This document shows, in pieces, positions 1 through 64,000 of a DNA stretch of 64,000 nt. Under the pieces are notes generated by a model. The model was given only the letters and a program-made list of their open reading frames with translations, was not told where the DNA came from and ran no database searches. A program made the translations under genes and the position numbers. The stretch covers positions 4,676,501-4,740,500 of the forward strand of contig NZ_CP157874.1 of assembly GCF_040214835.1 (NCBI RefSeq), in the 5' to 3' direction. Source of the stretch: Pseudomonas asiatica. GTDB taxonomy: Bacteria > Pseudomonadota > Gammaproteobacteria > Pseudomonadales > Pseudomonadaceae. The number at the start of each line of letters is the position of its first letter. The first letter of the stretch is position 1.

Positions 1-2
1 AG

Positions 3-662
3 CTGGTGCGCAAGGCCGTGGTCAAGCTGCTGGAAAACCCCGAGGCCAAACTGAAGATCGGCACCAAGGACCTGGAAGCCGCGCTTGGCATGCCGGTGTT
101 CCGCAGCGAGCAGGTACTGGCTGGCAAAGGCGTGATCACCGGCCTGGCCTGGACCAGCATGGGCGGCGCCACGCTGCCGATCGAAGCCACCCGCATCCAC
201 ACCCTCAACCGCGGCTTCAAGCTGACCGGCAAGCTGGGTGATGTGATGAAAGAGTCGGCCGAAATTGCCTACAGCTACGTCAGCTCCAACCTCAAGCAGT
301 TTGGTGGTGACCCTGGCTTCTTCAACGAAGCGTTCATTCACCTGCACGTGCCCGAAGGCGCCACGCCCAAGGACGGCCCGAGTGCCGGCATCACCATGGC
401 CAGCGCCCTGCTGTCGCTGGCCCGAGACCAGGCGCCGAAGAAGGGCGTGGCCATGACCGGCGAGCTGACCCTGACCGGGCAGGTACTGCCGATTGGCGGT
501 GTGCGCGAGAAGGTGATTGCGGCGCGGCGGCAGAAGATCTTCGAGCTGATCTTGCCGGAGCCTAACCGTGGGGACTATGAGGAGCTGCCGGACTACCTGC
601 GCGAAGGCCTGACCGTACATTTCGCCAAGCGCTTTGCCGACGTGGCCAAAGTGCTGTTCTAG
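3..662 (+). CDS. lon: Lon-family ATP-dependent protease, C-terminal part (5' end outside window)
   Basis: This is the C-terminal proteolytic (Lon_C) domain of a Lon serine protease, which degrades misfolded and regulatory proteins in the cytoplasm. The reading frame is open from the left edge, so the AAA+ part lies outside the window. The catalytic serine sits in the motif PKDGPSAGI (Ser codon 381-383). The catalytic lysine sits in GGVREKV (Lys codon 510-512). The end of the protein, FADVAKVLF, is typical of Lon. P. putida carries more than one lon paralogue; from the neighbours I infer the second copy, not the clpX-linked one. The gene is followed by a REP pair. Confidence 0.93.
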   Translation: MVRKAVVKLLENPEAKLKIGTKDLEAALGMPVFRSEQVLAGKGVITGLAWTSMGGATLPIEATRIHTLNRGFKLTGKLGDVMKESAEIAYSYVSSNLKQFGGDPGFFNEAFIHLHVPEGATPKDGPSAGITMASALLSLARDQAPKKGVAMTGELTLTGQVLPIGGVREKVIAARRQKIFELILPEPNRGDYEELPDYLREGLTVHFAKRFADVAKVLF

Positions 663-668
663 CCAGCA

Positions 669-766
669 CCGGCCTCTTCGCGGGTAAACCCGCTCCCACA
701 GGGATAGCGCAGGGCTTGAGCCCAGTGAGATCACTGTGGGAGCGGGTTGACCCGCGAAAGGGCCGG
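669..766. repeat. REP pair (inverted)
   Basis: Two inverted copies of the P. putida-type REP core (CTTCGCGGGTAAACCCGCTC and its near complement) are separated by about 30 bp. The element sits between the lon stop and the lipoprotein gene and could fold into a long hairpin in the lon 3' transcript. Confidence 0.85.
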
Positions 767-832
767 CACAGGCAACACAAATCTCCTCGATCATCGGTTA
801 TCCTCAGGCCATCGTCAGCCTCCGGAGCCAAC

Positions 833-1225
833 ATGACCGCCCCTCGTCTGCTCGTTCCCCTGAGCTTCGCCCTGATTTCCGCCTGCGCCCAACAGCCCAC
901 GCAACCCGTCGAACTGGACGCCGAAAGCGAATGCCCGACGCGCCTGCAGGTTGGCCAGGCGCTGATCCTGAGCTTGCCCAGCAACCCGTCCACCGGCTAC
1001 CGCTGGCGCGTCGAAGCACCTGCCTCCAACGTACTGCGCAGCCTTGGTCCGGAGGTGTATAGCGCTCCCGAGGAGGAAGACGTGGTCGGCAGCGCCGGTG
1101 TCTCCACCTGGCGCTACCAGGCCAGCGATACCGGCGATGGTCAGTTGGTGCTGGTGTACCAGCAGCCATGGGCCGCAGATATCGCCCCCGTGCAAACCTT
1201 CGACTGCAAGATCATCGTCCGCTAA
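833..1225 (+). CDS. Chagasin-like (I42) peptidase-inhibitor family lipoprotein
   Basis: A 130-residue exported protein. The start at 833 gives an N-terminus [18 protein letters not shown] with a lipobox (ISAC) and a Shine-Dalgarno GGAG just upstream; an upstream in-frame start would lie inside the REP element. The segment [13 protein letters not shown] matches the conserved NPTTGY loop of the chagasin/inhibitor-of-cysteine-peptidase family. The C-terminus has a second family-like stretch, VLVYQQPWA. Family members block papain-type proteases. A target in Pseudomonas is not obvious, and a structural or envelope role is equally possible. It lies just downstream of lon. Confidence 0.8.
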
Positions 1226-1310
1226 AGTCCGCAGCTTCGCTCATAGGCAACCTGCACACCCACCAGGCAGGCGCAGAGGTCCCTCAGCGCCCGCCCCTGA
1301 AGCGCTGCCA

Positions 1311-1339
1311 TGGCAAGAATCGCGGCCTTTGGCTAAAAT
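1311..1339 (+). promoter_or_regulatory. Candidate sigma-70 promoter for cmoAB
   Basis: A good -10 box TAAAAT (1334-1339) lies 17 bp downstream of a weak -35 box TGGCAA (1311-1316), about 30 bp before the cmoA start. Inferred from sequence only. Confidence 0.35.
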
Positions 1340-1371
1340 GCGCCTCCGTTTCACCCTGTATCGAGCCCGCC

Positions 1372-2115
1372 GTGAGCAAACAACCCGACCGCCTTTTCGC
1401 CCAGCCCTTGGAGCAAGTGCCCGACTTCGTCTTCAACGAGGATGTGGTGCGTGTGTTCCCGGACATGATCAAGCGCTCGGTTCCGGGCTACCCGACCATT
1501 GTCGAGAACCTCGGCGTGCTGGCCGCGCGCTTCGCCCAGCCGCATACCGCGCTGTACGACCTGGGTGCGTCGTTGGGTGCCGTTACTCAATCGCTGCGCC
1601 GCCATGTGCGCAGTGACGGCTGCCGGGTAATCGCCGTGGACAACTCCGCGGCGATGGTCGAGCGTTGCCGCCAGTACCTCACCGCCCAGGACTCGATGTT
1701 CCAGGAACTGCTGCCGGTGCAGGTGCTGGAAGCCGACATCCTGGCCCTGCCCTTCGAGCCCGCCTCGGTGGTGGCGATGAATTTCACCCTGCAGTTCATC
1801 GCCCCCGACCAGCGCCTGGAGCTGCTCGGCCGCATCCGCCAGGCGCTGTTGCCCGGTGGTGCGCTGATCCTCTCGGAAAAACTGCGCTTCGCCGATGATG
1901 AACAGCAGGACTTGCTCAATGAACTGCACCTGGACTTCAAACGTGCCAATGGCTACAGCGAACTGGAAATTGCCCAGAAGCGCAGCGCCATCGAGAACGT
2001 GATGAGGCCCGACACCCTCGAAGCCCACCAGGCGCGCCTGCGCGCAGCCGGTTTCTCGAAGGTGGTGCCCTGGTTCCAATGCCTTAATTTCGCCTCTTTG
2101 ATTGCCCTGCCATGA
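1372..2115 (+). CDS. cmoA: Carboxy-S-adenosyl-L-methionine synthase CmoA
   Basis: A 247-residue class I SAM-fold enzyme that converts SAM and prephenate to carboxy-SAM, the donor used by CmoB for wobble-uridine modification of tRNA. The GTG start at 1372 gives the family N-terminus [12 protein letters not shown]; the frame is open further upstream but has no family match there. The SAM-binding motif [14 protein letters not shown] and the following [14 protein letters not shown] are present. The stop overlaps the cmoB start by 4 bp (ATGA), so the two are translationally coupled. Confidence 0.95.
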
Positions 2116-3068
2116 TCGATCTGTCCCCACTCGTCCGCCGCCTGGCGGGCACGCCCCTGGCTTCCTGGTCGCAAGGCCTGCAAGCGCAACTGGAAGCCAA
2201 GCTGGAGAAGGGTCACGGTGACCTCGACCGCTGGCGCGGTGCGCTGGAAGCCTTGCCCGCCCTGAATCCGAGCGAAATCGACCTGGTCAACGGGCTGCGC
2301 CTGGACTGCGATTGCGACGACGCCACCCGCGCGCAGATGCGCCAGGCACTGATGGGCCTGTCCCCTTGGCGCAAAGGGCCATTCGACCTGTTCGGCGTGC
2401 ATGTGGACACCGAATGGCGTTCGGACTGGAAATGGTCCCGGGTCGGCCCGCACCTGGACCTCAAGGGCAAGCGCGTGCTCGACGTGGGCTGCGGCAACGG
2501 CTACTACCAGTGGCGCATGCTCGGTGCCGGCGCCGACATGGTGATTGGCGTAGATCCCAACTGGCTGTTCTTCTGCCAGTTCCAGGCCGTTCAGCAATAC
2601 CTGCCAGAGCTGCCCGCCTGGCACCTGCCATTCGCCCTGGAAGACCTGCCGGCCAACCTCGAAGGTTTCGACACGGTGTTTTCCATGGGGGTGTTCTACC
2701 ATCGCCGCTCGCCCATCGAGCACCTGCTGGCGCTCAAGGACTGCCTGGTCAAAGGCGGGGAACTGGTGCTGGAAACCCTGGTGATCGAGGGTGACGAAAA
2801 CCAGGTGCTGGTACCTGAGGACCGCTATGCACAGATGCGCAACGTCTGGTACCTGCCGTCGGTACCGGCCCTGGAGCGCTGGTTGCGCCGTGCCGGTTTC
2901 AGCGACGTGCGTTGCGTCGACGTAAGCGTGACCAGCGTCGAGGAACAGCGCAGCACCGAGTGGATGCGCTACCAGTCACTGGGCGACTTCCTCGACCCGA
3001 ACGACCACAGCAAGACCATCGAAGGCCTGCCGGCCCCACGCCGCGCCACCCTGCTGGCGCGCAAATAA
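2112..3068 (+). CDS. cmoB: tRNA U34 carboxymethyltransferase CmoB
   Basis: A 318-residue protein, normal length for CmoB, which transfers the carboxymethyl group of carboxy-SAM to 5-hydroxyuridine-34 of tRNA to make cmo5U. The SAM-type motif [16 protein letters not shown] is near residue 125. The stretch [13 protein letters not shown] is also characteristic. It forms an operon with cmoA through a 4-bp overlap. Its stop is followed at once by the terminator of the convergent small gene. Confidence 0.96.
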
Positions 3069-3090
3069 AAAAGGCGCCCGGATGGGCGCC
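3066..3090 (-). terminator. Rho-independent terminator of the small minus-strand gene
   Basis: Read on the minus strand: GGCGCCC, loop ATCC, GGGCGCC, then TTTTTT. The 7-bp GC-rich stem with a U-tract is a classic intrinsic terminator for the gene ending at 3137. It touches the cmoB stop codon. On the plus strand the stem is present without a U-tract. Confidence 0.85.
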
Positions 3091-3096
3091 CGAATA

Positions 3097-3129
3097 CACC
3101 TGCGCCGAGGAGCTGTCACGGCGCAGGTG
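3097..3129. other. Perfect 11-bp inverted repeat
   Basis: CACCTGCGCCG (3097-3107) and its exact complement CGGCGCAGGTG (3119-3129) are separated by 11 bp. The repeat lies between the small exported-protein gene and its terminator. It may be a 3' UTR hairpin that stabilises the mRNA. Confidence 0.6.
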
Positions 3130-3136
3130 CTGTCAC

Positions 3137-3340
3137 TCAATCCTTGGCCAACTCGCGGGCCTTCTCCTGCGCCTTGCGCTCACGCTCGGCAACGGCCTGT
3201 TGCTTGTCGTCGTGCAGGCGCTGCTGGTCTTCGCGGAACGCTTGCCAGAATTGTTTGGAACGTTCCGCACCGCCCTCGGCGTAAACACTGGCGCTGCCCA
3301 GGGCAAGGGTGGCCAACAGCAGGTATTTGGTCAGGTTCAT
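3137..3340 (-). CDS. Small exported hypothetical protein, coiled-coil-rich
   Basis: A 67-residue protein with a clear Sec signal peptide (residues 1-21, MNLTKYLLLATLALGSASVYA). The mature part of about 46 residues is strongly charged and rich in Gln, Glu, Lys and Arg, suggesting one continuous helix. I recognise no family. It has its own intrinsic terminator and is divergent from the two-component pair that starts at 3690. That layout would fit a target of the regulator, but this is inference. Confidence 0.72.
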   Translation of the reverse strand: MNLTKYLLLATLALGSASVYAEGGAERSKQFWQAFREDQQRLHDDKQQAVAERERKAQEKARELAKD

Positions 3341-3445
3341 CGTGGTTGCCTCGTGATAACCGATCAGACAGGGCCATCCTAGCGAGGGCTAGCTAACGGC
3401 AAGGTGAGGCGGGGATTACAGTCTTGCAATGTGGCCCTGTTTTGC

Positions 3446-3553
3446 CTGTTCGGGCCCTATCGCCGGCAAGCCAGCTCCCACAGGATCACCACAAGTCTTG
3501 AAAACTGTGCAGTACCTGTGGGAGCTGGCTTGCCGGCGATAGGGCCCGAACAG
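3446..3553. repeat. REP pair (inverted), second sequence family
   Basis: Two perfect 39-bp arms (3446-3484 and 3515-3553) are in inverted orientation around a 30-bp loop. The core is ATCGCCGGCAAGCCAGCTCC, a different variant from the CGGGTAAACCCG type. The element fills much of the 349-bp gap between the small exported gene and the response regulator. Copies of GGATTACA lie on either side at 3413 and 3571. Confidence 0.9.
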
Positions 3554-3689
3554 ACAGCCAGATAACACCAGGATTACAAATCCGTTATCTGCGCCGCGCG
3601 TCCTTACTCATGCCGTAACATCCCACGCCTTGACCCTGATGCCACTACAGGGTCGAGAATCGCCCCCTTTCATCACACCGAGCCCACCC

Positions 3690-4364
3690 ATGCGTCTACT
3701 GATCATCGAGGACGAACTGCGTACCGCCGACTACCTGCAGCAGGGCCTGCGCGAGAACGGCTACGTGGTCGACTGCGCCCACACCGGCACCGATGGCCTG
3801 CACCTGGCCCGCCAGCAGCCCTACGACCTGGTCATCCTCGACGTCAACCTGCCCGAACTCGATGGCTGGACCGTGCTGCAGCGGCTGCGCGCCGAATCGG
3901 CCACGCGCATCATGATGCTTACCGCCCACGGCCGCCTGGCCGACCGGGTCAAGGGCCTGGACCTGGGGGCCGACGATTACCTGCTCAAACCTTTCGAGTT
4001 CCCGGAACTGCTGGCCCGTATCCGCAGCCTGCTGCGCCGCAACGACCAGCAACTGCAGCCCAGCACCCTGCGCGTCGCCGATCTGGAGCTGGACCCCGGC
4101 CGTCACCGCGCCTACCGCGCGGGGCAGCGTATCGACCTGACCGCCAAGGAGTTCGCCCTGCTGCACCTGCTGATGCGCCAGACCGGCGAGGTGCTGTCGC
4201 GCACCCAGATCATCTCGCTGGTGTGGGACATGAACTTCGACTGCGACACCAATGTGGTCGAGGTTTCGATCCGGCGCCTGCGGGCAAAGATCGACGACCC
4301 GTTCGACAACAAGCTGATCCATACCCTGCGTGGCGTCGGCTACGTGCTCGAGGCACGCTTTTGA
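3690..4364 (+). CDS. OmpR-family response regulator, heavy-metal type
   Basis: A 224-residue receiver plus winged-helix DNA-binding protein. The receiver has the acidic pocket near D8, the phospho-acceptor D51 in LVILDVNLP and K100 in LLKPF. The C-terminal domain ends in the OmpR-type [16 protein letters not shown]. Closest in style to CusR/CopR/CzcR regulators of metal resistance, but no metal-efflux genes are nearby, so the signal is unknown. The start at 3690 removes an upstream extension without family match. The stop overlaps the kinase start (TTGA). Confidence 0.92.
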
Positions 4365-5743
4365 AAAACGCCAGCCTGTCACTGCGCCTGGGCTTGAGCG
4401 TGACGCTGATGGGCGCCGCACTGGTGCTGCTGCTGGCCTGCCTGGCCGTGTTCGCCCTCGATCACGAACTGGACAGCCGCGCACGCAAGGACCTGGCGCG
4501 CAAGATGCTGCAGGTCGAGCACAACCTGCGCGTCGACCTGCGTAGCGAAGATCTGGGCAGCCGCGCCCATCCCTTGCTCGACCTGGTGATGGGGCACGAC
4601 AACCTCAGCCTCAGCGTGCTGGCCCTCGAAGGCCGCCACCCGCACCTGCTCAGCCTGGGGCCAGCGCTGGAATCGCAGGTAGGCGATCTGCGCACCGATG
4701 CCCGCCTGGCCTTTCATGCGTGGCGCGACAGCAATGGCAACCAGATACTCACCGTGACCCGGCTGATGCGCCTGCGCGACGACACCCCGGTCAAGGTGAT
4801 GATGTCGCTCAACCGCGCCGACGACAACGCCCTGCTGCAGGCCTACCTGCACTCCACCTTGCTCGCGCTGCCGTTGCTGCTGTTGCTGATCGGGGCCGGT
4901 GCCTGGTGGCTGATGCAGCGCGGCCTGAGACCACTGCGGCACTTCCGGCGCATTGCCGGGCGGGTGTCGGCCCAGGACCTGCAACATCGTCTTCCCGCTA
5001 CCGGCCTGCCGCTGGAGCTGGCAGAGCTGGCCAGCAGCATCAACGTGATGCTCGACCGCCTCGATCAGGGCGTCAGCCAGTTGTCGCAGTTCTCCGATGA
5101 TCTGGCCCATGAACTGCGCACACCGTTGAGCAACCTGATGGGCAAGGCGCAAGTGACGCTGGCCCGCGAACGGGACAACGCGAATTACCGGGAAGTGCTG
5201 GAAGACAGCATCGAAGAACTGACCCGGCTCAACCGCATCATCAATGACATGCTGTTTCTCGCCCAGGTCAGCCAACCCCAGGCCCAGGTCGCGCTCAAGC
5301 CCATGGCATTGGCCGACGAGACGGCGCGGGTTGTCGAGCTGTTTGCGTTCAGTGCCGAGCTGAAAGGGGTTGAGTTGCGTGTGCAAGGCTGGGGGACGGC
5401 GCAGGGTGATCGGCTGATGTTTCAGCGGGCACTGTCGAACCTGTTGAGCAATGCCATTCGGCACTGCCCCGATGACAAGCCTGTGGAACTGCGTATCGAG
5501 CGCGTGGGCAGCGAAGTTCGGCTTTCGGTGGAAAACCAGGGGCCTGGTATTGCTGAAGAACACCAGTCGCGCTTGTTCGAGCGGTTTTACCGGGTGGGCT
5601 CCGGGCGCTCACGGCTGGAGGGAGGGACCGGGTTGGGGCTGGCGATCGTGAAATCGATCATGCAGTTGCATGGCGGGCGGGTCGAGGTCAGCAGCAGCCC
5701 CTTTGGGCCTACCCGGTTTACCCTGGTGTTTCCAGCCGAGTAA
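4361..5743 (+). CDS. Membrane sensor histidine kinase, heavy-metal type
   Basis: A 460-residue kinase starting at a TTG that overlaps the regulator stop. Two membrane segments (about 9-33 and 164-187) flank a periplasmic domain of roughly 130 residues. HAMP follows, then the phospho-accepting H250 in [16 protein letters not shown], an N box [10 protein letters not shown], and G boxes GPGIAEE and [13 protein letters not shown]. Architecture matches CusS/CopS-type kinases. It is the partner of the overlapping regulator. Confidence 0.92.
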
Positions 5744-5757
5744 TACATCGCTTGTGT

Positions 5758-5853
5758 CGGCCTCTTCGCGGGTAAACCCGCTCCCACAGGGATTGCACAA
5801 GCCTCAAGGCCTGTGGGGTACCTGTGGGAGCGGGTTTACCCGCGAAGAGGCCG
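5758..5853. repeat. REP pair (inverted)
   Basis: Perfect 33-bp arms (5758-5790 and 5821-5853) of the CGGGTAAACCCG type lie between the convergent kinase and pdxJ genes. This is where a bidirectional transcription or mRNA end would be expected. Confidence 0.9.
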
Positions 5854-5870
5854 GTACAGGCGACCAACGA

Positions 5871-6611
5871 TTAGCGCGACGCGGCCACGATCAGCGCCTT
5901 CATCTCGGCCACAGCGGCCTTGAAGCCGACGAACAGCGCATGCGCCACCAGCGCATGGCCGATGTTCAGCTCATTGATGCCTTTGATTGCCGCCACCGCC
6001 TCGACGTTGTGGTAATGCAAGCCGTGGCCGGCATTGACGATCAGCCCCTGCCCCACGCCAAACGCCACGCCATCGACGATACGCTTGAGTTCCTCGGCCA
6101 CTTCGGTCGGGGTTTCGGCATCGGCGTAACGCCCGGTGTGCAGCTCGATGGCAGGCGCGCCAACGCGACGCGAAGCCTCGATCTGCCGCTCGTCGGCATC
6201 GATGAACAGCGACACTTCGGCACCGGTACGCGACAGGCGCTCAACCGCAGCCTTGATCCGTGCTTCCTGGCCCGCCACGTCAAGGCCGCCTTCGGTGGTC
6301 AGCTCCTGACGGGTTTCGGGTACCAGGCAGATATGCGCCGGGCGGATCTTCTCGGCAAAGGCCATCATCTCTTCGGTGACGCCCATCTCGAAGTTCATGC
6401 GGGTCTGCAGCACGTCCTTGAGCAGCACCACGTCACGCTCCTGGATGTGCCGGCGGTCTTCACGCAGGTGCACGGTGATGCCATCGGCGCCTGCTTCCTC
6501 GGCATCCAGGGCAGCCTTGACCGGATCAGGGTAACGCGTGCCCCGGGCCTGGCGCAGGGTCGCCACGTGGTCGATGTTTACGCCGAGAAGCATGCGGTTG
6601 CTGTGAGTCAC
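5871..6611 (-). CDS. pdxJ: Pyridoxine 5'-phosphate synthase PdxJ
   Basis: A 246-residue TIM-barrel enzyme that condenses 1-deoxyxylulose 5-phosphate with 3-amino-1-hydroxyacetone 1-phosphate, the last ring-forming step of de novo vitamin B6 synthesis. Diagnostic segments are [16 protein letters not shown] near the start, [16 protein letters not shown], and [15 protein letters not shown] near the end. It lies 43 bp downstream of recO, as in the usual gammaproteobacterial rnc-era-recO-pdxJ order. Confidence 0.97.
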
Positions 6612-6654
6612 GAAAGGCTCTCCTGAAGATTTAGCCCCACAGCATACGTCGTGA

Positions 6655-7338
6655 TCAGCGCTTGCGAAACAGTTCCCGGCTGACCAGCGGTTTTGCCCCG
6701 AGGTGAACCGCCAGTGCCTGGCGCATCAGGCGCTTGGCGGCGAGCAAGGCACCTGGGGCATCCCAGTCGGCTTCGGCCAGGGCCAGCAGTTCGGTGCCGC
6801 GGAACAGCCCGGGTTGCACCAGCTCGACCCGTTCCAGGCCGGCATCCACACGCAAGCGGTACAGGCCATCGACCGCGATCGCCTGGTCATTGACGTCGTG
6901 GTGCAACGAAAACGCGTAACCGAGTTCGTCCAGCAGCCGCCATTCGAAGGAGCGCAGCAGCGGCTCCAGCGGGCGACCGGCGGCCAAGGCTTGCAAGGTC
7001 AGGGTGTAGTGCTCGAACAGCGCCGGGAAAGGCGCTTCGGCGGGCAGCAGGCGCATGAGCAGTTCGTTGAGGTACAACCCGCTGAACAGGGCATCGCCAT
7101 GCAGCCAGGTGGCGATGCCGGCACTGTCCATGCGCCCGACATTCTTCAGCTCGCCACGCCCACGCAGTTCCAGCTCCAGCGGCACGAACGGCCGCACCAG
7201 GCTGCCACCCTTGCCACGCGCACGGCGCAGCACGGCGCGCATGCGGCCCTGCGGGGTGAAGAAGTCCACCAGCGCGCTGGTTTCCTTGTAGGCACGGCTG
7301 TGCAGCACGTAGGCTGGCTGGCCGACAGGTTGTTCCAT
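6655..7338 (-). CDS. recO: DNA repair protein RecO
   Basis: A 227-residue recombination mediator that helps load RecA on SSB-coated DNA in the RecFOR pathway. The N-terminal OB fold is recognised in [22 protein letters not shown]. The start at 7338 (MEQPVGQ) matches the family; an ATG 27 bp upstream is possible but adds an unusual extension. It is separated from era by a REP pair and followed closely by pdxJ. Confidence 0.93.
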
Positions 7339-7372
7339 GGAAAATACGTGCCCCAGGGGTTGCACTGGCCCT

Positions 7373-7489
7373 TGTAGGAGCGGCCTTGTGTCGCGATAGG
7401 GCTGCGCAGCAGCCCCAGCAATTTATGCTGCGAAACTGAAAATCCGGGGCCGCTTTGCGGCCCTGTCGCGACACAAGGCCGCTCCTACA
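7373..7489. repeat. REP pair of the CGACACAAGGCCGCTCC type
   Basis: Inverted arms carry TGTAGGAGCGGCCTTGTGTC on the left and its complement on the right, each with a short GC-rich hairpin (GGGCTGC-GCAGCCC and GGGCCGC-GCGGCCC) towards the loop. It lies inside the era-recO stretch of the operon, where it could shape segmental mRNA stability. Confidence 0.85.
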
Positions 7490-7508
7490 GAGACCGGCCG
7501 TGCGAGGC

Positions 7509-8417
7509 TTAGAGGTCGCCGTAGCCCAGCGAGCGCAGGGCGCGCTCGTCATCGGACCAGCCGCCTTTCACCTTGACCCACAAGTTGAGCATGACCTTGG
7601 AGTCGAACAGCACCTCCATGTCCTTGCGCGCCTCGGAGCCGATGCGCTTGATGCGCTCGCCCTTGTCGCCAATGATGATCTTTTTCTGGCCGTCGCGCTC
7701 GACCAGGATCAGCGCATGGATGTGCAGCACATGACCCTGCTGCTTGAATTCTTCAATTTCCACGGTGATCTGGTACGGCAATTCCGCACCCAGCTGGCGC
7801 ATGATCTTCTCGCGCACCAGTTCGGCGGCCAGGAAGCGGCTGCTGCGGTCGGTGATCTGGTCTTCGGGGAAGAAGTGCTCGTTCTCAGGCAGGTGCTTGG
7901 CGATCTGTGCTTCCAGCGCCTGCAGGTTGTGCCCCTGCTGCGCGGAAATAGGCATCACTTCGGCGTTCGGCAACTGCTCCTGCAGCCATTGCAGGTGCGG
8001 GATCAGTTCGGCCTTTTCTTCCATGCGGTCGGTCTTGTTGACCGCGATGATCAGTGGGCCCGTCACGTACTGCACGCGCTCCAGCACCAGTTGGTCCTCA
8101 TCGGTCCATTTGGTGCGGTCGACCACGAAGATCACCACGTCGACGTCCTTCAGGGCCGCCGAGGCGTTGCGGTTCATGTAGCGGTTCAAGGCCTTGTCGT
8201 TGGCCTTGTGCATACCGGGGGTATCGACGTAGATCGCCTGCACGTCACCCTCGGTCTTGATGCCGAGCATGTTGTGGCGGGTGGTCTGCGGCTTGCGCGA
8301 GGTGATCGCCAGCTTCTGGCCGAGGATGTGGTTGAGCAAGGTCGACTTGCCCACGTTCGGGCGGCCGACAATGGCTACGTAGCCGCAGCGGGTCGGGTTG
8401 CTATCAGTCATTGCCAT
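7509..8417 (-). CDS. era: GTPase Era
   Basis: A 302-residue essential GTPase that binds 16S rRNA and 30S precursors during ribosome maturation. The G1 motif GRPNVGKS is at residues 18-25, G3 is in YVDTPGMH, and G4 is NKTD. The C-terminal KH domain holds [16 protein letters not shown]. It overlaps rnc by 14 bp, so translation is coupled. A second in-frame ATG two codons in (8411) could also serve. Confidence 0.97.
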
Positions 8418-9093
8418 TCTCCACGCCCAGGGCGATCAGTGCAGACGCGGCAGCGACTTGCTCGGCGATACGCCGGCTAACGCCTTGGCCACGGCTCTTG
8501 TTGTTCAGCAGCACCACTTCGCATTCGACGAAGAAGGTCCGGCAGTGCGGTTCGCCCTGGATGTCCACCACTTCGTAACGCGGCAGCTCGCAGCTGCGCG
8601 ACTGCAGGAACTCCTGCAGGCGGGTTTTCGGGTCCTTGTTGGTATCGACCAGGGTCAGGCCTTCGAACTCATCGGCCAGCCAGGCCAGCACGCGCTCCCG
8701 GGCCGTTTCCATGTCGGCGTCCAGGTAGATGGCGCCAATCAGCGCCTCCAGGGCATCGGCCAGGATCGACTCGCGGCGGAAGCCACCGCTCTTGAGCTCA
8801 CCCGAACCCAGGCGCAGGTGATCGCCCAGGTCGAAACCACGGGCCAGGCGGGCCAGGGTCTCACCCTTGACCAGGCGCGCGCGCAGGCGCGACAGCTGGC
8901 CTTCGCGGGCCTGCGGGAAGCGCTCGAACAGCGCTTCGCCGGCGACGAAGTTGAGAATGGCGTCACCGAGAAACTCCAGGCGCTCATTGTTGCGCCCGGC
9001 GTAACTGCGATGGGTCAGTGCCAGGAGCATCTGGTCCTGGTTCTTGAAGGTATAACCGAGCTTTCGCTCCAGACGGGCAAGGGGAGCACTCAT
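8404..9093 (-). CDS. rnc: Ribonuclease III
   Basis: A 229-residue dsRNA endonuclease that processes rRNA precursors and some mRNAs. The RNase III signature [14 protein letters not shown] lies in the N-terminal domain. A double-stranded RNA-binding domain occupies the C-terminal 70 residues ([12 protein letters not shown] to the end). The gene overlaps era. The 161-bp leader after lepB holds two hairpins that could be self-cleavage targets. Confidence 0.97.
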
Positions 9094-9161
9094 GCAGCCA
9101 CCCGTTCGTTGTTCAACGCGTTGTTCAAATCAACATCCTGAAAGACTGTTTGGCTGTGGCC

Positions 9162-9248
9162 CGCCGCGATGTGCGGCGAATCTCCCGATCCCTGAGAACA
9201 CAGCCTATGTCAGAAATGCATTCGGCGCTGCCTGCTGGCCAGCGCCGA
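9162..9248 (-). other. Two hairpins in the lepB-rnc intergenic leader
   Basis: One stem is TCGGCGCTG/CAGCGCCGA (9222-9230 with 9240-9248, 9-nt loop), just after the lepB stop. The second is CGCCGC/GCGGCG (9162-9167 with 9173-9178, 5-nt loop), nearer rnc. Neither has a U-tract, so they do not look like terminators. In E. coli, RNase III cleaves a hairpin in its own leader; a similar role here is inference. Confidence 0.45.
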
Positions 9249-9254
9249 TGGGTA

Positions 9255-10109
9255 TCAATGGATCAGACCGACCCGCGACAGGTTGGGCAGGTGGCTGAGC
9301 TTGGGCTCTGGCCAGCTCATCCACACCGCGAAGGCCTTGCCGACGATGTTCCGGTCCGGAACCATGCCGTGCAGTTCCTTCGGGATGTTCGGGTCATCCC
9401 AGTAACGGCTGTCGTTGGAGTTGTCGCGGTTGTCGCCCATCATGAAGTAATGGCCTGCCGGCACGGTCCATTGCTGGTCCGGCGGCATGCGGTAACGGCT
9501 CATTTCCTTGCGGATCAGGTGTTCGGCCTCGCCGAGCTTTTCCTTGTACAGCTCGGCGCTGCCCAGGGTGCCCGGCTCGGTGCCCACCAGTTGTTCGGCA
9601 ATCGGCTGGCCGTTGACGAACAACCGCTTGTCGCTGGTGTAGCGCACCTGGTCACCCGGCAGGCCGACCACACGCTTGATGTAGTTGACGTTCGGGTCGC
9701 TCGGGTAGCGGAACACCATCACATCACCGCGTTGCGGGTCACCCACCTCGATGACCTTCTTGTCGATCACCGGCAGGCGAATGCCGTACGAGAACTTGTT
9801 CACCAGGATGAAGTCGCCCACTTCCAGGGTCGGCTTCATCGACCCCGAAGGGATCTGGAACGGCTCGACCAGGAACGAACGCAGCACCAGCACGATGAAC
9901 AGCACCGGGAAGAACGACTTGCCGTACTCGACCAGCAACGGTTCCTTGCCCAGGCGCTCGACCACCGCCATCTCGGGCTGGCTGACGCTGCCCTGGTAGT
10001 TGGCGATTGCCGCACGCCGGCGCGGAGCCAGGAACAGCAGGTCGATCAAGCCCAGCAGGCCGCAGACGAAGACGGCGATGACTAGCAACAGCGGGAAATT
10101 TAGCGACAT
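9255..10109 (-). CDS. lepB: Signal peptidase I LepB
   Basis: A 284-residue inner-membrane protease that removes Sec and Tat signal peptides. Two N-terminal membrane segments lie at about 5-27 and 62-82. The catalytic dyad is S90 in IPSGSMKPTL and K145 in VNYIKRVVGLPGD. The box GHYFMMGDNRDNS is also present. It starts 5 bp after lepA ends, so the pair is co-transcribed. Confidence 0.97.
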   Translation of the reverse strand: MSLNFPLLLVIAVFVCGLLGLIDLLFLAPRRRAAIANYQGSVSQPEMAVVERLGKEPLLVEYGKSFFPVLFIVLVLRSFLVEPFQIPSGSMKPTLEVGDFILVNKFSYGIRLPVIDKKVIEVGDPQRGDVMVFRYPSDPNVNYIKRVVGLPGDQVRYTSDKRLFVNGQPIAEQLVGTEPGTLGSAELYKEKLGEAEHLIRKEMSRYRMPPDQQWTVPAGHYFMMGDNRDNSNDSRYWDDPNIPKELHGMVPDRNIVGKAFAVWMSWPEPKLSHLPNLSRVGLIH

Positions 10110-10114
10110 AGGAC

Positions 10115-11914
10115 CTAGCTATCCAACCTGAGCACGGCGAGGAAGGCTTCCTGTGGAATCTCCACGTTACCCACCTGTTTCATGCGTTTCTTACCGGCCT
10201 TCTGCTTCTCCAGCAGCTTCTTCTTACGGCTGACGTCACCACCGTAGCACTTGGCCAGTACGTTCTTTCTGAGCGCCTTGACGGTTGTCCGCGCGATGAT
10301 CTGGCCGCCGATAGCTGCCTGGATCGCCACATCGAACATCTGCCGAGGGATCAGTTCCTTCATCTTCTCGGTCAACGCACGGCCTTTGTAGGCCGCGTTG
10401 TCGCGGTGCACGATCAATGCCAGGGCATCGACCTTGTCGCCGTTGATCAGTACATCCAGCTTGACCAGGTTGGCCGACTGGTAGCGATCGAAATGATAGT
10501 CCAGCGAAGCATAGCCGCGGCTGGTGGACTTGAGGCGGTCGAAGAAGTCCAGCACCACTTCGTTCATCGGCAGGTCGTAGCGCACCTGCACCTGGCTGCC
10601 GAGGAACTGCATGTCGCGCTGCACGCCACGCTTCTCGATGCACAGGGTGATGACGTTGCCCAGGTGTTCCTGCGGTACCAGGATGGTGGCAGTGACGATC
10701 GGCTCGCGGAAGTCGGCGACCGCCGAGACGTCTGGCAGCTTCGACGGGTTGTCGACGGTGATGGTCTCGCCGGTTTTCAGTTCCAGCTCGTAGATCACGC
10801 TTGGCGCCGTGGTGATCAGGTCCAGGTCGTATTCGCGCTCCAGGCGCTCCTGGATGATCTCCATGTGCAGCATGCCGAGGAAGCCGCAACGGAAGCCGAA
10901 GCCCAGGGCGTCGGAGCTTTCCGGCATGTACTGCAGCGACGAGTCGTTCAGGGTCAGCTTCTGCAGCGCATCGCGGAAGTCCTCGAAGTCGTCGGAGCTG
11001 ACCGGGAACAGGCCGGCGTAGACCTGCGGCTGGATCTTCTTGAAGCCTGGCAGCACTTCGACCTCAGGGGTCGCGGACAGGGTCAGGGTGTCACCGACCG
11101 GGGCACCGTGGATGTCCTTGATGCTGGCAATGATGAAGCCCACTTCGCCGGCCTTCAGGTCGGCGGTCTGGGTGTGTTTCGGGGTGAACACGCCCACGCT
11201 GTCGACCAGGTGCACCTTGCCGGTGGACTTGACCAGGATCTTGTCGCCTTTCTTGACGCGGCCGTGGCGTACGCGCACCAGCGAGACCACGCCCAGGTAG
11301 TTGTCGAACCAGGAGTCGATGATCAGTGCCTGCAGCGGCGCCTCGATATCGCCTTCCGGCGCGGGGATGGTCTGCACCAGGCGCTCGAGCACCTCGTCCA
11401 CGCCCATGCCGCTCTTGGCACTGCAGGCCACGGCGTCGGTGGCGTCGATGCCGATGATCTTCTCGATCTCGTCCTTGACGCGATCCGGATCGGCCTGGGG
11501 CAGGTCCATCTTGTTCAGTACCGGCATGACCTCAAGGCCCTGCTCGATGGCGGTGTAGCAGTTGGCTACGGACTGGGCCTCGACGCCCTGGCCAGCATCC
11601 ACCACCAGCAGCGCGCCTTCACAGGCCGCCAGCGAACGCGAGACTTCGTAGGTGAAGTCGACGTGGCCGGGGGTATCGATGAAGTTCAGCTGGTAGACCT
11701 TGCCGTCCTGCGCCTTGTAGTTGAGCGTGACGCTGTGGGCCTTGATGGTGATACCGCGCTCACGCTCCAGGTCCATGGAATCGAGCACCTGGGCTTCCAT
11801 CTCGCGTGCCGACAGGCCACCGCACATCTGGATGAAACGGTCGGCCAGCGTCGACTTGCCATGGTCGATGTGGGCGATGATGGAGAAATTGCGGATATGA
11901 CTCAAATCACTCAC
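10115..11914 (-). CDS. lepA: Elongation factor 4 (LepA)
   Basis: A 599-residue ribosome-associated GTPase acting in translation. The G1 motif is [10 protein letters not shown]3 is DTPGH, and G4 is NKMD. The C-terminal region with [17 protein letters not shown] is diagnostic of LepA and absent from EF-G. Full family length. It heads the lepA-lepB-rnc-era-recO-pdxJ series. A -10-like TACAAT (minus strand, 11974-11969) lies about 55 bp upstream. Confidence 0.98.
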
Positions 11915-12052
11915 GGGTCAACACTCGAAAAGGCTGCGAGCCGGACGCCCGCCGAAAAATAGCCGGGAATTGTACCTTAAGCTGCCGGGATATGGGAGAT
12001 TCCTCTATCGGGCTGTACACAGCATTCGCCCCTGCAATTGTGAACTTTCATG

Positions 12053-12079
12053 AAAAAGGGCAGCCGAAGCTGCCCTTTT
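12053..12079. terminator. Bidirectional-looking intrinsic terminator after mucD
   Basis: GGGCAGC (12058-12064), loop CGAA, GCTGCCC (12069-12075), flanked by AAAAA and TTTT. On the minus strand it follows the mucD stop at 12096 and would end the mucD transcript. The poly-A side gives a U-tract in that direction. Confidence 0.88.
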
Positions 12080-12095
12080 CTCCTTGCCAAGCCGC

Positions 12096-13529
12096 TTATT
12101 CAGCCAGCTTGAAGGTAATGAAGCTGGCACGGCCCTGACGCAGCACGCGCATCGACACCGAACGGTTCTTCGGCAGTTCCTTGGCGATTTCGGTGAATTC
12201 CTTGGCCGAACCGATGGCCTGGTTGTTCAGGTGGCTGATCACGTCACCCGGGCGCAGGCCGATCATCGCGGCCGGGCCATCCTGGACTTCCTTGATGACC
12301 ACGCCACCCTTGAGCTCCAGGGCTTTCTTCTGCTCGGCGGTCAGGTCGGCCACCGAGACGCCCAGGCGGTTGCTGCTGCGCTCGGCGCTGCCTTCGGCGC
12401 CGGTACCGATGTCGGCATCGTCGTCCGGCAGTGCGCCAACGCTGATGTCGAGGTTCTGGCGCTTGCCGTTGCGGATGATCTCCAGCTTGGCCTTTTCGCC
12501 GTCCTTGAGGCTGCCGACCAGGTGCGGCAGGTCGGCCGACATGACGATCGGCTGGCCGTTCATGCTCAGGATCACGTCACCCACCTGCAGGCCGCCCTTG
12601 GCTGCCGGGCCGTTTTCCAGCACCTGGGCCACCAGGGCACCGGCCGGCTTGTCCAGGCCGAACGACTCAGCCAGGTCCTTGTTGACCTCCTGGATCACCA
12701 CGCCCAGCCAGCCGCGACTGACCTTGCCGTCTTTCTTCAGCTGGTTGGAGACATCGATCGCCACATCGATCGGGATGGCGAACGACAGGCCCATGAAACC
12801 GCCGGAACGGGTGAAGATCTGCGAGTTGATACCCACCACTTCGCCGTTCATGTTGAACAGCGGGCCGCCGGAGTTGCCCGGGTTGATGGCAACGTCCGTC
12901 TGGATGAACGGTACGTAAGTGTCGTTGGGCAGGGTGCGCCCCTTGGCGCTGACGATACCTTTGGTCACCGAATGGTCGAAGCCGAACGGCGAACCGATGG
13001 CCAGTACCCACTCGCCCACCTTGAGCTTCTCGGAATCACCCAGCTTGACGGTCGGCAGGTTCTTGCCCTCGACCTTGAGCAGGGCCACGTCGGTGCGCGG
13101 ATCGGTGCCGACCAGCTTGGCCTGCAGCTCGCTGCGGTCCGACAGGCGGACGATGATCTCGTCGGCATCAGCTACCACGTGGTTGTTGGTCAGCACGTAG
13201 CCATCGCTGGAAATGATGAAGCCCGAACCCAGCGACTGGGCCTCGCGCTGGCGGTCGCCACGCGGCGAGCGCGGCTGCTGCGGCATGTTGCGCTCGAAGA
13301 ACTCGCGGAACATCGGCGGCAGGCCTTCCAGGTCGGGCATCTGCCCGGCGGCCATGCGGCGGTCCGGCAGCTTCTGCTTGGTACTGATGTTGACCACGGC
13401 TGGCGAGGCCTGCTCGACCAGGGTAGTGAAGTCCGGCAGGGCTTCCTCGGCCTGGGCGCTGAGCACCTGGCCGAGCATCAGCACGGCGGCGAACATCGAT
13501 AGGTAGGATTTCAAGCGTGGTATTGACAT
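12096..13529 (-). CDS. mucD: Periplasmic serine endoprotease MucD (DegP-like)
   Basis: A 477-residue HtrA protease acting in envelope protein quality control and, in P. aeruginosa, restraining AlgU and alginate. A signal peptide (about 1-27) is followed by a trypsin-like domain with triad H117 (YVLTNNHVV), D147 (PRTDVALL) and S220 (NPGNSGGPL). Two PDZ domains (about 260-350 and 385-470) follow. It is 189 bp from mucB, enough for its own promoter. mucC, present in P. aeruginosa between mucB and mucD, is absent. Confidence 0.96.
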   Translation of the reverse strand: MSIPRLKSYLSMFAAVLMLGQVLSAQAEEALPDFTTLVEQASPAVVNISTKQKLPDRRMAAGQMPDLEGLPPMFREFFERNMPQQPRSPRGDRQREAQSLGSGFIISSDGYVLTNNHVVADADEIIVRLSDRSELQAKLVGTDPRTDVALLKVEGKNLPTVKLGDSEKLKVGEWVLAIGSPFGFDHSVTKGIVSAKGRTLPNDTYVPFIQTDVAINPGNSGGPLFNMNGEVVGINSQIFTRSGGFMGLSFAIPIDVAIDVSNQLKKDGKVSRGWLGVVIQEVNKDLAESFGLDKPAGALVAQVLENGPAAKGGLQVGDVILSMNGQPIVMSADLPHLVGSLKDGEKAKLEIIRNGKRQNLDISVGALPDDDADIGTGAEGSAERSSNRLGVSVADLTAEQKKALELKGGVVIKEVQDGPAAMIGLRPGDVISHLNNQAIGSAKEFTEIAKELPKNRSVSMRVLRQGRASFITFKLAE

Positions 13530-13607
13530 ACGGCTCCCGTCACAACGAGCGGTAGTTTAGAAAGGCCCCTGCACAAAGCAGGAAAGGCCAGGCTCCAAGA
13601 AGCCTGA

Positions 13608-13636
13608 CCTATAGAAAATTTGCCGATGGATTGCAA
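13608..13636 (-). promoter_or_regulatory. Candidate sigma-70 promoter for mucD
   Basis: On the minus strand TTGCAA (13636-13631), 17-bp spacer, TATAGG (13613-13608). A 6-bp hairpin CAGGCT/AGCCTG (13589-13606) lies directly downstream and may belong to the mucB 3' end or the mucD leader. Confidence 0.4.
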
Positions 13637-13718
13637 ATGACAATGCTTTAATTTCATTTCAGAGGCATGTCCGCACGCCTTGGCATGGCCCGCACGCCAG
13701 GCCCGCAAATGCTCGCCA

Positions 13719-14681
13719 TCACTGGCGCGCCTGGCCATCCTGGGGGCGCATCGACAGCGCCACACGCTCTGCGGTACCCAGCGGGATCTCGCCGACCACA
13801 GTGACCATCACCTTGCCCTTGGGCGTGTTCAGCCGACGCGAGACCGCCGAAGTCGGGCCAAGCTGGGTACGCATGTCGGTCCCGCCCTCATCCTTTACCA
13901 GCTCGAGGAACACCGAGAAGCGCGCCAGGCCATCGTCGTACATCAGGCTGCTGACCGTGCTGTCATTCTTGGGGTCGCGGCGTACCGAGCTGTTGACCAG
14001 TTCGAAGCCAGGCGGCAGCCAGTCCGAACGCCAGCCGGCGACCGTGTCATTGGCGGCAGCGGCCACATGCTGCACCGGCTTGCACGCAGCGCTGGCGCGC
14101 AGGTCGTCGTCGCTAGGTGCTTCGGTATCGAGACGGGTCATCTGGAAGCGCTCCAGCAACTGCCCCTTGTCGTTGACCATCAACGAGCGCAGCGGCAGGC
14201 CGGTAGCACGGTCCAGGTGCAATTCGAAGGCATAACGGTGCTGGTCGCGCGGGGTGAGCGTCACGATCACGGCATCGCGCCCGGCGACCCGTGACTTGCC
14301 CGCCACGCTCAAGTCATACCAGCCCATCAGTTTCAGCGGATCAAGCACACGCTGCGCGGTGTCCGGGGGCGTCGTCACACCACTGGCCAAGGCCCCGCTG
14401 ACGCACTCTACCTTGCCATCCACGCGCACGATCTCCTGGGCGGCGCCATCGAGCTGCAACAGCCGCTCGCTGACCTTGCCGTCGTCGACCCTGTGCCAGA
14501 TCTCGTGGGAAGAGAAGCTGCCATTGCGTTCGTAGACAAAAGAGCCTTGGTAGCTCTGCTTTTGCTCGGCCTGTGCCAGCTTGCTCAGCCACTCGCTCGC
14601 CTCGGGCGAGGAATTGGCCGCCAATGCTGGCACCGTCATGCAGCTGCCAATCAGCAGCGACAGGAGAGGTAGCGCGCGCAT
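13719..14681 (-). CDS. mucB: AlgU regulator MucB (RseB-like)
   Basis: A 320-residue periplasmic protein that binds the periplasmic part of MucA and protects it from proteolysis, so keeping AlgU inactive. A signal peptide (about 1-21, ending VPALAA) is followed by the RseB fold; EWLSKLAQAEQKQSYQGSF is typical. The C-terminus MVTVVGEIPLGTAERVALSM is family-like. It starts 12 bp after mucA and belongs to the algU operon. Confidence 0.95.
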   Translation of the reverse strand: MRALPLLSLLIGSCMTVPALAANSSPEASEWLSKLAQAEQKQSYQGSFVYERNGSFSSHEIWHRVDDGKVSERLLQLDGAAQEIVRVDGKVECVSGALASGVTTPPDTAQRVLDPLKLMGWYDLSVAGKSRVAGRDAVIVTLTPRDQHRYAFELHLDRATGLPLRSLMVNDKGQLLERFQMTRLDTEAPSDDDLRASAACKPVQHVAAAANDTVAGWRSDWLPPGFELVNSSVRRDPKNDSTVSSLMYDDGLARFSVFLELVKDEGGTDMRTQLGPTSAVSRRLNTPKGKVMVTVVGEIPLGTAERVALSMRPQDGQARQ

Positions 14682-14693
14682 GATCCTCCTTAC

Positions 14694-15284
14694 TTAACGG
14701 TTTTCCAGGCTGGCGGCGCGGGCATACGGCAATGCGGTTTCAGTGCCCTTGAGCGCAGATTCCTGGGCATGCTGGCGCAGGTAGCCTGGCAGACGCTGGT
14801 CCCAGCCGGCCTGGTTCTGCAGCACGCCGTTGGCCATCGGCCCGGTCGGTTGCTCACTGCTCTCACTATAGCCTGCCAAAACGGCCGGGCCTTGTGCTTG
14901 TGGCACAGTCAGGCCTTGCTGGGCAGGTTGCTGGGCAGCAAGCTCGGCGCCAGTGATCTCGTCCTGGTTGTACATGCGCACACCGGCCAGCACCGCTACG
15001 GTGACCGAGGCAGCTACCGCCAGGCGGCCAATGCTGCGCCATGGCCCTTTCTTGGCCTTGGCCGGCACGGCTTCGTCAGCCAGCGCTGCAGACACCGCCG
15101 AGGCGATATCCAGGTTGGGCAGCAGCAGCTCCTTGTGCATGGCTGCGCGGGCAACCTGGTAACGCGACCAGGTGGCACGGGTTTCAGCATCGTCTACGGC
15201 GTTCAACACACGACGCAGTTCAAGCTCGTCCGCTTCGTTATCCATCACCGCGGACAGCGATTCCTGCAAAGCTTCACGACTCAT
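14694..15284 (-). CDS. mucA: Anti-sigma factor MucA
   Basis: A 196-residue inner-membrane anti-sigma factor for AlgU. The cytoplasmic N-terminal domain MSREALQESLSAVMDNEADE (residues 1-20) fits the RseA/MucA family. A single membrane segment lies near residues 87-104 (LAVAASVTVAVLAGVRMY). The periplasmic tail would be the target of AlgW and MucB. The frame is full length, with none of the truncations found in mucoid isolates. It lies 31 bp after algU. Confidence 0.95.
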   Translation of the reverse strand: MSREALQESLSAVMDNEADELELRRVLNAVDDAETRATWSRYQVARAAMHKELLLPNLDIASAVSAALADEAVPAKAKKGPWRSIGRLAVAASVTVAVLAGVRMYNQDEITGAELAAQQPAQQGLTVPQAQGPAVLAGYSESSEQPTGPMANGVLQNQAGWDQRLPGYLRQHAQESALKGTETALPYARAASLENR

Positions 15285-15315
15285 GGCGGTTCCTCTCTTG
15301 GCTGTCGCCGCTGTC

Positions 15316-15897
15316 TCAGGTTTCCTGCAGCAAAGGTTGCAGGGCTTTGTCTATGGCCTCCCGAGCGCGGAAGATTCGAGAGCGCACGGTACCCACCGGA
15401 CATTGCATGACACTGGCAATGTCTTCGTAACTCAGCCCGTCGAACTCACGCAGGGTCAATGCCGTGCGCAGGTCTTCAGGCAGTTGCTGGATGGTGCGAT
15501 GGACAGTGCCTTCGATTTCATCCCGCAACAACGAGCGTTCTGGGGACTCGAGATCCTTGAGACCATGATCGCCGTCGTAAAACTCCGCATCCTCGGAGCT
15601 CACATCACTGTCTGGCGGCCGTCTTCCACGGGACACCAGGTAGTTCTTCGCCGTGTTGATGGCGATGCGGTACAGCCACGTATAGAACGCACTGTCTCCG
15701 CGGAAGTTGCCAAGCGCACGGTAGGCCTTGATGAAGGCTTCCTGTGCTACATCCTGGGCCTCGTGGGTATCGTGAACGAACCGCACGATCAACCCGAGAA
15801 TCTTGTGCTGATACTTCAGCACCAACAGATCGAAAGCTCGCCTGTCACCGCGCTGAACGCGCTCGACAAGCTGCTGATCCTCTTCCTGGGTTAGCAT
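15316..15897 (-). CDS. algU: RNA polymerase sigma factor AlgU (RpoE)
   Basis: A 193-residue ECF sigma factor for the envelope-stress response. Region 2 holds DVAQEAFIKAYRALGNF and FYTWLYRIAINTAKNYL. Region 4 holds LREFDGLSYEDIASVMQC and VGTVRSRIFRAREAIDKAL. The start at 15897 (MLTQEEDQQLVERV) matches known AlgU; a start 6 bp upstream is also in frame. An AlgU-type promoter lies about 60 bp upstream, implying autoregulation. Confidence 0.97.
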   Translation of the reverse strand: MLTQEEDQQLVERVQRGDRRAFDLLVLKYQHKILGLIVRFVHDTHEAQDVAQEAFIKAYRALGNFRGDSAFYTWLYRIAINTAKNYLVSRGRRPPDSDVSSEDAEFYDGDHGLKDLESPERSLLRDEIEGTVHRTIQQLPEDLRTALTLREFDGLSYEDIASVMQCPVGTVRSRIFRAREAIDKALQPLLQET

Positions 15898-15956
15898 GAA
15901 CACTCCTCAGTGAACTCGAAGGAGCGTTGCAACAGCCATCGTTCAGGCTTGCAACC

Positions 15957-15983
15957 ATAGACTCGGGCTTTGCGCAAAAGTTC
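15957..15983 (-). promoter_or_regulatory. algU: AlgU/sigma-E type promoter of algU
   Basis: On the minus strand GAACTT (15983-15978), exactly 16 bp, then TCTAT (15961-15957). This agrees with the known AlgU/RpoE consensus GAACTT-N16/17-TCTGA. The predicted start near 15950 gives a leader of about 53 nt. The rest of the 434-bp algU-nadB gap holds no gene that I can support. Confidence 0.75.
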
Positions 15984-16331
15984 TCCCCTCCAAGCAAGTT
16001 TCCTGCAGCCCTTGGTCGGGTTGCACGGAAGACGCGGCACGGTCACGGCCGGCTACGTCGATAATCAGGTTTCGAGTACGCAGGGACAGCCCGGACAGGC
16101 CTGCCGCCCTGCGTCGCCGCGGCAAGTTGTGGCGCGTGGGCAGCCTTCATAGGATTTCCGGCCATGTCGGAAAGTTCCCACAAAGGTTGTCGCGACCAGG
16201 CAAGTGGCATGGAAATTGGCCACCCGGGGCTGCTATAAAGGCAACCCGGCCAGCTTTAACGATAGTTTCACAATGCCATCGGCGCGTGACTATTGTGCCG
16301 CGCCCCTTCCAAAGAATACTAGTGTCCCGAC

Positions 16332-17936
16332 ATGAGCCAACAATTCCAACATGATGTCCTGGTGATCGGCAGCGGTGCCGCCGGTCTCAGCCTGGCACTG
16401 AACCTCCCCAGCCACCTGCGAGTCGCCGTGCTCAGCAAGGGCGACCTGGCCAACGGCTCGACCTTCTGGGCCCAGGGCGGTGTCGCGGCAGTGCTGGACA
16501 ATACCGATACCGTGCAGTCGCATGTCGAGGACACCCTCAATGCCGGCGGCGGCCTGTGCCACGAAGAAGCTGTGCGCTTTACCGTCGAGCACAGCCGCGA
16601 AGCCATCGAGTGGCTGATCGAGCAAGGCGTGCCCTTTACCCGCGACGAGCACTACAGCGTCGACGACGGTGGCTTCGAGTTCCACCTGACCCGCGAAGGC
16701 GGCCATAGCCACCGGCGCATCATCCATGCCGCCGACGCCACCGGCGCAGCCATCTTCACCACGCTGCTGGAGCAGGCCCGTCTGCGCTCGAACATCCAGC
16801 TGCTGGAGCAGCGCGTGGCGGTCGACCTGATTACCGAACGTCGCCTCGGCCTGCCCGGCGAGCGCTGCCTGGGTGCCTATGTGCTCGACCGCAACACCGG
16901 CGAGGTGGACACCTTCGGTGCGCGCTTCACCGTGCTGGCGACTGGCGGCGCGGCCAAGGTCTACCTGTATACCAGCAACCCCGATGGTGCCTGCGGCGAC
17001 GGCATCGCCATGGCCTGGCGGGCCGGTTGTCGGGTGGCGAACCTGGAGTTCAACCAGTTCCACCCGACTTGCCTGTACCACCCGCAGGCCAAGAGTTTCC
17101 TGGTCACCGAAGCCCTGCGCGGCGAAGGTGCCCTGCTGCGCCTGCCCAATGGCGAGCGCTTCATGCCACGCTTCGACCCCCGCGAAGAACTGGCCCCGCG
17201 CGACATCGTGGCCCGCGCCATCGACCACGAGATGAAGCGCCTGGGTGTGGACTGCGTGTACCTGGACATCACCCACAAGCCGGCCGACTTCATCAAGAGC
17301 CACTTCCCCACCGTGTACGAGCGCTGCCTGGCCTTCGGCATCGACATCACCCGCCAGCCGATCCCGGTAGTACCTGCGGCGCACTACACCTGCGGCGGAG
17401 TGATGGTCGACGACCGCGGCCACACCGATGTGCCGGGCCTGTATGCCATAGGTGAAACCAGCTTCACCGGCCTGCACGGTGCCAACCGCATGGCCAGCAA
17501 TTCGCTGCTGGAGTGCTTCGTCTATGGCCGTGCCGCCGCGGCCGACATCCAGGCGCACCTGGATGAAGTGGTCATGCCCAAGGCCCTGCCCGGCTGGGAC
17601 GCCAGCCAGGTCACCGACTCGGACGAGGACGTGATCATTGCGCACAACTGGGACGAACTGCGGCGCTTCATGTGGGACTACGTCGGCATCGTGCGCACCA
17701 GCAAGCGCCTGCAGCGAGCGCAGCACCGCATTCGCCTGCTGCTGGACGAAATCGACGAGTTCTACAGCAACTACAAGGTCAGCCGCGACCTGATCGAATT
17801 GCGCAACCTGGCGCAGGTGGCCGAGTTGATGATCCTGTCGGCCATGCAGCGCAAGGAAAGCCGCGGACTGCATTACACCCTGGATTACCCGGGGATGCTG
17901 GACGAGGCCAAGGACACCATTCTCAGCCCGATCTGA
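16332..17936 (+). CDS. nadB: L-aspartate oxidase NadB
   Basis: A 534-residue flavoprotein that oxidises L-aspartate to iminoaspartate, the first step of de novo NAD synthesis. The N-terminal FAD-binding motif is [13 protein letters not shown]. The active-site region includes [13 protein letters not shown], and [20 protein letters not shown] and [17 protein letters not shown] are diagnostic. Length is normal for the family. It is divergent from algU, an arrangement common in gammaproteobacteria. Confidence 0.97.
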
Positions 17937-17947
17937 AATCGGTGTCG

Positions 17948-18040
17948 CGGCCTTCGCGGGCGCGCCCGCTCCCACAGGAATCCCACTGCCTTGCAGGCTT
18001 GCGCAGTACCTGTGGGAGCGGGCAGGCCCGCGAAGAAGCC
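17948..18040. repeat. REP pair (inverted)
   Basis: Arms CTTCGCGGGCGCGCCCGCTC and, inverted, GAGCGGGCAGGCCCGCGAAG lie between the convergent nadB and ygfX stops. Confidence 0.85.
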
Positions 18041-18054
18041 AACTCGGTATGGTT

Positions 18055-18513
18055 TTATGCCCGGCTCACCCCTGCCCACCTGCGCCGGCTGAATTTCAAC
18101 CGCACCCGCAAGCGCCGGTGCTCATCAGCCCCCAGCGCATCCCGTGGCACGCATTGGCTCTCCCCCAACCAGCGCCCCGCCCGCCCAAAGCGCAACACCA
18201 CCAGCGCCGGCAACGCCACGCTGTCCCGGCACAAGCGCACCGGCTGCCAGCCACGGGCACGGCTGAACACCTGCCAGCCGCGCACATCACGGCGCAGGCC
18301 AACAACGGCATGCTCATGCGTCAGCAGAATACGTCGGGGAATGGCCCAGCCAGCGTGGGCAATACAGGCGGCGACAACAGCAAGGGCCGACCACCCGGGC
18401 AGCGGGCTCGCCCATACGGCGAACCACGCCAGTACCTGGCACCCCAGGTAGGCCGCCACCAGCAGGCGCGAGCCTTGCCAGCGGCACTCGAAGCACTCAC
18501 TTGGGCTGGACAC
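18055..18513 (-). CDS. YgfX-like membrane protein
   Basis: A 152-residue basic protein with two hydrophobic segments near the N-terminus (about 17-34 and 40-58) and an Arg-rich C-terminus. It has the size, topology and position of YgfX (CptA), which is encoded with SdhE in many gammaproteobacteria, and the genes overlap by 17 bp here. YgfX has been called a toxin acting on cytoskeletal proteins; that role is disputed. Assignment rests mainly on context. Confidence 0.7.
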
Positions 18514-18751
18514 GGTCCAGGATGATGCGAACCATGCGCTGCAGCTCCGGGTCTTCGGACTCGGTGCGCTCCATGAACCAGCCGAACATGTCCTGATCCT
18601 CGCAGCTCAACAGACGCACGTAGAGTTCGCGGTCGGTTTCGTTGAGCGTGGGGTAGACTTCCTGGGTGAAAGGCACCAGCAGTACGTCCAGTTCCAGCAT
18701 GCCGCGGCGGCTGTGCCAGAAAAGCCGGTTGAGTTCAGTTTGTTCGACCAT
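18497..18751 (-). CDS. sdhE: FAD assembly factor SdhE
   Basis: An 84-residue protein that promotes covalent flavinylation of succinate dehydrogenase and fumarate reductase. The family RGMxE motif is present in [12 protein letters not shown], followed by [16 protein letters not shown]. The start at 18751 has an ideal Shine-Dalgarno GAGGAGG; upstream in-frame codons lack family similarity. The 3' end overlaps the ygfX start, so the two are coupled. Confidence 0.94.
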
Positions 18752-18884
18752 GGGGCCCTCCTCGAATGGCCCGCCAGTATACAGCCAGGCGAGCGAAGCG
18801 ACACCGGGCGTTGGTCTAGTCACCTACCTATTTTGTTACCGGCGTTCTATGATGGCCGCCAGTCTTTAGCCACCGCGATGACCC

Positions 18885-19826
18885 ATGGCCGATTCCGCTT
18901 TCTTCTGCCCCCTGTCCCACGAGGGCATCCTCGCCGTCCGCGGCTCCGATGCAGGCAAGTTCCTGCAAGGCCAGCTGACCTGCAACATCAACTACCTCAG
19001 CCCGGAACACGCCAGCCTCGGCGCCCGCTGCATGGTCAAGGGGCGCATGCAGTCGAGTTTCCGCATCCTGCCCGAAGGCAACGGCTACCTGCTGGCCATG
19101 GCCAGCGAGCTGCTCGACGCCCAGCTGGCCGACCTCAAGAAGTACGCCGTGTTCTCCAAGGCGACGCTGACCGATGAAAGCGCTGCCTGGGCACGCTTCG
19201 GCCTGCAAGGCGGCGATGCGGCGCTGCAGGCCCTGGGGCTCGATGTGCCTGCGGCAGCTGGCAGCACCGTGCGCCACGACGGGTTGATCGCCATTGCCGT
19301 GTCCGCTGGCCGCGTGGAGCTGTGGGTACCGGCAGACAAAGCCGACAGCGTTCGCCAGGCGCTGGCCGCCGCACTGCCCGAAGGTAGCCTCGGCGACTGG
19401 CTGCTGGGGCAGATTCGCGCCGGGATCGGCCAGGTAATGGGGCCGACCCGCGAGCTGTTCATCCCGCAGATGATCAACCTGCAGGCCGTCGACGGCGTCA
19501 GCTTCAAGAAGGGCTGTTACACCGGTCAGGAAATCGTTGCCCGCATGCAGTACCTGGGCAAGCTCAAGCGCCGCCAGTACCGCCTGGCACTGGACCAGCA
19601 GGCCATTCCGGCCCCGGGCGCCGAGATCTTCTCGCCCACCCATGGTTCGTCGGTCGGTGAAGTGGTCATCGCTGCCAGCAACGGCACAGGCTGCGAACTG
19701 CTCGCCGTGCTCAGCGCCGAAGCGGTGAAAGACGACAACCTGCACCTGGGCAGCCTGGAAGGCCCACGCCTGCAGGTGCTGACCCTGCCCTACGAACTGG
19801 ACCGCGACCGGGAAATCCAGCGTTGA
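18885..19826 (+). CDS. ygfZ: Folate-binding Fe-S assembly protein YgfZ
   Basis: A 313-residue protein of the aminomethyltransferase-like fold that supports maintenance of certain Fe-S enzymes, for example MiaB, in a folate-dependent way. The signature KKGCYTGQEIVARMQYLG contains the conserved cysteine C211. It is divergent from sdhE-ygfX, a pairing conserved widely in Proteobacteria. Confidence 0.93.
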   Translation: MADSAFFCPLSHEGILAVRGSDAGKFLQGQLTCNINYLSPEHASLGARCMVKGRMQSSFRILPEGNGYLLAMASELLDAQLADLKKYAVFSKATLTDESAAWARFGLQGGDAALQALGLDVPAAAGSTVRHDGLIAIAVSAGRVELWVPADKADSVRQALAAALPEGSLGDWLLGQIRAGIGQVMGPTRELFIPQMINLQAVDGVSFKKGCYTGQEIVARMQYLGKLKRRQYRLALDQQAIPAPGAEIFSPTHGSSVGEVVIAASNGTGCELLAVLSAEAVKDDNLHLGSLEGPRLQVLTLPYELDRDREIQR

Positions 19827-19834
19827 CCAGCCTG

Positions 19835-19853
19835 CCCCGCCTACGTGGCGGGG
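19835..19853 (+). other. Hairpin after ygfZ
   Basis: CCCCGCC, loop TACGT, GGCGGGG. The 7-bp GC stem lacks a U-tract, so it is a weak terminator candidate at most. Confidence 0.35.
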
Positions 19854-19881
19854 CCGCACCACCACTGCGGTAGACACGCCC

Positions 19882-20688
19882 ATGAACAAGCTGGCCGAGA
19901 TGGTTCAAGCACAGTTGCTCGATGCCATCGAAAAGGATGACCTGGTCCTGCCGACCCTGCCCGAGGTTGCCTTGAGCATCCGCGAGGCGGCGGAAGACAG
20001 CGAAATCAGCGTAGCGGCCCTGAGCAAGGTGATCGGTCGCGATGCGGCCCTTTCAGCGCGCCTGATCAAGGTCGTCAACAGCCCGCTGCTGCGCGCGGCG
20101 GTCGAGGTCACCGACCTGCACACCGCCATCACGCGGCTGGGCATCAACTACAGCTGCAACCTGGCCATTGGCCTGGTGATCGAGCAGATTTTCCACGCCC
20201 GGGCGCCGGCGGTGGAGCAGAAGTTACGTGATATCTGGGCCAACAGCCTGGATGTGGCGGGCATCAGCTACGAAATTTGCCGCCGCTTTACACAACTCAA
20301 GCCCGACCAGGCCACCCTCGGCGGGCTGGTCAACCAGATTGGCGCACTGCCGGTGCTGATCTATGCCGAAGAGCACAACGAACTGCTGTCCGATCCGGTG
20401 TGCCTGCACTATGTGATCGAGCAGATCCAGCCGGTGCTGGGCGACAAGATCCTCAAGGCCTGGGAGTTTCCGGAGCAACTGGTCAACCTGCCGAGCCAGG
20501 TGCAGGACCTGGACCGGCAGACTGACAAGATCGACTACATCGACATCGTGCAGATCGCCCGCTGCATCAGCCAGCGCGGGCGCCACCGGCCACTGGCGGC
20601 ACTACCGGCATACCGCCACCTGGGCCTGCCGTACGGCACCGAGCTTGAAGTAGGTGAACTGATTGAGGCGCGGAGCATGTTGCGCTGA
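19882..20688 (+). CDS. HDOD-domain protein
   Basis: A 268-residue protein made almost entirely of an HDOD domain, a degenerate HD-type fold used in bacterial signalling scaffolds. Supporting segments are LPTLPEVALSIREAAEDSE, KVIGRDAALSARLIKVVNS and TDLHTAITRLGINYSCNLA. No output domain such as GGDEF or a kinase is attached. It follows ygfZ by 55 bp in the same direction. Function in this strain is unknown. Confidence 0.9.
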   Translation: MNKLAEMVQAQLLDAIEKDDLVLPTLPEVALSIREAAEDSEISVAALSKVIGRDAALSARLIKVVNSPLLRAAVEVTDLHTAITRLGINYSCNLAIGLVIEQIFHARAPAVEQKLRDIWANSLDVAGISYEICRRFTQLKPDQATLGGLVNQIGALPVLIYAEEHNELLSDPVCLHYVIEQIQPVLGDKILKAWEFPEQLVNLPSQVQDLDRQTDKIDYIDIVQIARCISQRGRHRPLAALPAYRHLGLPYGTELEVGELIEARSMLR

Positions 20689-20700
20689 CCGGTGTCAGCC

Positions 20701-20806
20701 TGTGCCGGCCTCTTCGCGGGTAAACCCGCTCCCACAGGGATAGCGCAGCCTTCAGCAGCGGCGCGGTCACTGTGGGAGCGGGTTCACCCGCGAAAGGGCT
20801 GGTACA
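20701..20806. repeat. REP pair (inverted)
   Basis: Arms of the CGGGTAAACCCG type with the CGGGTTCACCCG variant on the right, between the convergent HDOD and tctE genes. Confidence 0.85.
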
Positions 20807-20815
20807 GGCCACACA

Positions 20816-22195
20816 TCAATCCGCGATAAAACTCACCCGCACCCGCAACCCGCCCTTCGCACCGTCATGCAGGCTCACCTGCGCCAGGTGCGCCCGGCAG
20901 ATCTCGCCGACAATCGCCAAGCCAAGCCCACTGCCCTGCGCACTGCGCCGGTAGAAGCGCTCGAATACCCGCTCACGCTCGGCCTCGGGAATCCCCGGCC
21001 CGTCGTCCTCCACCTCAAGCACCGCCGGCGCCAGCACCCGCAAGATCACGTTGCCGCCAGCCGGCGTATGCGCCAAGGCATTGTCCACCAGGTTGCTCAA
21101 CAGCTCGTTGAGCAGCGTCGGCTCCCCCTTCAGCCACACCGGCGCCTCGGCCTCCAGGGCCAGCGCCACCCCACGCTTGTGCGCCAGCGGTGCCATGGCC
21201 ATGCCCAGCTCACGAGCCAACTGGCTCAGGTCCAGGCGCTGCGCCCCGCCTTCGGCAATCGCCCGCGCACCGTTCTCGACCCGCGCCAGCGACAGCAGCT
21301 GGTTGGCCAGGTGGGTCAGCCGGTCAGTGCCCTGGGCCGCGGACTCCAGCGTCTGCCGCCACTCCTGCGGTTCGGCCGAACGCAAGCCCAGCTCGACCCG
21401 CGCCTTCAGCGCGGCCAGCGGGGTACGCAACTCGTGGGCAGCGTCGGCGATGAACTGCGCCTGGCGCTCGAACTGGCCGCGCAAACGCTCGGTGAAATGG
21501 TTCAAAGCCCGCACCAGTGGGCCCAGCTCACGCTGCACCTGCACCACCGGCAAGGCCCGCAGGTCGTCCGGCTGGCGTTCTTCCACCGCCGTGCGCAGGC
21601 GCTCCAGCGGCCGCAAAGCGGCACTCACGGCAAACCACACCATCACCAGCGCGCCCAGCGCCAGCATCCCCAGGCGCAGCAGGGTATCGGCCATCAGGCC
21701 ACGGGCCATGCGCACCCGCGCTTCCTCGGTCTCGGCCACACGGATTTCCGCCATGCCGTTCATGTTCGGCTCGCTCACCGGCTTCAGCAGGCTGACAACG
21801 CGCACGTCCTGGCCCAGGTAGGTGGCGTTGTAGAACCGCGCCAGCGCCGGGTAATCGTCGGTACGCGGTGTGCCCGGCGGCGGCGCTGGCAGGTTCTCGT
21901 AGCCGGAAATCAGCCGCTGCTGGATGTCCAGCACCTGGTAGTAGATGCGCCCGGCACTGTCGTAGGCGAAGGTGTCCAGGGCCACGTAGGGCACATCTGC
22001 GCTCAGCGAGCCGTCACGCTGGGACAGGCCTGCGGCAATGGTCCGCGCCGAGGCCAGCAGGGTCCGGTCGTAGGCGGTGTCGGCGGCCTCGCGGCCATTC
22101 CAATAAGCGCTCAGGCCACTCGCCAGCATCAACACCACCAGCAACAAGGCCAGGTTGCCGAGCAAGCGCCCACGCAGGCTGCCGTTGTCACGCAT
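20816..22195 (-). CDS. tctE: Tricarboxylate-sensing histidine kinase TctE
   Basis: A 459-residue membrane kinase. A first membrane segment (about 12-32) and a second near residue 165-185 flank the periplasmic sensor. The phospho-accepting His is in [16 protein letters not shown], the N box is LLSNLVDNALAH, and the G boxes are DDGPGIPEAE and GSGLGLAIVGEICRAH. It overlaps tctD by 8 bp. Divergence of the pair from opdH-tctCBA strongly implies citrate or related tricarboxylates as signal. Confidence 0.9.
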   Translation of the reverse strand: MRDNGSLRGRLLGNLALLLVVLMLASGLSAYWNGREAADTAYDRTLLASARTIAAGLSQRDGSLSADVPYVALDTFAYDSAGRIYYQVLDIQQRLISGYENLPAPPPGTPRTDDYPALARFYNATYLGQDVRVVSLLKPVSEPNMNGMAEIRVAETEEARVRMARGLMADTLLRLGMLALGALVMVWFAVSAALRPLERLRTAVEERQPDDLRALPVVQVQRELGPLVRALNHFTERLRGQFERQAQFIADAAHELRTPLAALKARVELGLRSAEPQEWRQTLESAAQGTDRLTHLANQLLSLARVENGARAIAEGGAQRLDLSQLARELGMAMAPLAHKRGVALALEAEAPVWLKGEPTLLNELLSNLVDNALAHTPAGGNVILRVLAPAVLEVEDDGPGIPEAERERVFERFYRRSAQGSGLGLAIVGEICRAHLAQVSLHDGAKGGLRVRVSFIAD

Positions 22196-22859
22196 CGCGG
22201 TGCTCGAGCAGGTAGCCCAGGCCACGGAAGGTGACGATGGCCACCGGGTGGCCGTCGAGCTTCTTGCGCAGGCGGTGGATGTAGATTTCGATGGCGTCGG
22301 GGCTGGCTTCTTCGTCCAGGCCGAACACCTGGGCGGCCAGTTGCTCCTTGCTCATCACCCGGCCCGGGCGGGCGATCAGCGCTTCCAGTACGCTCTGTTC
22401 GCGCGAGGTCAGGGTCAGGTTTTCGCCACCCAGGGCGAAGCGCCGGGTGTCCAGGTCGTACACCAGCGGCCCGCAGCGTTGCTGGCGCTCGCCACCGAGC
22501 ACGCTGCGCCGCAGCAGGGCCTTGACCCGTGCTTCCAGTTCGGTCAGCTCGAACGGCTTGGCCAGGTAGTCGTCGGCGCCCAGGTTCAGGCCGTGGACCC
22601 GGTCCTTGACGTCGCTGCGCGCGGTCAGCATCAGCACCGGCAGGGTCTTGCCACGGCCGCGCAGGCGCGCCAGCACCTCGAAGCCGTCCATGCGCGGCAA
22701 GCCGACATCCAGCACGGCCACGGCGTATTCCTCGCTGGCCAGGGCCAGGTCGGCGGCCACGCCGTCATGCAGCACATCCACGGTCAGGCCATGGCTTTTC
22801 AAGGCCTGGGCCACGCTTTCGGCCAGTTGCAGGTGGTCTTCGACCAGCAGCACACGCAT
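22188..22859 (-). CDS. tctD: Response regulator TctD
   Basis: A 223-residue OmpR-type regulator. The receiver has E7, D8 and the phospho-acceptor D51 in VAVLDVGLPRMDG and the KPF motif in YLAKPFELTEL. The winged helix ends in HPVAIVTFRGLGYLLE. It sits next to tctE and opposite the porin opdH; a direct/inverted repeat cluster between them (22935-22966) is a likely binding site. Confidence 0.9.
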   Translation of the reverse strand: MRVLLVEDHLQLAESVAQALKSHGLTVDVLHDGVAADLALASEEYAVAVLDVGLPRMDGFEVLARLRGRGKTLPVLMLTARSDVKDRVHGLNLGADDYLAKPFELTELEARVKALLRRSVLGGERQQRCGPLVYDLDTRRFALGGENLTLTSREQSVLEALIARPGRVMSKEQLAAQVFGLDEEASPDAIEIYIHRLRKKLDGHPVAIVTFRGLGYLLEHRDA

Positions 22860-22934
22860 CGGATTCTCCCTGCTCGGGTGGGACGGTGGCGCGGAGTGTA
22901 CCGCTGTCGGCAGGCCTGTGAAGCCCTGTCGACA

Positions 22935-22966
22935 AACCTTTCACGCTGAAAGGTTAGCGAAAGGTT
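22935..22966. promoter_or_regulatory. Candidate TctD operator
   Basis: Three copies of an 8-bp element: AACCTTTC (22935-22942, inverted), GAAAGGTT (22948-22955) and GAAAGGTT (22959-22966). The two direct copies have an 11-bp period, one helical turn, as is usual for OmpR-family dimers. The site lies midway between the divergent tctD and opdH starts, 76 bp from tctD and about 93 bp from opdH. Confidence 0.6.
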
Positions 22967-23058
22967 GGTTACCTAGCATCGCACCACGGTCGCCCTTCGC
23001 GCCGAAAAAAGCACCAGCAAGGTGCAACGAATAAGAACAATAAACGGAGCCATCAGTG

Positions 23059-24348
23059 ATGCTGTCATCGCAGCCGCAGGCGTTCGCGCCTACCCGTTCC
23101 TTTGCCGCACGCCCCTCCGCCATCGCCAGCGCCCTTGCGCTTGCCGGTGTCGCCCCGATGAGCCAGGCCGCCTTCTTCGAAGACAGCACGGCCACCTTCG
23201 AAACCCGCAACATGTACTTCAACCGCGACTTCCGCGACGGCACCAGTGCGCAGCAATCCAAGCGCGACGAGTGGGCCCAGGGCTTCATGCTCAACTTCGA
23301 GTCTGGCTACACCGATGGCACCGTGGGCTTCGGCCTGGATGCGCTGGGCATGCTCGGCATCAAGCTCGACTCCAGCCCCGACCGCACCGACACCGGCCTG
23401 CTGCCGACCCACGATGACGGCAAGGCCGCGGACGAGTACTCCAAGCTCGGCCTGACCGGCAAGGTGAAGGTGTCGCAGACCGAACTGAAGATCGGCACGC
23501 TGATCCCCGAACTGCCGACCCTGCAGCCCAACGATGGGCGCATCCTGCCGCAAACCTTCGAAGGCGGCCTGCTCACCTCGAAGGAGGTCAAGGGCCTTAC
23601 CTTCACCGGCGGCCGACTGGACAAGGCCAAGGACCGCAACGACACCAACTGGGAAGACCTGGCCCTGAACAACAAGAACGGCCGCTTCGGTGGCTCGTTC
23701 AGCGCCGACAACCTGGACCTGGCCGGCCTCGACTACCAGTTCACCGATCGCATCACCGGCAGCTACCACTTTGCCCAGCTCGACGATATCTACCGCCAGC
23801 ACTTCATCGGCATGGTCGCCACCCAGCCATGGGGCCCGGGCACCTTCGGCGCCGACCTGCGCCTGGCGGTGAGTGACGACGCCGGCGCCGCCAAGGCCGG
23901 CAACATCGACAACACCACCGTCAACGGCATGCTCAGCTACGCCCTGGGCGGGCACAAGGTCAGCGCCGCCTGGCAGCAGCTGTCCGGCGACAGCGCCTTC
24001 CCGTACGTCGATGGTGCCGACCCGTACCTGGTCAACTTCGTCCAGATCAACGACTTCGCCGGCGCCGACGAGCGCTCCTGGCAGGCGCGCTACGACTACA
24101 ACTTCGCCGCACTCGGCGTGCCCGGCCTGACCTTCATGACTCGCTACATCAGTGGCGACAACGTCAGCCGCGCGGCCGGTGGCGAGGGCAAGGAGTGGGA
24201 GCGCAACACCGAACTGAAGTACGTGGTACAAAGCGGCCCGTTGAAGAACGTCGCCGTGCGCCTGCGCAACGCCACCTTCCGCTCCAACTTCGCCCGCGAC
24301 GCGGACGAGGTGCGGCTGCTGGTGAGCTACAGCGTGGCGCTGTGGTAA
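23059..24348 (+). CDS. opdH: OprD-family tricarboxylate porin OpdH
   Basis: An outer-membrane channel of about 429 residues, OprD family (18-stranded barrel). The N-terminus carries a long signal peptide ending SQAAF. The mature start FFEDSTATFETRNMYFNRDF is typical of OprD proteins, and the C-terminus VRLLVSYSVALW is an aromatic-ending outer-membrane strand. The ATG at 23059 has GGAG at good spacing; a GTG lies one codon upstream. Position before tctCBA and opposite tctDE marks it as the tricarboxylate channel OpdH. Confidence 0.9.
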   Translation: MLSSQPQAFAPTRSFAARPSAIASALALAGVAPMSQAAFFEDSTATFETRNMYFNRDFRDGTSAQQSKRDEWAQGFMLNFESGYTDGTVGFGLDALGMLGIKLDSSPDRTDTGLLPTHDDGKAADEYSKLGLTGKVKVSQTELKIGTLIPELPTLQPNDGRILPQTFEGGLLTSKEVKGLTFTGGRLDKAKDRNDTNWEDLALNNKNGRFGGSFSADNLDLAGLDYQFTDRITGSYHFAQLDDIYRQHFIGMVATQPWGPGTFGADLRLAVSDDAGAAKAGNIDNTTVNGMLSYALGGHKVSAAWQQLSGDSAFPYVDGADPYLVNFVQINDFAGADERSWQARYDYNFAALGVPGLTFMTRYISGDNVSRAAGGEGKEWERNTELKYVVQSGPLKNVAVRLRNATFRSNFARDADEVRLLVSYSVALW

Positions 24349-24394
24349 CCCCATAGCGATAACTTGATAACAACAACGCTCACGGAGATAGACG

Positions 24395-25375
24395 ATGACC
24401 TTTTCACTGCGCCGCCTCGTCCTCGCTACCGGCTGCCTGCTGCTGGCCGGCAACGCCCTCGCTGCCGAACCGAAACGCCCCGAATGCATTGCCCCCGCCT
24501 CGCCCGGCGGCGGCTTCGACCTGACCTGCAAACTGGTGCAGAGCGCCCTGGTGCAGGAAAAGATCCTCACCAAGCCGATGCGCGTCACCTACATGCCCGG
24601 CGGTGTCGGCGCGGTGGCCTACAACGCCGTGGTCGCCCAGCGCCCGGCCGATGCCGGCACCCTGGTGGCCTGGTCCAGCGGCTCGCTGCTGAACCTGGCC
24701 CAGGGCAAGTTCGGCCGCTTCGACGAAAACGCGGTGAAATGGCTGGCCGCCGTCGGCACCAGCTACGGCGCCATCGCAGTGAAAAGCGACTCGCCCTACA
24801 AGACCCTCGACGACCTGGTCGCGGCGTTGAAGAAAGACCCGAGCAAGGTGGTGATCGGCTCCGGCGGTACGGTCGGCAGCCAGGACTGGATGCAGACCGC
24901 CCTGATCGCCAAGGCCGCCGGCATCAACCCGCGTGACCTGCGCTACGTGGCCCTGGAAGGCGGCGGCGAAATCGCCACGGCGTTGCTGGGCGGGCATATC
25001 CAGGTAGGCTCGACCGACATCTCCGACTCCATGCCGCACATTCAGAGCGGCAACATGCGCATCCTCGCGGTGTTCTCGGAAAACCGCCTGGACGAGCCCG
25101 AGATGAAAGACATCCCCACCGCCAAGGAGCAGGGCTACGACATCGTCTGGCCGGTGGTACGCGGTTTCTACCTGGGGCCAAAGGTGAGCGACGAGGACTA
25201 CGCCTGGTGGAAACAGTCATTCGACAAGATGCTGGCCTCGGAAGACTTCGCCAAGCTGCGTGACCAGCGCGAACTGTTCCCCTTCGCCATGACCGGTGCA
25301 GAGCTGGACGGCTATGTGAAGAAGCAAGTGGCTGACTACAAGGCACTGGCCAGGGAGTTTGGCCTGATCCAGTAA
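24395..25375 (+). CDS. tctC: Tricarboxylate-binding periplasmic protein TctC
   Basis: A 326-residue solute-binding protein of the tripartite tricarboxylate transporter family. Signal peptide at residues 1-23 (ending NALAAE), then the family segment CIAPASPGGGFDLTCKLVQS. It captures citrate-like substrates for the TctA/TctB membrane complex. It follows opdH by 46 bp. A composite REP element separates it from tctB. Confidence 0.95.
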   Translation: MTFSLRRLVLATGCLLLAGNALAAEPKRPECIAPASPGGGFDLTCKLVQSALVQEKILTKPMRVTYMPGGVGAVAYNAVVAQRPADAGTLVAWSSGSLLNLAQGKFGRFDENAVKWLAAVGTSYGAIAVKSDSPYKTLDDLVAALKKDPSKVVIGSGGTVGSQDWMQTALIAKAAGINPRDLRYVALEGGGEIATALLGGHIQVGSTDISDSMPHIQSGNMRILAVFSENRLDEPEMKDIPTAKEQGYDIVWPVVRGFYLGPKVSDEDYAWWKQSFDKMLASEDFAKLRDQRELFPFAMTGAELDGYVKKQVADYKALAREFGLIQ

Positions 25376-25398
25376 GCCACCCACGATCTTTCACCGAT

Positions 25399-25489
25399 CC
25401 CTGTGGGAGCGGGCGTGCCCGCGAAGAAGACACCGCGGTGCCAGGCACCGGCGTTGCCGGTGTTCGCGGGCACGCCCGCTCCCACAGGG
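25399..25489. repeat. Composite REP element inside the tct operon
   Basis: Arms GAGCGGGCGTGCCCGCGAA and, inverted, TTCGCGGGCACGCCCGCTC enclose a second hairpin CACCGGC-GCCGGTG. Orientation is the reverse of most pairs here, with GTGGGAGC outermost. The same layout recurs at 53609-53695. It sits between tctC and tctB and may cause differential expression of the binding protein versus the membrane subunits. Confidence 0.88.
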
Positions 25490-25513
25490 TCCGTGCTCAA
25501 TGAGGACTCTCTG

Positions 25514-25972
25514 ATGATCCTGCAACGCATCTTCGCCCTGGCCCTGCTGGCGGTGTGCGCCGCCCTGGCCGTGATGGCCTGGCCTTACCAGGCGGCGTTT
25601 TCCTATGAACCGGTGGGCCCGCGCGCCTACCCGCTGTTGATGCTCGGCCTGTTGGGCCTGGGCCTGCTGTATCTGGTGTTTCGCCCCACGCCCATCGTGC
25701 GCAAGGACGACGAACCAGAACTGGACCGCGAAACCCTGATCAAGATCACCGCCTGCGTCGGCCTGCTGATCGTTTTCGCCAGCACCTTCGAAGCCCTGGG
25801 CTTCATCCTCAGCGCCATCCTGGTCGGCGTGCCCATGGCCCGCCTGTACGGCGGCCGCTGGCTGCACAGCGCCATCGTGGTGGTGGGCATGAGCCTGTTC
25901 CTCTACTGGCTGTTCGACCGCGTGATGGACGTGCCCCTGCCCCTTGGCCTGCTGAGCGTACTGGAGAACTGA
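25514..25972 (+). CDS. tctB: Tricarboxylate transporter small membrane subunit TctB
   Basis: A 152-residue membrane protein with four hydrophobic segments (about 5-23, 38-58, 79-102, 120-140), the size and topology of TctB. The start at 25514 follows the REP element; longer upstream readings run through it and are not credible. It ends 3 bp before tctA. Confidence 0.92.
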   Translation: MILQRIFALALLAVCAALAVMAWPYQAAFSYEPVGPRAYPLLMLGLLGLGLLYLVFRPTPIVRKDDEPELDRETLIKITACVGLLIVFASTFEALGFILSAILVGVPMARLYGGRWLHSAIVVVGMSLFLYWLFDRVMDVPLPLGLLSVLEN

Positions 25973-25975
25973 CAC

Positions 25976-27490
25976 ATGGATACCTTGAGCTACCTGGGCC
26001 AGGGCTTCGGCGTCGCCCTGTCCCCCTACAACCTGGTCACCGCCCTCACCGGCACGCTGATCGGCACCGTGGTCGGCCTGCTGCCGGGCCTGGGCCCGAT
26101 CAACGGCGTGGCCTTGCTGATCCCCATCGCCTTCGCCCTCGGCCTGCCGCCGGAGTCGGCGCTGATCCTGCTGGCGGCGGTGTACCTGGGCTGTGAGTAC
26201 GGTGGGCGCATCAGTTCGATCCTGCTTAACATCCCCGGCGAAGCCTCGACCGTGATGACCACCCTCGATGGCTACCCGATGGCCCGCAATGGCCTGGCTG
26301 GCGTAGCGCTGTCGCTGTCGGCCTGGAGTTCGTTCATCGGTGCGCTGATCGCCACCTGCGGCATGGTGCTGTTCGCCCCGCTGCTGGCGAAATGGGCAAT
26401 CGCCTTCGGCCCGGCGGAGTACTTCGTGCTGATGGTGTTCGCCATCGTCGCCCTCGGTGGCATGGCCGGCGACAAGCCGCTGAAAACCTTCATTGCCGCA
26501 CTGATCGGCCTGTTCCTGTCGGCAGTCGGCATCGATGCCAACAGTGGCGTGTACCGCTTCACCGGCGACAGTGTGCATCTGGCCGACGGCATCCAGTTCG
26601 TGGTGCTGGTGCTGGGCCTGTTCTCCATCAGCGAAATCCTCCTGCTGCTGGAAAAGACCCACCATGGCCACCAGGCGATCAAGGCCACCGGGCGCATGCT
26701 GTTCAACTTCAAGGAAGCGGCCTCTGTATTCGTGGTCAACATCCGCTGCGGCCTGCTGGGCTTCATCATGGGTGTGCTGCCTGGCGCCGGTGCAACACTG
26801 GCCAGCGCCGTGGCCTACATGACCGAAAAACGCCTGGCAGGTGACAAGGGCAAGTTCGGCAAGGGCGACGCCCGCGGCCTGGCCGCCCCGGAAACCGCCA
26901 TCGGCGCCTCCTGCTGTGGCGCCCTGGTACCGATGCTGACCCTGGGCGTACCCGGCTCGGGCACCACCGCGGTAATGATCGGCGCACTGACCTTGTACAA
27001 CATCACCCCGGGCCCACTGCTGTTCGAACAGCAGCCAGACATCGTCTGGGGCCTGATCGCCTCGCTGTTCATCGCCAACATCATGCTGGTGATCCTCAAC
27101 ATCCCGATGATCCGCATCTTCACCCGCATCCTCGCCGTGCCGAACTGGGCGCTGGTGCCGGTGATCGCCATCATCACGGGGATCGGGGTGTACGCCGTGC
27201 ATGCCACCACCTTCGACCTGTTCCTGATGGTCGGCATCGGCATCATGGGCTATATCCTGCGCAAGCTGGACTTCCCGCTTTCGCCGATCCTGCTCGGTTT
27301 CATCCTCGGTGGGCTGATGGAGCAGAACCTGCGCCGGGCGCTGTCGATCTCCAACGGCGAACTGGGCATCCTCTGGTCGAGCCCGATCAGCATGTCGGTA
27401 TGGGTACTGACCATTTGCATGCTGACCCTGCCGCTGCTGCGCATCTGGCGCAAACGCAGCCAGCAGCGCCGGGCGATGGCCGATGCCTGA
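25976..27490 (+). CDS. tctA: Tricarboxylate transporter large membrane subunit TctA
   Basis: A 504-residue permease with about 11-12 membrane segments. Family motifs include GLLPGLGPINGVALLIPIAF, NIPGEASTVMTTLDGYPMA and LTLGVPGSGTTAVMIGAL. It is the sodium- or proton-driven channel subunit of the TctABC system. Its stop overlaps the next gene by 8 bp, which ties that gene to the same transcript. Confidence 0.96.
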   Translation: MDTLSYLGQGFGVALSPYNLVTALTGTLIGTVVGLLPGLGPINGVALLIPIAFALGLPPESALILLAAVYLGCEYGGRISSILLNIPGEASTVMTTLDGYPMARNGLAGVALSLSAWSSFIGALIATCGMVLFAPLLAKWAIAFGPAEYFVLMVFAIVALGGMAGDKPLKTFIAALIGLFLSAVGIDANSGVYRFTGDSVHLADGIQFVVLVLGLFSISEILLLLEKTHHGHQAIKATGRMLFNFKEAASVFVVNIRCGLLGFIMGVLPGAGATLASAVAYMTEKRLAGDKGKFGKGDARGLAAPETAIGASCCGALVPMLTLGVPGSGTTAVMIGALTLYNITPGPLLFEQQPDIVWGLIASLFIANIMLVILNIPMIRIFTRILAVPNWALVPVIAIITGIGVYAVHATTFDLFLMVGIGIMGYILRKLDFPLSPILLGFILGGLMEQNLRRALSISNGELGILWSSPISMSVWVLTICMLTLPLLRIWRKRSQQRRAMADA

Positions 27491-28514
27491 TCGCTCGTTG
27501 CCGTTGTTTGTCGCGACCGGGCTGGTCGGCCTCGCTGGCGGTTTTGCCGCCAGCAAGGTCGGCTGGCCTTTGCCGTGGATGGTCGGCTCGTTGCTGGCGA
27601 TCATCCTGGTACGCTGCCTGACACCCTGGCAGCTGCCGGAAATCCCCAATGGTCGCAAATGCGGGCAGTGGATCATCGGCATCGGTATCGGCCTGCACTT
27701 CACCCCGGCGGTGATCGAGCAGGTGGCCAGCCATTTCGCGCTGATCTTCTTCGGCGCGCTGTTCACCACCCTGTCCAGCGTGATCAGCGTATGGCTGTTG
27801 CGGCGCACCGGTGAAGACCGTGCCACGGCGTTCTTTGCCAGCATGCCGGGCGGTTCGGGGGAGATGGTCAACCTTGGCGCGCGCAACGGCGCGGTGCTCA
27901 GCCAGGTAGCGGCGGCGCAGAGCCTGCGCGTGCTGGCGGTAGTACTGTGCGTGCCGGCGCTGTTCAAGTTCCTGCTGGGTGACGGGGTACCGCTGAATCA
28001 CACCGGCAGTGTGAGCTGGGGCTGGCTGGCGCTGATTGCGCCGCTGGGCGTTGCCGTCGCCCTGCTCTGGCAGCGCTTGCGCCAGCCCAACCCGTGGCTG
28101 TTCGGGCCATTGCTGGTGGCAGCCACCGTGAGCCTGGCGGGCAACCTGCAGATAACCCTGCCCAATGGCGCCAGCCAGATCGGCCAGTGGTTGATCGGCA
28201 GTGGCCTGGCCTGCCACTTCAACCGCGCGTTCTTCCGCCGCGCACCGTCGTTCCTGGGGCGTACCCTGGTGGCCACGGCGTTGTGCATGGCGATTGCCGG
28301 CAGCGCCGCTTGGGTATTGAGCGTGATGACCGCACTGGATCTGCGCTCGCTGACATTGGGGATGATGCCGGGCGGAATTGCCGAGATGAGCCTGACGGCA
28401 GAGACCCTGCAACTGTCGGTGCCGCTGGTGACGGCGCTGCAGGTGATGCGCTTGTTGTTCGTGCTGTTTCTGGCAGAGCCGTTGTTCCGGGTGTGGAACA
28501 CCAACTCGGAATAA
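27483..28514 (+). CDS. AbrB-like (PF05145) integral membrane protein
   Basis: A 343-residue protein of the AbrB membrane family, often annotated as a putative ammonia monooxygenase or regulator. It has about ten hydrophobic segments and an internal duplication: GWPLPWMVGSLLAI with SMPGGSGEMVNLGARNGA in the first half and NPWLFGPLLVAATV with MMPGGIAEMSLTAE in the second. It is not a DNA-binding AbrB. The 8-bp overlap with tctA suggests a role in tricarboxylate transport, which is inference. Confidence 0.88.
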   Translation: MPDRSLPLFVATGLVGLAGGFAASKVGWPLPWMVGSLLAIILVRCLTPWQLPEIPNGRKCGQWIIGIGIGLHFTPAVIEQVASHFALIFFGALFTTLSSVISVWLLRRTGEDRATAFFASMPGGSGEMVNLGARNGAVLSQVAAAQSLRVLAVVLCVPALFKFLLGDGVPLNHTGSVSWGWLALIAPLGVAVALLWQRLRQPNPWLFGPLLVAATVSLAGNLQITLPNGASQIGQWLIGSGLACHFNRAFFRRAPSFLGRTLVATALCMAIAGSAAWVLSVMTALDLRSLTLGMMPGGIAEMSLTAETLQLSVPLVTALQVMRLLFVLFLAEPLFRVWNTNSE

Positions 28515-28521
28515 TCGCGTC

Positions 28522-28615
28522 GCCTGCTTCGCGGGCTTGCCCGCTCCCACAGGGATAGCACCTGCCTTGAGGGCGGTGCAGTACCTGTGGGAGCGGGTTC
28601 ACCCGCGAAGCAGGC
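28522..28615. repeat. REP pair (inverted)
   Basis: Perfectly matched outer arms GCCTGCTTCGCGGG and CCCGCGAAGCAGGC with the usual CCGCTCCCACAGG inner part, between the AbrB-like gene and the convergent ung. Confidence 0.88.
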
Positions 28616-28634
28616 AACGCGTTCTTTCAGGTGA

Positions 28635-29327
28635 TCACAACGGTGGCAACGCCCAGTTGATCGGCGCCAGCCCGCGCTGCTGTAGGAAACTGTTGGTCCG
28701 GCTGAAATGCCCGCACCCCAGGAACCCACGGTAAGCCGACAACGGCGATGGGTGCACCGATTTCAGCACCAGGTGCTTGGTCCCGTCGATCAGCTTCTGC
28801 TTGCTTTGCGCATGCGAGCCCCACAGCAGGAACACCACGTTCGGGCACTGCTCGCTGACCACCTGGATGACCCGGTCGGTAAAGAACTCCCAGCCCTTCT
28901 TGGCATGCGACGCGGCATTGGCGCGCTCCACGGTCATGGTCGTGTTGAGCAACAGCACGCCCTGCTCGGCCCAGCTCTGCAGGTAGCCATGGTTGGCAAT
29001 CGGGATGTTCAGGTCGCGCTGCAGCTCCTTGTAGATGTTGACCAGCGACGGTGGCGTGGCCACGCCCGGCTGCACCGAGAAGCACAGGCCATGCGCCTGG
29101 CCCGGCCCGTGGTACGGGTCCTGGCCGAGGATGACCACCTTCACCTGGTCCAGCGGCGTCGAGTTGAGCGCATTGAAGATCAGCGGCCCTGGCGGGTAGA
29201 TCTCTTTGCCGGCGGCGTACTCGCCGCGCAGGAACTCGCGCAGCTGATGCATGTAGGGCTGGTCGAATTCGGCGCGCAAGGCGGCCTTCCAGCTGGGTTC
29301 GAGTTTGATGCGATCGTCGTCAGTCAT
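28635..29327 (-). CDS. ung: Uracil-DNA glycosylase
   Basis: A 230-residue base-excision repair enzyme that removes uracil from DNA. The catalytic Asp is D70 in [17 protein letters not shown]. The leucine-loop motif [16 protein letters not shown] is near the C-terminus. The start at 29327 follows a GGAAGG ribosome site; the frame continues open far upstream only because it runs antisense to the next gene. Confidence 0.98.
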
Positions 29328-29453
29328 GGGGCCTTCCATAAACAATGGCGCGACACTAGGTAAGCCCTTCCCGCTTGTCAAACGATCCGACCGACGACCG
29401 GCATGTTCGGCCAGGCAAGCCATACTTGTCCGATGACTTGCGCGAGGTAGTCC

Positions 29454-30560
29454 ATGACCATTCACTGCGAGGTACTCACCGGCGCCGATGGCGCCCGCAT
29501 CGGCATCGCCACCCTGGATGCGCCCAAGGCGCTCAATGCCCTGAACCTGCCGATGATCGAGGTATTGGGCGAACAGTTGCACGCCTGGGCTCGCGACCCA
29601 GGGATCGTCTGCGTGCTGCTGCGCGGCAACGGTGCCAAGGCCTTCTGTGCCGGCGGTGATGTGCGTGCGCTGGTGCAAGCCTGCCGCGACCACCCCGGCA
29701 GCGTACCCCCGCTGGCCGCCACCTTCTTCGCCGCAGAATATCGCCTGGACTTTGCCCTGCACATCTATCCCAAGCCGCTGCTGTGCTGGGGGCACGGGCA
29801 TGTGCTGGGCGGCGGCATGGGCCTGCTGCAGGGCGCCAATGTACGTATCGTCACCCCCAGCAGTCGGCTGGCCATGCCGGAAATCAGCATCGGCCTGTAC
29901 CCGGACGTGGGCGCCAGCTGGTTCCTTGCCCGCCTGCCGGGCAAGCTGGGGTTGTTCCTCGGCCTGACAGGCGCGCCGATCAATGCCCACGACGCCTTGG
30001 ACCTGGGCCTGGCCGACCGCTTTCTGGGTGAGTACCAGCAAGAGGCGCTGATCGAAGAACTGCTGCAACTGAACTGGCAGGAACAGACTGCCCTGCAACT
30101 GAACAGCCTGCTCAAGGCCGAACAGCACCGCGCCTGCGCCGAGTTGCCCGATGCCCAGTGGCTGCCGCGGCGACAGGTAATCGATCAATTGCTCGATGTG
30201 GCCGACGCAGCCGCCGCCTGGCGTGCGCTGGAGGGGCTCAAGCACCACGACGACCCGCTGCTGGCAGATGCCGGCCAACGGTTGCATGAAGGTTGCCCGC
30301 TGACCGCACACCTGGTGTGGGAACAGATCCGCCGGGCACGCCACCTGTCGTTGGCGCAGGTGTTTCAGATGGAGTACAGCATGAGCCTGAACTGCTGCCG
30401 CCACCCGGAATTCAGCGAAGGCGTGCGTGCGCGCTTGCTGGACAAGGACAACCAGCCGCACTGGCACTGGCCCGATGTGGCGCAAGTGCCGGCGGCGGTG
30501 GTGGAGGCGCATTTTGCCAAGGTGTGGGAGGGGCGGCATCCGCTGGCGGATCTCGGGTAG
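29454..30560 (+). CDS. Enoyl-CoA hydratase/isomerase family protein, HIBYL-CoA hydrolase-like
   Basis: A 368-residue crotonase-fold enzyme. The length and the ECH_2-type C-terminal extension match 3-hydroxyisobutyryl-CoA hydrolases of valine breakdown more than 260-residue hydratases. The oxyanion-hole region is [19 protein letters not shown], followed by the acidic active-site segment [18 protein letters not shown]. It is divergent from ung and has no valine-pathway neighbours, so the exact substrate is open. Confidence 0.88.
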
Positions 30561-30572
30561 CTTCGAGAAGTT

Positions 30573-30675
30573 GGGGCTGCCTTGCAGCCCATCGCGACAC
30601 AAGGCCGCTCCTACAAGCGGATCGCGGTCCCCTGTGGGAGCGGCCTTGCGTCGCGAAAGGGGCGCACCGCGCCCC
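30573..30675. repeat. REP pair of the CGACACAAGGCCGCTCC type
   Basis: Left arm GGGGCTGCCTTGCAGCCC then TCGCGACACAAGGCCGCTCC; right arm GAGCGGCCTTGCGTCGCGA with GGGGCGCACCGCGCCCC. Each arm carries its own small hairpin. It lies between two convergent genes. Confidence 0.85.
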
Positions 30676-30690
30676 CGATTTTCAATTCAC

Positions 30691-31143
30691 CTACCGCTGC
30701 CAGTTCCCTCCTTGCCCATGCCCACGCCGCCCGTCCCCGCGCCGGTCACCATCCCCCCGCCCGTTGGAGTGCCAACGGTCATTCTGCTGGTAGCGCTGGC
30801 TGCCACCGCGATAATCATGACGGTCCCGGTCGCGCCCATAGTCATACCGCTGGCGGTTGCCATAGTCATAGCGTGGGTTGCCATGCCACTGCTTCATCCC
30901 CGGCTGTGGATGAGACCGGTAGTGAGGCGCTGGCGCCGAGCGGTAGTAGTAGCGCGGCGCCGGCTGGTAGTAATAGCGCTGTTGCGGCGTTACGTAATAG
31001 CGGTCATAGCGGTAATAATCTGGTGATACATAACGGTCGGAGTAGTAGTGGTCCGACCGGTAATAGCCCCCGCTCTCGTAGTACGGAACGCAGGCGGAAG
31101 TCATCAGCCCCAGCAGGGCGATCAACAGGATTCGATAGGACAT
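30691..31143 (-). CDS. Tyr/Arg/Gly-rich lipoprotein of unknown function
   Basis: A 150-residue protein with signal peptide and lipobox (LLGLMTSAC). The mature part is low-complexity: the first half is dominated by Tyr with Ser, Asp and Arg (SDRYVSPDYYRYDRYYV), the second by Arg, Gly, Asp and Gln (RRGDGRRGHGQGGNW). Such composition suggests a disordered, possibly nucleic-acid- or polysaccharide-binding surface protein. Start at 31143 has GGAGG upstream. I recognise no family. Confidence 0.78.
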   Translation of the reverse strand: MSYRILLIALLGLMTSACVPYYESGGYYRSDHYYSDRYVSPDYYRYDRYYVTPQQRYYYQPAPRYYYRSAPAPHYRSHPQPGMKQWHGNPRYDYGNRQRYDYGRDRDRHDYRGGSQRYQQNDRWHSNGRGDGDRRGDGRRGHGQGGNWQR

Positions 31144-31286
31144 GGCGGCCTCCTGGACCGCTGGAGTGCCCGAACAGCGGCGCTGGCGAGCATCGATGCG
31201 AAATGCGATCATCGACATTGAATAAGACAGTGCCGCCAAGGTGCAGTGCCATTTCTGCAACAATTTGATACAGGTGAGCGGCAGCC

Positions 31287-31499
31287 ATGCCCGACAACCA
31301 GCACTGCCCCGCTTGTGGCGCCCTCAACCAGTGCAGCCTGGCCGACCCGCTCCGGGCCACCCAGGCCTGCTGGTGTTACAGCGTGACCATCGACCCTGCC
31401 GTGCTCGAGGCCCTGCCCGCCGATCTGCGAGACAAAGCCTGCCTGTGCCCGCGCTGCGCCGCCGTCGAAGAACAACTTCGCTCCCCCGCCTCCGACTGA
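31287..31499 (+). CDS. Small cysteine-rich CWC-family protein
   Basis: A 70-residue protein with two CPxC-type pairs (CPACG near residue 7, CPRC near residue 54) and the central motif ACWCYS that defines the cysteine-rich CWC family. Four or more cysteines suggest a zinc site. It ends 9 bp before rsuA in the same direction and is likely co-transcribed. Function unknown. Confidence 0.82.
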   Translation: MPDNQHCPACGALNQCSLADPLRATQACWCYSVTIDPAVLEALPADLRDKACLCPRCAAVEEQLRSPASD

Positions 31500-31508
31500 C
31501 CGTTTGCC

Positions 31509-32201
31509 ATGCGCCTCGACCGTTTCCTCGCCAACCTGCCCAGCCACAACCGCCAGCAAGTCCGCCTGATGCTGGCGCAACGCCGCGTGCGGGTGGATGG
31601 CCAGGTGGTCAGCGACCCGCTGGCCGAGGTGCGTGAATTCAGCCGGGTGGAGCTGGACAACCAGCTGCTGCAGGCTGGCCGCCCGGCGCGCTACCTGATG
31701 CTGCACAAGCCCGCTGGCTGCGTAAGCGCCACCCAGGACCCGCAACACCGCACCGTGCTCGACCTGCTGCCAGCCGCGTTGCGTGAGGACCTGCACATTG
31801 CCGGGCGCCTGGACTTCAACACCACCGGCCTGATGATCCTGACCAACGATGGCCAATGGTCACGGCGGCTTACCCAACCCGCGACCAAGCTGCCCAAGCA
31901 CTACCTGGTGGAAACCGAGGACGAGATTGGCGAGCACTATGTGGCCAAGTTCCTGGAGGGCTTCTACTTCGCCTTCGAAGACCTCACCACCCTGCCCGCC
32001 CAACTGGACATCCTCGGGCCGCGCCAGGCGCGGCTGGCAATCGTCGAAGGGCGCTATCACCAGGTGAAGCGCATGTTCGGCCATTTCGACAACAAGGTGG
32101 TGGGGTTGCATCGGGAGAGCATGGGGGCGATCCGGCTGGACCCGGGGTTGGCGCCAGGGGCGTTTCGTGAGCTGACGGCGGATGAAATAGCCACGGTCTA
32201 G
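31509..32201 (+). CDS. rsuA: 16S rRNA pseudouridine(516) synthase RsuA
   Basis: A 230-residue pseudouridine synthase. The N-terminal S4 domain begins MRLDRFLANLPSHNRQQVR. The catalytic Asp lies in IAGRLDFNTTGLMILTNDG, and the family segment LAIVEGRYHQVKRMFGHFDN follows. Length and motifs fit RsuA better than RluE or RluB. It is encoded directly after the CWC protein. Confidence 0.93.
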   Translation: MRLDRFLANLPSHNRQQVRLMLAQRRVRVDGQVVSDPLAEVREFSRVELDNQLLQAGRPARYLMLHKPAGCVSATQDPQHRTVLDLLPAALREDLHIAGRLDFNTTGLMILTNDGQWSRRLTQPATKLPKHYLVETEDEIGEHYVAKFLEGFYFAFEDLTTLPAQLDILGPRQARLAIVEGRYHQVKRMFGHFDNKVVGLHRESMGAIRLDPGLAPGAFRELTADEIATV

Positions 32202-32206
32202 GTTGG

Positions 32207-32314
32207 CTGTTCCGGCCTCTTCGCGGGCTCGCCCGCTCCCACTGGTACACCACAGGCCTCCGGGCTGGAGTTACCCCTGTGGGAGCGGGCGAGCCCGCGA
32301 AGAGGCCGGAACAG
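32207..32314. repeat. REP pair (inverted)
   Basis: Arms built on CTCTTCGCGGGCTCGCCCGC and its complement, immediately after the rsuA stop. Confidence 0.86.
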
Positions 32315-32649
32315 ACAGATCAGGGTCGTCATACGACCGCTCAGCGACAAAAGTCACATTTTCCCCCGAACGGCACTTGCGGGATCCCCGACCCACTGCT
32401 TGAATCCAAATCGTCAGTCTGCATGTGACTACCAAGTCACACCCGCAGTCGAAGACACCTTTTGCCGGCCACCCAGGGCCTTGATGCCTTGGGGCACGGC
32501 AAATTGCCCGCCAAAAACAATACCGTCGACGCAAGTGCCAAGGATCGACACAGGGCCCCCCGGTATCTCTTCAGGCAAATGCCTACCTGTCATAAAGAAC
32601 GTGCACCCTAGGTGACGCGAATACCCTTTTTGCGCCAGGAGTCGATGAC
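32315..32649. other. phaG: phaG upstream region without a gene
   Basis: A 335-bp non-coding stretch before phaG, less GC-rich than the flanks. It holds a sigma-54-like GGGCAC...TTGC at 32492-32507, but the GG-to-GC gap is 11 rather than 10 bp, so I do not call it a promoter. CAGGAG at 32635-32640 serves as ribosome site for the ATG at 32650. The region probably carries the nutrient-responsive phaG promoter. Confidence 0.5.
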
Positions 32650-33537
32650 ATGAGGCCAGAAATCGCTGTACTTGATATCCAAGGTCAGTATCGGGTTTAC
32701 ACGGAGTTCTATCGCGCGGATGCGGCCGAGAATACGATCATTTTGATCAATGGCTCGCTGGCCACCACGGCCTCGTTCGCACAGACGGTACGTAACCTGC
32801 ACCCGCAGTTCAACGTAGTACTGTTCGACCAGCCATACGCGGGCAAATCCAAGCCGCACAATCGCCAGGAACGCTTTATCAGCAAGGAGACCGAAGCGCA
32901 TATTCTCCTCGAGCTGATCGAGCACTTCCAGGCAGACCACGTGATGTCGTTCTCGTGGGGTGGCGCAAGTACGCTGCTGGCGCTGGCGCACCAGCCGCGG
33001 GGCGTGAAGAAGGCAGTGGTGAGTTCTTTCTCGCCGGTGATCAACGAACCGATGCGGGACTACCTGGACCGTGGTTGCCAGTACCTGGCCGCCTGCGACC
33101 GCTATCAGGTCGGTAACCTGGTCAACGACACCATCGGCAAGCACCTGCCGTCACTGTTCAAGCGCTTCAACTACCGCCACGTCAGCAGCCTGGACAGCCA
33201 CGAGTACGCGCAGATGCACTTCCACATCAACGAGGTGCTGCAACATGACCTGGAGCGGGCGCTGGATGGTGCACGCAATATCGACATCCCGGTGCTGTTC
33301 ATCAACGGCGACCGTGACGAGTACACCACGGTCGAAGATGCGCGGCAGTTCAGCAAGCACGTGGGTCGCAGCCACTTCAGCGTGATCCGCGATGCAGGCC
33401 ACTTCCTGGACATGGAAAACAAGACCGCTTGCGAGAACACCCGCAGCGTCATGCTGGGGTTCCTGAAGCCAACCATGCGTGAACCTCGTCAACGTTACCA
33501 GCCGGTAAAACAGGGGCAGCATGCATTGGCCATCTGA
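32650..33537 (+). CDS. phaG: (R)-3-hydroxydecanoyl-ACP:CoA transacylase PhaG
   Basis: A 295-residue alpha/beta-hydrolase-fold enzyme. It takes 3-hydroxyacyl groups from fatty-acid synthesis (ACP-bound) towards CoA, feeding medium-chain-length polyhydroxyalkanoate synthesis from sugars; later work favours a thioesterase role with a partner CoA ligase. Opening MRPEIAVLDIQGQYRVYTEF and the rest agree closely with P. putida PhaG as I remember it. Likely triad: S102 in MSFSWGGAST, D223 in GDRDEY, H251 in DAGHFLD. The ATG at 32650 is used because the ATG at 32645 hits a stop at once. Confidence 0.95.
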   Translation: MRPEIAVLDIQGQYRVYTEFYRADAAENTIILINGSLATTASFAQTVRNLHPQFNVVLFDQPYAGKSKPHNRQERFISKETEAHILLELIEHFQADHVMSFSWGGASTLLALAHQPRGVKKAVVSSFSPVINEPMRDYLDRGCQYLAACDRYQVGNLVNDTIGKHLPSLFKRFNYRHVSSLDSHEYAQMHFHINEVLQHDLERALDGARNIDIPVLFINGDRDEYTTVEDARQFSKHVGRSHFSVIRDAGHFLDMENKTACENTRSVMLGFLKPTMREPRQRYQPVKQGQHALAI

Positions 33538-33648
33538 GCAGCTCGGCGTCCTGTGGATGAGACCCGCAAGCCAGGGGGCGCCGACAAGCTTTTTTATAAC
33601 TTGGGCTTCTAATTCGTTGAGGGTTCTGGTAAAAAGTGCTGCGCAAAC

Positions 33649-33722
33649 GCGGGTATAGTTTAGTGGCAAAACGAAAGCTTCCCAAGCTTTAGTTGAGGGT
33701 TCGATTCCCTCTACCCGCTCCA
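33649..33722 (+). tRNA. tRNA-Gly (anticodon CCC)
   Basis: A 74-nt cloverleaf including encoded CCA: acceptor GCGGGTA pairs with TACCCGC; the anticodon stem AAAGC/GCTTT encloses the loop TTCCCAA, giving anticodon CCC for glycine codon GGG. The T arm GAGGG-TTCGATT-CCCTC is intact. It lies between phaG and a sulP gene. Confidence 0.96.
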
Positions 33723-33764
33723 CATCGCATTCCCGCATGGCGTTCCCGCAACGTCATCGCTGTC

Positions 33765-33788
33765 AAAAGGAGCCCAGGCTCCTTTTTT
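33765..33788 (+). terminator. Intrinsic terminator after tRNA-Gly
   Basis: AAAAGGAGC, loop CCAG, GCTCCTTTT followed by more T. The strong stem and U-tract lie about 43 bp after the tRNA 3' end. Confidence 0.9.
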
Positions 33789-33885
33789 CGTTTCTCCCCT
33801 CCCTTTGACCTGCCCCATGGCCATTTGCCGGCCGATCCGCTTCAATGCGTGGATGGATTCGTGAAGCATTTCGAAAGGACGACGC

Positions 33886-35616
33886 ATGTTTCTCTCCCGC
33901 TGGCTACCGGGCCTTGCCAACCTGCTGCACTACCGCCGCGAGTGGTTCCACGCCGACCTGCAGGCCGGCCTCTCGGTGGCGGCGATCCAGATTCCCATTG
34001 CCATCGCCTACGCGCAGATCGTCGGCCTGCCGCCGCAGTACGGCCTGTACGCCTGTGTGCTGCCGATGATGGTCTACGCCCTGATCGGCAGCTCGCGCCA
34101 GTTGATGGTAGGCCCTGACGCCGCCACCTGCGCGATGATCGCCGGCGCCGTGGCGCCGTTGGCCATGGGCGAGCCGCACCGCATTGCCGAACTGTCGGTG
34201 ATCGTCACCTTGCTGGTCGGGGTAATGCTGATCGCGGCCGGGGTGGCCCGGGCCGGGTTCATCGCCAGCTTCTTCTCGCGGCCGATCCTGATCGGCTATC
34301 TCAACGGTATCGGCCTGAGCCTGATCGCCGGGCAGTTGTCCAAGGTGGTGGGGTTCAAGATCGAGGGCGACGGCTTCATCCTCAGCCTGATCAACTTCTT
34401 CCAGCGCCTGGGGGAAATCCACTGGGTGACGCTGCTCATCGGCCTCGCCGCACTGGGCCTGCTGATCTGGCTGCCACGGCGCTACCCCCGCCTGCCCGCG
34501 GCGCTAACGGTAGTGGCGTTGTTCATGCTGCTGGTCGGCCTGCTCGGCCTCGACCGCTTCGGCGTCGCCATTCTCGGCCCGGTGCCTGCCGGCATCCCGC
34601 AGCTGGCCTGGCCACACAGTAACCTGACAGAAATGAAAAGCCTGCTGCGCGACGCCCTGGGTATCGCCACCGTCAGCTTCTGCAGCGCCATGCTCACCGC
34701 ACGCAGCTTTGCCGCCCGGCACGGCTACGCGATCAACGCCAACCACGAATTCGTCGCCCTGGGCGTAAGCAACCTGGCTGCCGGCGTTTCCCAGGGTTTT
34801 GCCATCAGCGGCGCAGACTCGCGCACGGCGGTCAACGACATGGTCGGTGGCAAGAGCCAGCTGGTGGGCATCATCGCCGCGCTGGTCATCGCCCTGATCC
34901 TGCTGTTCTTCACCGCACCGATGGCGTGGATCCCGCAGGCCGCGCTGGGCGCCGTGCTGCTGATGGCCGGCTGGGGGCTGATCGACATCAAGTCGCTGGG
35001 GCACATTCGCCGCCTGAGCCGCTTCGAGTTCTGGCTGTGCCTGCTGACCACGGTCGGCGTGCTGAGCCTGGGCGTACTGCCCGGTATCGTGTTTGCCGTG
35101 ACCCTGGCGATCCTGCGCCTGCTGTACAGCATCTATCAGCCCACCGATGCGGTGCTGGGCTGGCTGCCGGGCACCGAAGGCCAGGTGGACATCCGCAAAC
35201 ACAAGGATGCCCGCACCGTGCCAGGCCTGGTGGTGTACCGCTTCGACGACGCGATCCTGTTCTTCAACGCCGACTACTTCAAGATGCGCCTGCTCGAGGC
35301 GGTGCAGAGCCAGGACCAGCCCAAGGCCGTGCTGTTCGATGCCGAAGCGGTAACCAGCATCGACGTCAGCGGTATCGCCGCCCTGCGCGAAGTGCGCGAC
35401 ACCCTGGCCGCCCAGGGCATCTTCTTCGCCATCGCCCGCGCCCGCGGCACCTTCCTGCGCATGCTGGTGCGCTCGGGGATGGCCCGCGAGATGGAAGACA
35501 AACTGCTGTTCGGCTCGGTGCGGGCGGGCATTCGCGCCTATCGGGTTTGGCGTAACAGGAGTCGCAGTGAGAGGACACCTGCACAAGTTCAGGATCCGAC
35601 GCAGGTCCCTTTGTAG
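33886..35616 (+). CDS. SulP/SLC26-family anion transporter with STAS domain
   Basis: A 576-residue inner-membrane transporter. The N-terminal part has the SulP signature region AIAYAQIVGLPPQYGLYACV and about 12-14 membrane segments to residue 420. A cytoplasmic STAS domain (about 435-545) holds AVLFDAEAVTSIDVSGIAAL. Substrate could be sulfate, bicarbonate or a dicarboxylate; sequence alone does not decide. It lies downstream of the tRNA-Gly terminator and is convergent with the glpQ-like gene. Confidence 0.92.
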   Translation: MFLSRWLPGLANLLHYRREWFHADLQAGLSVAAIQIPIAIAYAQIVGLPPQYGLYACVLPMMVYALIGSSRQLMVGPDAATCAMIAGAVAPLAMGEPHRIAELSVIVTLLVGVMLIAAGVARAGFIASFFSRPILIGYLNGIGLSLIAGQLSKVVGFKIEGDGFILSLINFFQRLGEIHWVTLLIGLAALGLLIWLPRRYPRLPAALTVVALFMLLVGLLGLDRFGVAILGPVPAGIPQLAWPHSNLTEMKSLLRDALGIATVSFCSAMLTARSFAARHGYAINANHEFVALGVSNLAAGVSQGFAISGADSRTAVNDMVGGKSQLVGIIAALVIALILLFFTAPMAWIPQAALGAVLLMAGWGLIDIKSLGHIRRLSRFEFWLCLLTTVGVLSLGVLPGIVFAVTLAILRLLYSIYQPTDAVLGWLPGTEGQVDIRKHKDARTVPGLVVYRFDDAILFFNADYFKMRLLEAVQSQDQPKAVLFDAEAVTSIDVSGIAALREVRDTLAAQGIFFAIARARGTFLRMLVRSGMAREMEDKLLFGSVRAGIRAYRVWRNRSRSERTPAQVQDPTQVPL

Positions 35617-35647
35617 GAGCAACCTAGTGCCAGTACGCATGCATTCA

Positions 35648-36715
35648 TCAGTATCCCAACCTCTCCAGCATCACCACCTCAGGCTCCGCCGGACGCTGAT
35701 AGAACCGTAGCAACGCCCCCGTGCGGTTGGTAAAGATCCCGTCGACACCCGCCTTCATCGCCTTGTCGAAGTCCACCGGTTCGTCGAGGGTGTACGCATG
35801 CACCAGCAAATCCCGCGCCTGGCTGGCCTGGTTCATCCAGGGCTGGATCAGGTCGGCATAGCTCTGTTCGCCCAGATGAGTGCGCATGGCAGAAGGCCCC
35901 GTACCGACCGCACCGCCCTGCCTGGCCTGATCGAGCCAGCGCAGGAATTCTGCCTGGTCCTTCGGCTGCTGACGGGCATAGAACGCGGCCTTGTCGGTTT
36001 CACCCGAGTCAGCGAAATCCTGCCCGGAAGCGGGCTCGATGGTTTTTGTCCCCACCCACAGCAGGAGTACCTTCGGCACCTGCGGCATTGCCTCGTGCAG
36101 CAACGCCAGGCTGTTGCGGTCGAAGGTCTGCAACACCACACGGCCTGGCCGGTCGAGCCAGCCGCGGGCTGCGAGGCGCGCCTTCAGGTCCTGCTCGATA
36201 CCCGGGAACTGCTTGGGGACCTTGGTCTCGATGTACAACCCGGGGTGCCGCTCGGGGTTGCCTTCAGCGATGTCGATGACCTCGTCCAGGGTGAGGATCG
36301 GCAGTTTGCGGAAAGAAGCCCGGGCGCGCGCCGGGTAGGCCTGGTTGAACCAGCTGCCAGCATCCAGCGACTTCAGTTCGGCGAGCGTGAAGGCGCTGAC
36401 CGGGCTGTCCTTTCGCTCCGGGAAGCGCTCGGCGACATCGCTGGTACGCGACAGCACATCGTCATGGACCACCACCAGCACGCCGTCACTGCTGCGTTGC
36501 AGGTCGAGTTCCAGGTAGTCGGCGCCCTGGTCGCGGGCCAGCAGGTATGCTGGGGTGGTGGATTCCGGGGCATCGTACGAGGCGCCGCGGTGGGCGATCA
36601 CCGCCGGGTGCGCAATGCCGTGGGCGGTGGCCAGGGCCTTGCCATTGCTGGCGGAAGCGGCCGATACAGTGAGCAAAGCGGTCAAAGCCAAGAAACTGAA
36701 CATGGGATTGCGCAT
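35648..36715 (-). CDS. glpQ: Periplasmic glycerophosphodiester phosphodiesterase
   Basis: A 355-residue GDPD-family enzyme that hydrolyses glycerophosphodiesters to glycerol 3-phosphate and alcohol. Signal peptide at about 1-23, then the active-site motif VIAHRGASYDAPESTTPAY with H42, and YLELDLQRSSDG followed by VVHDDVLSRTSD. The C-terminus GVDGIFTNRTGALLRFY is typical of GlpQ. The start at 36715 has AAGGAC upstream; the frame is open further but crosses a REP element. Confidence 0.93.
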   Translation of the reverse strand: MRNPMFSFLALTALLTVSAASASNGKALATAHGIAHPAVIAHRGASYDAPESTTPAYLLARDQGADYLELDLQRSSDGVLVVVHDDVLSRTSDVAERFPERKDSPVSAFTLAELKSLDAGSWFNQAYPARARASFRKLPILTLDEVIDIAEGNPERHPGLYIETKVPKQFPGIEQDLKARLAARGWLDRPGRVVLQTFDRNSLALLHEAMPQVPKVLLLWVGTKTIEPASGQDFADSGETDKAAFYARQQPKDQAEFLRWLDQARQGGAVGTGPSAMRTHLGEQSYADLIQPWMNQASQARDLLVHAYTLDEPVDFDKAMKAGVDGIFTNRTGALLRFYQRPAEPEVVMLERLGY

Positions 36716-36759
36716 GGATAAGTCCTTTATCGTTCTGTGAACCTTGCGCTGCCTGTTCT

Positions 36760-36853
36760 GGCCTCTTCTCGGGCACGCCCGCTCCCACAGGTACTGCACT
36801 GAATTCAAGGGCAGTGTGATTCCTGTGGGAGCGGGCGTGCCCGCGAAGGGGCC
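36760..36853. repeat. REP pair (inverted)
   Basis: Arms with GGGCACGCCCGCTCCCACAG and its complement, located between the divergent glpQ and DUF4917 genes, an unusual upstream position where it could interfere with promoters. Confidence 0.86.
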
Positions 36854-36954
36854 GGCATTGCCGACACAAGGCCCTTGCCTGGATACAACCCTCGCACACC
36901 TTGCATGACATGCTAAAGTCGCCCCCGTTCCCGCTCCACCCAACGGACCCCAGC

Positions 36955-37965
36955 ATGCCCGCACTAGACGCTACCCTCACCCCCTGGCCGGAACTCGCCG
37001 CCCGCCACCCTTGCGACGCCCTGCTGCTGGGCAACGGCGCCAGCCGCGTGCTGTGGAAGCCGTTCGGCTACTTCTCGCTGTTCGAGGAAGCGCAACGTGC
37101 CGGCCGCAAGAAAGGCCTGGCCGTGAGCGACCAGGCACTGTTCAAGTCGCTGGGTACGGAACTGTTCGAGCCGGTGCTCAGCGCCCTCAACACCACCGTG
37201 CGCACCAACGCCGCGCTGGCCATCAACTCCACCGCGCCGCTGAACCGCTACTACTCGATCAAGGAAGCGCTGATACACGCCGTACGCACGGTGCACCTGC
37301 CGTGGCCACTCATGCCGGCCACGACCCTGGCAACCCTCAACCAGGCCCTGCGCGGCTACCGCAGCGTCTACACCAGCAACTACGACCTGCTGCTACCGTG
37401 GGCCGTGCAACACGCCCCGCACGGCTTCGCCGAACTGTTCGACGAGCAAGGCTTCTTCGACGTGCGCCGCACCAACGGCGAAGGCACGCGGGTGCTGCAT
37501 CTGCATGGCGGCCTGCACCTGCTCAAGCTGCCCGACGGCACCACCCGCCAACGCAGCGCCGACAGCGCCGAACTGCTCGATGGTTTTGCCGTGAACATCC
37601 CGGGCGAAGTGCCGCTGTTCATCAACGAAGACCGCAGCGACGAGAAACTGCGCGCCATCCGCAACTCTGACTACCTGGGCTGGTGCCTGGGGCAACTGGC
37701 GCGGGAAAGCCAGGGGCTATGCCTGTTCGGGCTGCACCTGGACAGCTGTGACCAGCATCTGCTCGAAGCCATCCGACAGGCCCGACCGATGCATCTGTCG
37801 ATTGCCATAAGGCCGTTGAGCGAGGCATCGGTGATCAACCAGAAGCAGCATTTTGTCGACAGGTTCGGGGATATGCCCGGGACCGTGCTGCATTTCTTCG
37901 ATGCCAGTACGCATCCGTTGGGGCAAGCAGCGTTGGCTATTGAAGCACCGCTCACCCACAGGTGA
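36955..37965 (+). CDS. DUF4917 / SIR2-like protein
   Basis: A 336-residue soluble protein that I assign to DUF4917 from memory of the family. It carries the three motifs of SIR2-like NAD-binding folds in the right order: LLLGNGASRVLW near residue 22, VYTSNYDLLLPWA near residue 140, and VLHLHGGLHLLKL near residue 180. It stands alone between REP pairs. Function is unknown; related SIR2-like domains act as NADases in phage defence, but no partner gene is seen here. Confidence 0.78.
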   Translation: MPALDATLTPWPELAARHPCDALLLGNGASRVLWKPFGYFSLFEEAQRAGRKKGLAVSDQALFKSLGTELFEPVLSALNTTVRTNAALAINSTAPLNRYYSIKEALIHAVRTVHLPWPLMPATTLATLNQALRGYRSVYTSNYDLLLPWAVQHAPHGFAELFDEQGFFDVRRTNGEGTRVLHLHGGLHLLKLPDGTTRQRSADSAELLDGFAVNIPGEVPLFINEDRSDEKLRAIRNSDYLGWCLGQLARESQGLCLFGLHLDSCDQHLLEAIRQARPMHLSIAIRPLSEASVINQKQHFVDRFGDMPGTVLHFFDASTHPLGQAALAIEAPLTHR

Positions 37966-37978
37966 AGTGGACCAATTG

Positions 37979-38095
37979 GGGGCCGCTTTGCGGCCCATCG
38001 CCGGCAAGCCAGCTCCCACAGGGATCGCGCAACTCCTGATTCTGCGCGGTGCCTGTGGGAGCTGGCTTGCCTGCGATGGGCTGCGTAGCAGCCCC
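37979..38095. repeat. REP pair (inverted), CGCCGGCAAGCCAGCTCC type with end hairpins
   Basis: Arms carry ATCGCCGGCAAGCCAGCTCC and a near complement. Small hairpins GGGCCGC-GCGGCCC and GGGCTGC-GCAGCCC lie at the outer ends. It sits at the convergent junction of the DUF4917 gene and the end of the tad operon. Confidence 0.88.
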
Positions 38096-38116
38096 GTTTA
38101 CGCTATCTGTCAGGCA

Positions 38117-39160
38117 TCAGGGCGCCGACGCGGTTGTCACCTGCACGGCCGGGCCAACTGCAATCGGCTCGGGCATCGCTACATCGCCGCCCAGCTGGCG
38201 GATCTGCCGAATCTGCTGAACCCTGTTCAGGTTTTCCCAGGCGACGGGATAGTGCCCCGGCGACAACTCGATCGCGCTGCGGAAGAACTGCTCAGCCACA
38301 TCCAGCTTGCCTTCCACCAGGCAGACATAGCCGACATCATTGCTGGCCTCGGCACGCTTTTCGACCTGTTCGAAGGCAGACACCGCCTCCTCATAGCGCC
38401 CCATGCGAGCCAGCAGCAACCCATAGTTGCGCCAAAGCGGTTTGTAGGTGCCGTCGTAGCTCACACCACGCTTGTACCGGAGCTCGGCATCGGCCCATTG
38501 CCCGGCCATGTAGTAGGAATACCCCAGGCTGTTCTGCACCAACGCCGAACGCGGATCGATGAGCTCGGCCAGGCGGTAGTAGGTCTGCGCCTCGGCGAAG
38601 TTGTCGGCCAGATCCGCGAGCACCCCCAGCCCGTTATACGCCTTGAGCGGTGACTTGCTGTCGACCCTGAGCGCAGCCGCCCCTGTCTGGGTGTTGGCCG
38701 CGTCCCTGGCGAAGCGTTTCTGATCCACGGCAACTGCCTTCAACAGCATCACCTTGGCCTGCTCATGTTTACGCATGGACAGGTTCAGCAGGCCCATTTC
38801 CGTCAAGGCATCGGGGTTTTCAGGTGCCTTGCTCAGTACCTCGGTGAAGGCCATCTCGGCAAGCTGGTTATTGCCCCGTTCGCGGTGGATACGACCAACC
38901 CAGACCAGGGCCTCATAACGTTCGGGCGCCAGCTCGAGGACGCGCAGGTACTGGTACAGCGCCTGGTCCAGGTCACCGGCCTGGTAAGCCATAGCAGCCA
39001 TCTGCATCGCCTGGTCGGGCGAGTTGCTCTGCGACTGCACCTGATAGAGCACCGAATTGCCAGCGGAGTAGACAGAACGCACCCCATTCAAGTCTGGCCC
39101 AGTGCTCTGGCAACCCGAGAGCACGGCTATCATGGTCAACAGCAAGCTGATCCTGTTCAT
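38117..39160 (-). CDS. tadD: Tad pilus TPR lipoprotein TadD
   Basis: A 347-residue lipoprotein (lipobox VLSGC) with successive tetratricopeptide repeats from about residue 50 to 290, for example AYQAGDLDQALYQYLRVLEL and YEALVWVGRIHRERGNNQLA. TadD is a pilotin-like helper for the Tad secretin. It is the last gene of the tad series and starts 1 bp after tadC ends. Confidence 0.92.
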   Translation of the reverse strand: MNRISLLLTMIAVLSGCQSTGPDLNGVRSVYSAGNSVLYQVQSQSNSPDQAMQMAAMAYQAGDLDQALYQYLRVLELAPERYEALVWVGRIHRERGNNQLAEMAFTEVLSKAPENPDALTEMGLLNLSMRKHEQAKVMLLKAVAVDQKRFARDAANTQTGAAALRVDSKSPLKAYNGLGVLADLADNFAEAQTYYRLAELIDPRSALVQNSLGYSYYMAGQWADAELRYKRGVSYDGTYKPLWRNYGLLLARMGRYEEAVSAFEQVEKRAEASNDVGYVCLVEGKLDVAEQFFRSAIELSPGHYPVAWENLNRVQQIRQIRQLGGDVAMPEPIAVGPAVQVTTASAP

Positions 39161-39161
39161 G

Positions 39162-40130
39162 TCATGGATTCCCGAACGTTTTAAGTATCCCGATGATCAC
39201 CGGGCCGATGGCAACCAGAAAAAAGCTTGGCCACAGACAGAAAATTAGCGGAAAAACCAGCTTTGTTCCGATTTTCGCGCCCATTTCCTCGGCGGCCTGC
39301 ATGCGCCGGTCACGAAACTCCTCGGCATAGATGCGCAAGGTGGCCGCTACGCTGGTACCGAAGCGGATGCTCTGGGCCAACAGGCTGACCAGACCCTGGA
39401 TGTCTTCCAGGCCGGTGCGGTCCGCCAGTTGTCTGAGCGCTTCGGTACTGGAAATGCCGGCGCGGATCTGTGCATTGACCAAGGCCAGTTCCTCGGCCAG
39501 CTCGGCCTGGCTGACCGACATTTCTTCAGCCACCCGCTCGATGGCCTGGGGCAACGCTAGGCCCGACTCCACGCAAACCACCATCAGGTCCAGGGCATCA
39601 GGGAAGGCTGCACGCAACCGACCTTGCCGAGCATTCTTTCGCTTGTCGACATAGATTGCCGGCAGAAGCCATCCGACGGCCGCTCCCATGGCCACCAATC
39701 CCATGCCCATCATCAGGGAAAGGTTTGGAACCAGTGGCAGTACCAACAGCGAGACGCCTACCAGCAGCAACGGCAACAGCAAACGCACCGCCCAATACAC
39801 CTGTACCGCCGACGCCGAACCATAACCCGCGTGGGTCAACAGGGTTCGAGTAGCCGACACCTGCCCATCCGTAGACGGGGTAACGCGCCGACCAACCCGC
39901 TCCAGTAGAAGCTGAAGGTTGCCTGGCGCCTCTCGCCCGGCCGCAGCGCTGGAGTGATCACGCTTGATCAGTGCAAGACGACGCTGCAGTGGGCTCTGCA
40001 AACCCTGCACCAGTAACGTCACAGTGATAACGGCAATGACCGTGCTTACCCCGATCGCACCGACGATCAGCAAGCGTGCCAATGCCTCGTTGTCCGTCAC
40101 CCCACTCAATAAACCGAGCAAATAGTCCAT
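39162..40130 (-). CDS. tadC: Tad inner-membrane platform protein TadC
   Basis: A T2SS F-domain protein of about 322 residues with C-terminal membrane segments. The F-domain shows AFPDALDLMVVCVESGLALP and LAQSIRFGTSVAATLRIYAE, and ends with LVFPLIFCLWPSFFLVAIGP. The ATG at 40130 is preceded by GGGGGCG at good spacing; an ATG at 40145 is an alternative. With TadB it forms the membrane platform of the pilus motor. Confidence 0.93.
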   Translation of the reverse strand: MDYLLGLLSGVTDNEALARLLIVGAIGVSTVIAVITVTLLVQGLQSPLQRRLALIKRDHSSAAAGREAPGNLQLLLERVGRRVTPSTDGQVSATRTLLTHAGYGSASAVQVYWAVRLLLPLLLVGVSLLVLPLVPNLSLMMGMGLVAMGAAVGWLLPAIYVDKRKNARQGRLRAAFPDALDLMVVCVESGLALPQAIERVAEEMSVSQAELAEELALVNAQIRAGISSTEALRQLADRTGLEDIQGLVSLLAQSIRFGTSVAATLRIYAEEFRDRRMQAAEEMGAKIGTKLVFPLIFCLWPSFFLVAIGPVIIGILKTFGNP

Positions 40131-40156
40131 GACCGACGCCCCCATGCGAGAACTGC

Positions 40157-41143
40157 CTAAATCTGGATACGGATAATCTTACGAATCCAGAAAATCCCCA
40201 CCAACATGGAGCCAAAAGCCCCCATGACCAACTTTTGCCCAGTAGGATCCTTGATCAGCATCGTCAGATAATTTGGGCTCGTGATAATGATCGCTGCCGC
40301 CAGCAGGAAGGGAATGGCCACCAGCACCCAAGCCGACATACGCCCTTCGGCCGACATTGTCTTGATCTTGCGCTGAAAGCGGAAACGCCCGCGTATCAAA
40401 TTGCTCAAGCGCTCCAGTACCTCTGTCAGGTTGCCGCCAGTCTCACGGTGAATAAGGATCGAGGTGACCAGCATCATCACTGTCATGCTTGGCATCCGCT
40501 CTAGCAGGCCAAGCATGGCCCGGCGCACATCATTACCGTAGTTGATATCGGCGAAGGTCAGGCCAAACTCATGCGCCACCGGCCCCTTGTGCTCATCTGC
40601 CACCAGACGCAGGGTTTCATTAAAAGGGTGCCCGGCGCGCAATGCCCGGCACATAGCTTCCAGCGCATCCGGCAAGCCCTCTTCAAACTTGGCGAAACGC
40701 TTGCCACGGTCACGGGTAATTTTCAGCAGCGGCAGCCAGAACGCCACGAACGCTGCCGCCAGCGCCAGCCACCAGTAAGGAAAGAACATCCAAGCCAGCA
40801 TCCCGGCAGCAGCTGCCAGCGCCAACCCCAGCAGTAGTACCCGATAGGCCCGGTACTCATGCCCGGCCTGCTCGATCATTTGAGTCAGCGTCGCCATGAA
40901 GGGCAATTGCTCGAGCCGCGCCTCCAGCGGCGACAGGCGTGTCAGGTATTTCTGCCGCAGCACGGTCTGCATGTTCGGCAGATGACTTGCCCGCTCCAGG
41001 AGCACAAGTCGACTGCGGATACGCTTGCGTACCTTGCCCGCCTCGCCGAACACTGGCACTGCCAATCCTTGGCTGAGGAGAAACACGGCAACGAACACCA
41101 TGCCAAGAAACATCAGGATGAATTCACCGGGTATCTGGCTCAT
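40157..41143 (-). CDS. tadB: Tad inner-membrane platform protein TadB
   Basis: A 328-residue T2SS F-domain protein. Key segments are [20 protein letters not shown] and [20 protein letters not shown], with membrane segments near 10-30, 105-145 and at the C-terminus. Its start overlaps the tadA stop by 4 bp (ATGA), which supports the 41143 start over an in-frame codon 21 bp upstream. Confidence 0.94.
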
Positions 41144-42582
41144 GGCTGACGAGCCTCCATCCATTCAGGCCTGAACATCGTCAGCGGCAACTCGATCCCG
41201 CGCTTGGCCAAGGAATCGCGAAACGCTGGGACCATGCCGCTTGGCCGGAAGTCACCTAGCACCTGGCCCTGCTCGCCCACACCATTGCGGACAAAAGAGA
41301 AGATCTCGGTCATGGTGATGATTTCACCCTCCATGCCGTTGATCTCCTGCACGCTTACCAACCGTCGCTTCCCGTCTTCCTGCCGCTCCAGCTGGATCAC
41401 CACATCGATGGCCGATGCGATCTGTTGACGCATGGCCTTGATCGGGAACGTGGCACCAGACATCAAAACCATGTTCTCGACCCGGCCCAACGCATCGCGC
41501 GCGGTATTGGCGTGGATCGTGGTCAGCGAGCCATCGTGGCCGGTGTTCATCGCCGTCAGCATGTCCAGCGCCTCGGCGCCGCGCACCTCACCGATCACGA
41601 TACGGTCCGGGCGCATCCGCAGGCTGTTGCGCACCAGCTCACGCTGGCCCACCTCGCCACGTCCCTCGATGTTCGCCGGCCGTGTTTCCAGGCGCACCAC
41701 ATGTGGCTGCTGCAGTTGCAGCTCGGCTGAGTCCTCGATGGTGACGATGCGCTCGTTGTGGGGAATGAAACTGGACAGCACATTGAGCATGGTGGTCTTG
41801 CCGCAGCCGGTGCCGCCGGAGATCAGCACGTTCAGCCGCCCCCGCACGATCGCCTTGAGCAGCAAGGCGATGGCCGGGGTCAGGGCGCCCGCCTGGATCA
41901 GGCTGTCGACATTGAGCAGGTCCACCGCAAAGCGGCGGATCGAGATACTTGGCCCGTCGATGGCCAGCGGCGGGATGATCGCATTGACCCGTGAACCATC
42001 CTTGAGCCGTGCGTCGACCAACGGCGAAGACTCGTCGATACGCCGGCCGAGGCTGGAAACAATGCGGTCGATGATATTCAGCAGGTGCTGATCATCGCGA
42101 AAACGCACATCGGTGCGCTGCAACTTGCCGAACCGTTCGACGTATACCGAGTCATGGCCGTTGACCAGAATGTCGGACACCGTATGGTCGGCCAGCAGCG
42201 GCTCCAACGGGCCAAGGCCAAGCACTTCGTCGGTGATCTGCTTGATGATCAACTGGCGGCTGGCAGAGCTCACCGGCGCCGAATGCTCATCGAGCAGACG
42301 CTGGCAGATATCGCGGATCTGCCGCACGGCCTCGGCCTGCTCGAGCGAATCGAGCAAGGACAGGTCCATGACCTTGAGCAGTTGCTGATAGGTCTTCTCC
42401 CGCCACTCGGCTTCCACCGATGTGACCTGGCTTTTCGTTTCAAACAGGACATCCGGTGCCGAATGTTCCCACGCCATCAGCGCCTCTGCCGGGTCCTTCG
42501 CGCCTCCACCCTGCTTCGACGGCGTCGATGCCTCGGGGGTGGCTGCCTGTTTGCGCAAACGGTTACGGAAATCGCTAAGCAT
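41140..42582 (-). CDS. tadA: Tad pilus ATPase TadA (CpaF)
   Basis: A 480-residue secretion ATPase that powers Flp pilus assembly. The Walker A motif is [11 protein letters not shown] (about residues 254-264). The Asp box [14 protein letters not shown] and Walker B region [20 protein letters not shown] follow, with a His box in [19 protein letters not shown]. The N-terminal region (1-110) is the CpaF-type extension. It lies 3 bp after tadZ. Confidence 0.97.
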
Positions 42583-42585
42583 GGT

Positions 42586-43803
42586 TCACCCCCGAAAAAC
42601 ACGCTTGAAGGCGCGTTTGAACAGCCCGTTTTCAGTGTCCACCTGCTTGCCAACCAATTCCTCGGCCAGCCCACGCAGCGCCTGGGTGATCGCGGAGCGA
42701 GGTGCTTGCAGACCTAATGGCACACCTGTGTTCTGGCTCTGGTTGATGACGCTGAAGTCATTCGGCAGTTTCACGATATTGGTGCAGCGCAGCGCCTCGC
42801 CAATATCCTTGAGGCTGACCGGTGCTGCCTTGTCGTAGCGGTTGACCACCACCTCCAGCTGATTGCCGCGTACGCCCAGGTCATCGCGCAGAATGCGCGC
42901 CAGGGAACTGGCGTCGCGCAGGTGGTTGACACTCTGCTGCACCACGACGTACACCCGGTCGGCCTGCTCCAGCACCGAAGCGGTGATGTGATCGATCTGC
43001 CGCGGCAAGTCCGTCACCACCCAGTCATAGTTGGCCCGCGCCAGCTGCAGCAGCGCATCGAGCTGTTCGGCCTGGACATCCTGCGGCAGGCACAGCTCAT
43101 TGGCGCGGCTGCCAAGCACATGCAAGGACGGGCTGAAATGGCTGCAGAAGCCGCGCAGTGCAACACCATCCATTTCTTTTATCTGCTGCAACACGTCCAG
43201 TTGGCTGTGCGACTGCGCCACATCCAGATGATGCGACACGCTGCCAAACTGCAGGTCCAGGTCAAGCAACAGGGCGTTGCCCTTGAGGCTGAGCTGATGC
43301 GCCAGGTTGCAGGCCAGCACAGTGCCGCCGGAGCCCCCCTTGGCATTCATCACCGCGACCAGTTTGCCTGTTGCCGTGCTGTTGGTCTGGGTTTCCATGA
43401 CCATACGGTTCAAGGCAGCGATAAGCTCCGTGGCAACGATAGGCTCTGGCAGAAAATCGCGCGCACCGGCCTGCATCGCCAGGCGCATGCCTTCCCGATC
43501 GTCCAGCAGGCCACACACCAACAGCGGCGGGCGCTCATGTGCCGGGCGTTGCAACAGGGCCGCCAGCTCCTCACGCCACAGCTGGCCAACGCGCAGCAGC
43601 AAGAAATCGGGCATCCGGTCCAGCCCGTACAGAGGGTCGCAATGCCCATTGCTCACCTGGCGAACATTCACCTCCAGACCCGAGATGCGCTGACAGATTT
43701 CTTGCAACTGACGCAAGGCCAAGGCGTCCGAGCTGCTGATCAACAGACGCATCCCGGGCTTGATGGAGGTTGCGGATACAGAAGATTCCCTAAGATTCAG
43801 CAT
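42586..43803 (-). CDS. tadZ: Tad localisation protein TadZ (CpaE-like)
   Basis: A 405-residue protein with an N-terminal receiver-like domain (about 17-135) and a C-terminal ParA/MinD-type ATPase domain. The deviant Walker A reads MNAKGGSGGTVLACNLA: K155 is kept, but the lysine of the normal GK[ST] is replaced by Gly. TadZ positions the Tad machine at the cell pole. The gene overlaps the upstream TadE-like gene by 7 bp. Confidence 0.92.
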   Translation of the reverse strand: MLNLRESSVSATSIKPGMRLLISSSDALALRQLQEICQRISGLEVNVRQVSNGHCDPLYGLDRMPDFLLLRVGQLWREELAALLQRPAHERPPLLVCGLLDDREGMRLAMQAGARDFLPEPIVATELIAALNRMVMETQTNSTATGKLVAVMNAKGGSGGTVLACNLAHQLSLKGNALLLDLDLQFGSVSHHLDVAQSHSQLDVLQQIKEMDGVALRGFCSHFSPSLHVLGSRANELCLPQDVQAEQLDALLQLARANYDWVVTDLPRQIDHITASVLEQADRVYVVVQQSVNHLRDASSLARILRDDLGVRGNQLEVVVNRYDKAAPVSLKDIGEALRCTNIVKLPNDFSVINQSQNTGVPLGLQAPRSAITQALRGLAEELVGKQVDTENGLFKRAFKRVFRG

Positions 43804-44300
43804 GGCGTGATCTCCGGTACGACACCCGCCCCGGTATGACGCCCGAGGCTCTCGCGAGGTAAGGTCGCCTTGAATACTGGCAAGGTAATGGGCACGCCAA
43901 ACCCTGGAATAAACAGGCTGAATTGAAAGTTCTGCAGCGTCAGTTGCACATAGCGGACAGCGGCAAACCCGGTGGCGCTCACCAGATCACCGGGGTTGGC
44001 GACCTGTGCACCGTTCTTGTCCAGGTAACGCAGAGTCAGGTCCGAGGTGTCCAGACCGGCCAGCAGGCTGCTGGCACCACTGTCGCCCGCAGTGTTGAAT
44101 ATCGCCCGGCGCAGCACCACCGGATCGCTGATATTGCACACCGCCGCCAGACGTGCACCACGCCGAACGGACTCATTCAGCACGTTCACGGTGTAGTACA
44201 GCCGGCCTATTTCCAGCACCCCGAACAGCAGCGTGAACATCAACGCACTGACGATGGCGAACTCCACCACGTAAACGCCCTGCATGCCTCTGCGCTTCAT
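43797..44300 (-). CDS. TadE-like minor pseudopilin (second copy, TadF position)
   Basis: A 167-residue protein whose N-terminus MKRRGMQGVYVVEFAIVSAL shows a basic leader, then a hydrophobic helix with the conserved Glu five residues after the candidate cleavage point. This is the TadE/TadF minor-pilin pattern. The start at 44300 overlaps the upstream stop (TGATG); longer upstream readings are out of context. The C-terminus overlaps tadZ. Confidence 0.88.
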   Translation of the reverse strand: MKRRGMQGVYVVEFAIVSALMFTLLFGVLEIGRLYYTVNVLNESVRRGARLAAVCNISDPVVLRRAIFNTAGDSGASSLLAGLDTSDLTLRYLDKNGAQVANPGDLVSATGFAAVRYVQLTLQNFQFSLFIPGFGVPITLPVFKATLPRESLGRHTGAGVVPEITPC

Positions 44301-44770
44301 CACAGTGCCCTCATCACGGTGGTGGCGACCAACGGGAAGTTCAGTGCCGTGCCGTTGCCGATAAACGCCGGAATACCGCTGGCTATCAGCGGGGAAAAGA
44401 CCGCGCTGATGGTCACCTGCACGTGGTCGTTGGTGCCCGCCACCTTGGCCACCTGCACGGTGGTATTGGCCGGCATCCCGGTCAGGCTGCAGGGCGGCGC
44501 GGAAGGTGCACCGTACACCGCCACTTTCTTGGTCATGCACTCGAGGTCGGCGCTCACCTCGACCTTGCCAAGGGTCGAGTTCCAGGCCTGGCTGGCGACA
44601 AAGCGCGCTGCATCCCGGCTGCCCTGCAGCAGGCTGTTGTACTGATAGAGCATGCGGCCAAATTCGCCAAAGGCCAGCAAGGTCAGGAGCAACAGTGGCA
44701 GAGTGATGGTGAACTCGACGATTGCCACCCCTTGCTGACGCTGCGCACGCTTGAGCCGATAAAGTTCCAT
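44300..44770 (-). CDS. tadE: TadE-like minor pseudopilin
   Basis: A 156-residue protein with N-terminus MELYRLKRAQRQQGVAIVEF followed by a hydrophobic helix (TITLPLLLLTLLAFGEFGRM), the TadE motif. Mature domain of about 120 residues with two cysteines. Likely processed by the locus prepilin peptidase. It starts 9 bp after the TadG-like gene. Confidence 0.9.
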   Translation of the reverse strand: MELYRLKRAQRQQGVAIVEFTITLPLLLLTLLAFGEFGRMLYQYNSLLQGSRDAARFVASQAWNSTLGKVEVSADLECMTKKVAVYGAPSAPPCSLTGMPANTTVQVAKVAGTNDHVQVTISAVFSPLIASGIPAFIGNGTALNFPLVATTVMRAL

Positions 44771-44779
44771 GACACGCTC

Positions 44780-46123
44780 CTAGGAGTCGGTGCTCGGTGT
44801 GCCACTGCCACTGATAAAGGTTTTGTACAGCTGGATGATCTGCGGGCCGGAATCGTCTTGCGGTGTAGGTCCTGGCACGCCGTCACCCTCGCATTGCTTG
44901 ACGAACTGGCCGAAGATCTGCGAATCCCCACCCGAGTTGTCGGCCGGCTGCACTACATAGAAGCAACCGAAACCGATGACTGGAATTGACGATGCCCCTG
45001 AGTTCTTGCCCGAGCAGTCCCCCACCACGATCTTCAGCATCCGCCGCTCAAAAACCCCGCTCGACTGGCACCCCGCCCCTCCACCTCCGACACATGCAGC
45101 TGTCTGAGCGGCATAGTCGTTGTAGTCGAACAGCGGCGTGCCGCCGGCCGAGAGGTTGCCATTATTCGAAGTGACAGGTTGGCCCTGGTGCTCCACCCGG
45201 TGAGGCGTGGTTTTGTCGTTGTACTTCATTTCCGGGTTGCTGTAGTTCGTCACCAGGTCAGGCGGATAGTCCGAACTACTAAGTGACCCGGAGTACTGAC
45301 CGAAGCGCGTGTTCAAGCCTTTGACCGATGGGCCAACCGTGTTGCCAGGCTTGGTGGCGACATTGTCACCGACATTGCGGCATACCGAACCGCCTCCGGC
45401 CATCAGGTCGCCAATGGTCTTGCCGCCAGAGCCAAAATCGAGCAACTGGAAGTTACCCGGACCAATCGGGTCGCTGTTCTTGGAAGCTGATTTCAAGACC
45501 TCCAGGTCACCAAAGCGATACCCCCAGAACATGCCGGCATCGGGGTTGTATTGAGCCGGGTTGCCACACACCAGCAGCGGCGCCAGATCACATGGGCTGG
45601 TCGGGCTCGGTCCGGCGGTGGCAATCGCCGTGACTTGCTTGGCTCCCACGCCACCGTCACCGAATGACTGGGCGAAACTCCAGAAAAAACCCGCCAGTGA
45701 ATAATTCGCTACCGAGACCCGCACATAGGTGGCATTGGCCGGCCCTGGGAAGGAGAAAGGCCCATAGACGTTGTCTGCCAGTTCCACCATCGCAAACCCG
45801 CCAGGGTTGCCGCCGATTGCCGTTGCCAGCTCCTGGTTGCCCAAAGCACTGGCATTTTTTTGCAGGGTAGAGAGCGCGGCATCACGTGCGGTAGTGGCAG
45901 CATTGCCAGCGCCCATTACCTGGCTCAGGGTTTTTGCGCCACTGAGGGCGGCGGCATCCACGGCATTCTGTAGTCGGGTCTTGTTCAACAACATGTGACC
46001 GCCATCGAGCACCAACGCGGCCATCATCAGTATCGCCAACAGGGCGATCACGATGATGACAGTTACTGCCCCCCGCTGTTGGCCTGGCGGCGCGGTGAAC
46101 ATCCGTTGAGTTCGAGGAGTCAT
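44780..46123 (-). CDS. tadG: TadG-like protein
   Basis: A 447-residue protein with the N-terminal Tad domain RGAVTVIIVIALLAILMMAA and the family segment KTRLQNAVDAAALSGAKTL. The rest is a large extracytoplasmic region, rich in Gly, Ser and Asn, with several cysteines (for example TAACVGGGGAGCQSSG). The ATG at 46123 has GAGGG at good spacing; a GTG two codons upstream is less likely. TadG is thought to anchor the pilus. Confidence 0.88.
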   Translation of the reverse strand: MTPRTQRMFTAPPGQQRGAVTVIIVIALLAILMMAALVLDGGHMLLNKTRLQNAVDAAALSGAKTLSQVMGAGNAATTARDAALSTLQKNASALGNQELATAIGGNPGGFAMVELADNVYGPFSFPGPANATYVRVSVANYSLAGFFWSFAQSFGDGGVGAKQVTAIATAGPSPTSPCDLAPLLVCGNPAQYNPDAGMFWGYRFGDLEVLKSASKNSDPIGPGNFQLLDFGSGGKTIGDLMAGGGSVCRNVGDNVATKPGNTVGPSVKGLNTRFGQYSGSLSSSDYPPDLVTNYSNPEMKYNDKTTPHRVEHQGQPVTSNNGNLSAGGTPLFDYNDYAAQTAACVGGGGAGCQSSGVFERRMLKIVVGDCSGKNSGASSIPVIGFGCFYVVQPADNSGGDSQIFGQFVKQCEGDGVPGPTPQDDSGPQIIQLYKTFISGSGTPSTDS

Positions 46124-46137
46124 GATCACGCCCTCAA

Positions 46138-46419
46138 TCAGCGAGTTGAATCAGTGACTTGGATCTGGATCGGCTGACCGACCTGCTGCGCATCGCCAGT
46201 CACCCCCCTATAACCATTGATCACCTTCTCCAGCAACGGCCCATCGGCGCCAGCAGCAGGCAGTTCAGTACCTGGATTGGCAGCCACCTGCTTGTCAGCA
46301 ATCTGCTGGTAGGTAGTCTGGTAGACGCTGTAGCCCAGCGGGCCAACGCGCCCTTCGTCGTACGACATGCAACCGGACAACCCCGACAGCAGCGCGCAAC
46401 ACACGATCATGGTTCTCAT
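46138..46419 (-). CDS. Small lipoprotein in the tad locus
   Basis: A 93-residue protein with signal peptide and lipobox (LSGLSGC), then a short mature region without a recognised domain. Spacing of 15 bp to rcpA and 14 bp to tadG places it in the operon. By position it might assist the RcpA secretin, as small lipoproteins do in other tad loci; this is inference. Confidence 0.82.
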   Translation of the reverse strand: MRTMIVCCALLSGLSGCMSYDEGRVGPLGYSVYQTTYQQIADKQVAANPGTELPAAGADGPLLEKVINGYRGVTGDAQQVGQPIQIQVTDSTR

Positions 46420-46434
46420 GCTGGTTCTCTCCGA

Positions 46435-47946
46435 TCAGTTCAGATCATGGCCAAAGTTGCCACCGCTGACGCCGAGGCTGACGGGCACCGAGCGCCCGGG
46501 CTCACTGCTCTTGGTCTTGCCAAGCAGGTAGAAGTCCAGGTCACTGGGTTCGACGAATTTCTCGGTGGGCAGGCGCACCGCCTTGGCATCCACAGGCTTG
46601 GCGAGGTGCGGCGTCACCAGGATCACCAGTTCGGTCTCACCGTTGATGAACGACTGGCTGCGGAACAGGTGCCCGAGTATCGGCAGGTCCCCCAGCCCGG
46701 GGAAACGGCTGACGAAATCGCGGGTGTTTTCACTGATCAGACCGGCGATGGCGATGGTCTGGCCATTGCCCAGTTCGACCGTGGACTCGGCGCTGCGCTT
46801 GGTCAGCGACGGGATGACCTGGGTAACACCATCGCCCAGAATACTGTTCAGTCCCGTGTCGAGTACCAGCGAGTTGACGTTGGAAAGCTCGCTTACCGAG
46901 ACATTCAGGTTGAGGTTGATACGCCCGGATTCGAGCACCACCGGCAGGAACTTCACGCCGACACCGAATTCCTTGTATTCGATGGTGATGCCATCATCCT
47001 CGGTGATCGGGATCGGGAACTCGCCACCGGAAATGAACTCGGCCTGCTGGCCGGTCAGCGTGGTGAGAGTGGGCTCGGCCAGCACTTTGGCCGAACCATT
47101 GTCCTTGGACGCTTCCAGCACCACATTGAACAGGAAATCGTCGGACAGGAACTGGGCGAACAAACCTTTGCCGCCACCAATCAGCGAACCTGGCGAAAGG
47201 ATCGACCCGCCGCCTGGAGTCAGGCCCAGCCCTTGGCCATTGTTGAACCCGCCACCGCTCCAATTGCCGGATGAGCCAAGGGCATTGAAGCGCACGTTGA
47301 GATTCTTGATCAGGCTGCGCTGCATCTCGGCCACTTTCACTTCCAACATCACCTGCTGGCTGCCACCGACGCTGAGCAGGTTGATCACCTCCAGCGACTG
47401 GGCCGGTGCCGCTTCAGCGGCTTCACCCTTGCCTTGCACCACGCTCGAGGTTTGCGCGGCATAGGTCTTGGCGACCTTCATTGCCGTGTCCATGGCAGCG
47501 GCGCTGCGCACCTGGCCACGCAGTACCAGCGCGCCCTGGGCGCTGAACACTTCGATGTTCTCCTCGGGCAGCAACTGGTGCAGTTTGGTCTTGAGCCCGG
47601 TGAGGTCATGCACGACCTCCACATCCATGGTCTCGATCAAGCGGTTGTTGTTGTCCCACAGCAGCACGTTGGTAGTGCCCAGGGAACGGCCGAGCAGGTA
47701 GAGCTGGGTCGGGCTGGTGATCAGGATATCGGCGATATCCGGATTGCCGACCGAGATTTTCCTCACCGGCGTACGAGCGCTGATCGTACGCGACTTGTAG
47801 ATGGGTACCTGGATCATATTGGTGTTGGCCGCCGGCATGGCGCTGTATCCCGATCCCGGTTCTGCAGCCTGCGTCACACCGACGAACAGCAGCTGCGTAC
47901 CCAGCCCGCACAACAGGTACATCCCTAATCTCTGCAAAGTATTCAT
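46435..47946 (-). CDS. rcpA: Tad outer-membrane secretin RcpA (CpaC)
   Basis: A 503-residue secretin. Signal peptide about 1-29, then an N-terminal domain with RTPVRKISVGNPDIADILIT and a BON-like region (about 100-155). The secretin core follows: VMLEVKVAEMQRSLIKNLNV, EFISGGEFPIPI, GVGVKFLPVVLESGRINLNL and TELVILVTPHLAKPV. It forms the outer-membrane pore of the Flp pilus. ATG at 47946 follows AAGGAG. Confidence 0.95.
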   Translation of the reverse strand: MNTLQRLGMYLLCGLGTQLLFVGVTQAAEPGSGYSAMPAANTNMIQVPIYKSRTISARTPVRKISVGNPDIADILITSPTQLYLLGRSLGTTNVLLWDNNNRLIETMDVEVVHDLTGLKTKLHQLLPEENIEVFSAQGALVLRGQVRSAAAMDTAMKVAKTYAAQTSSVVQGKGEAAEAAPAQSLEVINLLSVGGSQQVMLEVKVAEMQRSLIKNLNVRFNALGSSGNWSGGGFNNGQGLGLTPGGGSILSPGSLIGGGKGLFAQFLSDDFLFNVVLEASKDNGSAKVLAEPTLTTLTGQQAEFISGGEFPIPITEDDGITIEYKEFGVGVKFLPVVLESGRINLNLNVSVSELSNVNSLVLDTGLNSILGDGVTQVIPSLTKRSAESTVELGNGQTIAIAGLISENTRDFVSRFPGLGDLPILGHLFRSQSFINGETELVILVTPHLAKPVDAKAVRLPTEKFVEPSDLDFYLLGKTKSSEPGRSVPVSLGVSGGNFGHDLN

Positions 47947-48009
47947 GCACAACTCCTTGCGAGGTGTTCTTGTTCCTGCCGAAAGTTAGCCATTCGGACG
48001 CCAGCTGCT

Positions 48010-48822
48010 TTAGAACCGCGCTTTCGCTACTTCAACTTCAGTCCCGCGGATGATGGTGACCGAGCCACCTTCACTACTACGATTTACCACCGGTCTCGGT
48101 TGGGGTTTGAATGCTGGCGTTGCAGCCTTCACCGGCTCGACAGCGGCTAAGGCTGGCGCCTGCTTCTGAGCGTCCAGCGGATTGCGCAGGGCCAGTTGCA
48201 ACTTGCCTTCGGATTGCGCCCTGACCAGCACCTCGGCCTCTTTGGCCGACATTTCCAGGGTCACGGCACGTACCACCACCGGCTGGGTCTTGTCCGTCCC
48301 CGCTGTCTGGTCCACAGCCAATACCCGGAGGTCCTGGAGGATGGTTCTGGACTCAGCGTCATTACTACCGCCATTGCTTTGCTTGGTAGCCAGAACATCG
48401 ACCCGGTTACCCGGCAACAGGAACCCGCCCACCCCGACCACGTCATCCACACGCACCGAAATGGCGCGCTTGTCTGGAGCAATCAGCGAAGCCAGGGTAC
48501 TGCCACCCAGGTGCTCGGCCAGGCGAGCGCTACGCAGCACATCGCCGCGCAACAATGCAAAAGTGGCAATCTTGCCAACCACCTTTTCATTGCTGTCAAA
48601 GGCATCATCAGGTACCGCATCCTTGGGCATGCGCACGATGGCGACTTGCTGCGCCTCGATCATCTGCCCGAACGGGATCTCCACCGTGGCGACCACCACG
48701 TTCTTCATGTTGTCATCCGGGGCGGCGTTGAGCCGACCATTGAGCCAGTTGTTGGCCATCAAGGCGGCGCCAAGCCCCAAGGACAGGGAAACGGCAACCA
48801 GGATCAGCGTACGGGCACTCAT
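48010..48822 (-). CDS. rcpC: Flp pilus assembly protein RcpC (CpaB)
   Basis: A 270-residue protein with one N-terminal membrane segment (about 5-25), a SAF/beta-clip domain (about 42-105: VVVATVEIPFGQMIEAQQVA) and a CpaB-type domain containing KRAISVRVDDVVGVGGFLLP and NRVDVLAT. RcpC is thought to gate or modify the secretin. It lies 12 bp after the AAA+ ATPase gene. Confidence 0.92.
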   Translation of the reverse strand: MSARTLILVAVSLSLGLGAALMANNWLNGRLNAAPDDNMKNVVVATVEIPFGQMIEAQQVAIVRMPKDAVPDDAFDSNEKVVGKIATFALLRGDVLRSARLAEHLGGSTLASLIAPDKRAISVRVDDVVGVGGFLLPGNRVDVLATKQSNGGSNDAESRTILQDLRVLAVDQTAGTDKTQPVVVRAVTLEMSAKEAEVLVRAQSEGKLQLALRNPLDAQKQAPALAAVEPVKAATPAFKPQPRPVVNRSSEGGSVTIIRGTEVEVAKARF

Positions 48823-48834
48823 GTCTGCATCTCC

Positions 48835-50169
48835 TCATCCAAGGAAGTCGATCTGCACGAAGTAGCTTTGCCAGGCCCATTTCAGCTCCTGAGGCGACAG
48901 CGGACCATCGCCGCCCAGGTAACGCTGGCGGTCGAGCGCCATGTTCAGCAGGTCGCGAGGGTGGCAGGGCACCAGCGGCACGCCTTCGGCCTCGTACAGC
49001 GCCTGTAACGCGTAACGCAACAGCAGCGGGTCGTAATCCAGGCCCAGGCGTTCGCATTCCTGGCGCCAGATGCGTTCGTACTCATCGACTTTCAGGTAGC
49101 TGAACTGCAGCTTGTAGCCAATGCGCCGCAAGAAGGCCTCGTCAGCCAACTCCAGCGGGTTGAGGTTGGTGGAGAACACAAGCACCAGATCGAATGGCAG
49201 CTCACAATGACGCCCGCCACCCAGGTTGAGGAAGTCGCGCTTCTCTTCCATCGGCACGATCCAGCGGTTGAGCAGTTCGGCCGGGGCCATGCGCTGGCGC
49301 CCCATGTCGTCGATGATGAACAGGCCATTACTGGCCTTGAGTTGCAAGGAGGCCTGGTACTGACGGGTACTGGGATCGAAGCGGACATCCAGTTGCTCCA
49401 TGCCCAGTTCGCCGCCAGTGATCACTACGGGGCGTTTGCAGCGCACCAGCCGGCGATCGATGCCTTCGTTCAGCAACAGGCTGGTGGGTTGACCCTCCTC
49501 CTCCAGGCGCTGATGCACCTGAGGGTCATACACCTCGATGACCGACTCATTGATTTCTATGGCATGCGGTACCCAGATGGATTCGGCGAACAGGCGAATC
49601 AACCGGCTGCTGATGTAGGTCTTGCCGGTACCTGCGGGGCCATAAATCATGATGGCGCGCCCTGAGTTCAACGCTACGCCCAGTTGATCGAGCATGCTCT
49701 CCGAGAGCACGACGCCAGCGAACGCCGCATGCATGTCCTGCGTACTGATGCGGCCATGGTGGATGGTCTGCAGCTTGAGCAGGTCACGGTAGGCACTTAC
49801 GGGGAAGGGCGCCGCGCCGATGTAGCCGCTGCGCGCCAGTGCATCCCGGGCGGTACCGCGGCCGCGTTCGGTCAAGCCGTAACGCAGCACCTGCCCCCCC
49901 GTTTGCACACCGACCTGGCCCAGTACTTCGACGCGGCCATCCTTGCGCAGAAAGGCCAGCACTTCTTCCACCACCGCACCGGTCAGCGCAAGGCGCTCGA
50001 CCAAGCGCGGCAGGTCCAGCGTACCGGCGTCATGCAGGTGCTTGCACAGCAAATCACCGAGAAAGCTTTCCGCCAGGCCAGTCTCGCGAACTGTACGTGG
50101 CTGAGGTGCCAGGCTCTGCACTGCGTCCTTGTCACAGGCGCCGGCACCACTGTCTCTGAGTGCGTACAT
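48835..50169 (-). CDS. AAA+ ATPase of the tad locus
   Basis: A 444-residue protein with a winged-helix-like N-terminal part (about 30-110) and one AAA+ module: Walker A IYGPAGTGKT (175-184), Walker B region GLFIIDDMGRQRMAP, and a sensor-type segment VLVFSTNLNPLELADEAFLR. It is not the TadA secretion ATPase. Start has GGGAGG upstream. It sits between the prepilin peptidase and rcpC with gaps of 15 and 12 bp, so it is part of the operon. Role unknown; remodelling or regulation of pilus assembly are options. Confidence 0.85.
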   Translation of the reverse strand: MYALRDSGAGACDKDAVQSLAPQPRTVRETGLAESFLGDLLCKHLHDAGTLDLPRLVERLALTGAVVEEVLAFLRKDGRVEVLGQVGVQTGGQVLRYGLTERGRGTARDALARSGYIGAAPFPVSAYRDLLKLQTIHHGRISTQDMHAAFAGVVLSESMLDQLGVALNSGRAIMIYGPAGTGKTYISSRLIRLFAESIWVPHAIEINESVIEVYDPQVHQRLEEEGQPTSLLLNEGIDRRLVRCKRPVVITGGELGMEQLDVRFDPSTRQYQASLQLKASNGLFIIDDMGRQRMAPAELLNRWIVPMEEKRDFLNLGGGRHCELPFDLVLVFSTNLNPLELADEAFLRRIGYKLQFSYLKVDEYERIWRQECERLGLDYDPLLLRYALQALYEAEGVPLVPCHPRDLLNMALDRQRYLGGDGPLSPQELKWAWQSYFVQIDFLG

Positions 50170-50184
50170 TATTAGCCTCCCAGG

Positions 50185-50703
50185 CTATAGGCCTAGCGGT
50201 AGCCCAAACAGGCTAACAAGGGTTCCAGAAAGGATTGCGACCGAATAAGGGAATGGCTTGGCTGCAACTGCATCCGACGCTGGTGCCAAATAAGCCCCTG
50301 CCCTCAACATCAACCAGTAGCGTTGTAACGTCTGTTGCAACTGGCCGCGGATGAGCACTATCAGGATCCCGAACATGCCACCGGCTATCAGGCTGAAAAG
50401 TGCAGCCGAAAGTACGTCGTACGGTGTAAGAAAGGCGCCGACCATGGCCATCAACTTGACGTCGCCGGCGGCCATTCCCCCCAACGCATACATCGGTAGA
50501 AATATGGCGAACCCGATAAGCATACTCAGCACGCCATACCCCAACCCGGCGAGTGCTGCGGAGTAAACCTGGCCCGCCAACCCCAACCCCAACCCCACTA
50601 AGATCAGGACGTTGGGGATGCGGTGGTGTCGAAGATCGCCCACCACCGCGATACCCAGCAGCCCTAGCAGCACGACAATGGCGAACAGAGGCTCTGCTGA
50701 CAT
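50185..50703 (-). CDS. tadV: Prepilin peptidase TadV/FppA (A24 family)
   Basis: A 172-residue membrane aspartyl protease. Catalytic aspartates are D23 in VVGDLRHHRIPN and D81 in GGMAAGDVKLMAMVG, with five or six membrane segments. It lacks the N-terminal methylase domain of PilD, as expected for Tad peptidases. It matures Flp and the TadE-like pseudopilins. It starts 25 bp after flp ends. Confidence 0.93.
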   Translation of the reverse strand: MSAEPLFAIVVLLGLLGIAVVGDLRHHRIPNVLILVGLGLGLAGQVYSAALAGLGYGVLSMLIGFAIFLPMYALGGMAAGDVKLMAMVGAFLTPYDVLSAALFSLIAGGMFGILIVLIRGQLQQTLQRYWLMLRAGAYLAPASDAVAAKPFPYSVAILSGTLVSLFGLPLGL

Positions 50704-50728
50704 TGCTGCATCCCCCCGGTAGGGCTTA

Positions 50729-50908
50729 TCAGTTGACTGCGTTCACCAAGGCGGTGATTTTGGTAACTACTGCAGCACCCAATGAATCGAAAGCAGCAAC
50801 TACAGCCAGCGTTATCAGCCCCCCCGCCACGGCATATTCCACAATGGTCAGGCCATCTTCGTCTTTGGCGAACTTCATCACCGAAGCCTTGATAGTTTGC
50901 AGATTCAT
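50729..50908 (-). CDS. flp: Flp major pilin
   Basis: A 59-residue type IVb prepilin. The leader ends KDEDG (cleavage after G19). The mature protein begins LTIVEYAVAGGLITLAVVAA with Glu at position 5 and the adjacent Tyr that defines Flp pilins. The ATG at 50908 has GAGGTGA at good spacing. It is the first gene of the locus and is divergent from the AraC-type regulator. Confidence 0.95.
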   Translation of the reverse strand: MNLQTIKASVMKFAKDEDGLTIVEYAVAGGLITLAVVAAFDSLGAAVVTKITALVNAVN

Positions 50909-50969
50909 TTCGCTCACCTCGCTAAGGACATTATTTTTCTTCCCGGGCAGTGGTGTTTTGCACTACCTG

Positions 50970-51027
50970 TTGCGAATCCTAGTCAGAGGGTGACAGCAGT
51001 GGTTAGGAGATTTTTGCGAATCGCTAG
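50970..51027. promoter_or_regulatory. flp: Paired direct repeats upstream of flp
   Basis: TTGCGAATCCTAG (50970-50982) and TTGCGAATCGCTAG (51014-51027), start to start 44 bp, about four helical turns. They lie 62 and 106 bp before the flp start in the 450-bp gap shared with the regulator gene. Likely activator sites for flp; which protein binds is inference. No gene is supported in the gap. Confidence 0.55.
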
Positions 51028-51306
51028 GACTTTTTTGCGGCCATTGGCCAGCATCGAAAAGGTGGGCGAGGCCACCAGTAAAACAGGCAGGAAACCCGAA
51101 TATGAGAAGCACTTTCGTACGCATTTGCAGCCGGCTCAGGGAAAGGTTCTGGCACGTTTGTTCAAAGCCGACAAGCGGTCGCCATGATCAAAGACCAGCC
51201 TGGCTGCGGAACCTGTCTAACATCAGGGTTTTACAAAACGCATAGAACCCCTTAAGCAAAAACGATCTAAGTTAATAACCAAATTGCTCGTCGAACTAAT
51301 AGTGTT

Positions 51307-51312
51307 TTGACA
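51307..51312 (+). promoter_or_regulatory. Candidate -35 box for the AraC-type regulator
   Basis: A perfect TTGACA lies 47 bp before the regulator start. The -10 at correct spacing (GAAACT) is poor, as in activator-dependent promoters. Confidence 0.35.
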
Positions 51313-51358
51313 ATACTGCTGCTCGTAGGGAAACTCCCAGCACTAAGGTTAAGTCACG

Positions 51359-52237
51359 ATGTCTAACCCGGGCACAAAGCCGCTGTTGTTGTGGTTCGAT
51401 CTGACACGCGATCATTCCACCGAAGCGCTGATGGCACAGTTCAGCCATGTCTGCGATTGCAAACTGGCGAAGGCCGTCGCGCATTCCGAACGCCAGCAGG
51501 CAGACATGATCTGCATGCATTTCGATCGCCCCGACACCCTCAACCTCAACCTGCTGCTGGAAGTGAAACGCAACTCACCATCCATCCCGGTCACCATGTT
51601 CACCGTGCAGCACTCCGAAGAGTTGGCCGTCTGGGCCATGCGTTCGCGGGTCTGGGAGTATCTGGTATTGCCGCTGACAAGCGGTGAGAAAAGTCGCTAC
51701 ATCGATGTCCTCAAGCAGCTGTGCGACATACGCCGCGCCAGCAAGCCCTCAGGCAATGCGCAGCGCATCGATCACCTTCCCTCCCTGCCGGACAGCATTC
51801 GCCTGACCGGCGAACACCACAAGCACCAGGCGCTCAGCAAGGTCATGCCGTACATCGACCAGCACTTTCGCGAATGTGTCGATCAAAAGGACCTCGCGCA
51901 GCGTTGCGGCATGACCACGGCCCGCTTCAGCCGCCTGTTCAAGGAAGTCAACGGCGTTGGGTTTCTGGATTACATCCTGAGCAAGCGCATGAATCTGGCC
52001 ATGGACCTGCTCGTCAACAGCCAGATGCCGATTACCAGCATCGGCTATGAGGCAGGCTTCAAGGACCCGTCCTACTTCGCCCGCACCTTCAAGCAGGTCA
52101 GCAACTGCACGCCCAGCGAATACCGCCAGGCCCGCCAGCTCGAAGCGACGGCCAGCGAAAGCGAGCCCTTGAAAGGTTCGAATGCGCCACTACTGGATAA
52201 CGTGTTACCGAGTGCGGCGTTTCACAAGAGCCGCTGA
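51359..52237 (+). CDS. AraC-family regulator with receiver-like N-terminus
   Basis: A 292-residue protein. Residues 1-120 resemble a response-regulator receiver: D56 in ICMHFDRPDT fits the phospho-acceptor site, but the conserved lysine of the KP motif is lost (LVLPLTSGE). Residues about 158-262 form an AraC double helix-turn-helix: DLAQRCGMTTARFSRLFKEV and ITSIGYEAGFKDPSYFARTF. It is divergent from flp and convergent with the methyltransferase gene (4-bp gap), so it is the prime candidate for control of the tad locus. Confidence 0.88.
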   Translation: MSNPGTKPLLLWFDLTRDHSTEALMAQFSHVCDCKLAKAVAHSERQQADMICMHFDRPDTLNLNLLLEVKRNSPSIPVTMFTVQHSEELAVWAMRSRVWEYLVLPLTSGEKSRYIDVLKQLCDIRRASKPSGNAQRIDHLPSLPDSIRLTGEHHKHQALSKVMPYIDQHFRECVDQKDLAQRCGMTTARFSRLFKEVNGVGFLDYILSKRMNLAMDLLVNSQMPITSIGYEAGFKDPSYFARTFKQVSNCTPSEYRQARQLEATASESEPLKGSNAPLLDNVLPSAAFHKSR

Positions 52238-52241
52238 AGGA

Positions 52242-53465
52242 TCACACGCCAGGCAGCAACCCGTCCCCTCGCAACAACGTCTCCAGGCAATGCTCCTGCA
52301 CTCCATAGAACGCCTTGAGCTGCCCGATCTTCTCCAGCAACGCGCCGTTGTCCCCTGCCTGGCGCCGCTTCACCGCAAGAATCATCTTGTTCTTGTTGGT
52401 GTGCTCCAGCGAGATGAACTCGAACACCTTGGTCTCGTACCCGCAGGCTTCCAGGTACAGCGCGCGCAGGCTGTCGGTCAGCATTTCGGCCTGCTGGCCC
52501 AGGTGCAGGCCGTACTGCAGCATCGGTTGCAACAACCCCGGGCTGTGCAGTTGCGGGCGGATCTGCTTGTGGCAGCACGGCGAGCACATGATGATCGCAG
52601 CGTTGCAGCGGATGCCGGTGTGGATGGCGTAGTCGGTGGCGATGTCGCAGGCATGCAGGGCGATCATCACTTCGATGGCCTCGGGCACCACGCTACGCAC
52701 GTCACCACACTGGAACTCCAGGCCCGGGTGCTCCAGGCGCAAGGCGGCGGCGTTGCACAAGTCGACCATGTCCTGGCGCAGCTCGACGCCGCTTACCTGC
52801 GCTTCGCGGCCCAGGCTGTTGCGCAGGTAGTCGTGCATGGCAAAGGTCAGGTAGCCCTTGCCAGAGCCGAAGTCGGCTACCCGCAGCGCCTGCTCCGCCG
52901 GCACCGGGGCGCTGGCCAGGGCGTGGTCGAAGACTTCGATGAACTTGTTGATCTGCTTCCACTTGCGCGACATGGACGGGATCAGCGCGCCTTGTGCGTC
53001 AGTCACGCCGAGGTCACGCAGGAATGGCCGCGACAGCTCCAGATAGCGCTTCTTCTCGCGGTCATGGCCGCTGCTGCTGGCAGCTTCGCGCGGTGCCTGT
53101 GCGCCGTGGCGCTGGAGCATGGGCTTGCCCTTCTTGCTGAAGGTCAACTGCACTTCACCGTCGGCGTCGAACAGGTGCGCGTTGCGGAAGCTGTCCGGCA
53201 GCAGCTCGGCGACCAGCGCCTGGGCCTGATCCAGCGCCAGGTTGCGGGTGATGTCGCGGGTCTGGTGGCGATAGACCAGCGACAGGCACGGCTGGCCCTT
53301 GACCTGCAGCGGCTTGGCAATGATCCGTTGCAAGGTCTGGTCGGCACCGACATGGCGCGCCAATACCAGTTTGACCAAGGTATTGCCATGCAGGGCGGCG
53401 TTCAGCAGGTCGAGAAACTGGGTGCGCGCATCCGGCGCGGATGGGGCAGAAGAACTGGCGGACAT
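52242..53465 (-). CDS. Class I SAM-dependent methyltransferase (Methyltransf_32-like)
   Basis: A 407-residue protein. The SAM motif ALRVADFGSGKGYLTFAMHD lies near residue 195. ALHACDIATDYAI and the Cys-rich IIMCSPCCHKQIRP are hallmarks of the Methyltransf_32 family, which includes RNA-acting candidates. Residues 1-150 form an extra N-terminal domain. Substrate unknown. It lies outside the tad operon and ends convergently with the AraC-type regulator. Confidence 0.85.
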   Translation of the reverse strand: MSASSSAPSAPDARTQFLDLLNAALHGNTLVKLVLARHVGADQTLQRIIAKPLQVKGQPCLSLVYRHQTRDITRNLALDQAQALVAELLPDSFRNAHLFDADGEVQLTFSKKGKPMLQRHGAQAPREAASSSGHDREKKRYLELSRPFLRDLGVTDAQGALIPSMSRKWKQINKFIEVFDHALASAPVPAEQALRVADFGSGKGYLTFAMHDYLRNSLGREAQVSGVELRQDMVDLCNAAALRLEHPGLEFQCGDVRSVVPEAIEVMIALHACDIATDYAIHTGIRCNAAIIMCSPCCHKQIRPQLHSPGLLQPMLQYGLHLGQQAEMLTDSLRALYLEACGYETKVFEFISLEHTNKNKMILAVKRRQAGDNGALLEKIGQLKAFYGVQEHCLETLLRGDGLLPGV

Positions 53466-53608
53466 GGAAAAACGGTGCCTCGGGTAGCGGGGAGCGCATG
53501 GCGCAATGCACGCATTCTACAGGGTGGCTAACTTCCTGTGGGAGATCGCCCAGTCCTTTGGGCTGCGCTGTCGCGTAGAGAACTGAATTCGCAAGCGGCA
53601 CGCGTACC

Positions 53609-53695
53609 CTGTGGGAGCGGCTTTAGCCGCGAAGAATCCAACGCGGTGCATGGCACCGGCTGCGCCGGTGTTCGCGGCTAAAGCCGCTCCCACAG
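53609..53695. repeat. Composite REP element (second copy)
   Basis: Perfect 25-bp arms containing GAGCGGCTTTAGCCGCGAA and its complement enclose the hairpin CACCGGC-TGC-GCCGGTG. The internal part is nearly the same as in the element at 25399-25489, although the arm cores differ. The 294-bp gap around it holds no gene that I can support. Confidence 0.88.
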
Positions 53696-53759
53696 AGTCC
53701 CTGCTAATTCAATGAGTTATGTGCAGTTCTATGGGCGCGTCAAGCCATCGGGGTTCGGC

Positions 53760-54377
53760 TCAATCGAGAATCACCAACCGGTTGGGCAACTCGTTACGTG
53801 CATGGGTAGGCGGCACATGTTCGCTGAGCAGTTCGCCGCACGCCTCGATGCACTCGACAAACCCCTGCAAGGTGCGGCCCTGGCGTACCTGTTCGGCAAA
53901 GCGAGCGACGATGGCCGCGCGGGCGGTGGCATCCAGATGGTGTTCGATACCACGGTCGACCAGGATCTCCACATGCCGCTCCGCCTCGCTGACAAAGATC
54001 AGTACGCCCGTGGCACCAGCCGTGCGCTGCAGGTTCTGTTCGCGAAACTGCTGGCGGGCCAGGCGCGAGGCGCGCCAGCGGCGCAGGGCCCGGGGGATCA
54101 GCCAGCCGGCCAGGCGTGGGCTGCGCAGCAGCAGGCACAAGCCGACGAACAACAGCACATTGGCCACCAGCAAGCCACGCACTCCGGGCCAACCCAGCAG
54201 CCAGTGCAACAGGGCCGGCACGGCCAGCGCCAGCACGGCGGCCCAGAACAACGGCCAGTAGGCGTAGTCATCGGCCCGGCGGGCCAGCACCGTCACCAGT
54301 TCGGCATCGGTGCGCCGTTCGGCACGGGCAATGGCTTCGGCGATCTGGCGCTGATGGTATTCGTCGAGGGGGGTCAT
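53760..54377 (-). CDS. TPM-domain membrane protein
   Basis: A 205-residue protein with a short cytoplasmic N-terminus containing ERRTDAELVTVLARRADDYA, two membrane segments (about 40-58 and 66-84), and a C-terminal TPM-type region (GVLIFVSEAERHVEILVDRG). Proteins of this type are often encoded with LemA, which is not present here. The start at 54377 is chosen because further upstream the frame runs antisense to bglX. Confidence 0.82.
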   Translation of the reverse strand: MTPLDEYHQRQIAEAIARAERRTDAELVTVLARRADDYAYWPLFWAAVLALAVPALLHWLLGWPGVRGLLVANVLLFVGLCLLLRSPRLAGWLIPRALRRWRASRLARQQFREQNLQRTAGATGVLIFVSEAERHVEILVDRGIEHHLDATARAAIVARFAEQVRQGRTLQGFVECIEACGELLSEHVPPTHARNELPNRLVILD

Positions 54378-54563
54378 GCCGTCGGTCTCTTGAGCGTTCT
54401 TATAGTTGTTGTCCCGGCATTCGGGGCTTCGTCCGCAGGCGACATATTCAGGCATAATCCGCCGCTGGAAGAAATGCCTGCAAATCGTACAACAATAGCC
54501 GCCTGAAAACTTCGGCCGCGCGCGTATCACCGTGGATACGGCAGAGGCCCCACAACGGAATTG

Positions 54564-56855
54564 ATGATGAAACTGTCTTTGCTGGGCCTGGCCATGGGCC
54601 TTGCCAGTCAGGCGGCCCTCGCCGCCCCCTCCGCCCCGCCCCTGCAGGACAAGCAGGCGTTCATCGACCATCTGATCAGCCAGATGACCGAAGCCGAGAA
54701 GATCGGCCAGCTGCGCCTGATCAGCATCGGCCCGGAAATGCCCCACGACAAGATTCGCGAGGAAATCGCCGCCGGCCGCATCGGTGGCACCTTCAACTCG
54801 CGTACCGCGCCCGAGAACCGGCCGATGCAGGACGCTGCCATGCGCAGCCGCCTGAAGATCCCGATGTTCTTCGCCTACGATACCGTCCACGGCGAGCGCA
54901 CCATTTTCCCGATCGGCCTGGGCATGGCCGCGACCTGGGACATGGACGCCGTCGCCAAGGTCGGCCGCACCGCCGCCATCGAAGCCGCGGCCGACGCCCT
55001 GGACATGACCTTCGCACCGATGGTCGACATCGCCCGCGATCCGCGTTGGGGCCGCACCAGTGAAGGCTTTGGCGAAGACACCTACCTGACCTCGAAGATC
55101 GGCCAGGTGATGGTCCGTTCGTTCCAGGGCAGCAGCCCGGCCAACCCCGACAGCATCATGGCCATCGTCAAGCACTTCGCCCTGTATGGCGCGGTGGAAG
55201 GCGGGCGCGACTACAACACGGTCGATATGAGCCTGCCGAAAATGTACAACGACTACCTGCCGCCCTACCGCGCCGCGCTTGACGCTGGTGCCGGCGGGGT
55301 GATGGTGGCGCTGAACTCGATCAACGGCGTGCCTGCCACCTCCAACACCTGGCTGATGAACGACCTGCTGCGCAAGGAGTGGGGCTTCAAGGGCGTGACC
55401 ATCAGCGACCACGGCGCCATCCAGGAGCTGATCCGCCATGGCGTCGCCCGCGATGGCCGCGAAGCCGCCAAGCTGGCGATCAAGGCCGGCATCGACATGA
55501 GCATGAACGACACCCTGTACGGCGAAGAGCTGCCAGGCCTGCTGAAGTCCGGCGAAGTGACCCAGGGCGAGCTGGACCAGGCGGTGCGCGAAGTGCTGGG
55601 TGCCAAGTACGACATGGGCCTGTTCAAGGACCCGTACGTGCGCATAGGCAAGGCCGAAACCGACCTGAAGGACTACTACGGCAACGACCGCCTGCACCGC
55701 GACGCCGCGCGTGACGTGGCGCGCCGCAGCCTGGTGCTGCTGGAAAACCGCAACCAGACCCTGCCGCTGAAAAAGGCCGGCACCATCGCCCTGGTCGGCC
55801 CGCTGGCCGATGCCCCGATCGACATGATGGGCAGCTGGGCTGCCGACGGCAAACCAGTGCACTCGGTGACCGTGCGCGAAGGCTTGCGCCGCGCCGTGGA
55901 GGGCAAGGCCAAGCTGGTCTACGCCAAAGGTTCCAACGTCACCGGCGACAAGGCAATGTTCGATTACCTGAACTTCCTCAACTTCGATGCCCCGGAAATC
56001 GTCGACGACCCGCGCCCGCCTGCGGTGCTGATCGACGAGGCGGTGAAGGCGGCGAAGCAGTCCGATGTGGTGGTGGCAGTGGTCGGTGAATCCCGCGGTA
56101 TGTCCCACGAGTCGTCGAGCCGTACCACCCTGGAAATCCCCGCCAGCCAGCGGGAGCTGATCAAGGCCCTGAAGGCCACCGGCAAGCCGCTGGTGCTGGT
56201 GCTGATGAACGGCCGCCCACTGTCGATTGCCTGGGAGCGCGATCAGGCCGACGCCATTCTGGAAACCTGGTTCGCCGGTACCGAAGGCGGCAACGCGATC
56301 GCCGACGTGCTGTTCGGCGATTACAACCCGTCCGGCAAGCTGGCCATCACCTTCCCGCGTTCGGTCGGGCAGATCCCGATGTACTACAACCACACCCGTA
56401 TTGGCCGGCCCTTCACGCCGGGCAAGCCGGGCAACTATACCTCGCAGTACTTCGAGGAGCCCAATGGCCCGCTGTACCCGTTCGGCTATGGCCTGAGCTA
56501 CAGCAGCTTCGAGCTGTCGGGGCTGAAGCTGTCGAACAAGGACCTCAAGCGTGGCGACACGCTGGAAGCCAAGGTGACGGTGAAGAACACCGGCAAGGTG
56601 GCAGGCGAGACCGTGGTGCAGCTGTACCTGCAGGATGTATCGGCATCGATGAGCCGCCCGGTGAAGGAACTGAAGAACTTCCAGAAGCTGATGCTCAAGC
56701 CTGGCGAATCGCGCACGTTGAGCTTCCGCATCAGCGAAGAAGACCTGAAGTTCTACAATGGCCAACTGCAGCGGGTTGCCGAGCCTGGGGAATTCAATGT
56801 CCAGGTCGGGCTGGATTCCCAGGCGGTGCAGCAGCAGAGCTTTGAACTGCTGTAA
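54564..56855 (+). CDS. bglX: Periplasmic beta-glucosidase BglX (GH3)
   Basis: A 763-residue glycoside hydrolase family 3 enzyme cleaving beta-glucosides in the periplasm. Signal peptide about 1-20 (ASQAALAAP). The GH3 N-domain shows FAYDTVHGERTIFPIGLG, VKHFALYG and the nucleophile D282 in VTISDHGAI. The GH3 C-domain includes VVAVVGESRGMSHESSSRT and a fibronectin-III-like end. It has one of several in-frame starts (TTG 54561, ATG 54564, ATG 54567). Confidence 0.96.
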   Translation: MMKLSLLGLAMGLASQAALAAPSAPPLQDKQAFIDHLISQMTEAEKIGQLRLISIGPEMPHDKIREEIAAGRIGGTFNSRTAPENRPMQDAAMRSRLKIPMFFAYDTVHGERTIFPIGLGMAATWDMDAVAKVGRTAAIEAAADALDMTFAPMVDIARDPRWGRTSEGFGEDTYLTSKIGQVMVRSFQGSSPANPDSIMAIVKHFALYGAVEGGRDYNTVDMSLPKMYNDYLPPYRAALDAGAGGVMVALNSINGVPATSNTWLMNDLLRKEWGFKGVTISDHGAIQELIRHGVARDGREAAKLAIKAGIDMSMNDTLYGEELPGLLKSGEVTQGELDQAVREVLGAKYDMGLFKDPYVRIGKAETDLKDYYGNDRLHRDAARDVARRSLVLLENRNQTLPLKKAGTIALVGPLADAPIDMMGSWAADGKPVHSVTVREGLRRAVEGKAKLVYAKGSNVTGDKAMFDYLNFLNFDAPEIVDDPRPPAVLIDEAVKAAKQSDVVVAVVGESRGMSHESSSRTTLEIPASQRELIKALKATGKPLVLVLMNGRPLSIAWERDQADAILETWFAGTEGGNAIADVLFGDYNPSGKLAITFPRSVGQIPMYYNHTRIGRPFTPGKPGNYTSQYFEEPNGPLYPFGYGLSYSSFELSGLKLSNKDLKRGDTLEAKVTVKNTGKVAGETVVQLYLQDVSASMSRPVKELKNFQKLMLKPGESRTLSFRISEEDLKFYNGQLQRVAEPGEFNVQVGLDSQAVQQQSFELL

Positions 56856-56875
56856 CTGACCGGTTTGCCTGTACC

Positions 56876-56968
56876 GGCCCCTTCGCGGGTAAACCCGCTC
56901 CCACAGGTACTCCGCAAGCAGATGGCCTGCGCGATACCTGTGGGAGCGGGTTCACCCGCGAAGAGGCC
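56876..56968. repeat. REP pair (inverted)
   Basis: Arms of the CGGGTAAACCCG and CGGGTTCACCCG variants between bglX and dctB, which run in the same direction. Confidence 0.87.
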
Positions 56969-57001
56969 CGCCCTGATATCCCATTCATCCGGATCCGCCC
57001 C

Positions 57002-58759
57002 ATGCCCTTTTCCGTTCGCGCCCTGCGTCTGGGGCTGATCACCCTGCTGATCGTGCTGGGCACCGCCTTCAGCGCCGGCTGGGCCATGCACCAGGCCAAG
57101 CGCCAGGCCATGGAAGCCGACGCCCAGCGTGCCAGCCAGCAGTTGGGCTTGTATGCCAATGCCTTGCACACGCTGATCGACCGCTACCGCGCCCTGCCCG
57201 CCGTGCTGGCGCTGGACCCGGAGCTGATCGCCGCCCTGCGCGGCCCGGTCAGCGAACCGGTGCAGGACGCCCTGAACCGCAAGCTCGAACGCATCAATGG
57301 CGCCGCCAACTCCTCCACCCTCGAACTGCTCGACCGCACCGGCCTGGCCATCGCCGCCAGCAACTGGCGGTTGCCCAGCAGCTACGTGGGCTCCAACTAC
57401 GGTTTTCGCCCCTATTTCAAGCAGACTCGCAGCCAGGGCAGTGGTCGCTTCTACGCCGTGGGCGTGACCAGTGGCGTGCCGGGCTACTTCCTCGCCAGCG
57501 CGGTGAACGACGAGCATGGCCGCTTCCTCGGCGCCATGGTGGTGAAGCTGGAGTTCCCCGAGCTGGAACGCGAGTGGCGCCAGGGCAGCGACATCCTGCT
57601 GGTCAGCGATGCGCGCGGCATCACCTTCATCGCCAACCAGGACGGCTGGCGCTACCGCGAACTGCAGCCGCTCAGTGGTGCCGACCGTGCCGAACTGGCC
57701 GAAACCCGTCAGTACGACAAGCAACCGCTGGTGCCGCTGCAGCACCAGGTGCTGACCCGCTTTGCCGACAACAGCACCCTCAGCCGCGTGCAAGGCCCTG
57801 AGGGCAGCGCCGAGTACCTGTGGGAAAGCCTGCCACTGGAGGGTGAAAACTGGACCTTGCACCTGCTGCGCAAGCCGCAGGTAGCCGCCGACGGTCGCAA
57901 TGCCGCCCTCGGCGCCGCCGCCGTTTGGCTGAGCCTGGTGTTCGCTGCGCTGTTCGTCAGCCAGCGCCTGCGCCTGGCCCGCCTGCGCCAGCGCAGCCGG
58001 GAGGAGCTCAAGCGCCAGGTCGAGGAGCGCACCCGTGAGCTGCGCACCGCCCAGGAGGGGCTGGTGCAATCGGCCAAGCTGGCGGCGCTGGGGCAGATGT
58101 CGGCAGCCATGGCCCATGAAATCAACCAGCCGCTGACCACCCAGCGCATGCAGCTGGAAACCCTGCGCCTGCTGCTCGACCATGGCCGACATGACGAAGC
58201 ACGCCAGGCACTGGAGCCGCTGGAGCAGATGCTCACACGCATGGCCGCGCTCACCAGCCACCTGAAAACCTTCGCCCGCAACAGCCCGGTCGGCCTGCGC
58301 GAGCGCCTCGACCTGGCCACGGTGGTCGACCAGGCCCTGCACCTGCTGGAAGCACGCATTCGCAGCGAAGAAGTGGAAGTAGCCCTGTACCTGGCGCGCC
58401 CGGCCTGGGTGCGCGGCGATGCCATTCGCCTGGAGCAGGTGCTGATCAACCTGCTGCGCAATGCCCTCGACGCCATGGCCGACAAGCGCTACAAACGCCT
58501 GGAGATCCGCATCGAGCCCGACGGCGAGCTGTGGCGCCTGAGCGTGCTGGATTCGGGTGGCGGCATTGCCGAGGCCGACCTGGCCAAGGTCTTCGACCCG
58601 TTCTTCACCACCAAGCCGGTGGGCGAAGGCCTAGGGCTGGGCCTGGCCATTTCCTACGGTATCGTCCACGAGGCCGGTGGCCAGCTGCAGGCCGAAAACC
58701 TGCCTGGCGGCGCGCGCCTGAGCCTTACCCTGCCCCGTGACCTGGAGCCTGTATGTTGA
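57002..58759 (+). CDS. dctB: C4-dicarboxylate sensor histidine kinase DctB
   Basis: A 585-residue kinase. Two membrane segments (about 8-27 and 298-320) flank a periplasmic double-PAS-like sensor of about 270 residues. A coiled segment (340-360) leads to the phospho-accepting H372 in AAMAHEINQPLTTQRMQLE. The ATPase has NLLRNALDAM, DSGGGIAEADLAK and GLGLGLAISYGIV. It overlaps dctD by 7 bp and lies upstream of a dicarboxylate permease. Confidence 0.94.
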   Translation: MPFSVRALRLGLITLLIVLGTAFSAGWAMHQAKRQAMEADAQRASQQLGLYANALHTLIDRYRALPAVLALDPELIAALRGPVSEPVQDALNRKLERINGAANSSTLELLDRTGLAIAASNWRLPSSYVGSNYGFRPYFKQTRSQGSGRFYAVGVTSGVPGYFLASAVNDEHGRFLGAMVVKLEFPELEREWRQGSDILLVSDARGITFIANQDGWRYRELQPLSGADRAELAETRQYDKQPLVPLQHQVLTRFADNSTLSRVQGPEGSAEYLWESLPLEGENWTLHLLRKPQVAADGRNAALGAAAVWLSLVFAALFVSQRLRLARLRQRSREELKRQVEERTRELRTAQEGLVQSAKLAALGQMSAAMAHEINQPLTTQRMQLETLRLLLDHGRHDEARQALEPLEQMLTRMAALTSHLKTFARNSPVGLRERLDLATVVDQALHLLEARIRSEEVEVALYLARPAWVRGDAIRLEQVLINLLRNALDAMADKRYKRLEIRIEPDGELWRLSVLDSGGGIAEADLAKVFDPFFTTKPVGEGLGLGLAISYGIVHEAGGQLQAENLPGGARLSLTLPRDLEPVC

Positions 58760-60087
58760 ATTCAGTGATCGTCGTCGATGATGAAGCCAGTATCCGCACC
58801 GCGGTCGAGCAATGGCTGAGCCTGTCCGGCTTCAGCGTGCAACTGTTCGCCCGCGCCGAAGAATGCCTGGCACACCTGCCACAGCACTTTCCCGGAGTAA
58901 TCATCAGCGATGTACGCATGCCGGGCATGGATGGCCTGCAGTTGCTCGAACGCCTGCAGGCGGACGACCCCGACTTGCCGGTGATCCTGCTGACCGGCCA
59001 CGGCGATGTGCCCATGGCAGTGGAAGCCATGCGCAGCGGGGCCTACGACTTCCTGGAAAAACCCTTTACCCCGCAGCACCTGCTGGGCAGCCTGCGTCGG
59101 GCCCTGGAAAAGCGCCAGCTGGTCCTGGAAAACCGCCGGCTGCACGAGCAGGCCGACCTCAAGTCACGCCTGGAAGGCACGCTGCTTGGCATGTCCCAAG
59201 GCCTGCAACAGCTGCGCCGGCAAGTGCTGGACCTGGCCAGCCTGCCGGTCAATGTGCTGATCCGCGGCGAAACCGGCAGTGGCAAGGAGCGCGTGGCCCG
59301 GTGCCTGCACGATTTTGGCCCGCGCGCCGACAAGCCGTTCGTCGCCCTCAACTGTGCAGCCATCCCCGAGTCGCTGTTCGAGGCCGAGCTGTTCGGCCAT
59401 GAAAGCGGCGCTTTTACCGGTGCCCAAGGCAAGCGCATCGGCAAGCTGGAGTACGCCAACGGTGGCACGGTGTTCCTCGACGAAATCGAAAGCATGCCAC
59501 TGGCCCAACAGGCCAAGCTGCTGCGGGTGATCCAGGAACAGAAGCTGGAGCGCCTGGGGGCCAACCAGAGCATCAGCGTCGACCTGCGCATCATTGCCGC
59601 GACCAAGCCCGACCTGCTCGAAGAAGCCCGCGCCGGGCGCTTCCGCGAAGACCTTGCCTATCGCCTGAACGTGGCCGAGCTGCGCCTGGCGCCATTGCGT
59701 GAACGGCGTGAGGACATTCTACTGCTGTTCGAGCACTTTGCCCGTGCCGCCGGCGAAAAGCTTGGCCGCGCGGCCCCGCCACTGTCGGGCGCGCAACTGG
59801 CGCAGCTGCTGTCGCACGACTGGCCGGGCAACGTACGTGAACTGGCCAACGCGGCGGAACGCCATGCATTGGGGCTGGGCTCGCCGAACATCGAGGTGGC
59901 GCCTGCCGGGCAGTCGCTGAGCGAGCAGATGGAAGCGTTCGAGGCGCAATGCCTGCGCGCGGCGCTGCGCCAGCACGGGGGCGCGATCAATGCTGTGATG
60001 GAAACGTTGCAGCTGCCGCGGCGCACGCTGAACGAGAAAATGCAGCGGCATGGGTTGGTGCGCGAGGATTTTGTTGGCCGAGAATGA
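58753..60087 (+). CDS. dctD: Sigma-54 response regulator DctD
   Basis: A 444-residue NtrC-family activator. The receiver has the D9-D10 pair and phospho-acceptor D53 in VIISDVRMPGMDG. The AAA+ domain has Walker A RGETGSGKER (about 172-179) and the sigma-54 contact motif GAFTGA (about 219-224). A Fis-type helix-turn-helix is at the end (INAVMETLQLPRRTLNEKM). It is expected to activate the sigma-54 promoter of the permease at 60367. Confidence 0.96.
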   Translation: MLNSVIVVDDEASIRTAVEQWLSLSGFSVQLFARAEECLAHLPQHFPGVIISDVRMPGMDGLQLLERLQADDPDLPVILLTGHGDVPMAVEAMRSGAYDFLEKPFTPQHLLGSLRRALEKRQLVLENRRLHEQADLKSRLEGTLLGMSQGLQQLRRQVLDLASLPVNVLIRGETGSGKERVARCLHDFGPRADKPFVALNCAAIPESLFEAELFGHESGAFTGAQGKRIGKLEYANGGTVFLDEIESMPLAQQAKLLRVIQEQKLERLGANQSISVDLRIIAATKPDLLEEARAGRFREDLAYRLNVAELRLAPLRERREDILLLFEHFARAAGEKLGRAAPPLSGAQLAQLLSHDWPGNVRELANAAERHALGLGSPNIEVAPAGQSLSEQMEAFEAQCLRAALRQHGGAINAVMETLQLPRRTLNEKMQRHGLVREDFVGRE

Positions 60088-60136
60088 GCGGAAATCCGCC
60101 TATCGCGCTCGGTCACTAAGCAAATAACCGCTCATT
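60083..60136. promoter_or_regulatory. Candidate upstream activator sites for DctD
   Basis: AATGAGCGG (60083-60091) and its complement CCGCTCATT (60128-60136) form a 9-bp inverted repeat. The first copy also starts a palindrome GCGGAAATCCGC (60088-60099). They lie about 180-235 bp before the predicted sigma-54 start, a usual distance for NtrC-type activators, with a REP pair looped between. Confidence 0.4.
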
Positions 60137-60150
60137 AACAGGATTCTTTT

Positions 60151-60268
60151 GGGGCTGCCTTGCAGCCCTTCGCGGGCACGCCCGCTCCCACAGGGAAACG
60201 CGAAGAGTCAGACGTCACGCGGTCCCTGTGGGAGCGGGCGTGCCCGCGAAGGGTCGCGCAGCGCCCCC
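60151..60268. repeat. REP pair (inverted)
   Basis: Arms contain CTTCGCGGGCACGCCCGCTC and its complement, with an outer hairpin GGGGCTG-CAGCCC on the left and a GC-rich end on the right. It lies between dctD and the sigma-54 promoter. Confidence 0.87.
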
Positions 60269-60291
60269 ATTTGAAGCCCAATGCACCCATT

Positions 60292-60306
60292 TGGCACACC
60301 TTCTGC
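60292..60306 (+). promoter_or_regulatory. Sigma-54 promoter of the dicarboxylate/2-oxoglutarate permease
   Basis: TGGCACACCTTCTGC: the -24 GG (60293-60294) and -12 GC (60305-60306) are separated by exactly 10 bp. It matches the known consensus TGGCAC-N5-TTGC except for one base in the -12 box. Predicted start near 60318, about 50 bp before the coding start. Confidence 0.82.
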
Positions 60307-60366
60307 AATTGCCTTGGCAAGCTGCGCCACGGCGCGCTCCACAAAAACAACGAGAAGGTATCCCTG

Positions 60367-61686
60367 ATGGATAATGCCACCTCCCTGCCAGCCGGGGCGG
60401 CCACCGCGCCTGCCACAGAAAAAACCACCGCCAGCCGCCTGAAGTCGATCTTCAGCGGGTCCATCGGCAACATGGTCGAATGGTACGACTGGTACGTCTA
60501 CGCCGCATTCTCGCTGTACTTCGCCAAGGCCTTCTTCCCAGCCGGCGATTCCACCGCACAATTGCTCAATACCGCCGCGATCTTCGCCGTGGGCTTCCTC
60601 ATGCGCCCGATCGGTGGCTGGCTGATGGGCCTGTACGCCGACCGCAAAGGCCGCAAGGCCGCATTGATGGCCTCGGTGCTGCTGATGTGTGCAGGCTCGC
60701 TGGTCATCGCCCTGACCCCGGGCTACGAAACCATCGGCGTCGCCGCGCCAATCCTGCTGGTCATCGCACGCCTGCTGCAGGGCTTGTCGGTGGGTGGTGA
60801 ATACGGCACCTCGGCCACCTACCTCAGCGAAATGGCCAGCAAGGACCGCCGTGGCTTCTTCTCCAGCTTCCAGTACGTGACCCTGATCTCCGGCCAGCTC
60901 ATCGCCCTGGCGGTACTGATCGTCCTGCAACAGACCCTGACCACCGAGCAGCTGTATGCCTGGGGCTGGCGCGTACCGTTCGTGATCGGTGCGCTGTGCG
61001 CCGTGGTGGCCCTGTACCTGCGTCGCGGCATGGAAGAAACCGCTTCCTTCACCAAGAAGGAAAAGGCCAAGGAAAGCCTGATGCGCACCCTGCTGCGCCA
61101 CCCCAAGGAGCTGATGACCGTGGTCGGCCTGACCATGGGCGGCACCCTGGCCTTCTACACCTACACCACCTACATGCAGAAGTACCTGGTCAACACCGTG
61201 GGCATGAGCATCAGCGACTCGACCACCATCTCGGCCGCCACGCTGTTCCTGTTCATGTGCCTGCAGCCGGTGATCGGTGGCCTGTCCGACAAGATCGGTC
61301 GACGCCCGATCCTGATCGCCTTCGGTGTACTCGGCACACTGTTCACCGTACCGATCCTCAGCACCCTGCACACCATCCAGACCTGGTGGGGCGCGTTCTT
61401 CCTGATCATGGCGGCGCTGATCATCGTCAGCGGCTACACCTCGATCAACGCCGTGGTCAAAGCCGAGCTGTTCCCCACCGAAATCCGCGCCCTGGGCGTG
61501 GGCCTGCCGTACGCCCTGACCGTGTCGATCTTCGGCGGCACCGCCGAGTACGTGGCCCTGTGGTTCAAGAGCGCCGGCATGGAGAGTGGCTTCTACTGGT
61601 ACGTCACCGCCTGCATCGCCTGCTCGCTGCTGGTTTACGCGACCATGAAGGACACCAAGCAGCACTCGCGGATTACCACTGAGTGA
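60367..61686 (+). CDS. kgtP: MFS dicarboxylate/2-oxoglutarate permease (KgtP-like)
   Basis: A 439-residue major facilitator protein of the metabolite:H+ symporter branch with 12 membrane segments. Signature regions are GNMVEWYDWYVYAAFSLYF, MGLYADRKGRKAALM and LLQGLSVGGEYGTSATYLSE. Close to KgtP and related dicarboxylate carriers. It follows dctBD and has a sigma-54 promoter, so it is very likely a DctD target for uptake of C4/C5-dicarboxylates. The exact substrate is inferred. Confidence 0.92.
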   Translation: MDNATSLPAGAATAPATEKTTASRLKSIFSGSIGNMVEWYDWYVYAAFSLYFAKAFFPAGDSTAQLLNTAAIFAVGFLMRPIGGWLMGLYADRKGRKAALMASVLLMCAGSLVIALTPGYETIGVAAPILLVIARLLQGLSVGGEYGTSATYLSEMASKDRRGFFSSFQYVTLISGQLIALAVLIVLQQTLTTEQLYAWGWRVPFVIGALCAVVALYLRRGMEETASFTKKEKAKESLMRTLLRHPKELMTVVGLTMGGTLAFYTYTTYMQKYLVNTVGMSISDSTTISAATLFLFMCLQPVIGGLSDKIGRRPILIAFGVLGTLFTVPILSTLHTIQTWWGAFFLIMAALIIVSGYTSINAVVKAELFPTEIRALGVGLPYALTVSIFGGTAEYVALWFKSAGMESGFYWYVTACIACSLLVYATMKDTKQHSRITTE

Positions 61687-61705
61687 TGCTGGCCTGGCAG
61701 TACTG

Positions 61706-61742
61706 AAAAGGGGCGCTCCAGTGCATGGGGCGCCCCTTTTTT
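61706..61742 (+). terminator. Intrinsic terminator after kgtP
   Basis: GGGGCGC (61710-61716) pairs with GCGCCCC (61730-61736) across a 13-nt loop, preceded by AAAA and followed by TTTTTT. Confidence 0.9.
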
Positions 61743-61760
61743 GTGATACGCGGCAGCCTG

Positions 61761-61862
61761 TGAGCCGATTGACGGCCTTATTCGGCTCACAGAATGAGCC
61801 GAATAGCGCTATTATTCGGCTCACAAGATGAGCCGAATAGCCGGCTTATTCGGCTCATGGGA
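61761..61862 (+). promoter_or_regulatory. Array of three 34-bp palindromic units before the fic gene
   Basis: Units start at 61761, 61795 and 61829 with an exact 34-bp period. Each is an inverted repeat: TGAGCCGAATA, 7 bp, TATTCGGCTCA, then a 5-bp linker. The first unit has a degenerate left arm (TGAGCCGATTG). The array ends 6 bp before the fic ATG. A -10-like TATTAT (61810-61815) lies inside it. The pattern strongly suggests an operator for cooperative repression. Confidence 0.85.
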
Positions 61863-61868
61863 CGGATC

Positions 61869-63008
61869 ATGAATAGCCCTTTATGGATCTGGCAGCAACC
61901 TGCCTGGCCACGCTTCACCTGGCAAAACGAAGCCATCGCCCCAATGCTACGCAATTGCATCGACATGCAAGGACGCCTGCTGGGCAAGATCGGCAGCGTC
62001 GATGCACTCAGCGAGTGCCAGAACATCCTCGATACGCTGCTGCAAAACATCGTCACCTCTTCGGCAATCGAAGGTGAGCAGTTGAACGTGGGTTCTGTCC
62101 GCTCCTCCCTCGCTCGCCGGCTGGGCATCGAGGAGCAAGGACCTACCAATGCCCGCAGTGAAGGGCTGGCGGAGCTGATGCTGGATGCAACGCAAGGGTA
62201 TGACCGACCGCTGACCCTGCAACGCCTGTACACCTGGCACCAGTGGCTGTTCCCACTGGCACAAGGCGCCTTGAGCAAAGCGATACTGGTCGGCCAGTTG
62301 CGTGATGAAATGCCCATGCAGGTGATCTCCGGCCGGCTCGACAAGCCTACCGTGCATTTCGAAGCACCACCGCGCGATGGCCTGGAAGCCCGACTCAACG
62401 AGTTTCTCGACTGGTTTGCCAACAGTCGCGATTCCACCAGCCTGGACCCACTGCTACGTGCCGGAATCGCCCACTTCTGGTTCGTCACCCTGCATCCGTT
62501 CGACGATGGCAATGGCCGTCTGACTCGGGCAATCACCGACCTGGCGCTGGCGCAAGGTGAGCGACAGGCCATTCGTTTCTATGCCATGTCTGCCAGCATC
62601 CTCGAAGACAGGGCCGGCTATTACCAAGTGCTGGAGAACAGCCAGAAAGGCGACCTGGATATCACCCGCTGGCTATCCTGGTTTCTTGCTACCCTGCTGC
62701 GCAGCCTGGAACAGGCCCTGGCCAATATCGACCGGATACTGGCCAAGGCCAGGTTCTGGCAAGCACATCGCTCAGATGGTTTGCTGCCCGAACAGGTAAA
62801 GGTGCTCAACAGGTTGCTCGATGGCGGCCCCCGAGGATTCGAGGAAGGCATCAACGCAGCGCAATACCAGGCGGTGGCGAAGGTATCAAAGGCCACTGCG
62901 ACCCGCCACCTGTCCGATCTGCTCGACAAGGCCTGCCTGGTTCGCCTGCCTGGCGGGGGCCGCAGTACCCGCTACCGCATCAACACTCAGGACATCTCCA
63001 ACGCCTGA
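61869..63008 (+). CDS. Fic-domain protein with N-terminal DUF4172-type region and C-terminal winged helix
   Basis: A 379-residue protein. The N-terminal part MNSPLWIWQQPAWPRF resembles DUF4172. The inhibitory motif is S64-x3-E68-G69 (SSAIEG), so this is a class II (self-inhibited) Fic enzyme. The catalytic motif HPFDDGNGRLTR at residues 209-220 is complete, so AMP transfer is expected. Residues about 325-375 look like a winged helix (SKATATRHLSDLLDKACLV). The start at 61869 is chosen; ATGs at 61794 and 61857 lie in the operator array. Autoregulation is inferred. Confidence 0.92.
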   Translation: MNSPLWIWQQPAWPRFTWQNEAIAPMLRNCIDMQGRLLGKIGSVDALSECQNILDTLLQNIVTSSAIEGEQLNVGSVRSSLARRLGIEEQGPTNARSEGLAELMLDATQGYDRPLTLQRLYTWHQWLFPLAQGALSKAILVGQLRDEMPMQVISGRLDKPTVHFEAPPRDGLEARLNEFLDWFANSRDSTSLDPLLRAGIAHFWFVTLHPFDDGNGRLTRAITDLALAQGERQAIRFYAMSASILEDRAGYYQVLENSQKGDLDITRWLSWFLATLLRSLEQALANIDRILAKARFWQAHRSDGLLPEQVKVLNRLLDGGPRGFEEGINAAQYQAVAKVSKATATRHLSDLLDKACLVRLPGGGRSTRYRINTQDISNA

Positions 63009-63739
63009 CGCGGCTCACGGCGCTGGTACCAGGTGGCCATCAGCACCAGTACCAGCAACACCCCGCCCAGCACCGCCGAAGAGCCGACCGTGCCGAAGTC
63101 CAGGCCGCCCTTCTCGTGGGGCTTGGTGAGGAAGTCGCCCAAGGTGGCGCCGAACGGGCGGGTAAGCACGAACGCAACCCAGAACAACACCACGCCAGGG
63201 ATGCGTGTCCAGTAGCGGGCCACCACTACCAAGGCGATGGCACTGCCGATCAACAGTGCGCCACCGGCAAAACCGAGCCCCGAGTCATCGGCCAGGTAAT
63301 CGCCCAGCGCCGTGCCGAGTGTGTTGGAAAACAGGATCGCCACCCAGTAGAACAATTCGCCCGTGCGGTTCTTGATGCGGGTGACATCCAGCGGGTTGCC
63401 GCTCAGGCGCCATACCAGGAAGGTCAGCAGCAGAATGCCGATGAGGATGGCCGAACCCGCGGCGTAGCCCAGGCCCAGGGTGCGGTCCATGAAGTCGGAC
63501 ATGGTGGTGCCGGCGGTGCTGGTGGAGAGGATCACCAGCCAGTACAGCATCGGGTGGTAGCGGCGCGAGTACAGCTGGCCGAGCAAGGTCAGCAGGAACA
63601 CGCTGATCAGCAGCAGCGAGCTGAGGGCATAGCCGATGTTCAGGGTCATCGACAGCAAATCACCCGCCGTTTCGCCAAGGGTGGTAGCGCAGATCTTCAT
63701 GACCCAGAAGGCCAAGGTGATTTGCGGAAGTTTGTTCAT
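62987..63739 (-). CDS. DUF347-repeat membrane protein (COG4705-like)
   Basis: A 250-residue inner-membrane protein with about eight hydrophobic segments. It has four internal repeats, each with a short T/S-x-G...D motif: TLGETAGD, AGTTMSD, TLGTALGD and PFGATLGD. This is the DUF347 pattern. The start at 63739 is preferred to an upstream extension. Its 3' end overlaps the 3' end of fic by 22 bp, on the opposite strand. Transport of a cation has been suggested for the family; function here unknown. Confidence 0.87.
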   Translation of the reverse strand: MNKLPQITLAFWVMKICATTLGETAGDLLSMTLNIGYALSSLLLISVFLLTLLGQLYSRRYHPMLYWLVILSTSTAGTTMSDFMDRTLGLGYAAGSAILIGILLLTFLVWRLSGNPLDVTRIKNRTGELFYWVAILFSNTLGTALGDYLADDSGLGFAGGALLIGSAIALVVVARYWTRIPGVVLFWVAFVLTRPFGATLGDFLTKPHEKGGLDFGTVGSSAVLGGVLLVLVLMATWYQRREPRQALEMS

Positions 63740-63852
63740 TGTTGTGCCGCTCCGGTTTGAGGTGCGGCGATGGTGCTGAGCAGCATTTGAAAAATCGGTT
63801 GGTGATGTATGAAAAATGCGTTGAACAGCCTTCAATGACAGATTTTTCATCC

Positions 63853-63972
63853 TTAACGCCCCATTAATTCCACCCCCTCAAGCTGCAATGGCTGGCAGAA
63901 CGTCGGCGCATGGGCAGACACATCCTGAGCCAGAACCGCTGCCAGAGCCCCAAGATGCGCGCCAATATATAT
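63853..63972 (-). pseudogene. C-terminal remnant of a truncated gene
   Basis: On the minus strand a GC-rich frame of about 36 codons (..VLAQDVSAHAPTFCQPLQL..) ends with TAA at 63853-63855. Upstream it meets a TAG at 63973-63975 just inside an AT-rich stretch (63964-64000). Codon use looks like real Pseudomonas protein, but no start fits. I read it as the tail of a gene cut by an insertion or deletion. I do not recognise the family. Confidence 0.35.
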
Positions 63973-64000
63973 CTAATTATTCGATTTTTAAACGCTATTA

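Follow-up and report, generated by a model that had tools for sequence, protein, structure and literature searches.

The window (the whole stretch of 64,000 nucleotides of Pseudomonas asiatica DNA that was analysed) carries at 61869..63008, on the plus strand, a fic gene for a protein of 379 amino acids, in which a DUF4172 domain (residues 6-87), a Fic domain (residues 114-227) and a C-terminal winged helix follow one another. In Pfam both domains exceeded their cut-offs, DUF4172 with 102 bits against 25 and Fic with 51.3 bits against 24, and the closest solved chain was 8cil (E 1.3e-101, over residues 5-372). The two features of a DUF4172-type class II Fic protein were found, also on the plus strand: the active-site motif HPFx(D/E)GN(G/K)R is present as HPFDDGNGRLTR (62493..62528; motif search and structure-match alignment) and the N-terminal inhibitory helix motif of the TSAIEG type as TSSAIEGE (62055..62078; aligned to TSAIEG of CbFic2). 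The C-terminal winged helix that a preliminary description had assigned to the protein is predicted from homology to 8cil, which extends up to residue 372; it would occupy residues 306-379 (62784..63005, plus strand, limits approximate), where Pfam gave a match to PF22168 below its cut-off (residues 335-371). The residues of the putative recognition helix are SKATATR (340-346; 62886..62906, plus strand), and the third of them, Ala342, tracks base 3 of the DNA half-sites described below.

The fic gene lies between an upstream MFS gene and a downstream, convergent DUF347 gene. Located 3' of the MFS gene is a hairpin followed by a T run (61706..61740, plus strand; 15-bp arms, 93% complementary), probably a terminator; a terminator scan limited to loops of 3-8 did not list it. 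Because of this hairpin with its T run and the convergent DUF347 gene, fic is probably a single-gene unit. A type II toxin-antitoxin module was considered and rejected, as no separate antitoxin or partner gene adjoins fic.

Between the hairpin and fic are three palindromic units of 29 bp, starting at 61761, 61795 and 61829 with a period of exactly 34, and each unit is an inverted repeat whose 11-bp arms flank a 7-bp spacer, a 5-bp linker leading on to the next unit. The preliminary description had given this architecture, the three starts and the lack of drift in the period correctly. It had also called the 34-bp units exact, which they are not: units 1 and 2 have 26 of 34 bases in common, units 1 and 3 also 26 and units 2 and 3 have 27. 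Five of the six half-sites read exactly TGAGCCGAATA, the remaining one being the left half of the first unit, TGAGCCGATTG, with two mismatches to TGAGCCGAATA. The units are referred to below as the putative operators O1 (61761..61789, an imperfect palindrome with this degenerate left half-site, from the palindrome and half-site scans), O2 (61795..61823, exact 11-bp arms, holding a -10-like hexamer, from the palindrome and promoter scans) and O3 (61829..61857, exact 11-bp arms, from the palindrome scan and the loci of relatives). The palindrome pattern occurs at three places in the window (five strand matches), against 0.00 on average when the window was shuffled 100 times, and exact TGAGCCGAATA is present in five copies in the whole 5.85-Mb genome, every one of them within the array. 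The presence of the array is thus not due to chance.

Eleven bases separate the end of O3 from the fic start codon at 61869. The reading frame stays open 5' to an ATG at 61794 within the array, and to this extent the array could be read into protein from an upstream ATG, as had been proposed; however, the start at 61869 is the aligned start among 30 relatives, with M1 nearly invariant. Only one sigma-70-like site was found in a promoter scan of 61640-61930, CTCACA-18-TATTAT (61786..61815, plus strand; 9/12 consensus positions, mean of 0.2 in shuffles). This site spans the junction of O1 and O2, so that the left half-site of O2 falls in its spacer and its -10 within O2. We regard it as the putative fic promoter, a consensus match being by itself no evidence of function. 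The quality of the -10 gave no separation between promoter-proximal and distal units.

The occurrence of fic and of the operator core, TGAGCCGA-N13-TCGGCTCA, was determined in a sample of 249 Pseudomonas genomes, where a fic match was defined as E 1e-60 or better with fragments counted, and the same pattern reversed was used as control. A fic match was present in 117/249 genomes and the operator core in 173/249, as compared with 0/249 for the reversed control. When the two lists were compared by hand, 114 genomes had both, 3 had fic only (G087, where it is a fragment, G125 and G144), 59 had the operator only and 73 had neither, and the association was strong (Fisher's exact test, p = 3e-22, uncorrected for relatedness). 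At least one unit was found before fic in 29 of the 30 best loci of the genus and at least two units in 27/30, all spacings being 34; the exception (L028) has a single half-site. Similarly, in the best 80 of 334 named relatives, which overlap the genus sample and include records of Pseudomonas, Stutzerimonas, Halopseudomonas, Azoarcus and Rhodanobacter, there were two units upstream of fic in 71, three in 3, one in 5 and none in 1. Absence of the array from relatives with the same fic gene had been named as the check that would speak against a regulatory circuit, and at least one unit was present in 79 of these 80 loci, as in the 29 of the genus. The named relative without units is a metagenome-assembled genome (L318) that has a run of N at the array position, with a half-site visible at each end of the gap.

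The start distance of neighbouring units was 34 bp in 77/77 pairs among the best 80 named relatives, whereas the spacers varied, with 97 distinct spacers among 156 units. A third unit was found in 3/30 loci of the genus and in 3/80 of the best named loci, and in none of these was the Fic identity below 91%. The norm is consequently two units rather than three, and the 34-bp period is the constant. The preliminary description had noted the 34-bp spacing and considered it unusual for simple cooperativity; the spacing as such stands, but it is better described as a strict constant, which suggests a defined multi-dimer complex.

These counts also bear on whether the palindromes could be selfish elements of the REP kind that stand before fic by accident. 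They are short and intergenic, as such elements would be. The co-occurrence with fic is nevertheless strong, and the 249 genomes contain 0-4 forward copies of the operator core each. Since the exact half-site is also confined to the array in the P. asiatica genome, dispersed copies are not seen and we rejected a REP element as scarcely credible.

The palindromes might instead act as hairpins in RNA or DNA (a terminator, an attenuator or an mRNA structure) and not as sites for a protein. The array does fold as RNA far better than its shuffles (z = -8.4), and a terminator-like stem made up of a right arm, the linker and the next left arm was listed. However, in 100/156 units the two arms differ at position 9 of the half-site, one having A and the other T, with no sign of compensation (Fisher's exact test, p = 0.09, in the opposite direction), the letters of the half-site track the helix of the winged helix-turn-helix domain (see below), and in two-unit loci the mRNA would be without a complete hairpin if the promoter is placed as in the window. 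The array thus appears to be conserved as half-sites and not as a stem, and a function as a hairpin is highly improbable.

To extend the comparison beyond the genus, a class set (321 genomes, 54 with a fic match at 1e-50) and a phylum set (398 genomes, 81 with a fic match at 1e-30) were used, both of which include the P. asiatica genome itself, together with 18 loci fetched from the 429 plasmid records that carry relatives of the window Fic at 1e-30. An inverted repeat was scored if at least 9/11 bases of the arms matched around a 7-bp spacer, within 150 bases before to 25 bases after the inferred fic start. Such an 11-7-11 repeat was found before 56/66 fic loci outside the genus as compared with 1.9 expected from shuffles, and in an enlarged set before 104/128 loci, leaving 24/128 without a 9/11 repeat. 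Among the 66 loci other odd spacers also scored high (57 loci at 5, 51 at 9 and 32-47 further out) because they have one common centre of symmetry, whereas even spacers gave 2-9 loci with about 2 expected. This pattern means that the centre and the dyad are established by the test, and that the division into 11-7-11 was carried over from the window. The letters of the half-site vary outside the genus; TG-N4-GAWTA is common, with AGCC, CGGA/C/T, AGGC/AAGC, AGYT, GCGT, ATTT and others as the N4.

The variation in the half-site was compared with the recognition helix of the adjoining Fic protein. A half-site could be called in 109 of the 128 loci (19 dropped) by a rule that uses the dyad and the initial TG and leaves base 3 free. 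Helix residue 3 went with base 3 as follows: Asp with C in 53/54 loci, Ala with A in 41/45, Arg with G in 3/3 and Pro with A in 3/3, and E, I, M and T occurred as single cases. Asp-cytosine and Arg-guanine are textbook contacts. In the smaller set outside the genus (55 loci with a half-site call, 11/66 dropped) mutual information with base 3 was highest for helix residue 3 (1.23 of 1.43 bits), the runner-up being the preceding residue with 1.20 bits, and the two residues are linked by descent. Like helices also went with like half-sites in distant proteins: SKATATR is combined with TGAGCC not only in the Pseudomonas branch but also in L171, L197 and L246, despite a whole-protein identity of 36-39% in L171 and L197, and SRATAYR with TGARGC both in L075/L088 and in L180, which belong to far-apart branches. 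A counter-example is L172, where the helix is SKATATR and the best palindrome reads TGAGGT. A large caveat applies to this covariation, as the specificity switches are too few for significance after correction for the tree: on supported branches of a tree of the other domains there was 1 independent pair for Asp-C, which is below significance, and 5 for SKATATR-AGCC, of which 3.7 agreed in direction, 0 disagreed and 1.3 could not be assigned (p = 0.125 at best). With this reservation, Fic is the probable reader of the site, given that in distant taxa the half-site shifts together with the recognition helix of Fic. Some rare half-sites (TGGTRTGTAAA, TGTTATGAWTA and TGAGNTATAG) occur with unusual helices, in L195, L202, L175, L198 and L199, and these types could extend the relation between residue and base.

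Considering the conservation of the array before fic, the presence of the operator core in 114/117 fic genomes and the covariation with the helix, a self-regulating Fic circuit, which had been put forward as plausible from the array and the winged helix, is supported. Very probably the array serves as the fic operator, to which Fic itself binds with its winged helix-turn-helix domain in a negative autoregulation. Each 29-bp palindrome would take the two winged helix-turn-helix domains of one Fic dimer, and two units (three in the window) at a fixed period of 34 bp would place neighbouring dimers in one register over the promoter. With the -10 inside O2, bound Fic would block RNA polymerase, and the negative feedback would keep the level of Fic low. 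In addition, the enzyme may be kept dimeric while it is bound to the operator. As judged from the DNA and protein sequences, binding, repression, cooperation of neighbours at the 34-bp period and a response of the enzyme to DNA are predictions, the last of them made because DNA binding by the homologue CbFic2 promotes dimers and shifts the balance of AMPylation and deAMPylation.

CbFic2 (Coxiella burnetii, CBU_0822, 8cil by best match) has the same DUF4172-Fic-HTH architecture as the window Fic, and DNA was reported to induce its dimerisation and to alter AMPylation and deAMPylation (PMC10628234). Random DNA was used in that work, and the authors leave a specific site open (PMC10628234). For the DUF4172-Fic enzyme studied in print, a response to DNA is thus known from random DNA, and a family-wide operator with a relation between residue and base that can be read would be a specific DNA ligand with which to ask, in a harmless Pseudomonas, if the promoter of an AMPylating enzyme is also its allosteric regulator. 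The Fic enzyme SoFic (Shewanella, 3eqx/9tch) matches the window Fic at residues 179-315, which is the Fic core only; 3eqx is listed as a Fic-domain transcriptional regulator.

Self-repression by a Fic-HTH protein is already known. According to PMC9755527, CccR of Yersinia pseudotuberculosis consists of a Fic domain and a C-terminal HTH and represses its own promoter; the HTH binds an inverted repeat near the -35/-10 of this promoter, a dimer-interface mutant fails to repress, and the footprint is AGATAATCAT-N26-ATGATAATCT. Like CccR as described there, the window Fic appears to be a class II Fic enzyme with a C-terminal DNA-binding domain (by homology) and an inverted repeat over its own promoter (by consensus match). 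The layouts differ, however, since CccR has two 10-bp boxes 26 bp apart, and in the window 7 bp separate the 11-bp half-sites of palindromes that follow in tandem every 34 bp. Self-repressing toxin-antitoxin operons such as AbiE, with several inverted repeats, would be a further parallel in negative feedback; in AbiE, as far as described, the antitoxin binds DNA, whereas in the window one polypeptide would be the enzyme, the inhibitory motif and the DNA reader. Among the matches listed from the open-access literature no paper described an operator for genes of the DUF4172-Fic class, an absence that is no proof, and the half-site string occurs there in 6 papers with titles on unrelated subjects. 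What appears to be new here is the strongly conserved putative operator of a DUF4172-Fic-wHTH gene with a clear family-wide specificity relation.

The operator core was kept in 59 of the 132 Pseudomonas genomes without fic, and such orphan operators constitute a natural experiment on a regulatory site whose only known reader is lost. We examined 54 orphan loci. Of the 59 genomes 52 are represented, one of which counts twice (G035, G038, G060, G075, G155, G172 and G234 left out), and a second locus of the fic-bearing genome G046 was added. Thirty were located at xseB-ispA, 5 in the MFS gap where the window has its fic and 19 elsewhere, and intact fic also occurs at xseB-ispA and in the MFS gap. 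Remnants of fic beside the orphan operators were detected by tblastn in L042, L137 and L138. By eye, the fic start was recognised in L037 and in L049 (at 10353, beside a fic-bearing locus), the last codons in L038, L108, L112 and L117, both ends in L102 and an internal piece in L110. No fic remnant was noted in the remaining orphan loci as far as these were read. As judged from the remnants, fic has been lost more than once, by internal deletion in L102 and L138. Multiple copies were also seen in some neighbourhoods: G064 has two fic copies about 9 kb apart, L049 has operators about 2.3 and 6 kb past the fic end, and the neighbourhood of L051 contains several fic copies or extra operators.

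Among the 30 orphan loci at xseB-ispA, 19 have a triad of half-sites, oriented out-in-out at 0, 18 and 34, in which the fourth half-site and fic are missing; the call tolerates up to two mismatches. These triads lie between a yfaP-like gene and xseB-ispA (L044-L048, L101, L103, L104, L106, L107, L109, L115, L122, L123, L126, L130, L131, L134 and L136). At 17 yfaP loci from operator-less genomes, a triad with one core mismatch was found in 3 (L145-L147), a single half-site in L144 and, by eye, a fic end in L142, with nothing recognisable in the rest; L141 was left out because the stretch lies inside another gene. For the 22 triads the mean pairwise difference was 0.039, 0.008 and 0.008 in the three half-sites, as compared with 0.47 for the spacer, 0.27 for the linker and 0.56-0.73 for the flanks, aligned without gaps. 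The invariance is explained in part by how the set was selected, since 19 of the triads came from a search in which 16 bases of unit 1 were fixed, and half-site 3 had to be recognisable. In 7 non-independent pairs whose 3' flanks differ at half or fewer of 30 bases, the difference was 26% in the flank and 0.9% in the half-sites, and the pair L145/L146 gave no such contrast.

Because 59/132 genomes without fic keep the operator and one orphan form looks conserved, Fic may not be its only reader. It could even be that TGAGCCGAATA is the site of some other regulator, widely conserved in Pseudomonas, and that fic is only one target among others, which would account for the orphan operators and the near-invariance of the triad. 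The site nevertheless goes with fic in other phyla and varies with the helix of Fic itself, and the P. asiatica genome has no further exact half-site. A search for proteins with the winged helix-turn-helix only in 24 orphan genomes gave only weak matches (the best with E 0.004, and in G090 and G076 no match even at E 1), of which the single one that was read was ArsR-like by eye, and hence no convincing second reader of the triad. We consider another regulator as the main reader very unlikely.

The orphan loci also bear on the idea that the array is part of a mobile unit and serves as a recombination or landing site for the gain and loss of fic. Genomes with fic and genomes with the triad are intermingled on a gene tree of ispA, and the triad label needs 11 changes, at least 7 of which are forced by supported branches (shuffled mean 15.4). 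In the sisters L115 and L035, 58/60 bases upstream are common and the sequences part right after the third half-site; this comparison left out L122/L033, L135/L063, L114/L069, L133/L064 and L043/L066. In addition, fic is found at several chromosomal sites and on plasmids. On the other hand, there is no second array 3' of fic and no recombinase as immediate neighbour in the window, the spacers differ among units, and ordinary deletion is indicated by the pieces of fic left next to some of the orphan arrays. The phage collection gave no match to the window Fic at 1e-20, and a phage origin of fic was rejected on this basis. A role of the array as a landing site is very unlikely, and autorepression by Fic is the preferred reading.

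The triad is kept either because there is another reader, or because fic-bearing and fic-less alleles are exchanged at this spot, or because the losses are recent. A possibility that we put forward with considerable doubt is that the 45-bp triad is a working element, either read by a second protein or maintained because fic alleles keep returning there, in which case the operator would be the left anchor for re-acquisition and an immediate brake on the incoming Fic. If so, the operator would persist in the genome as a conserved partner after its enzyme has gone. Remains that resemble the triad and keep the third half-site exact were also present at other sites (L112, L124 and L129).
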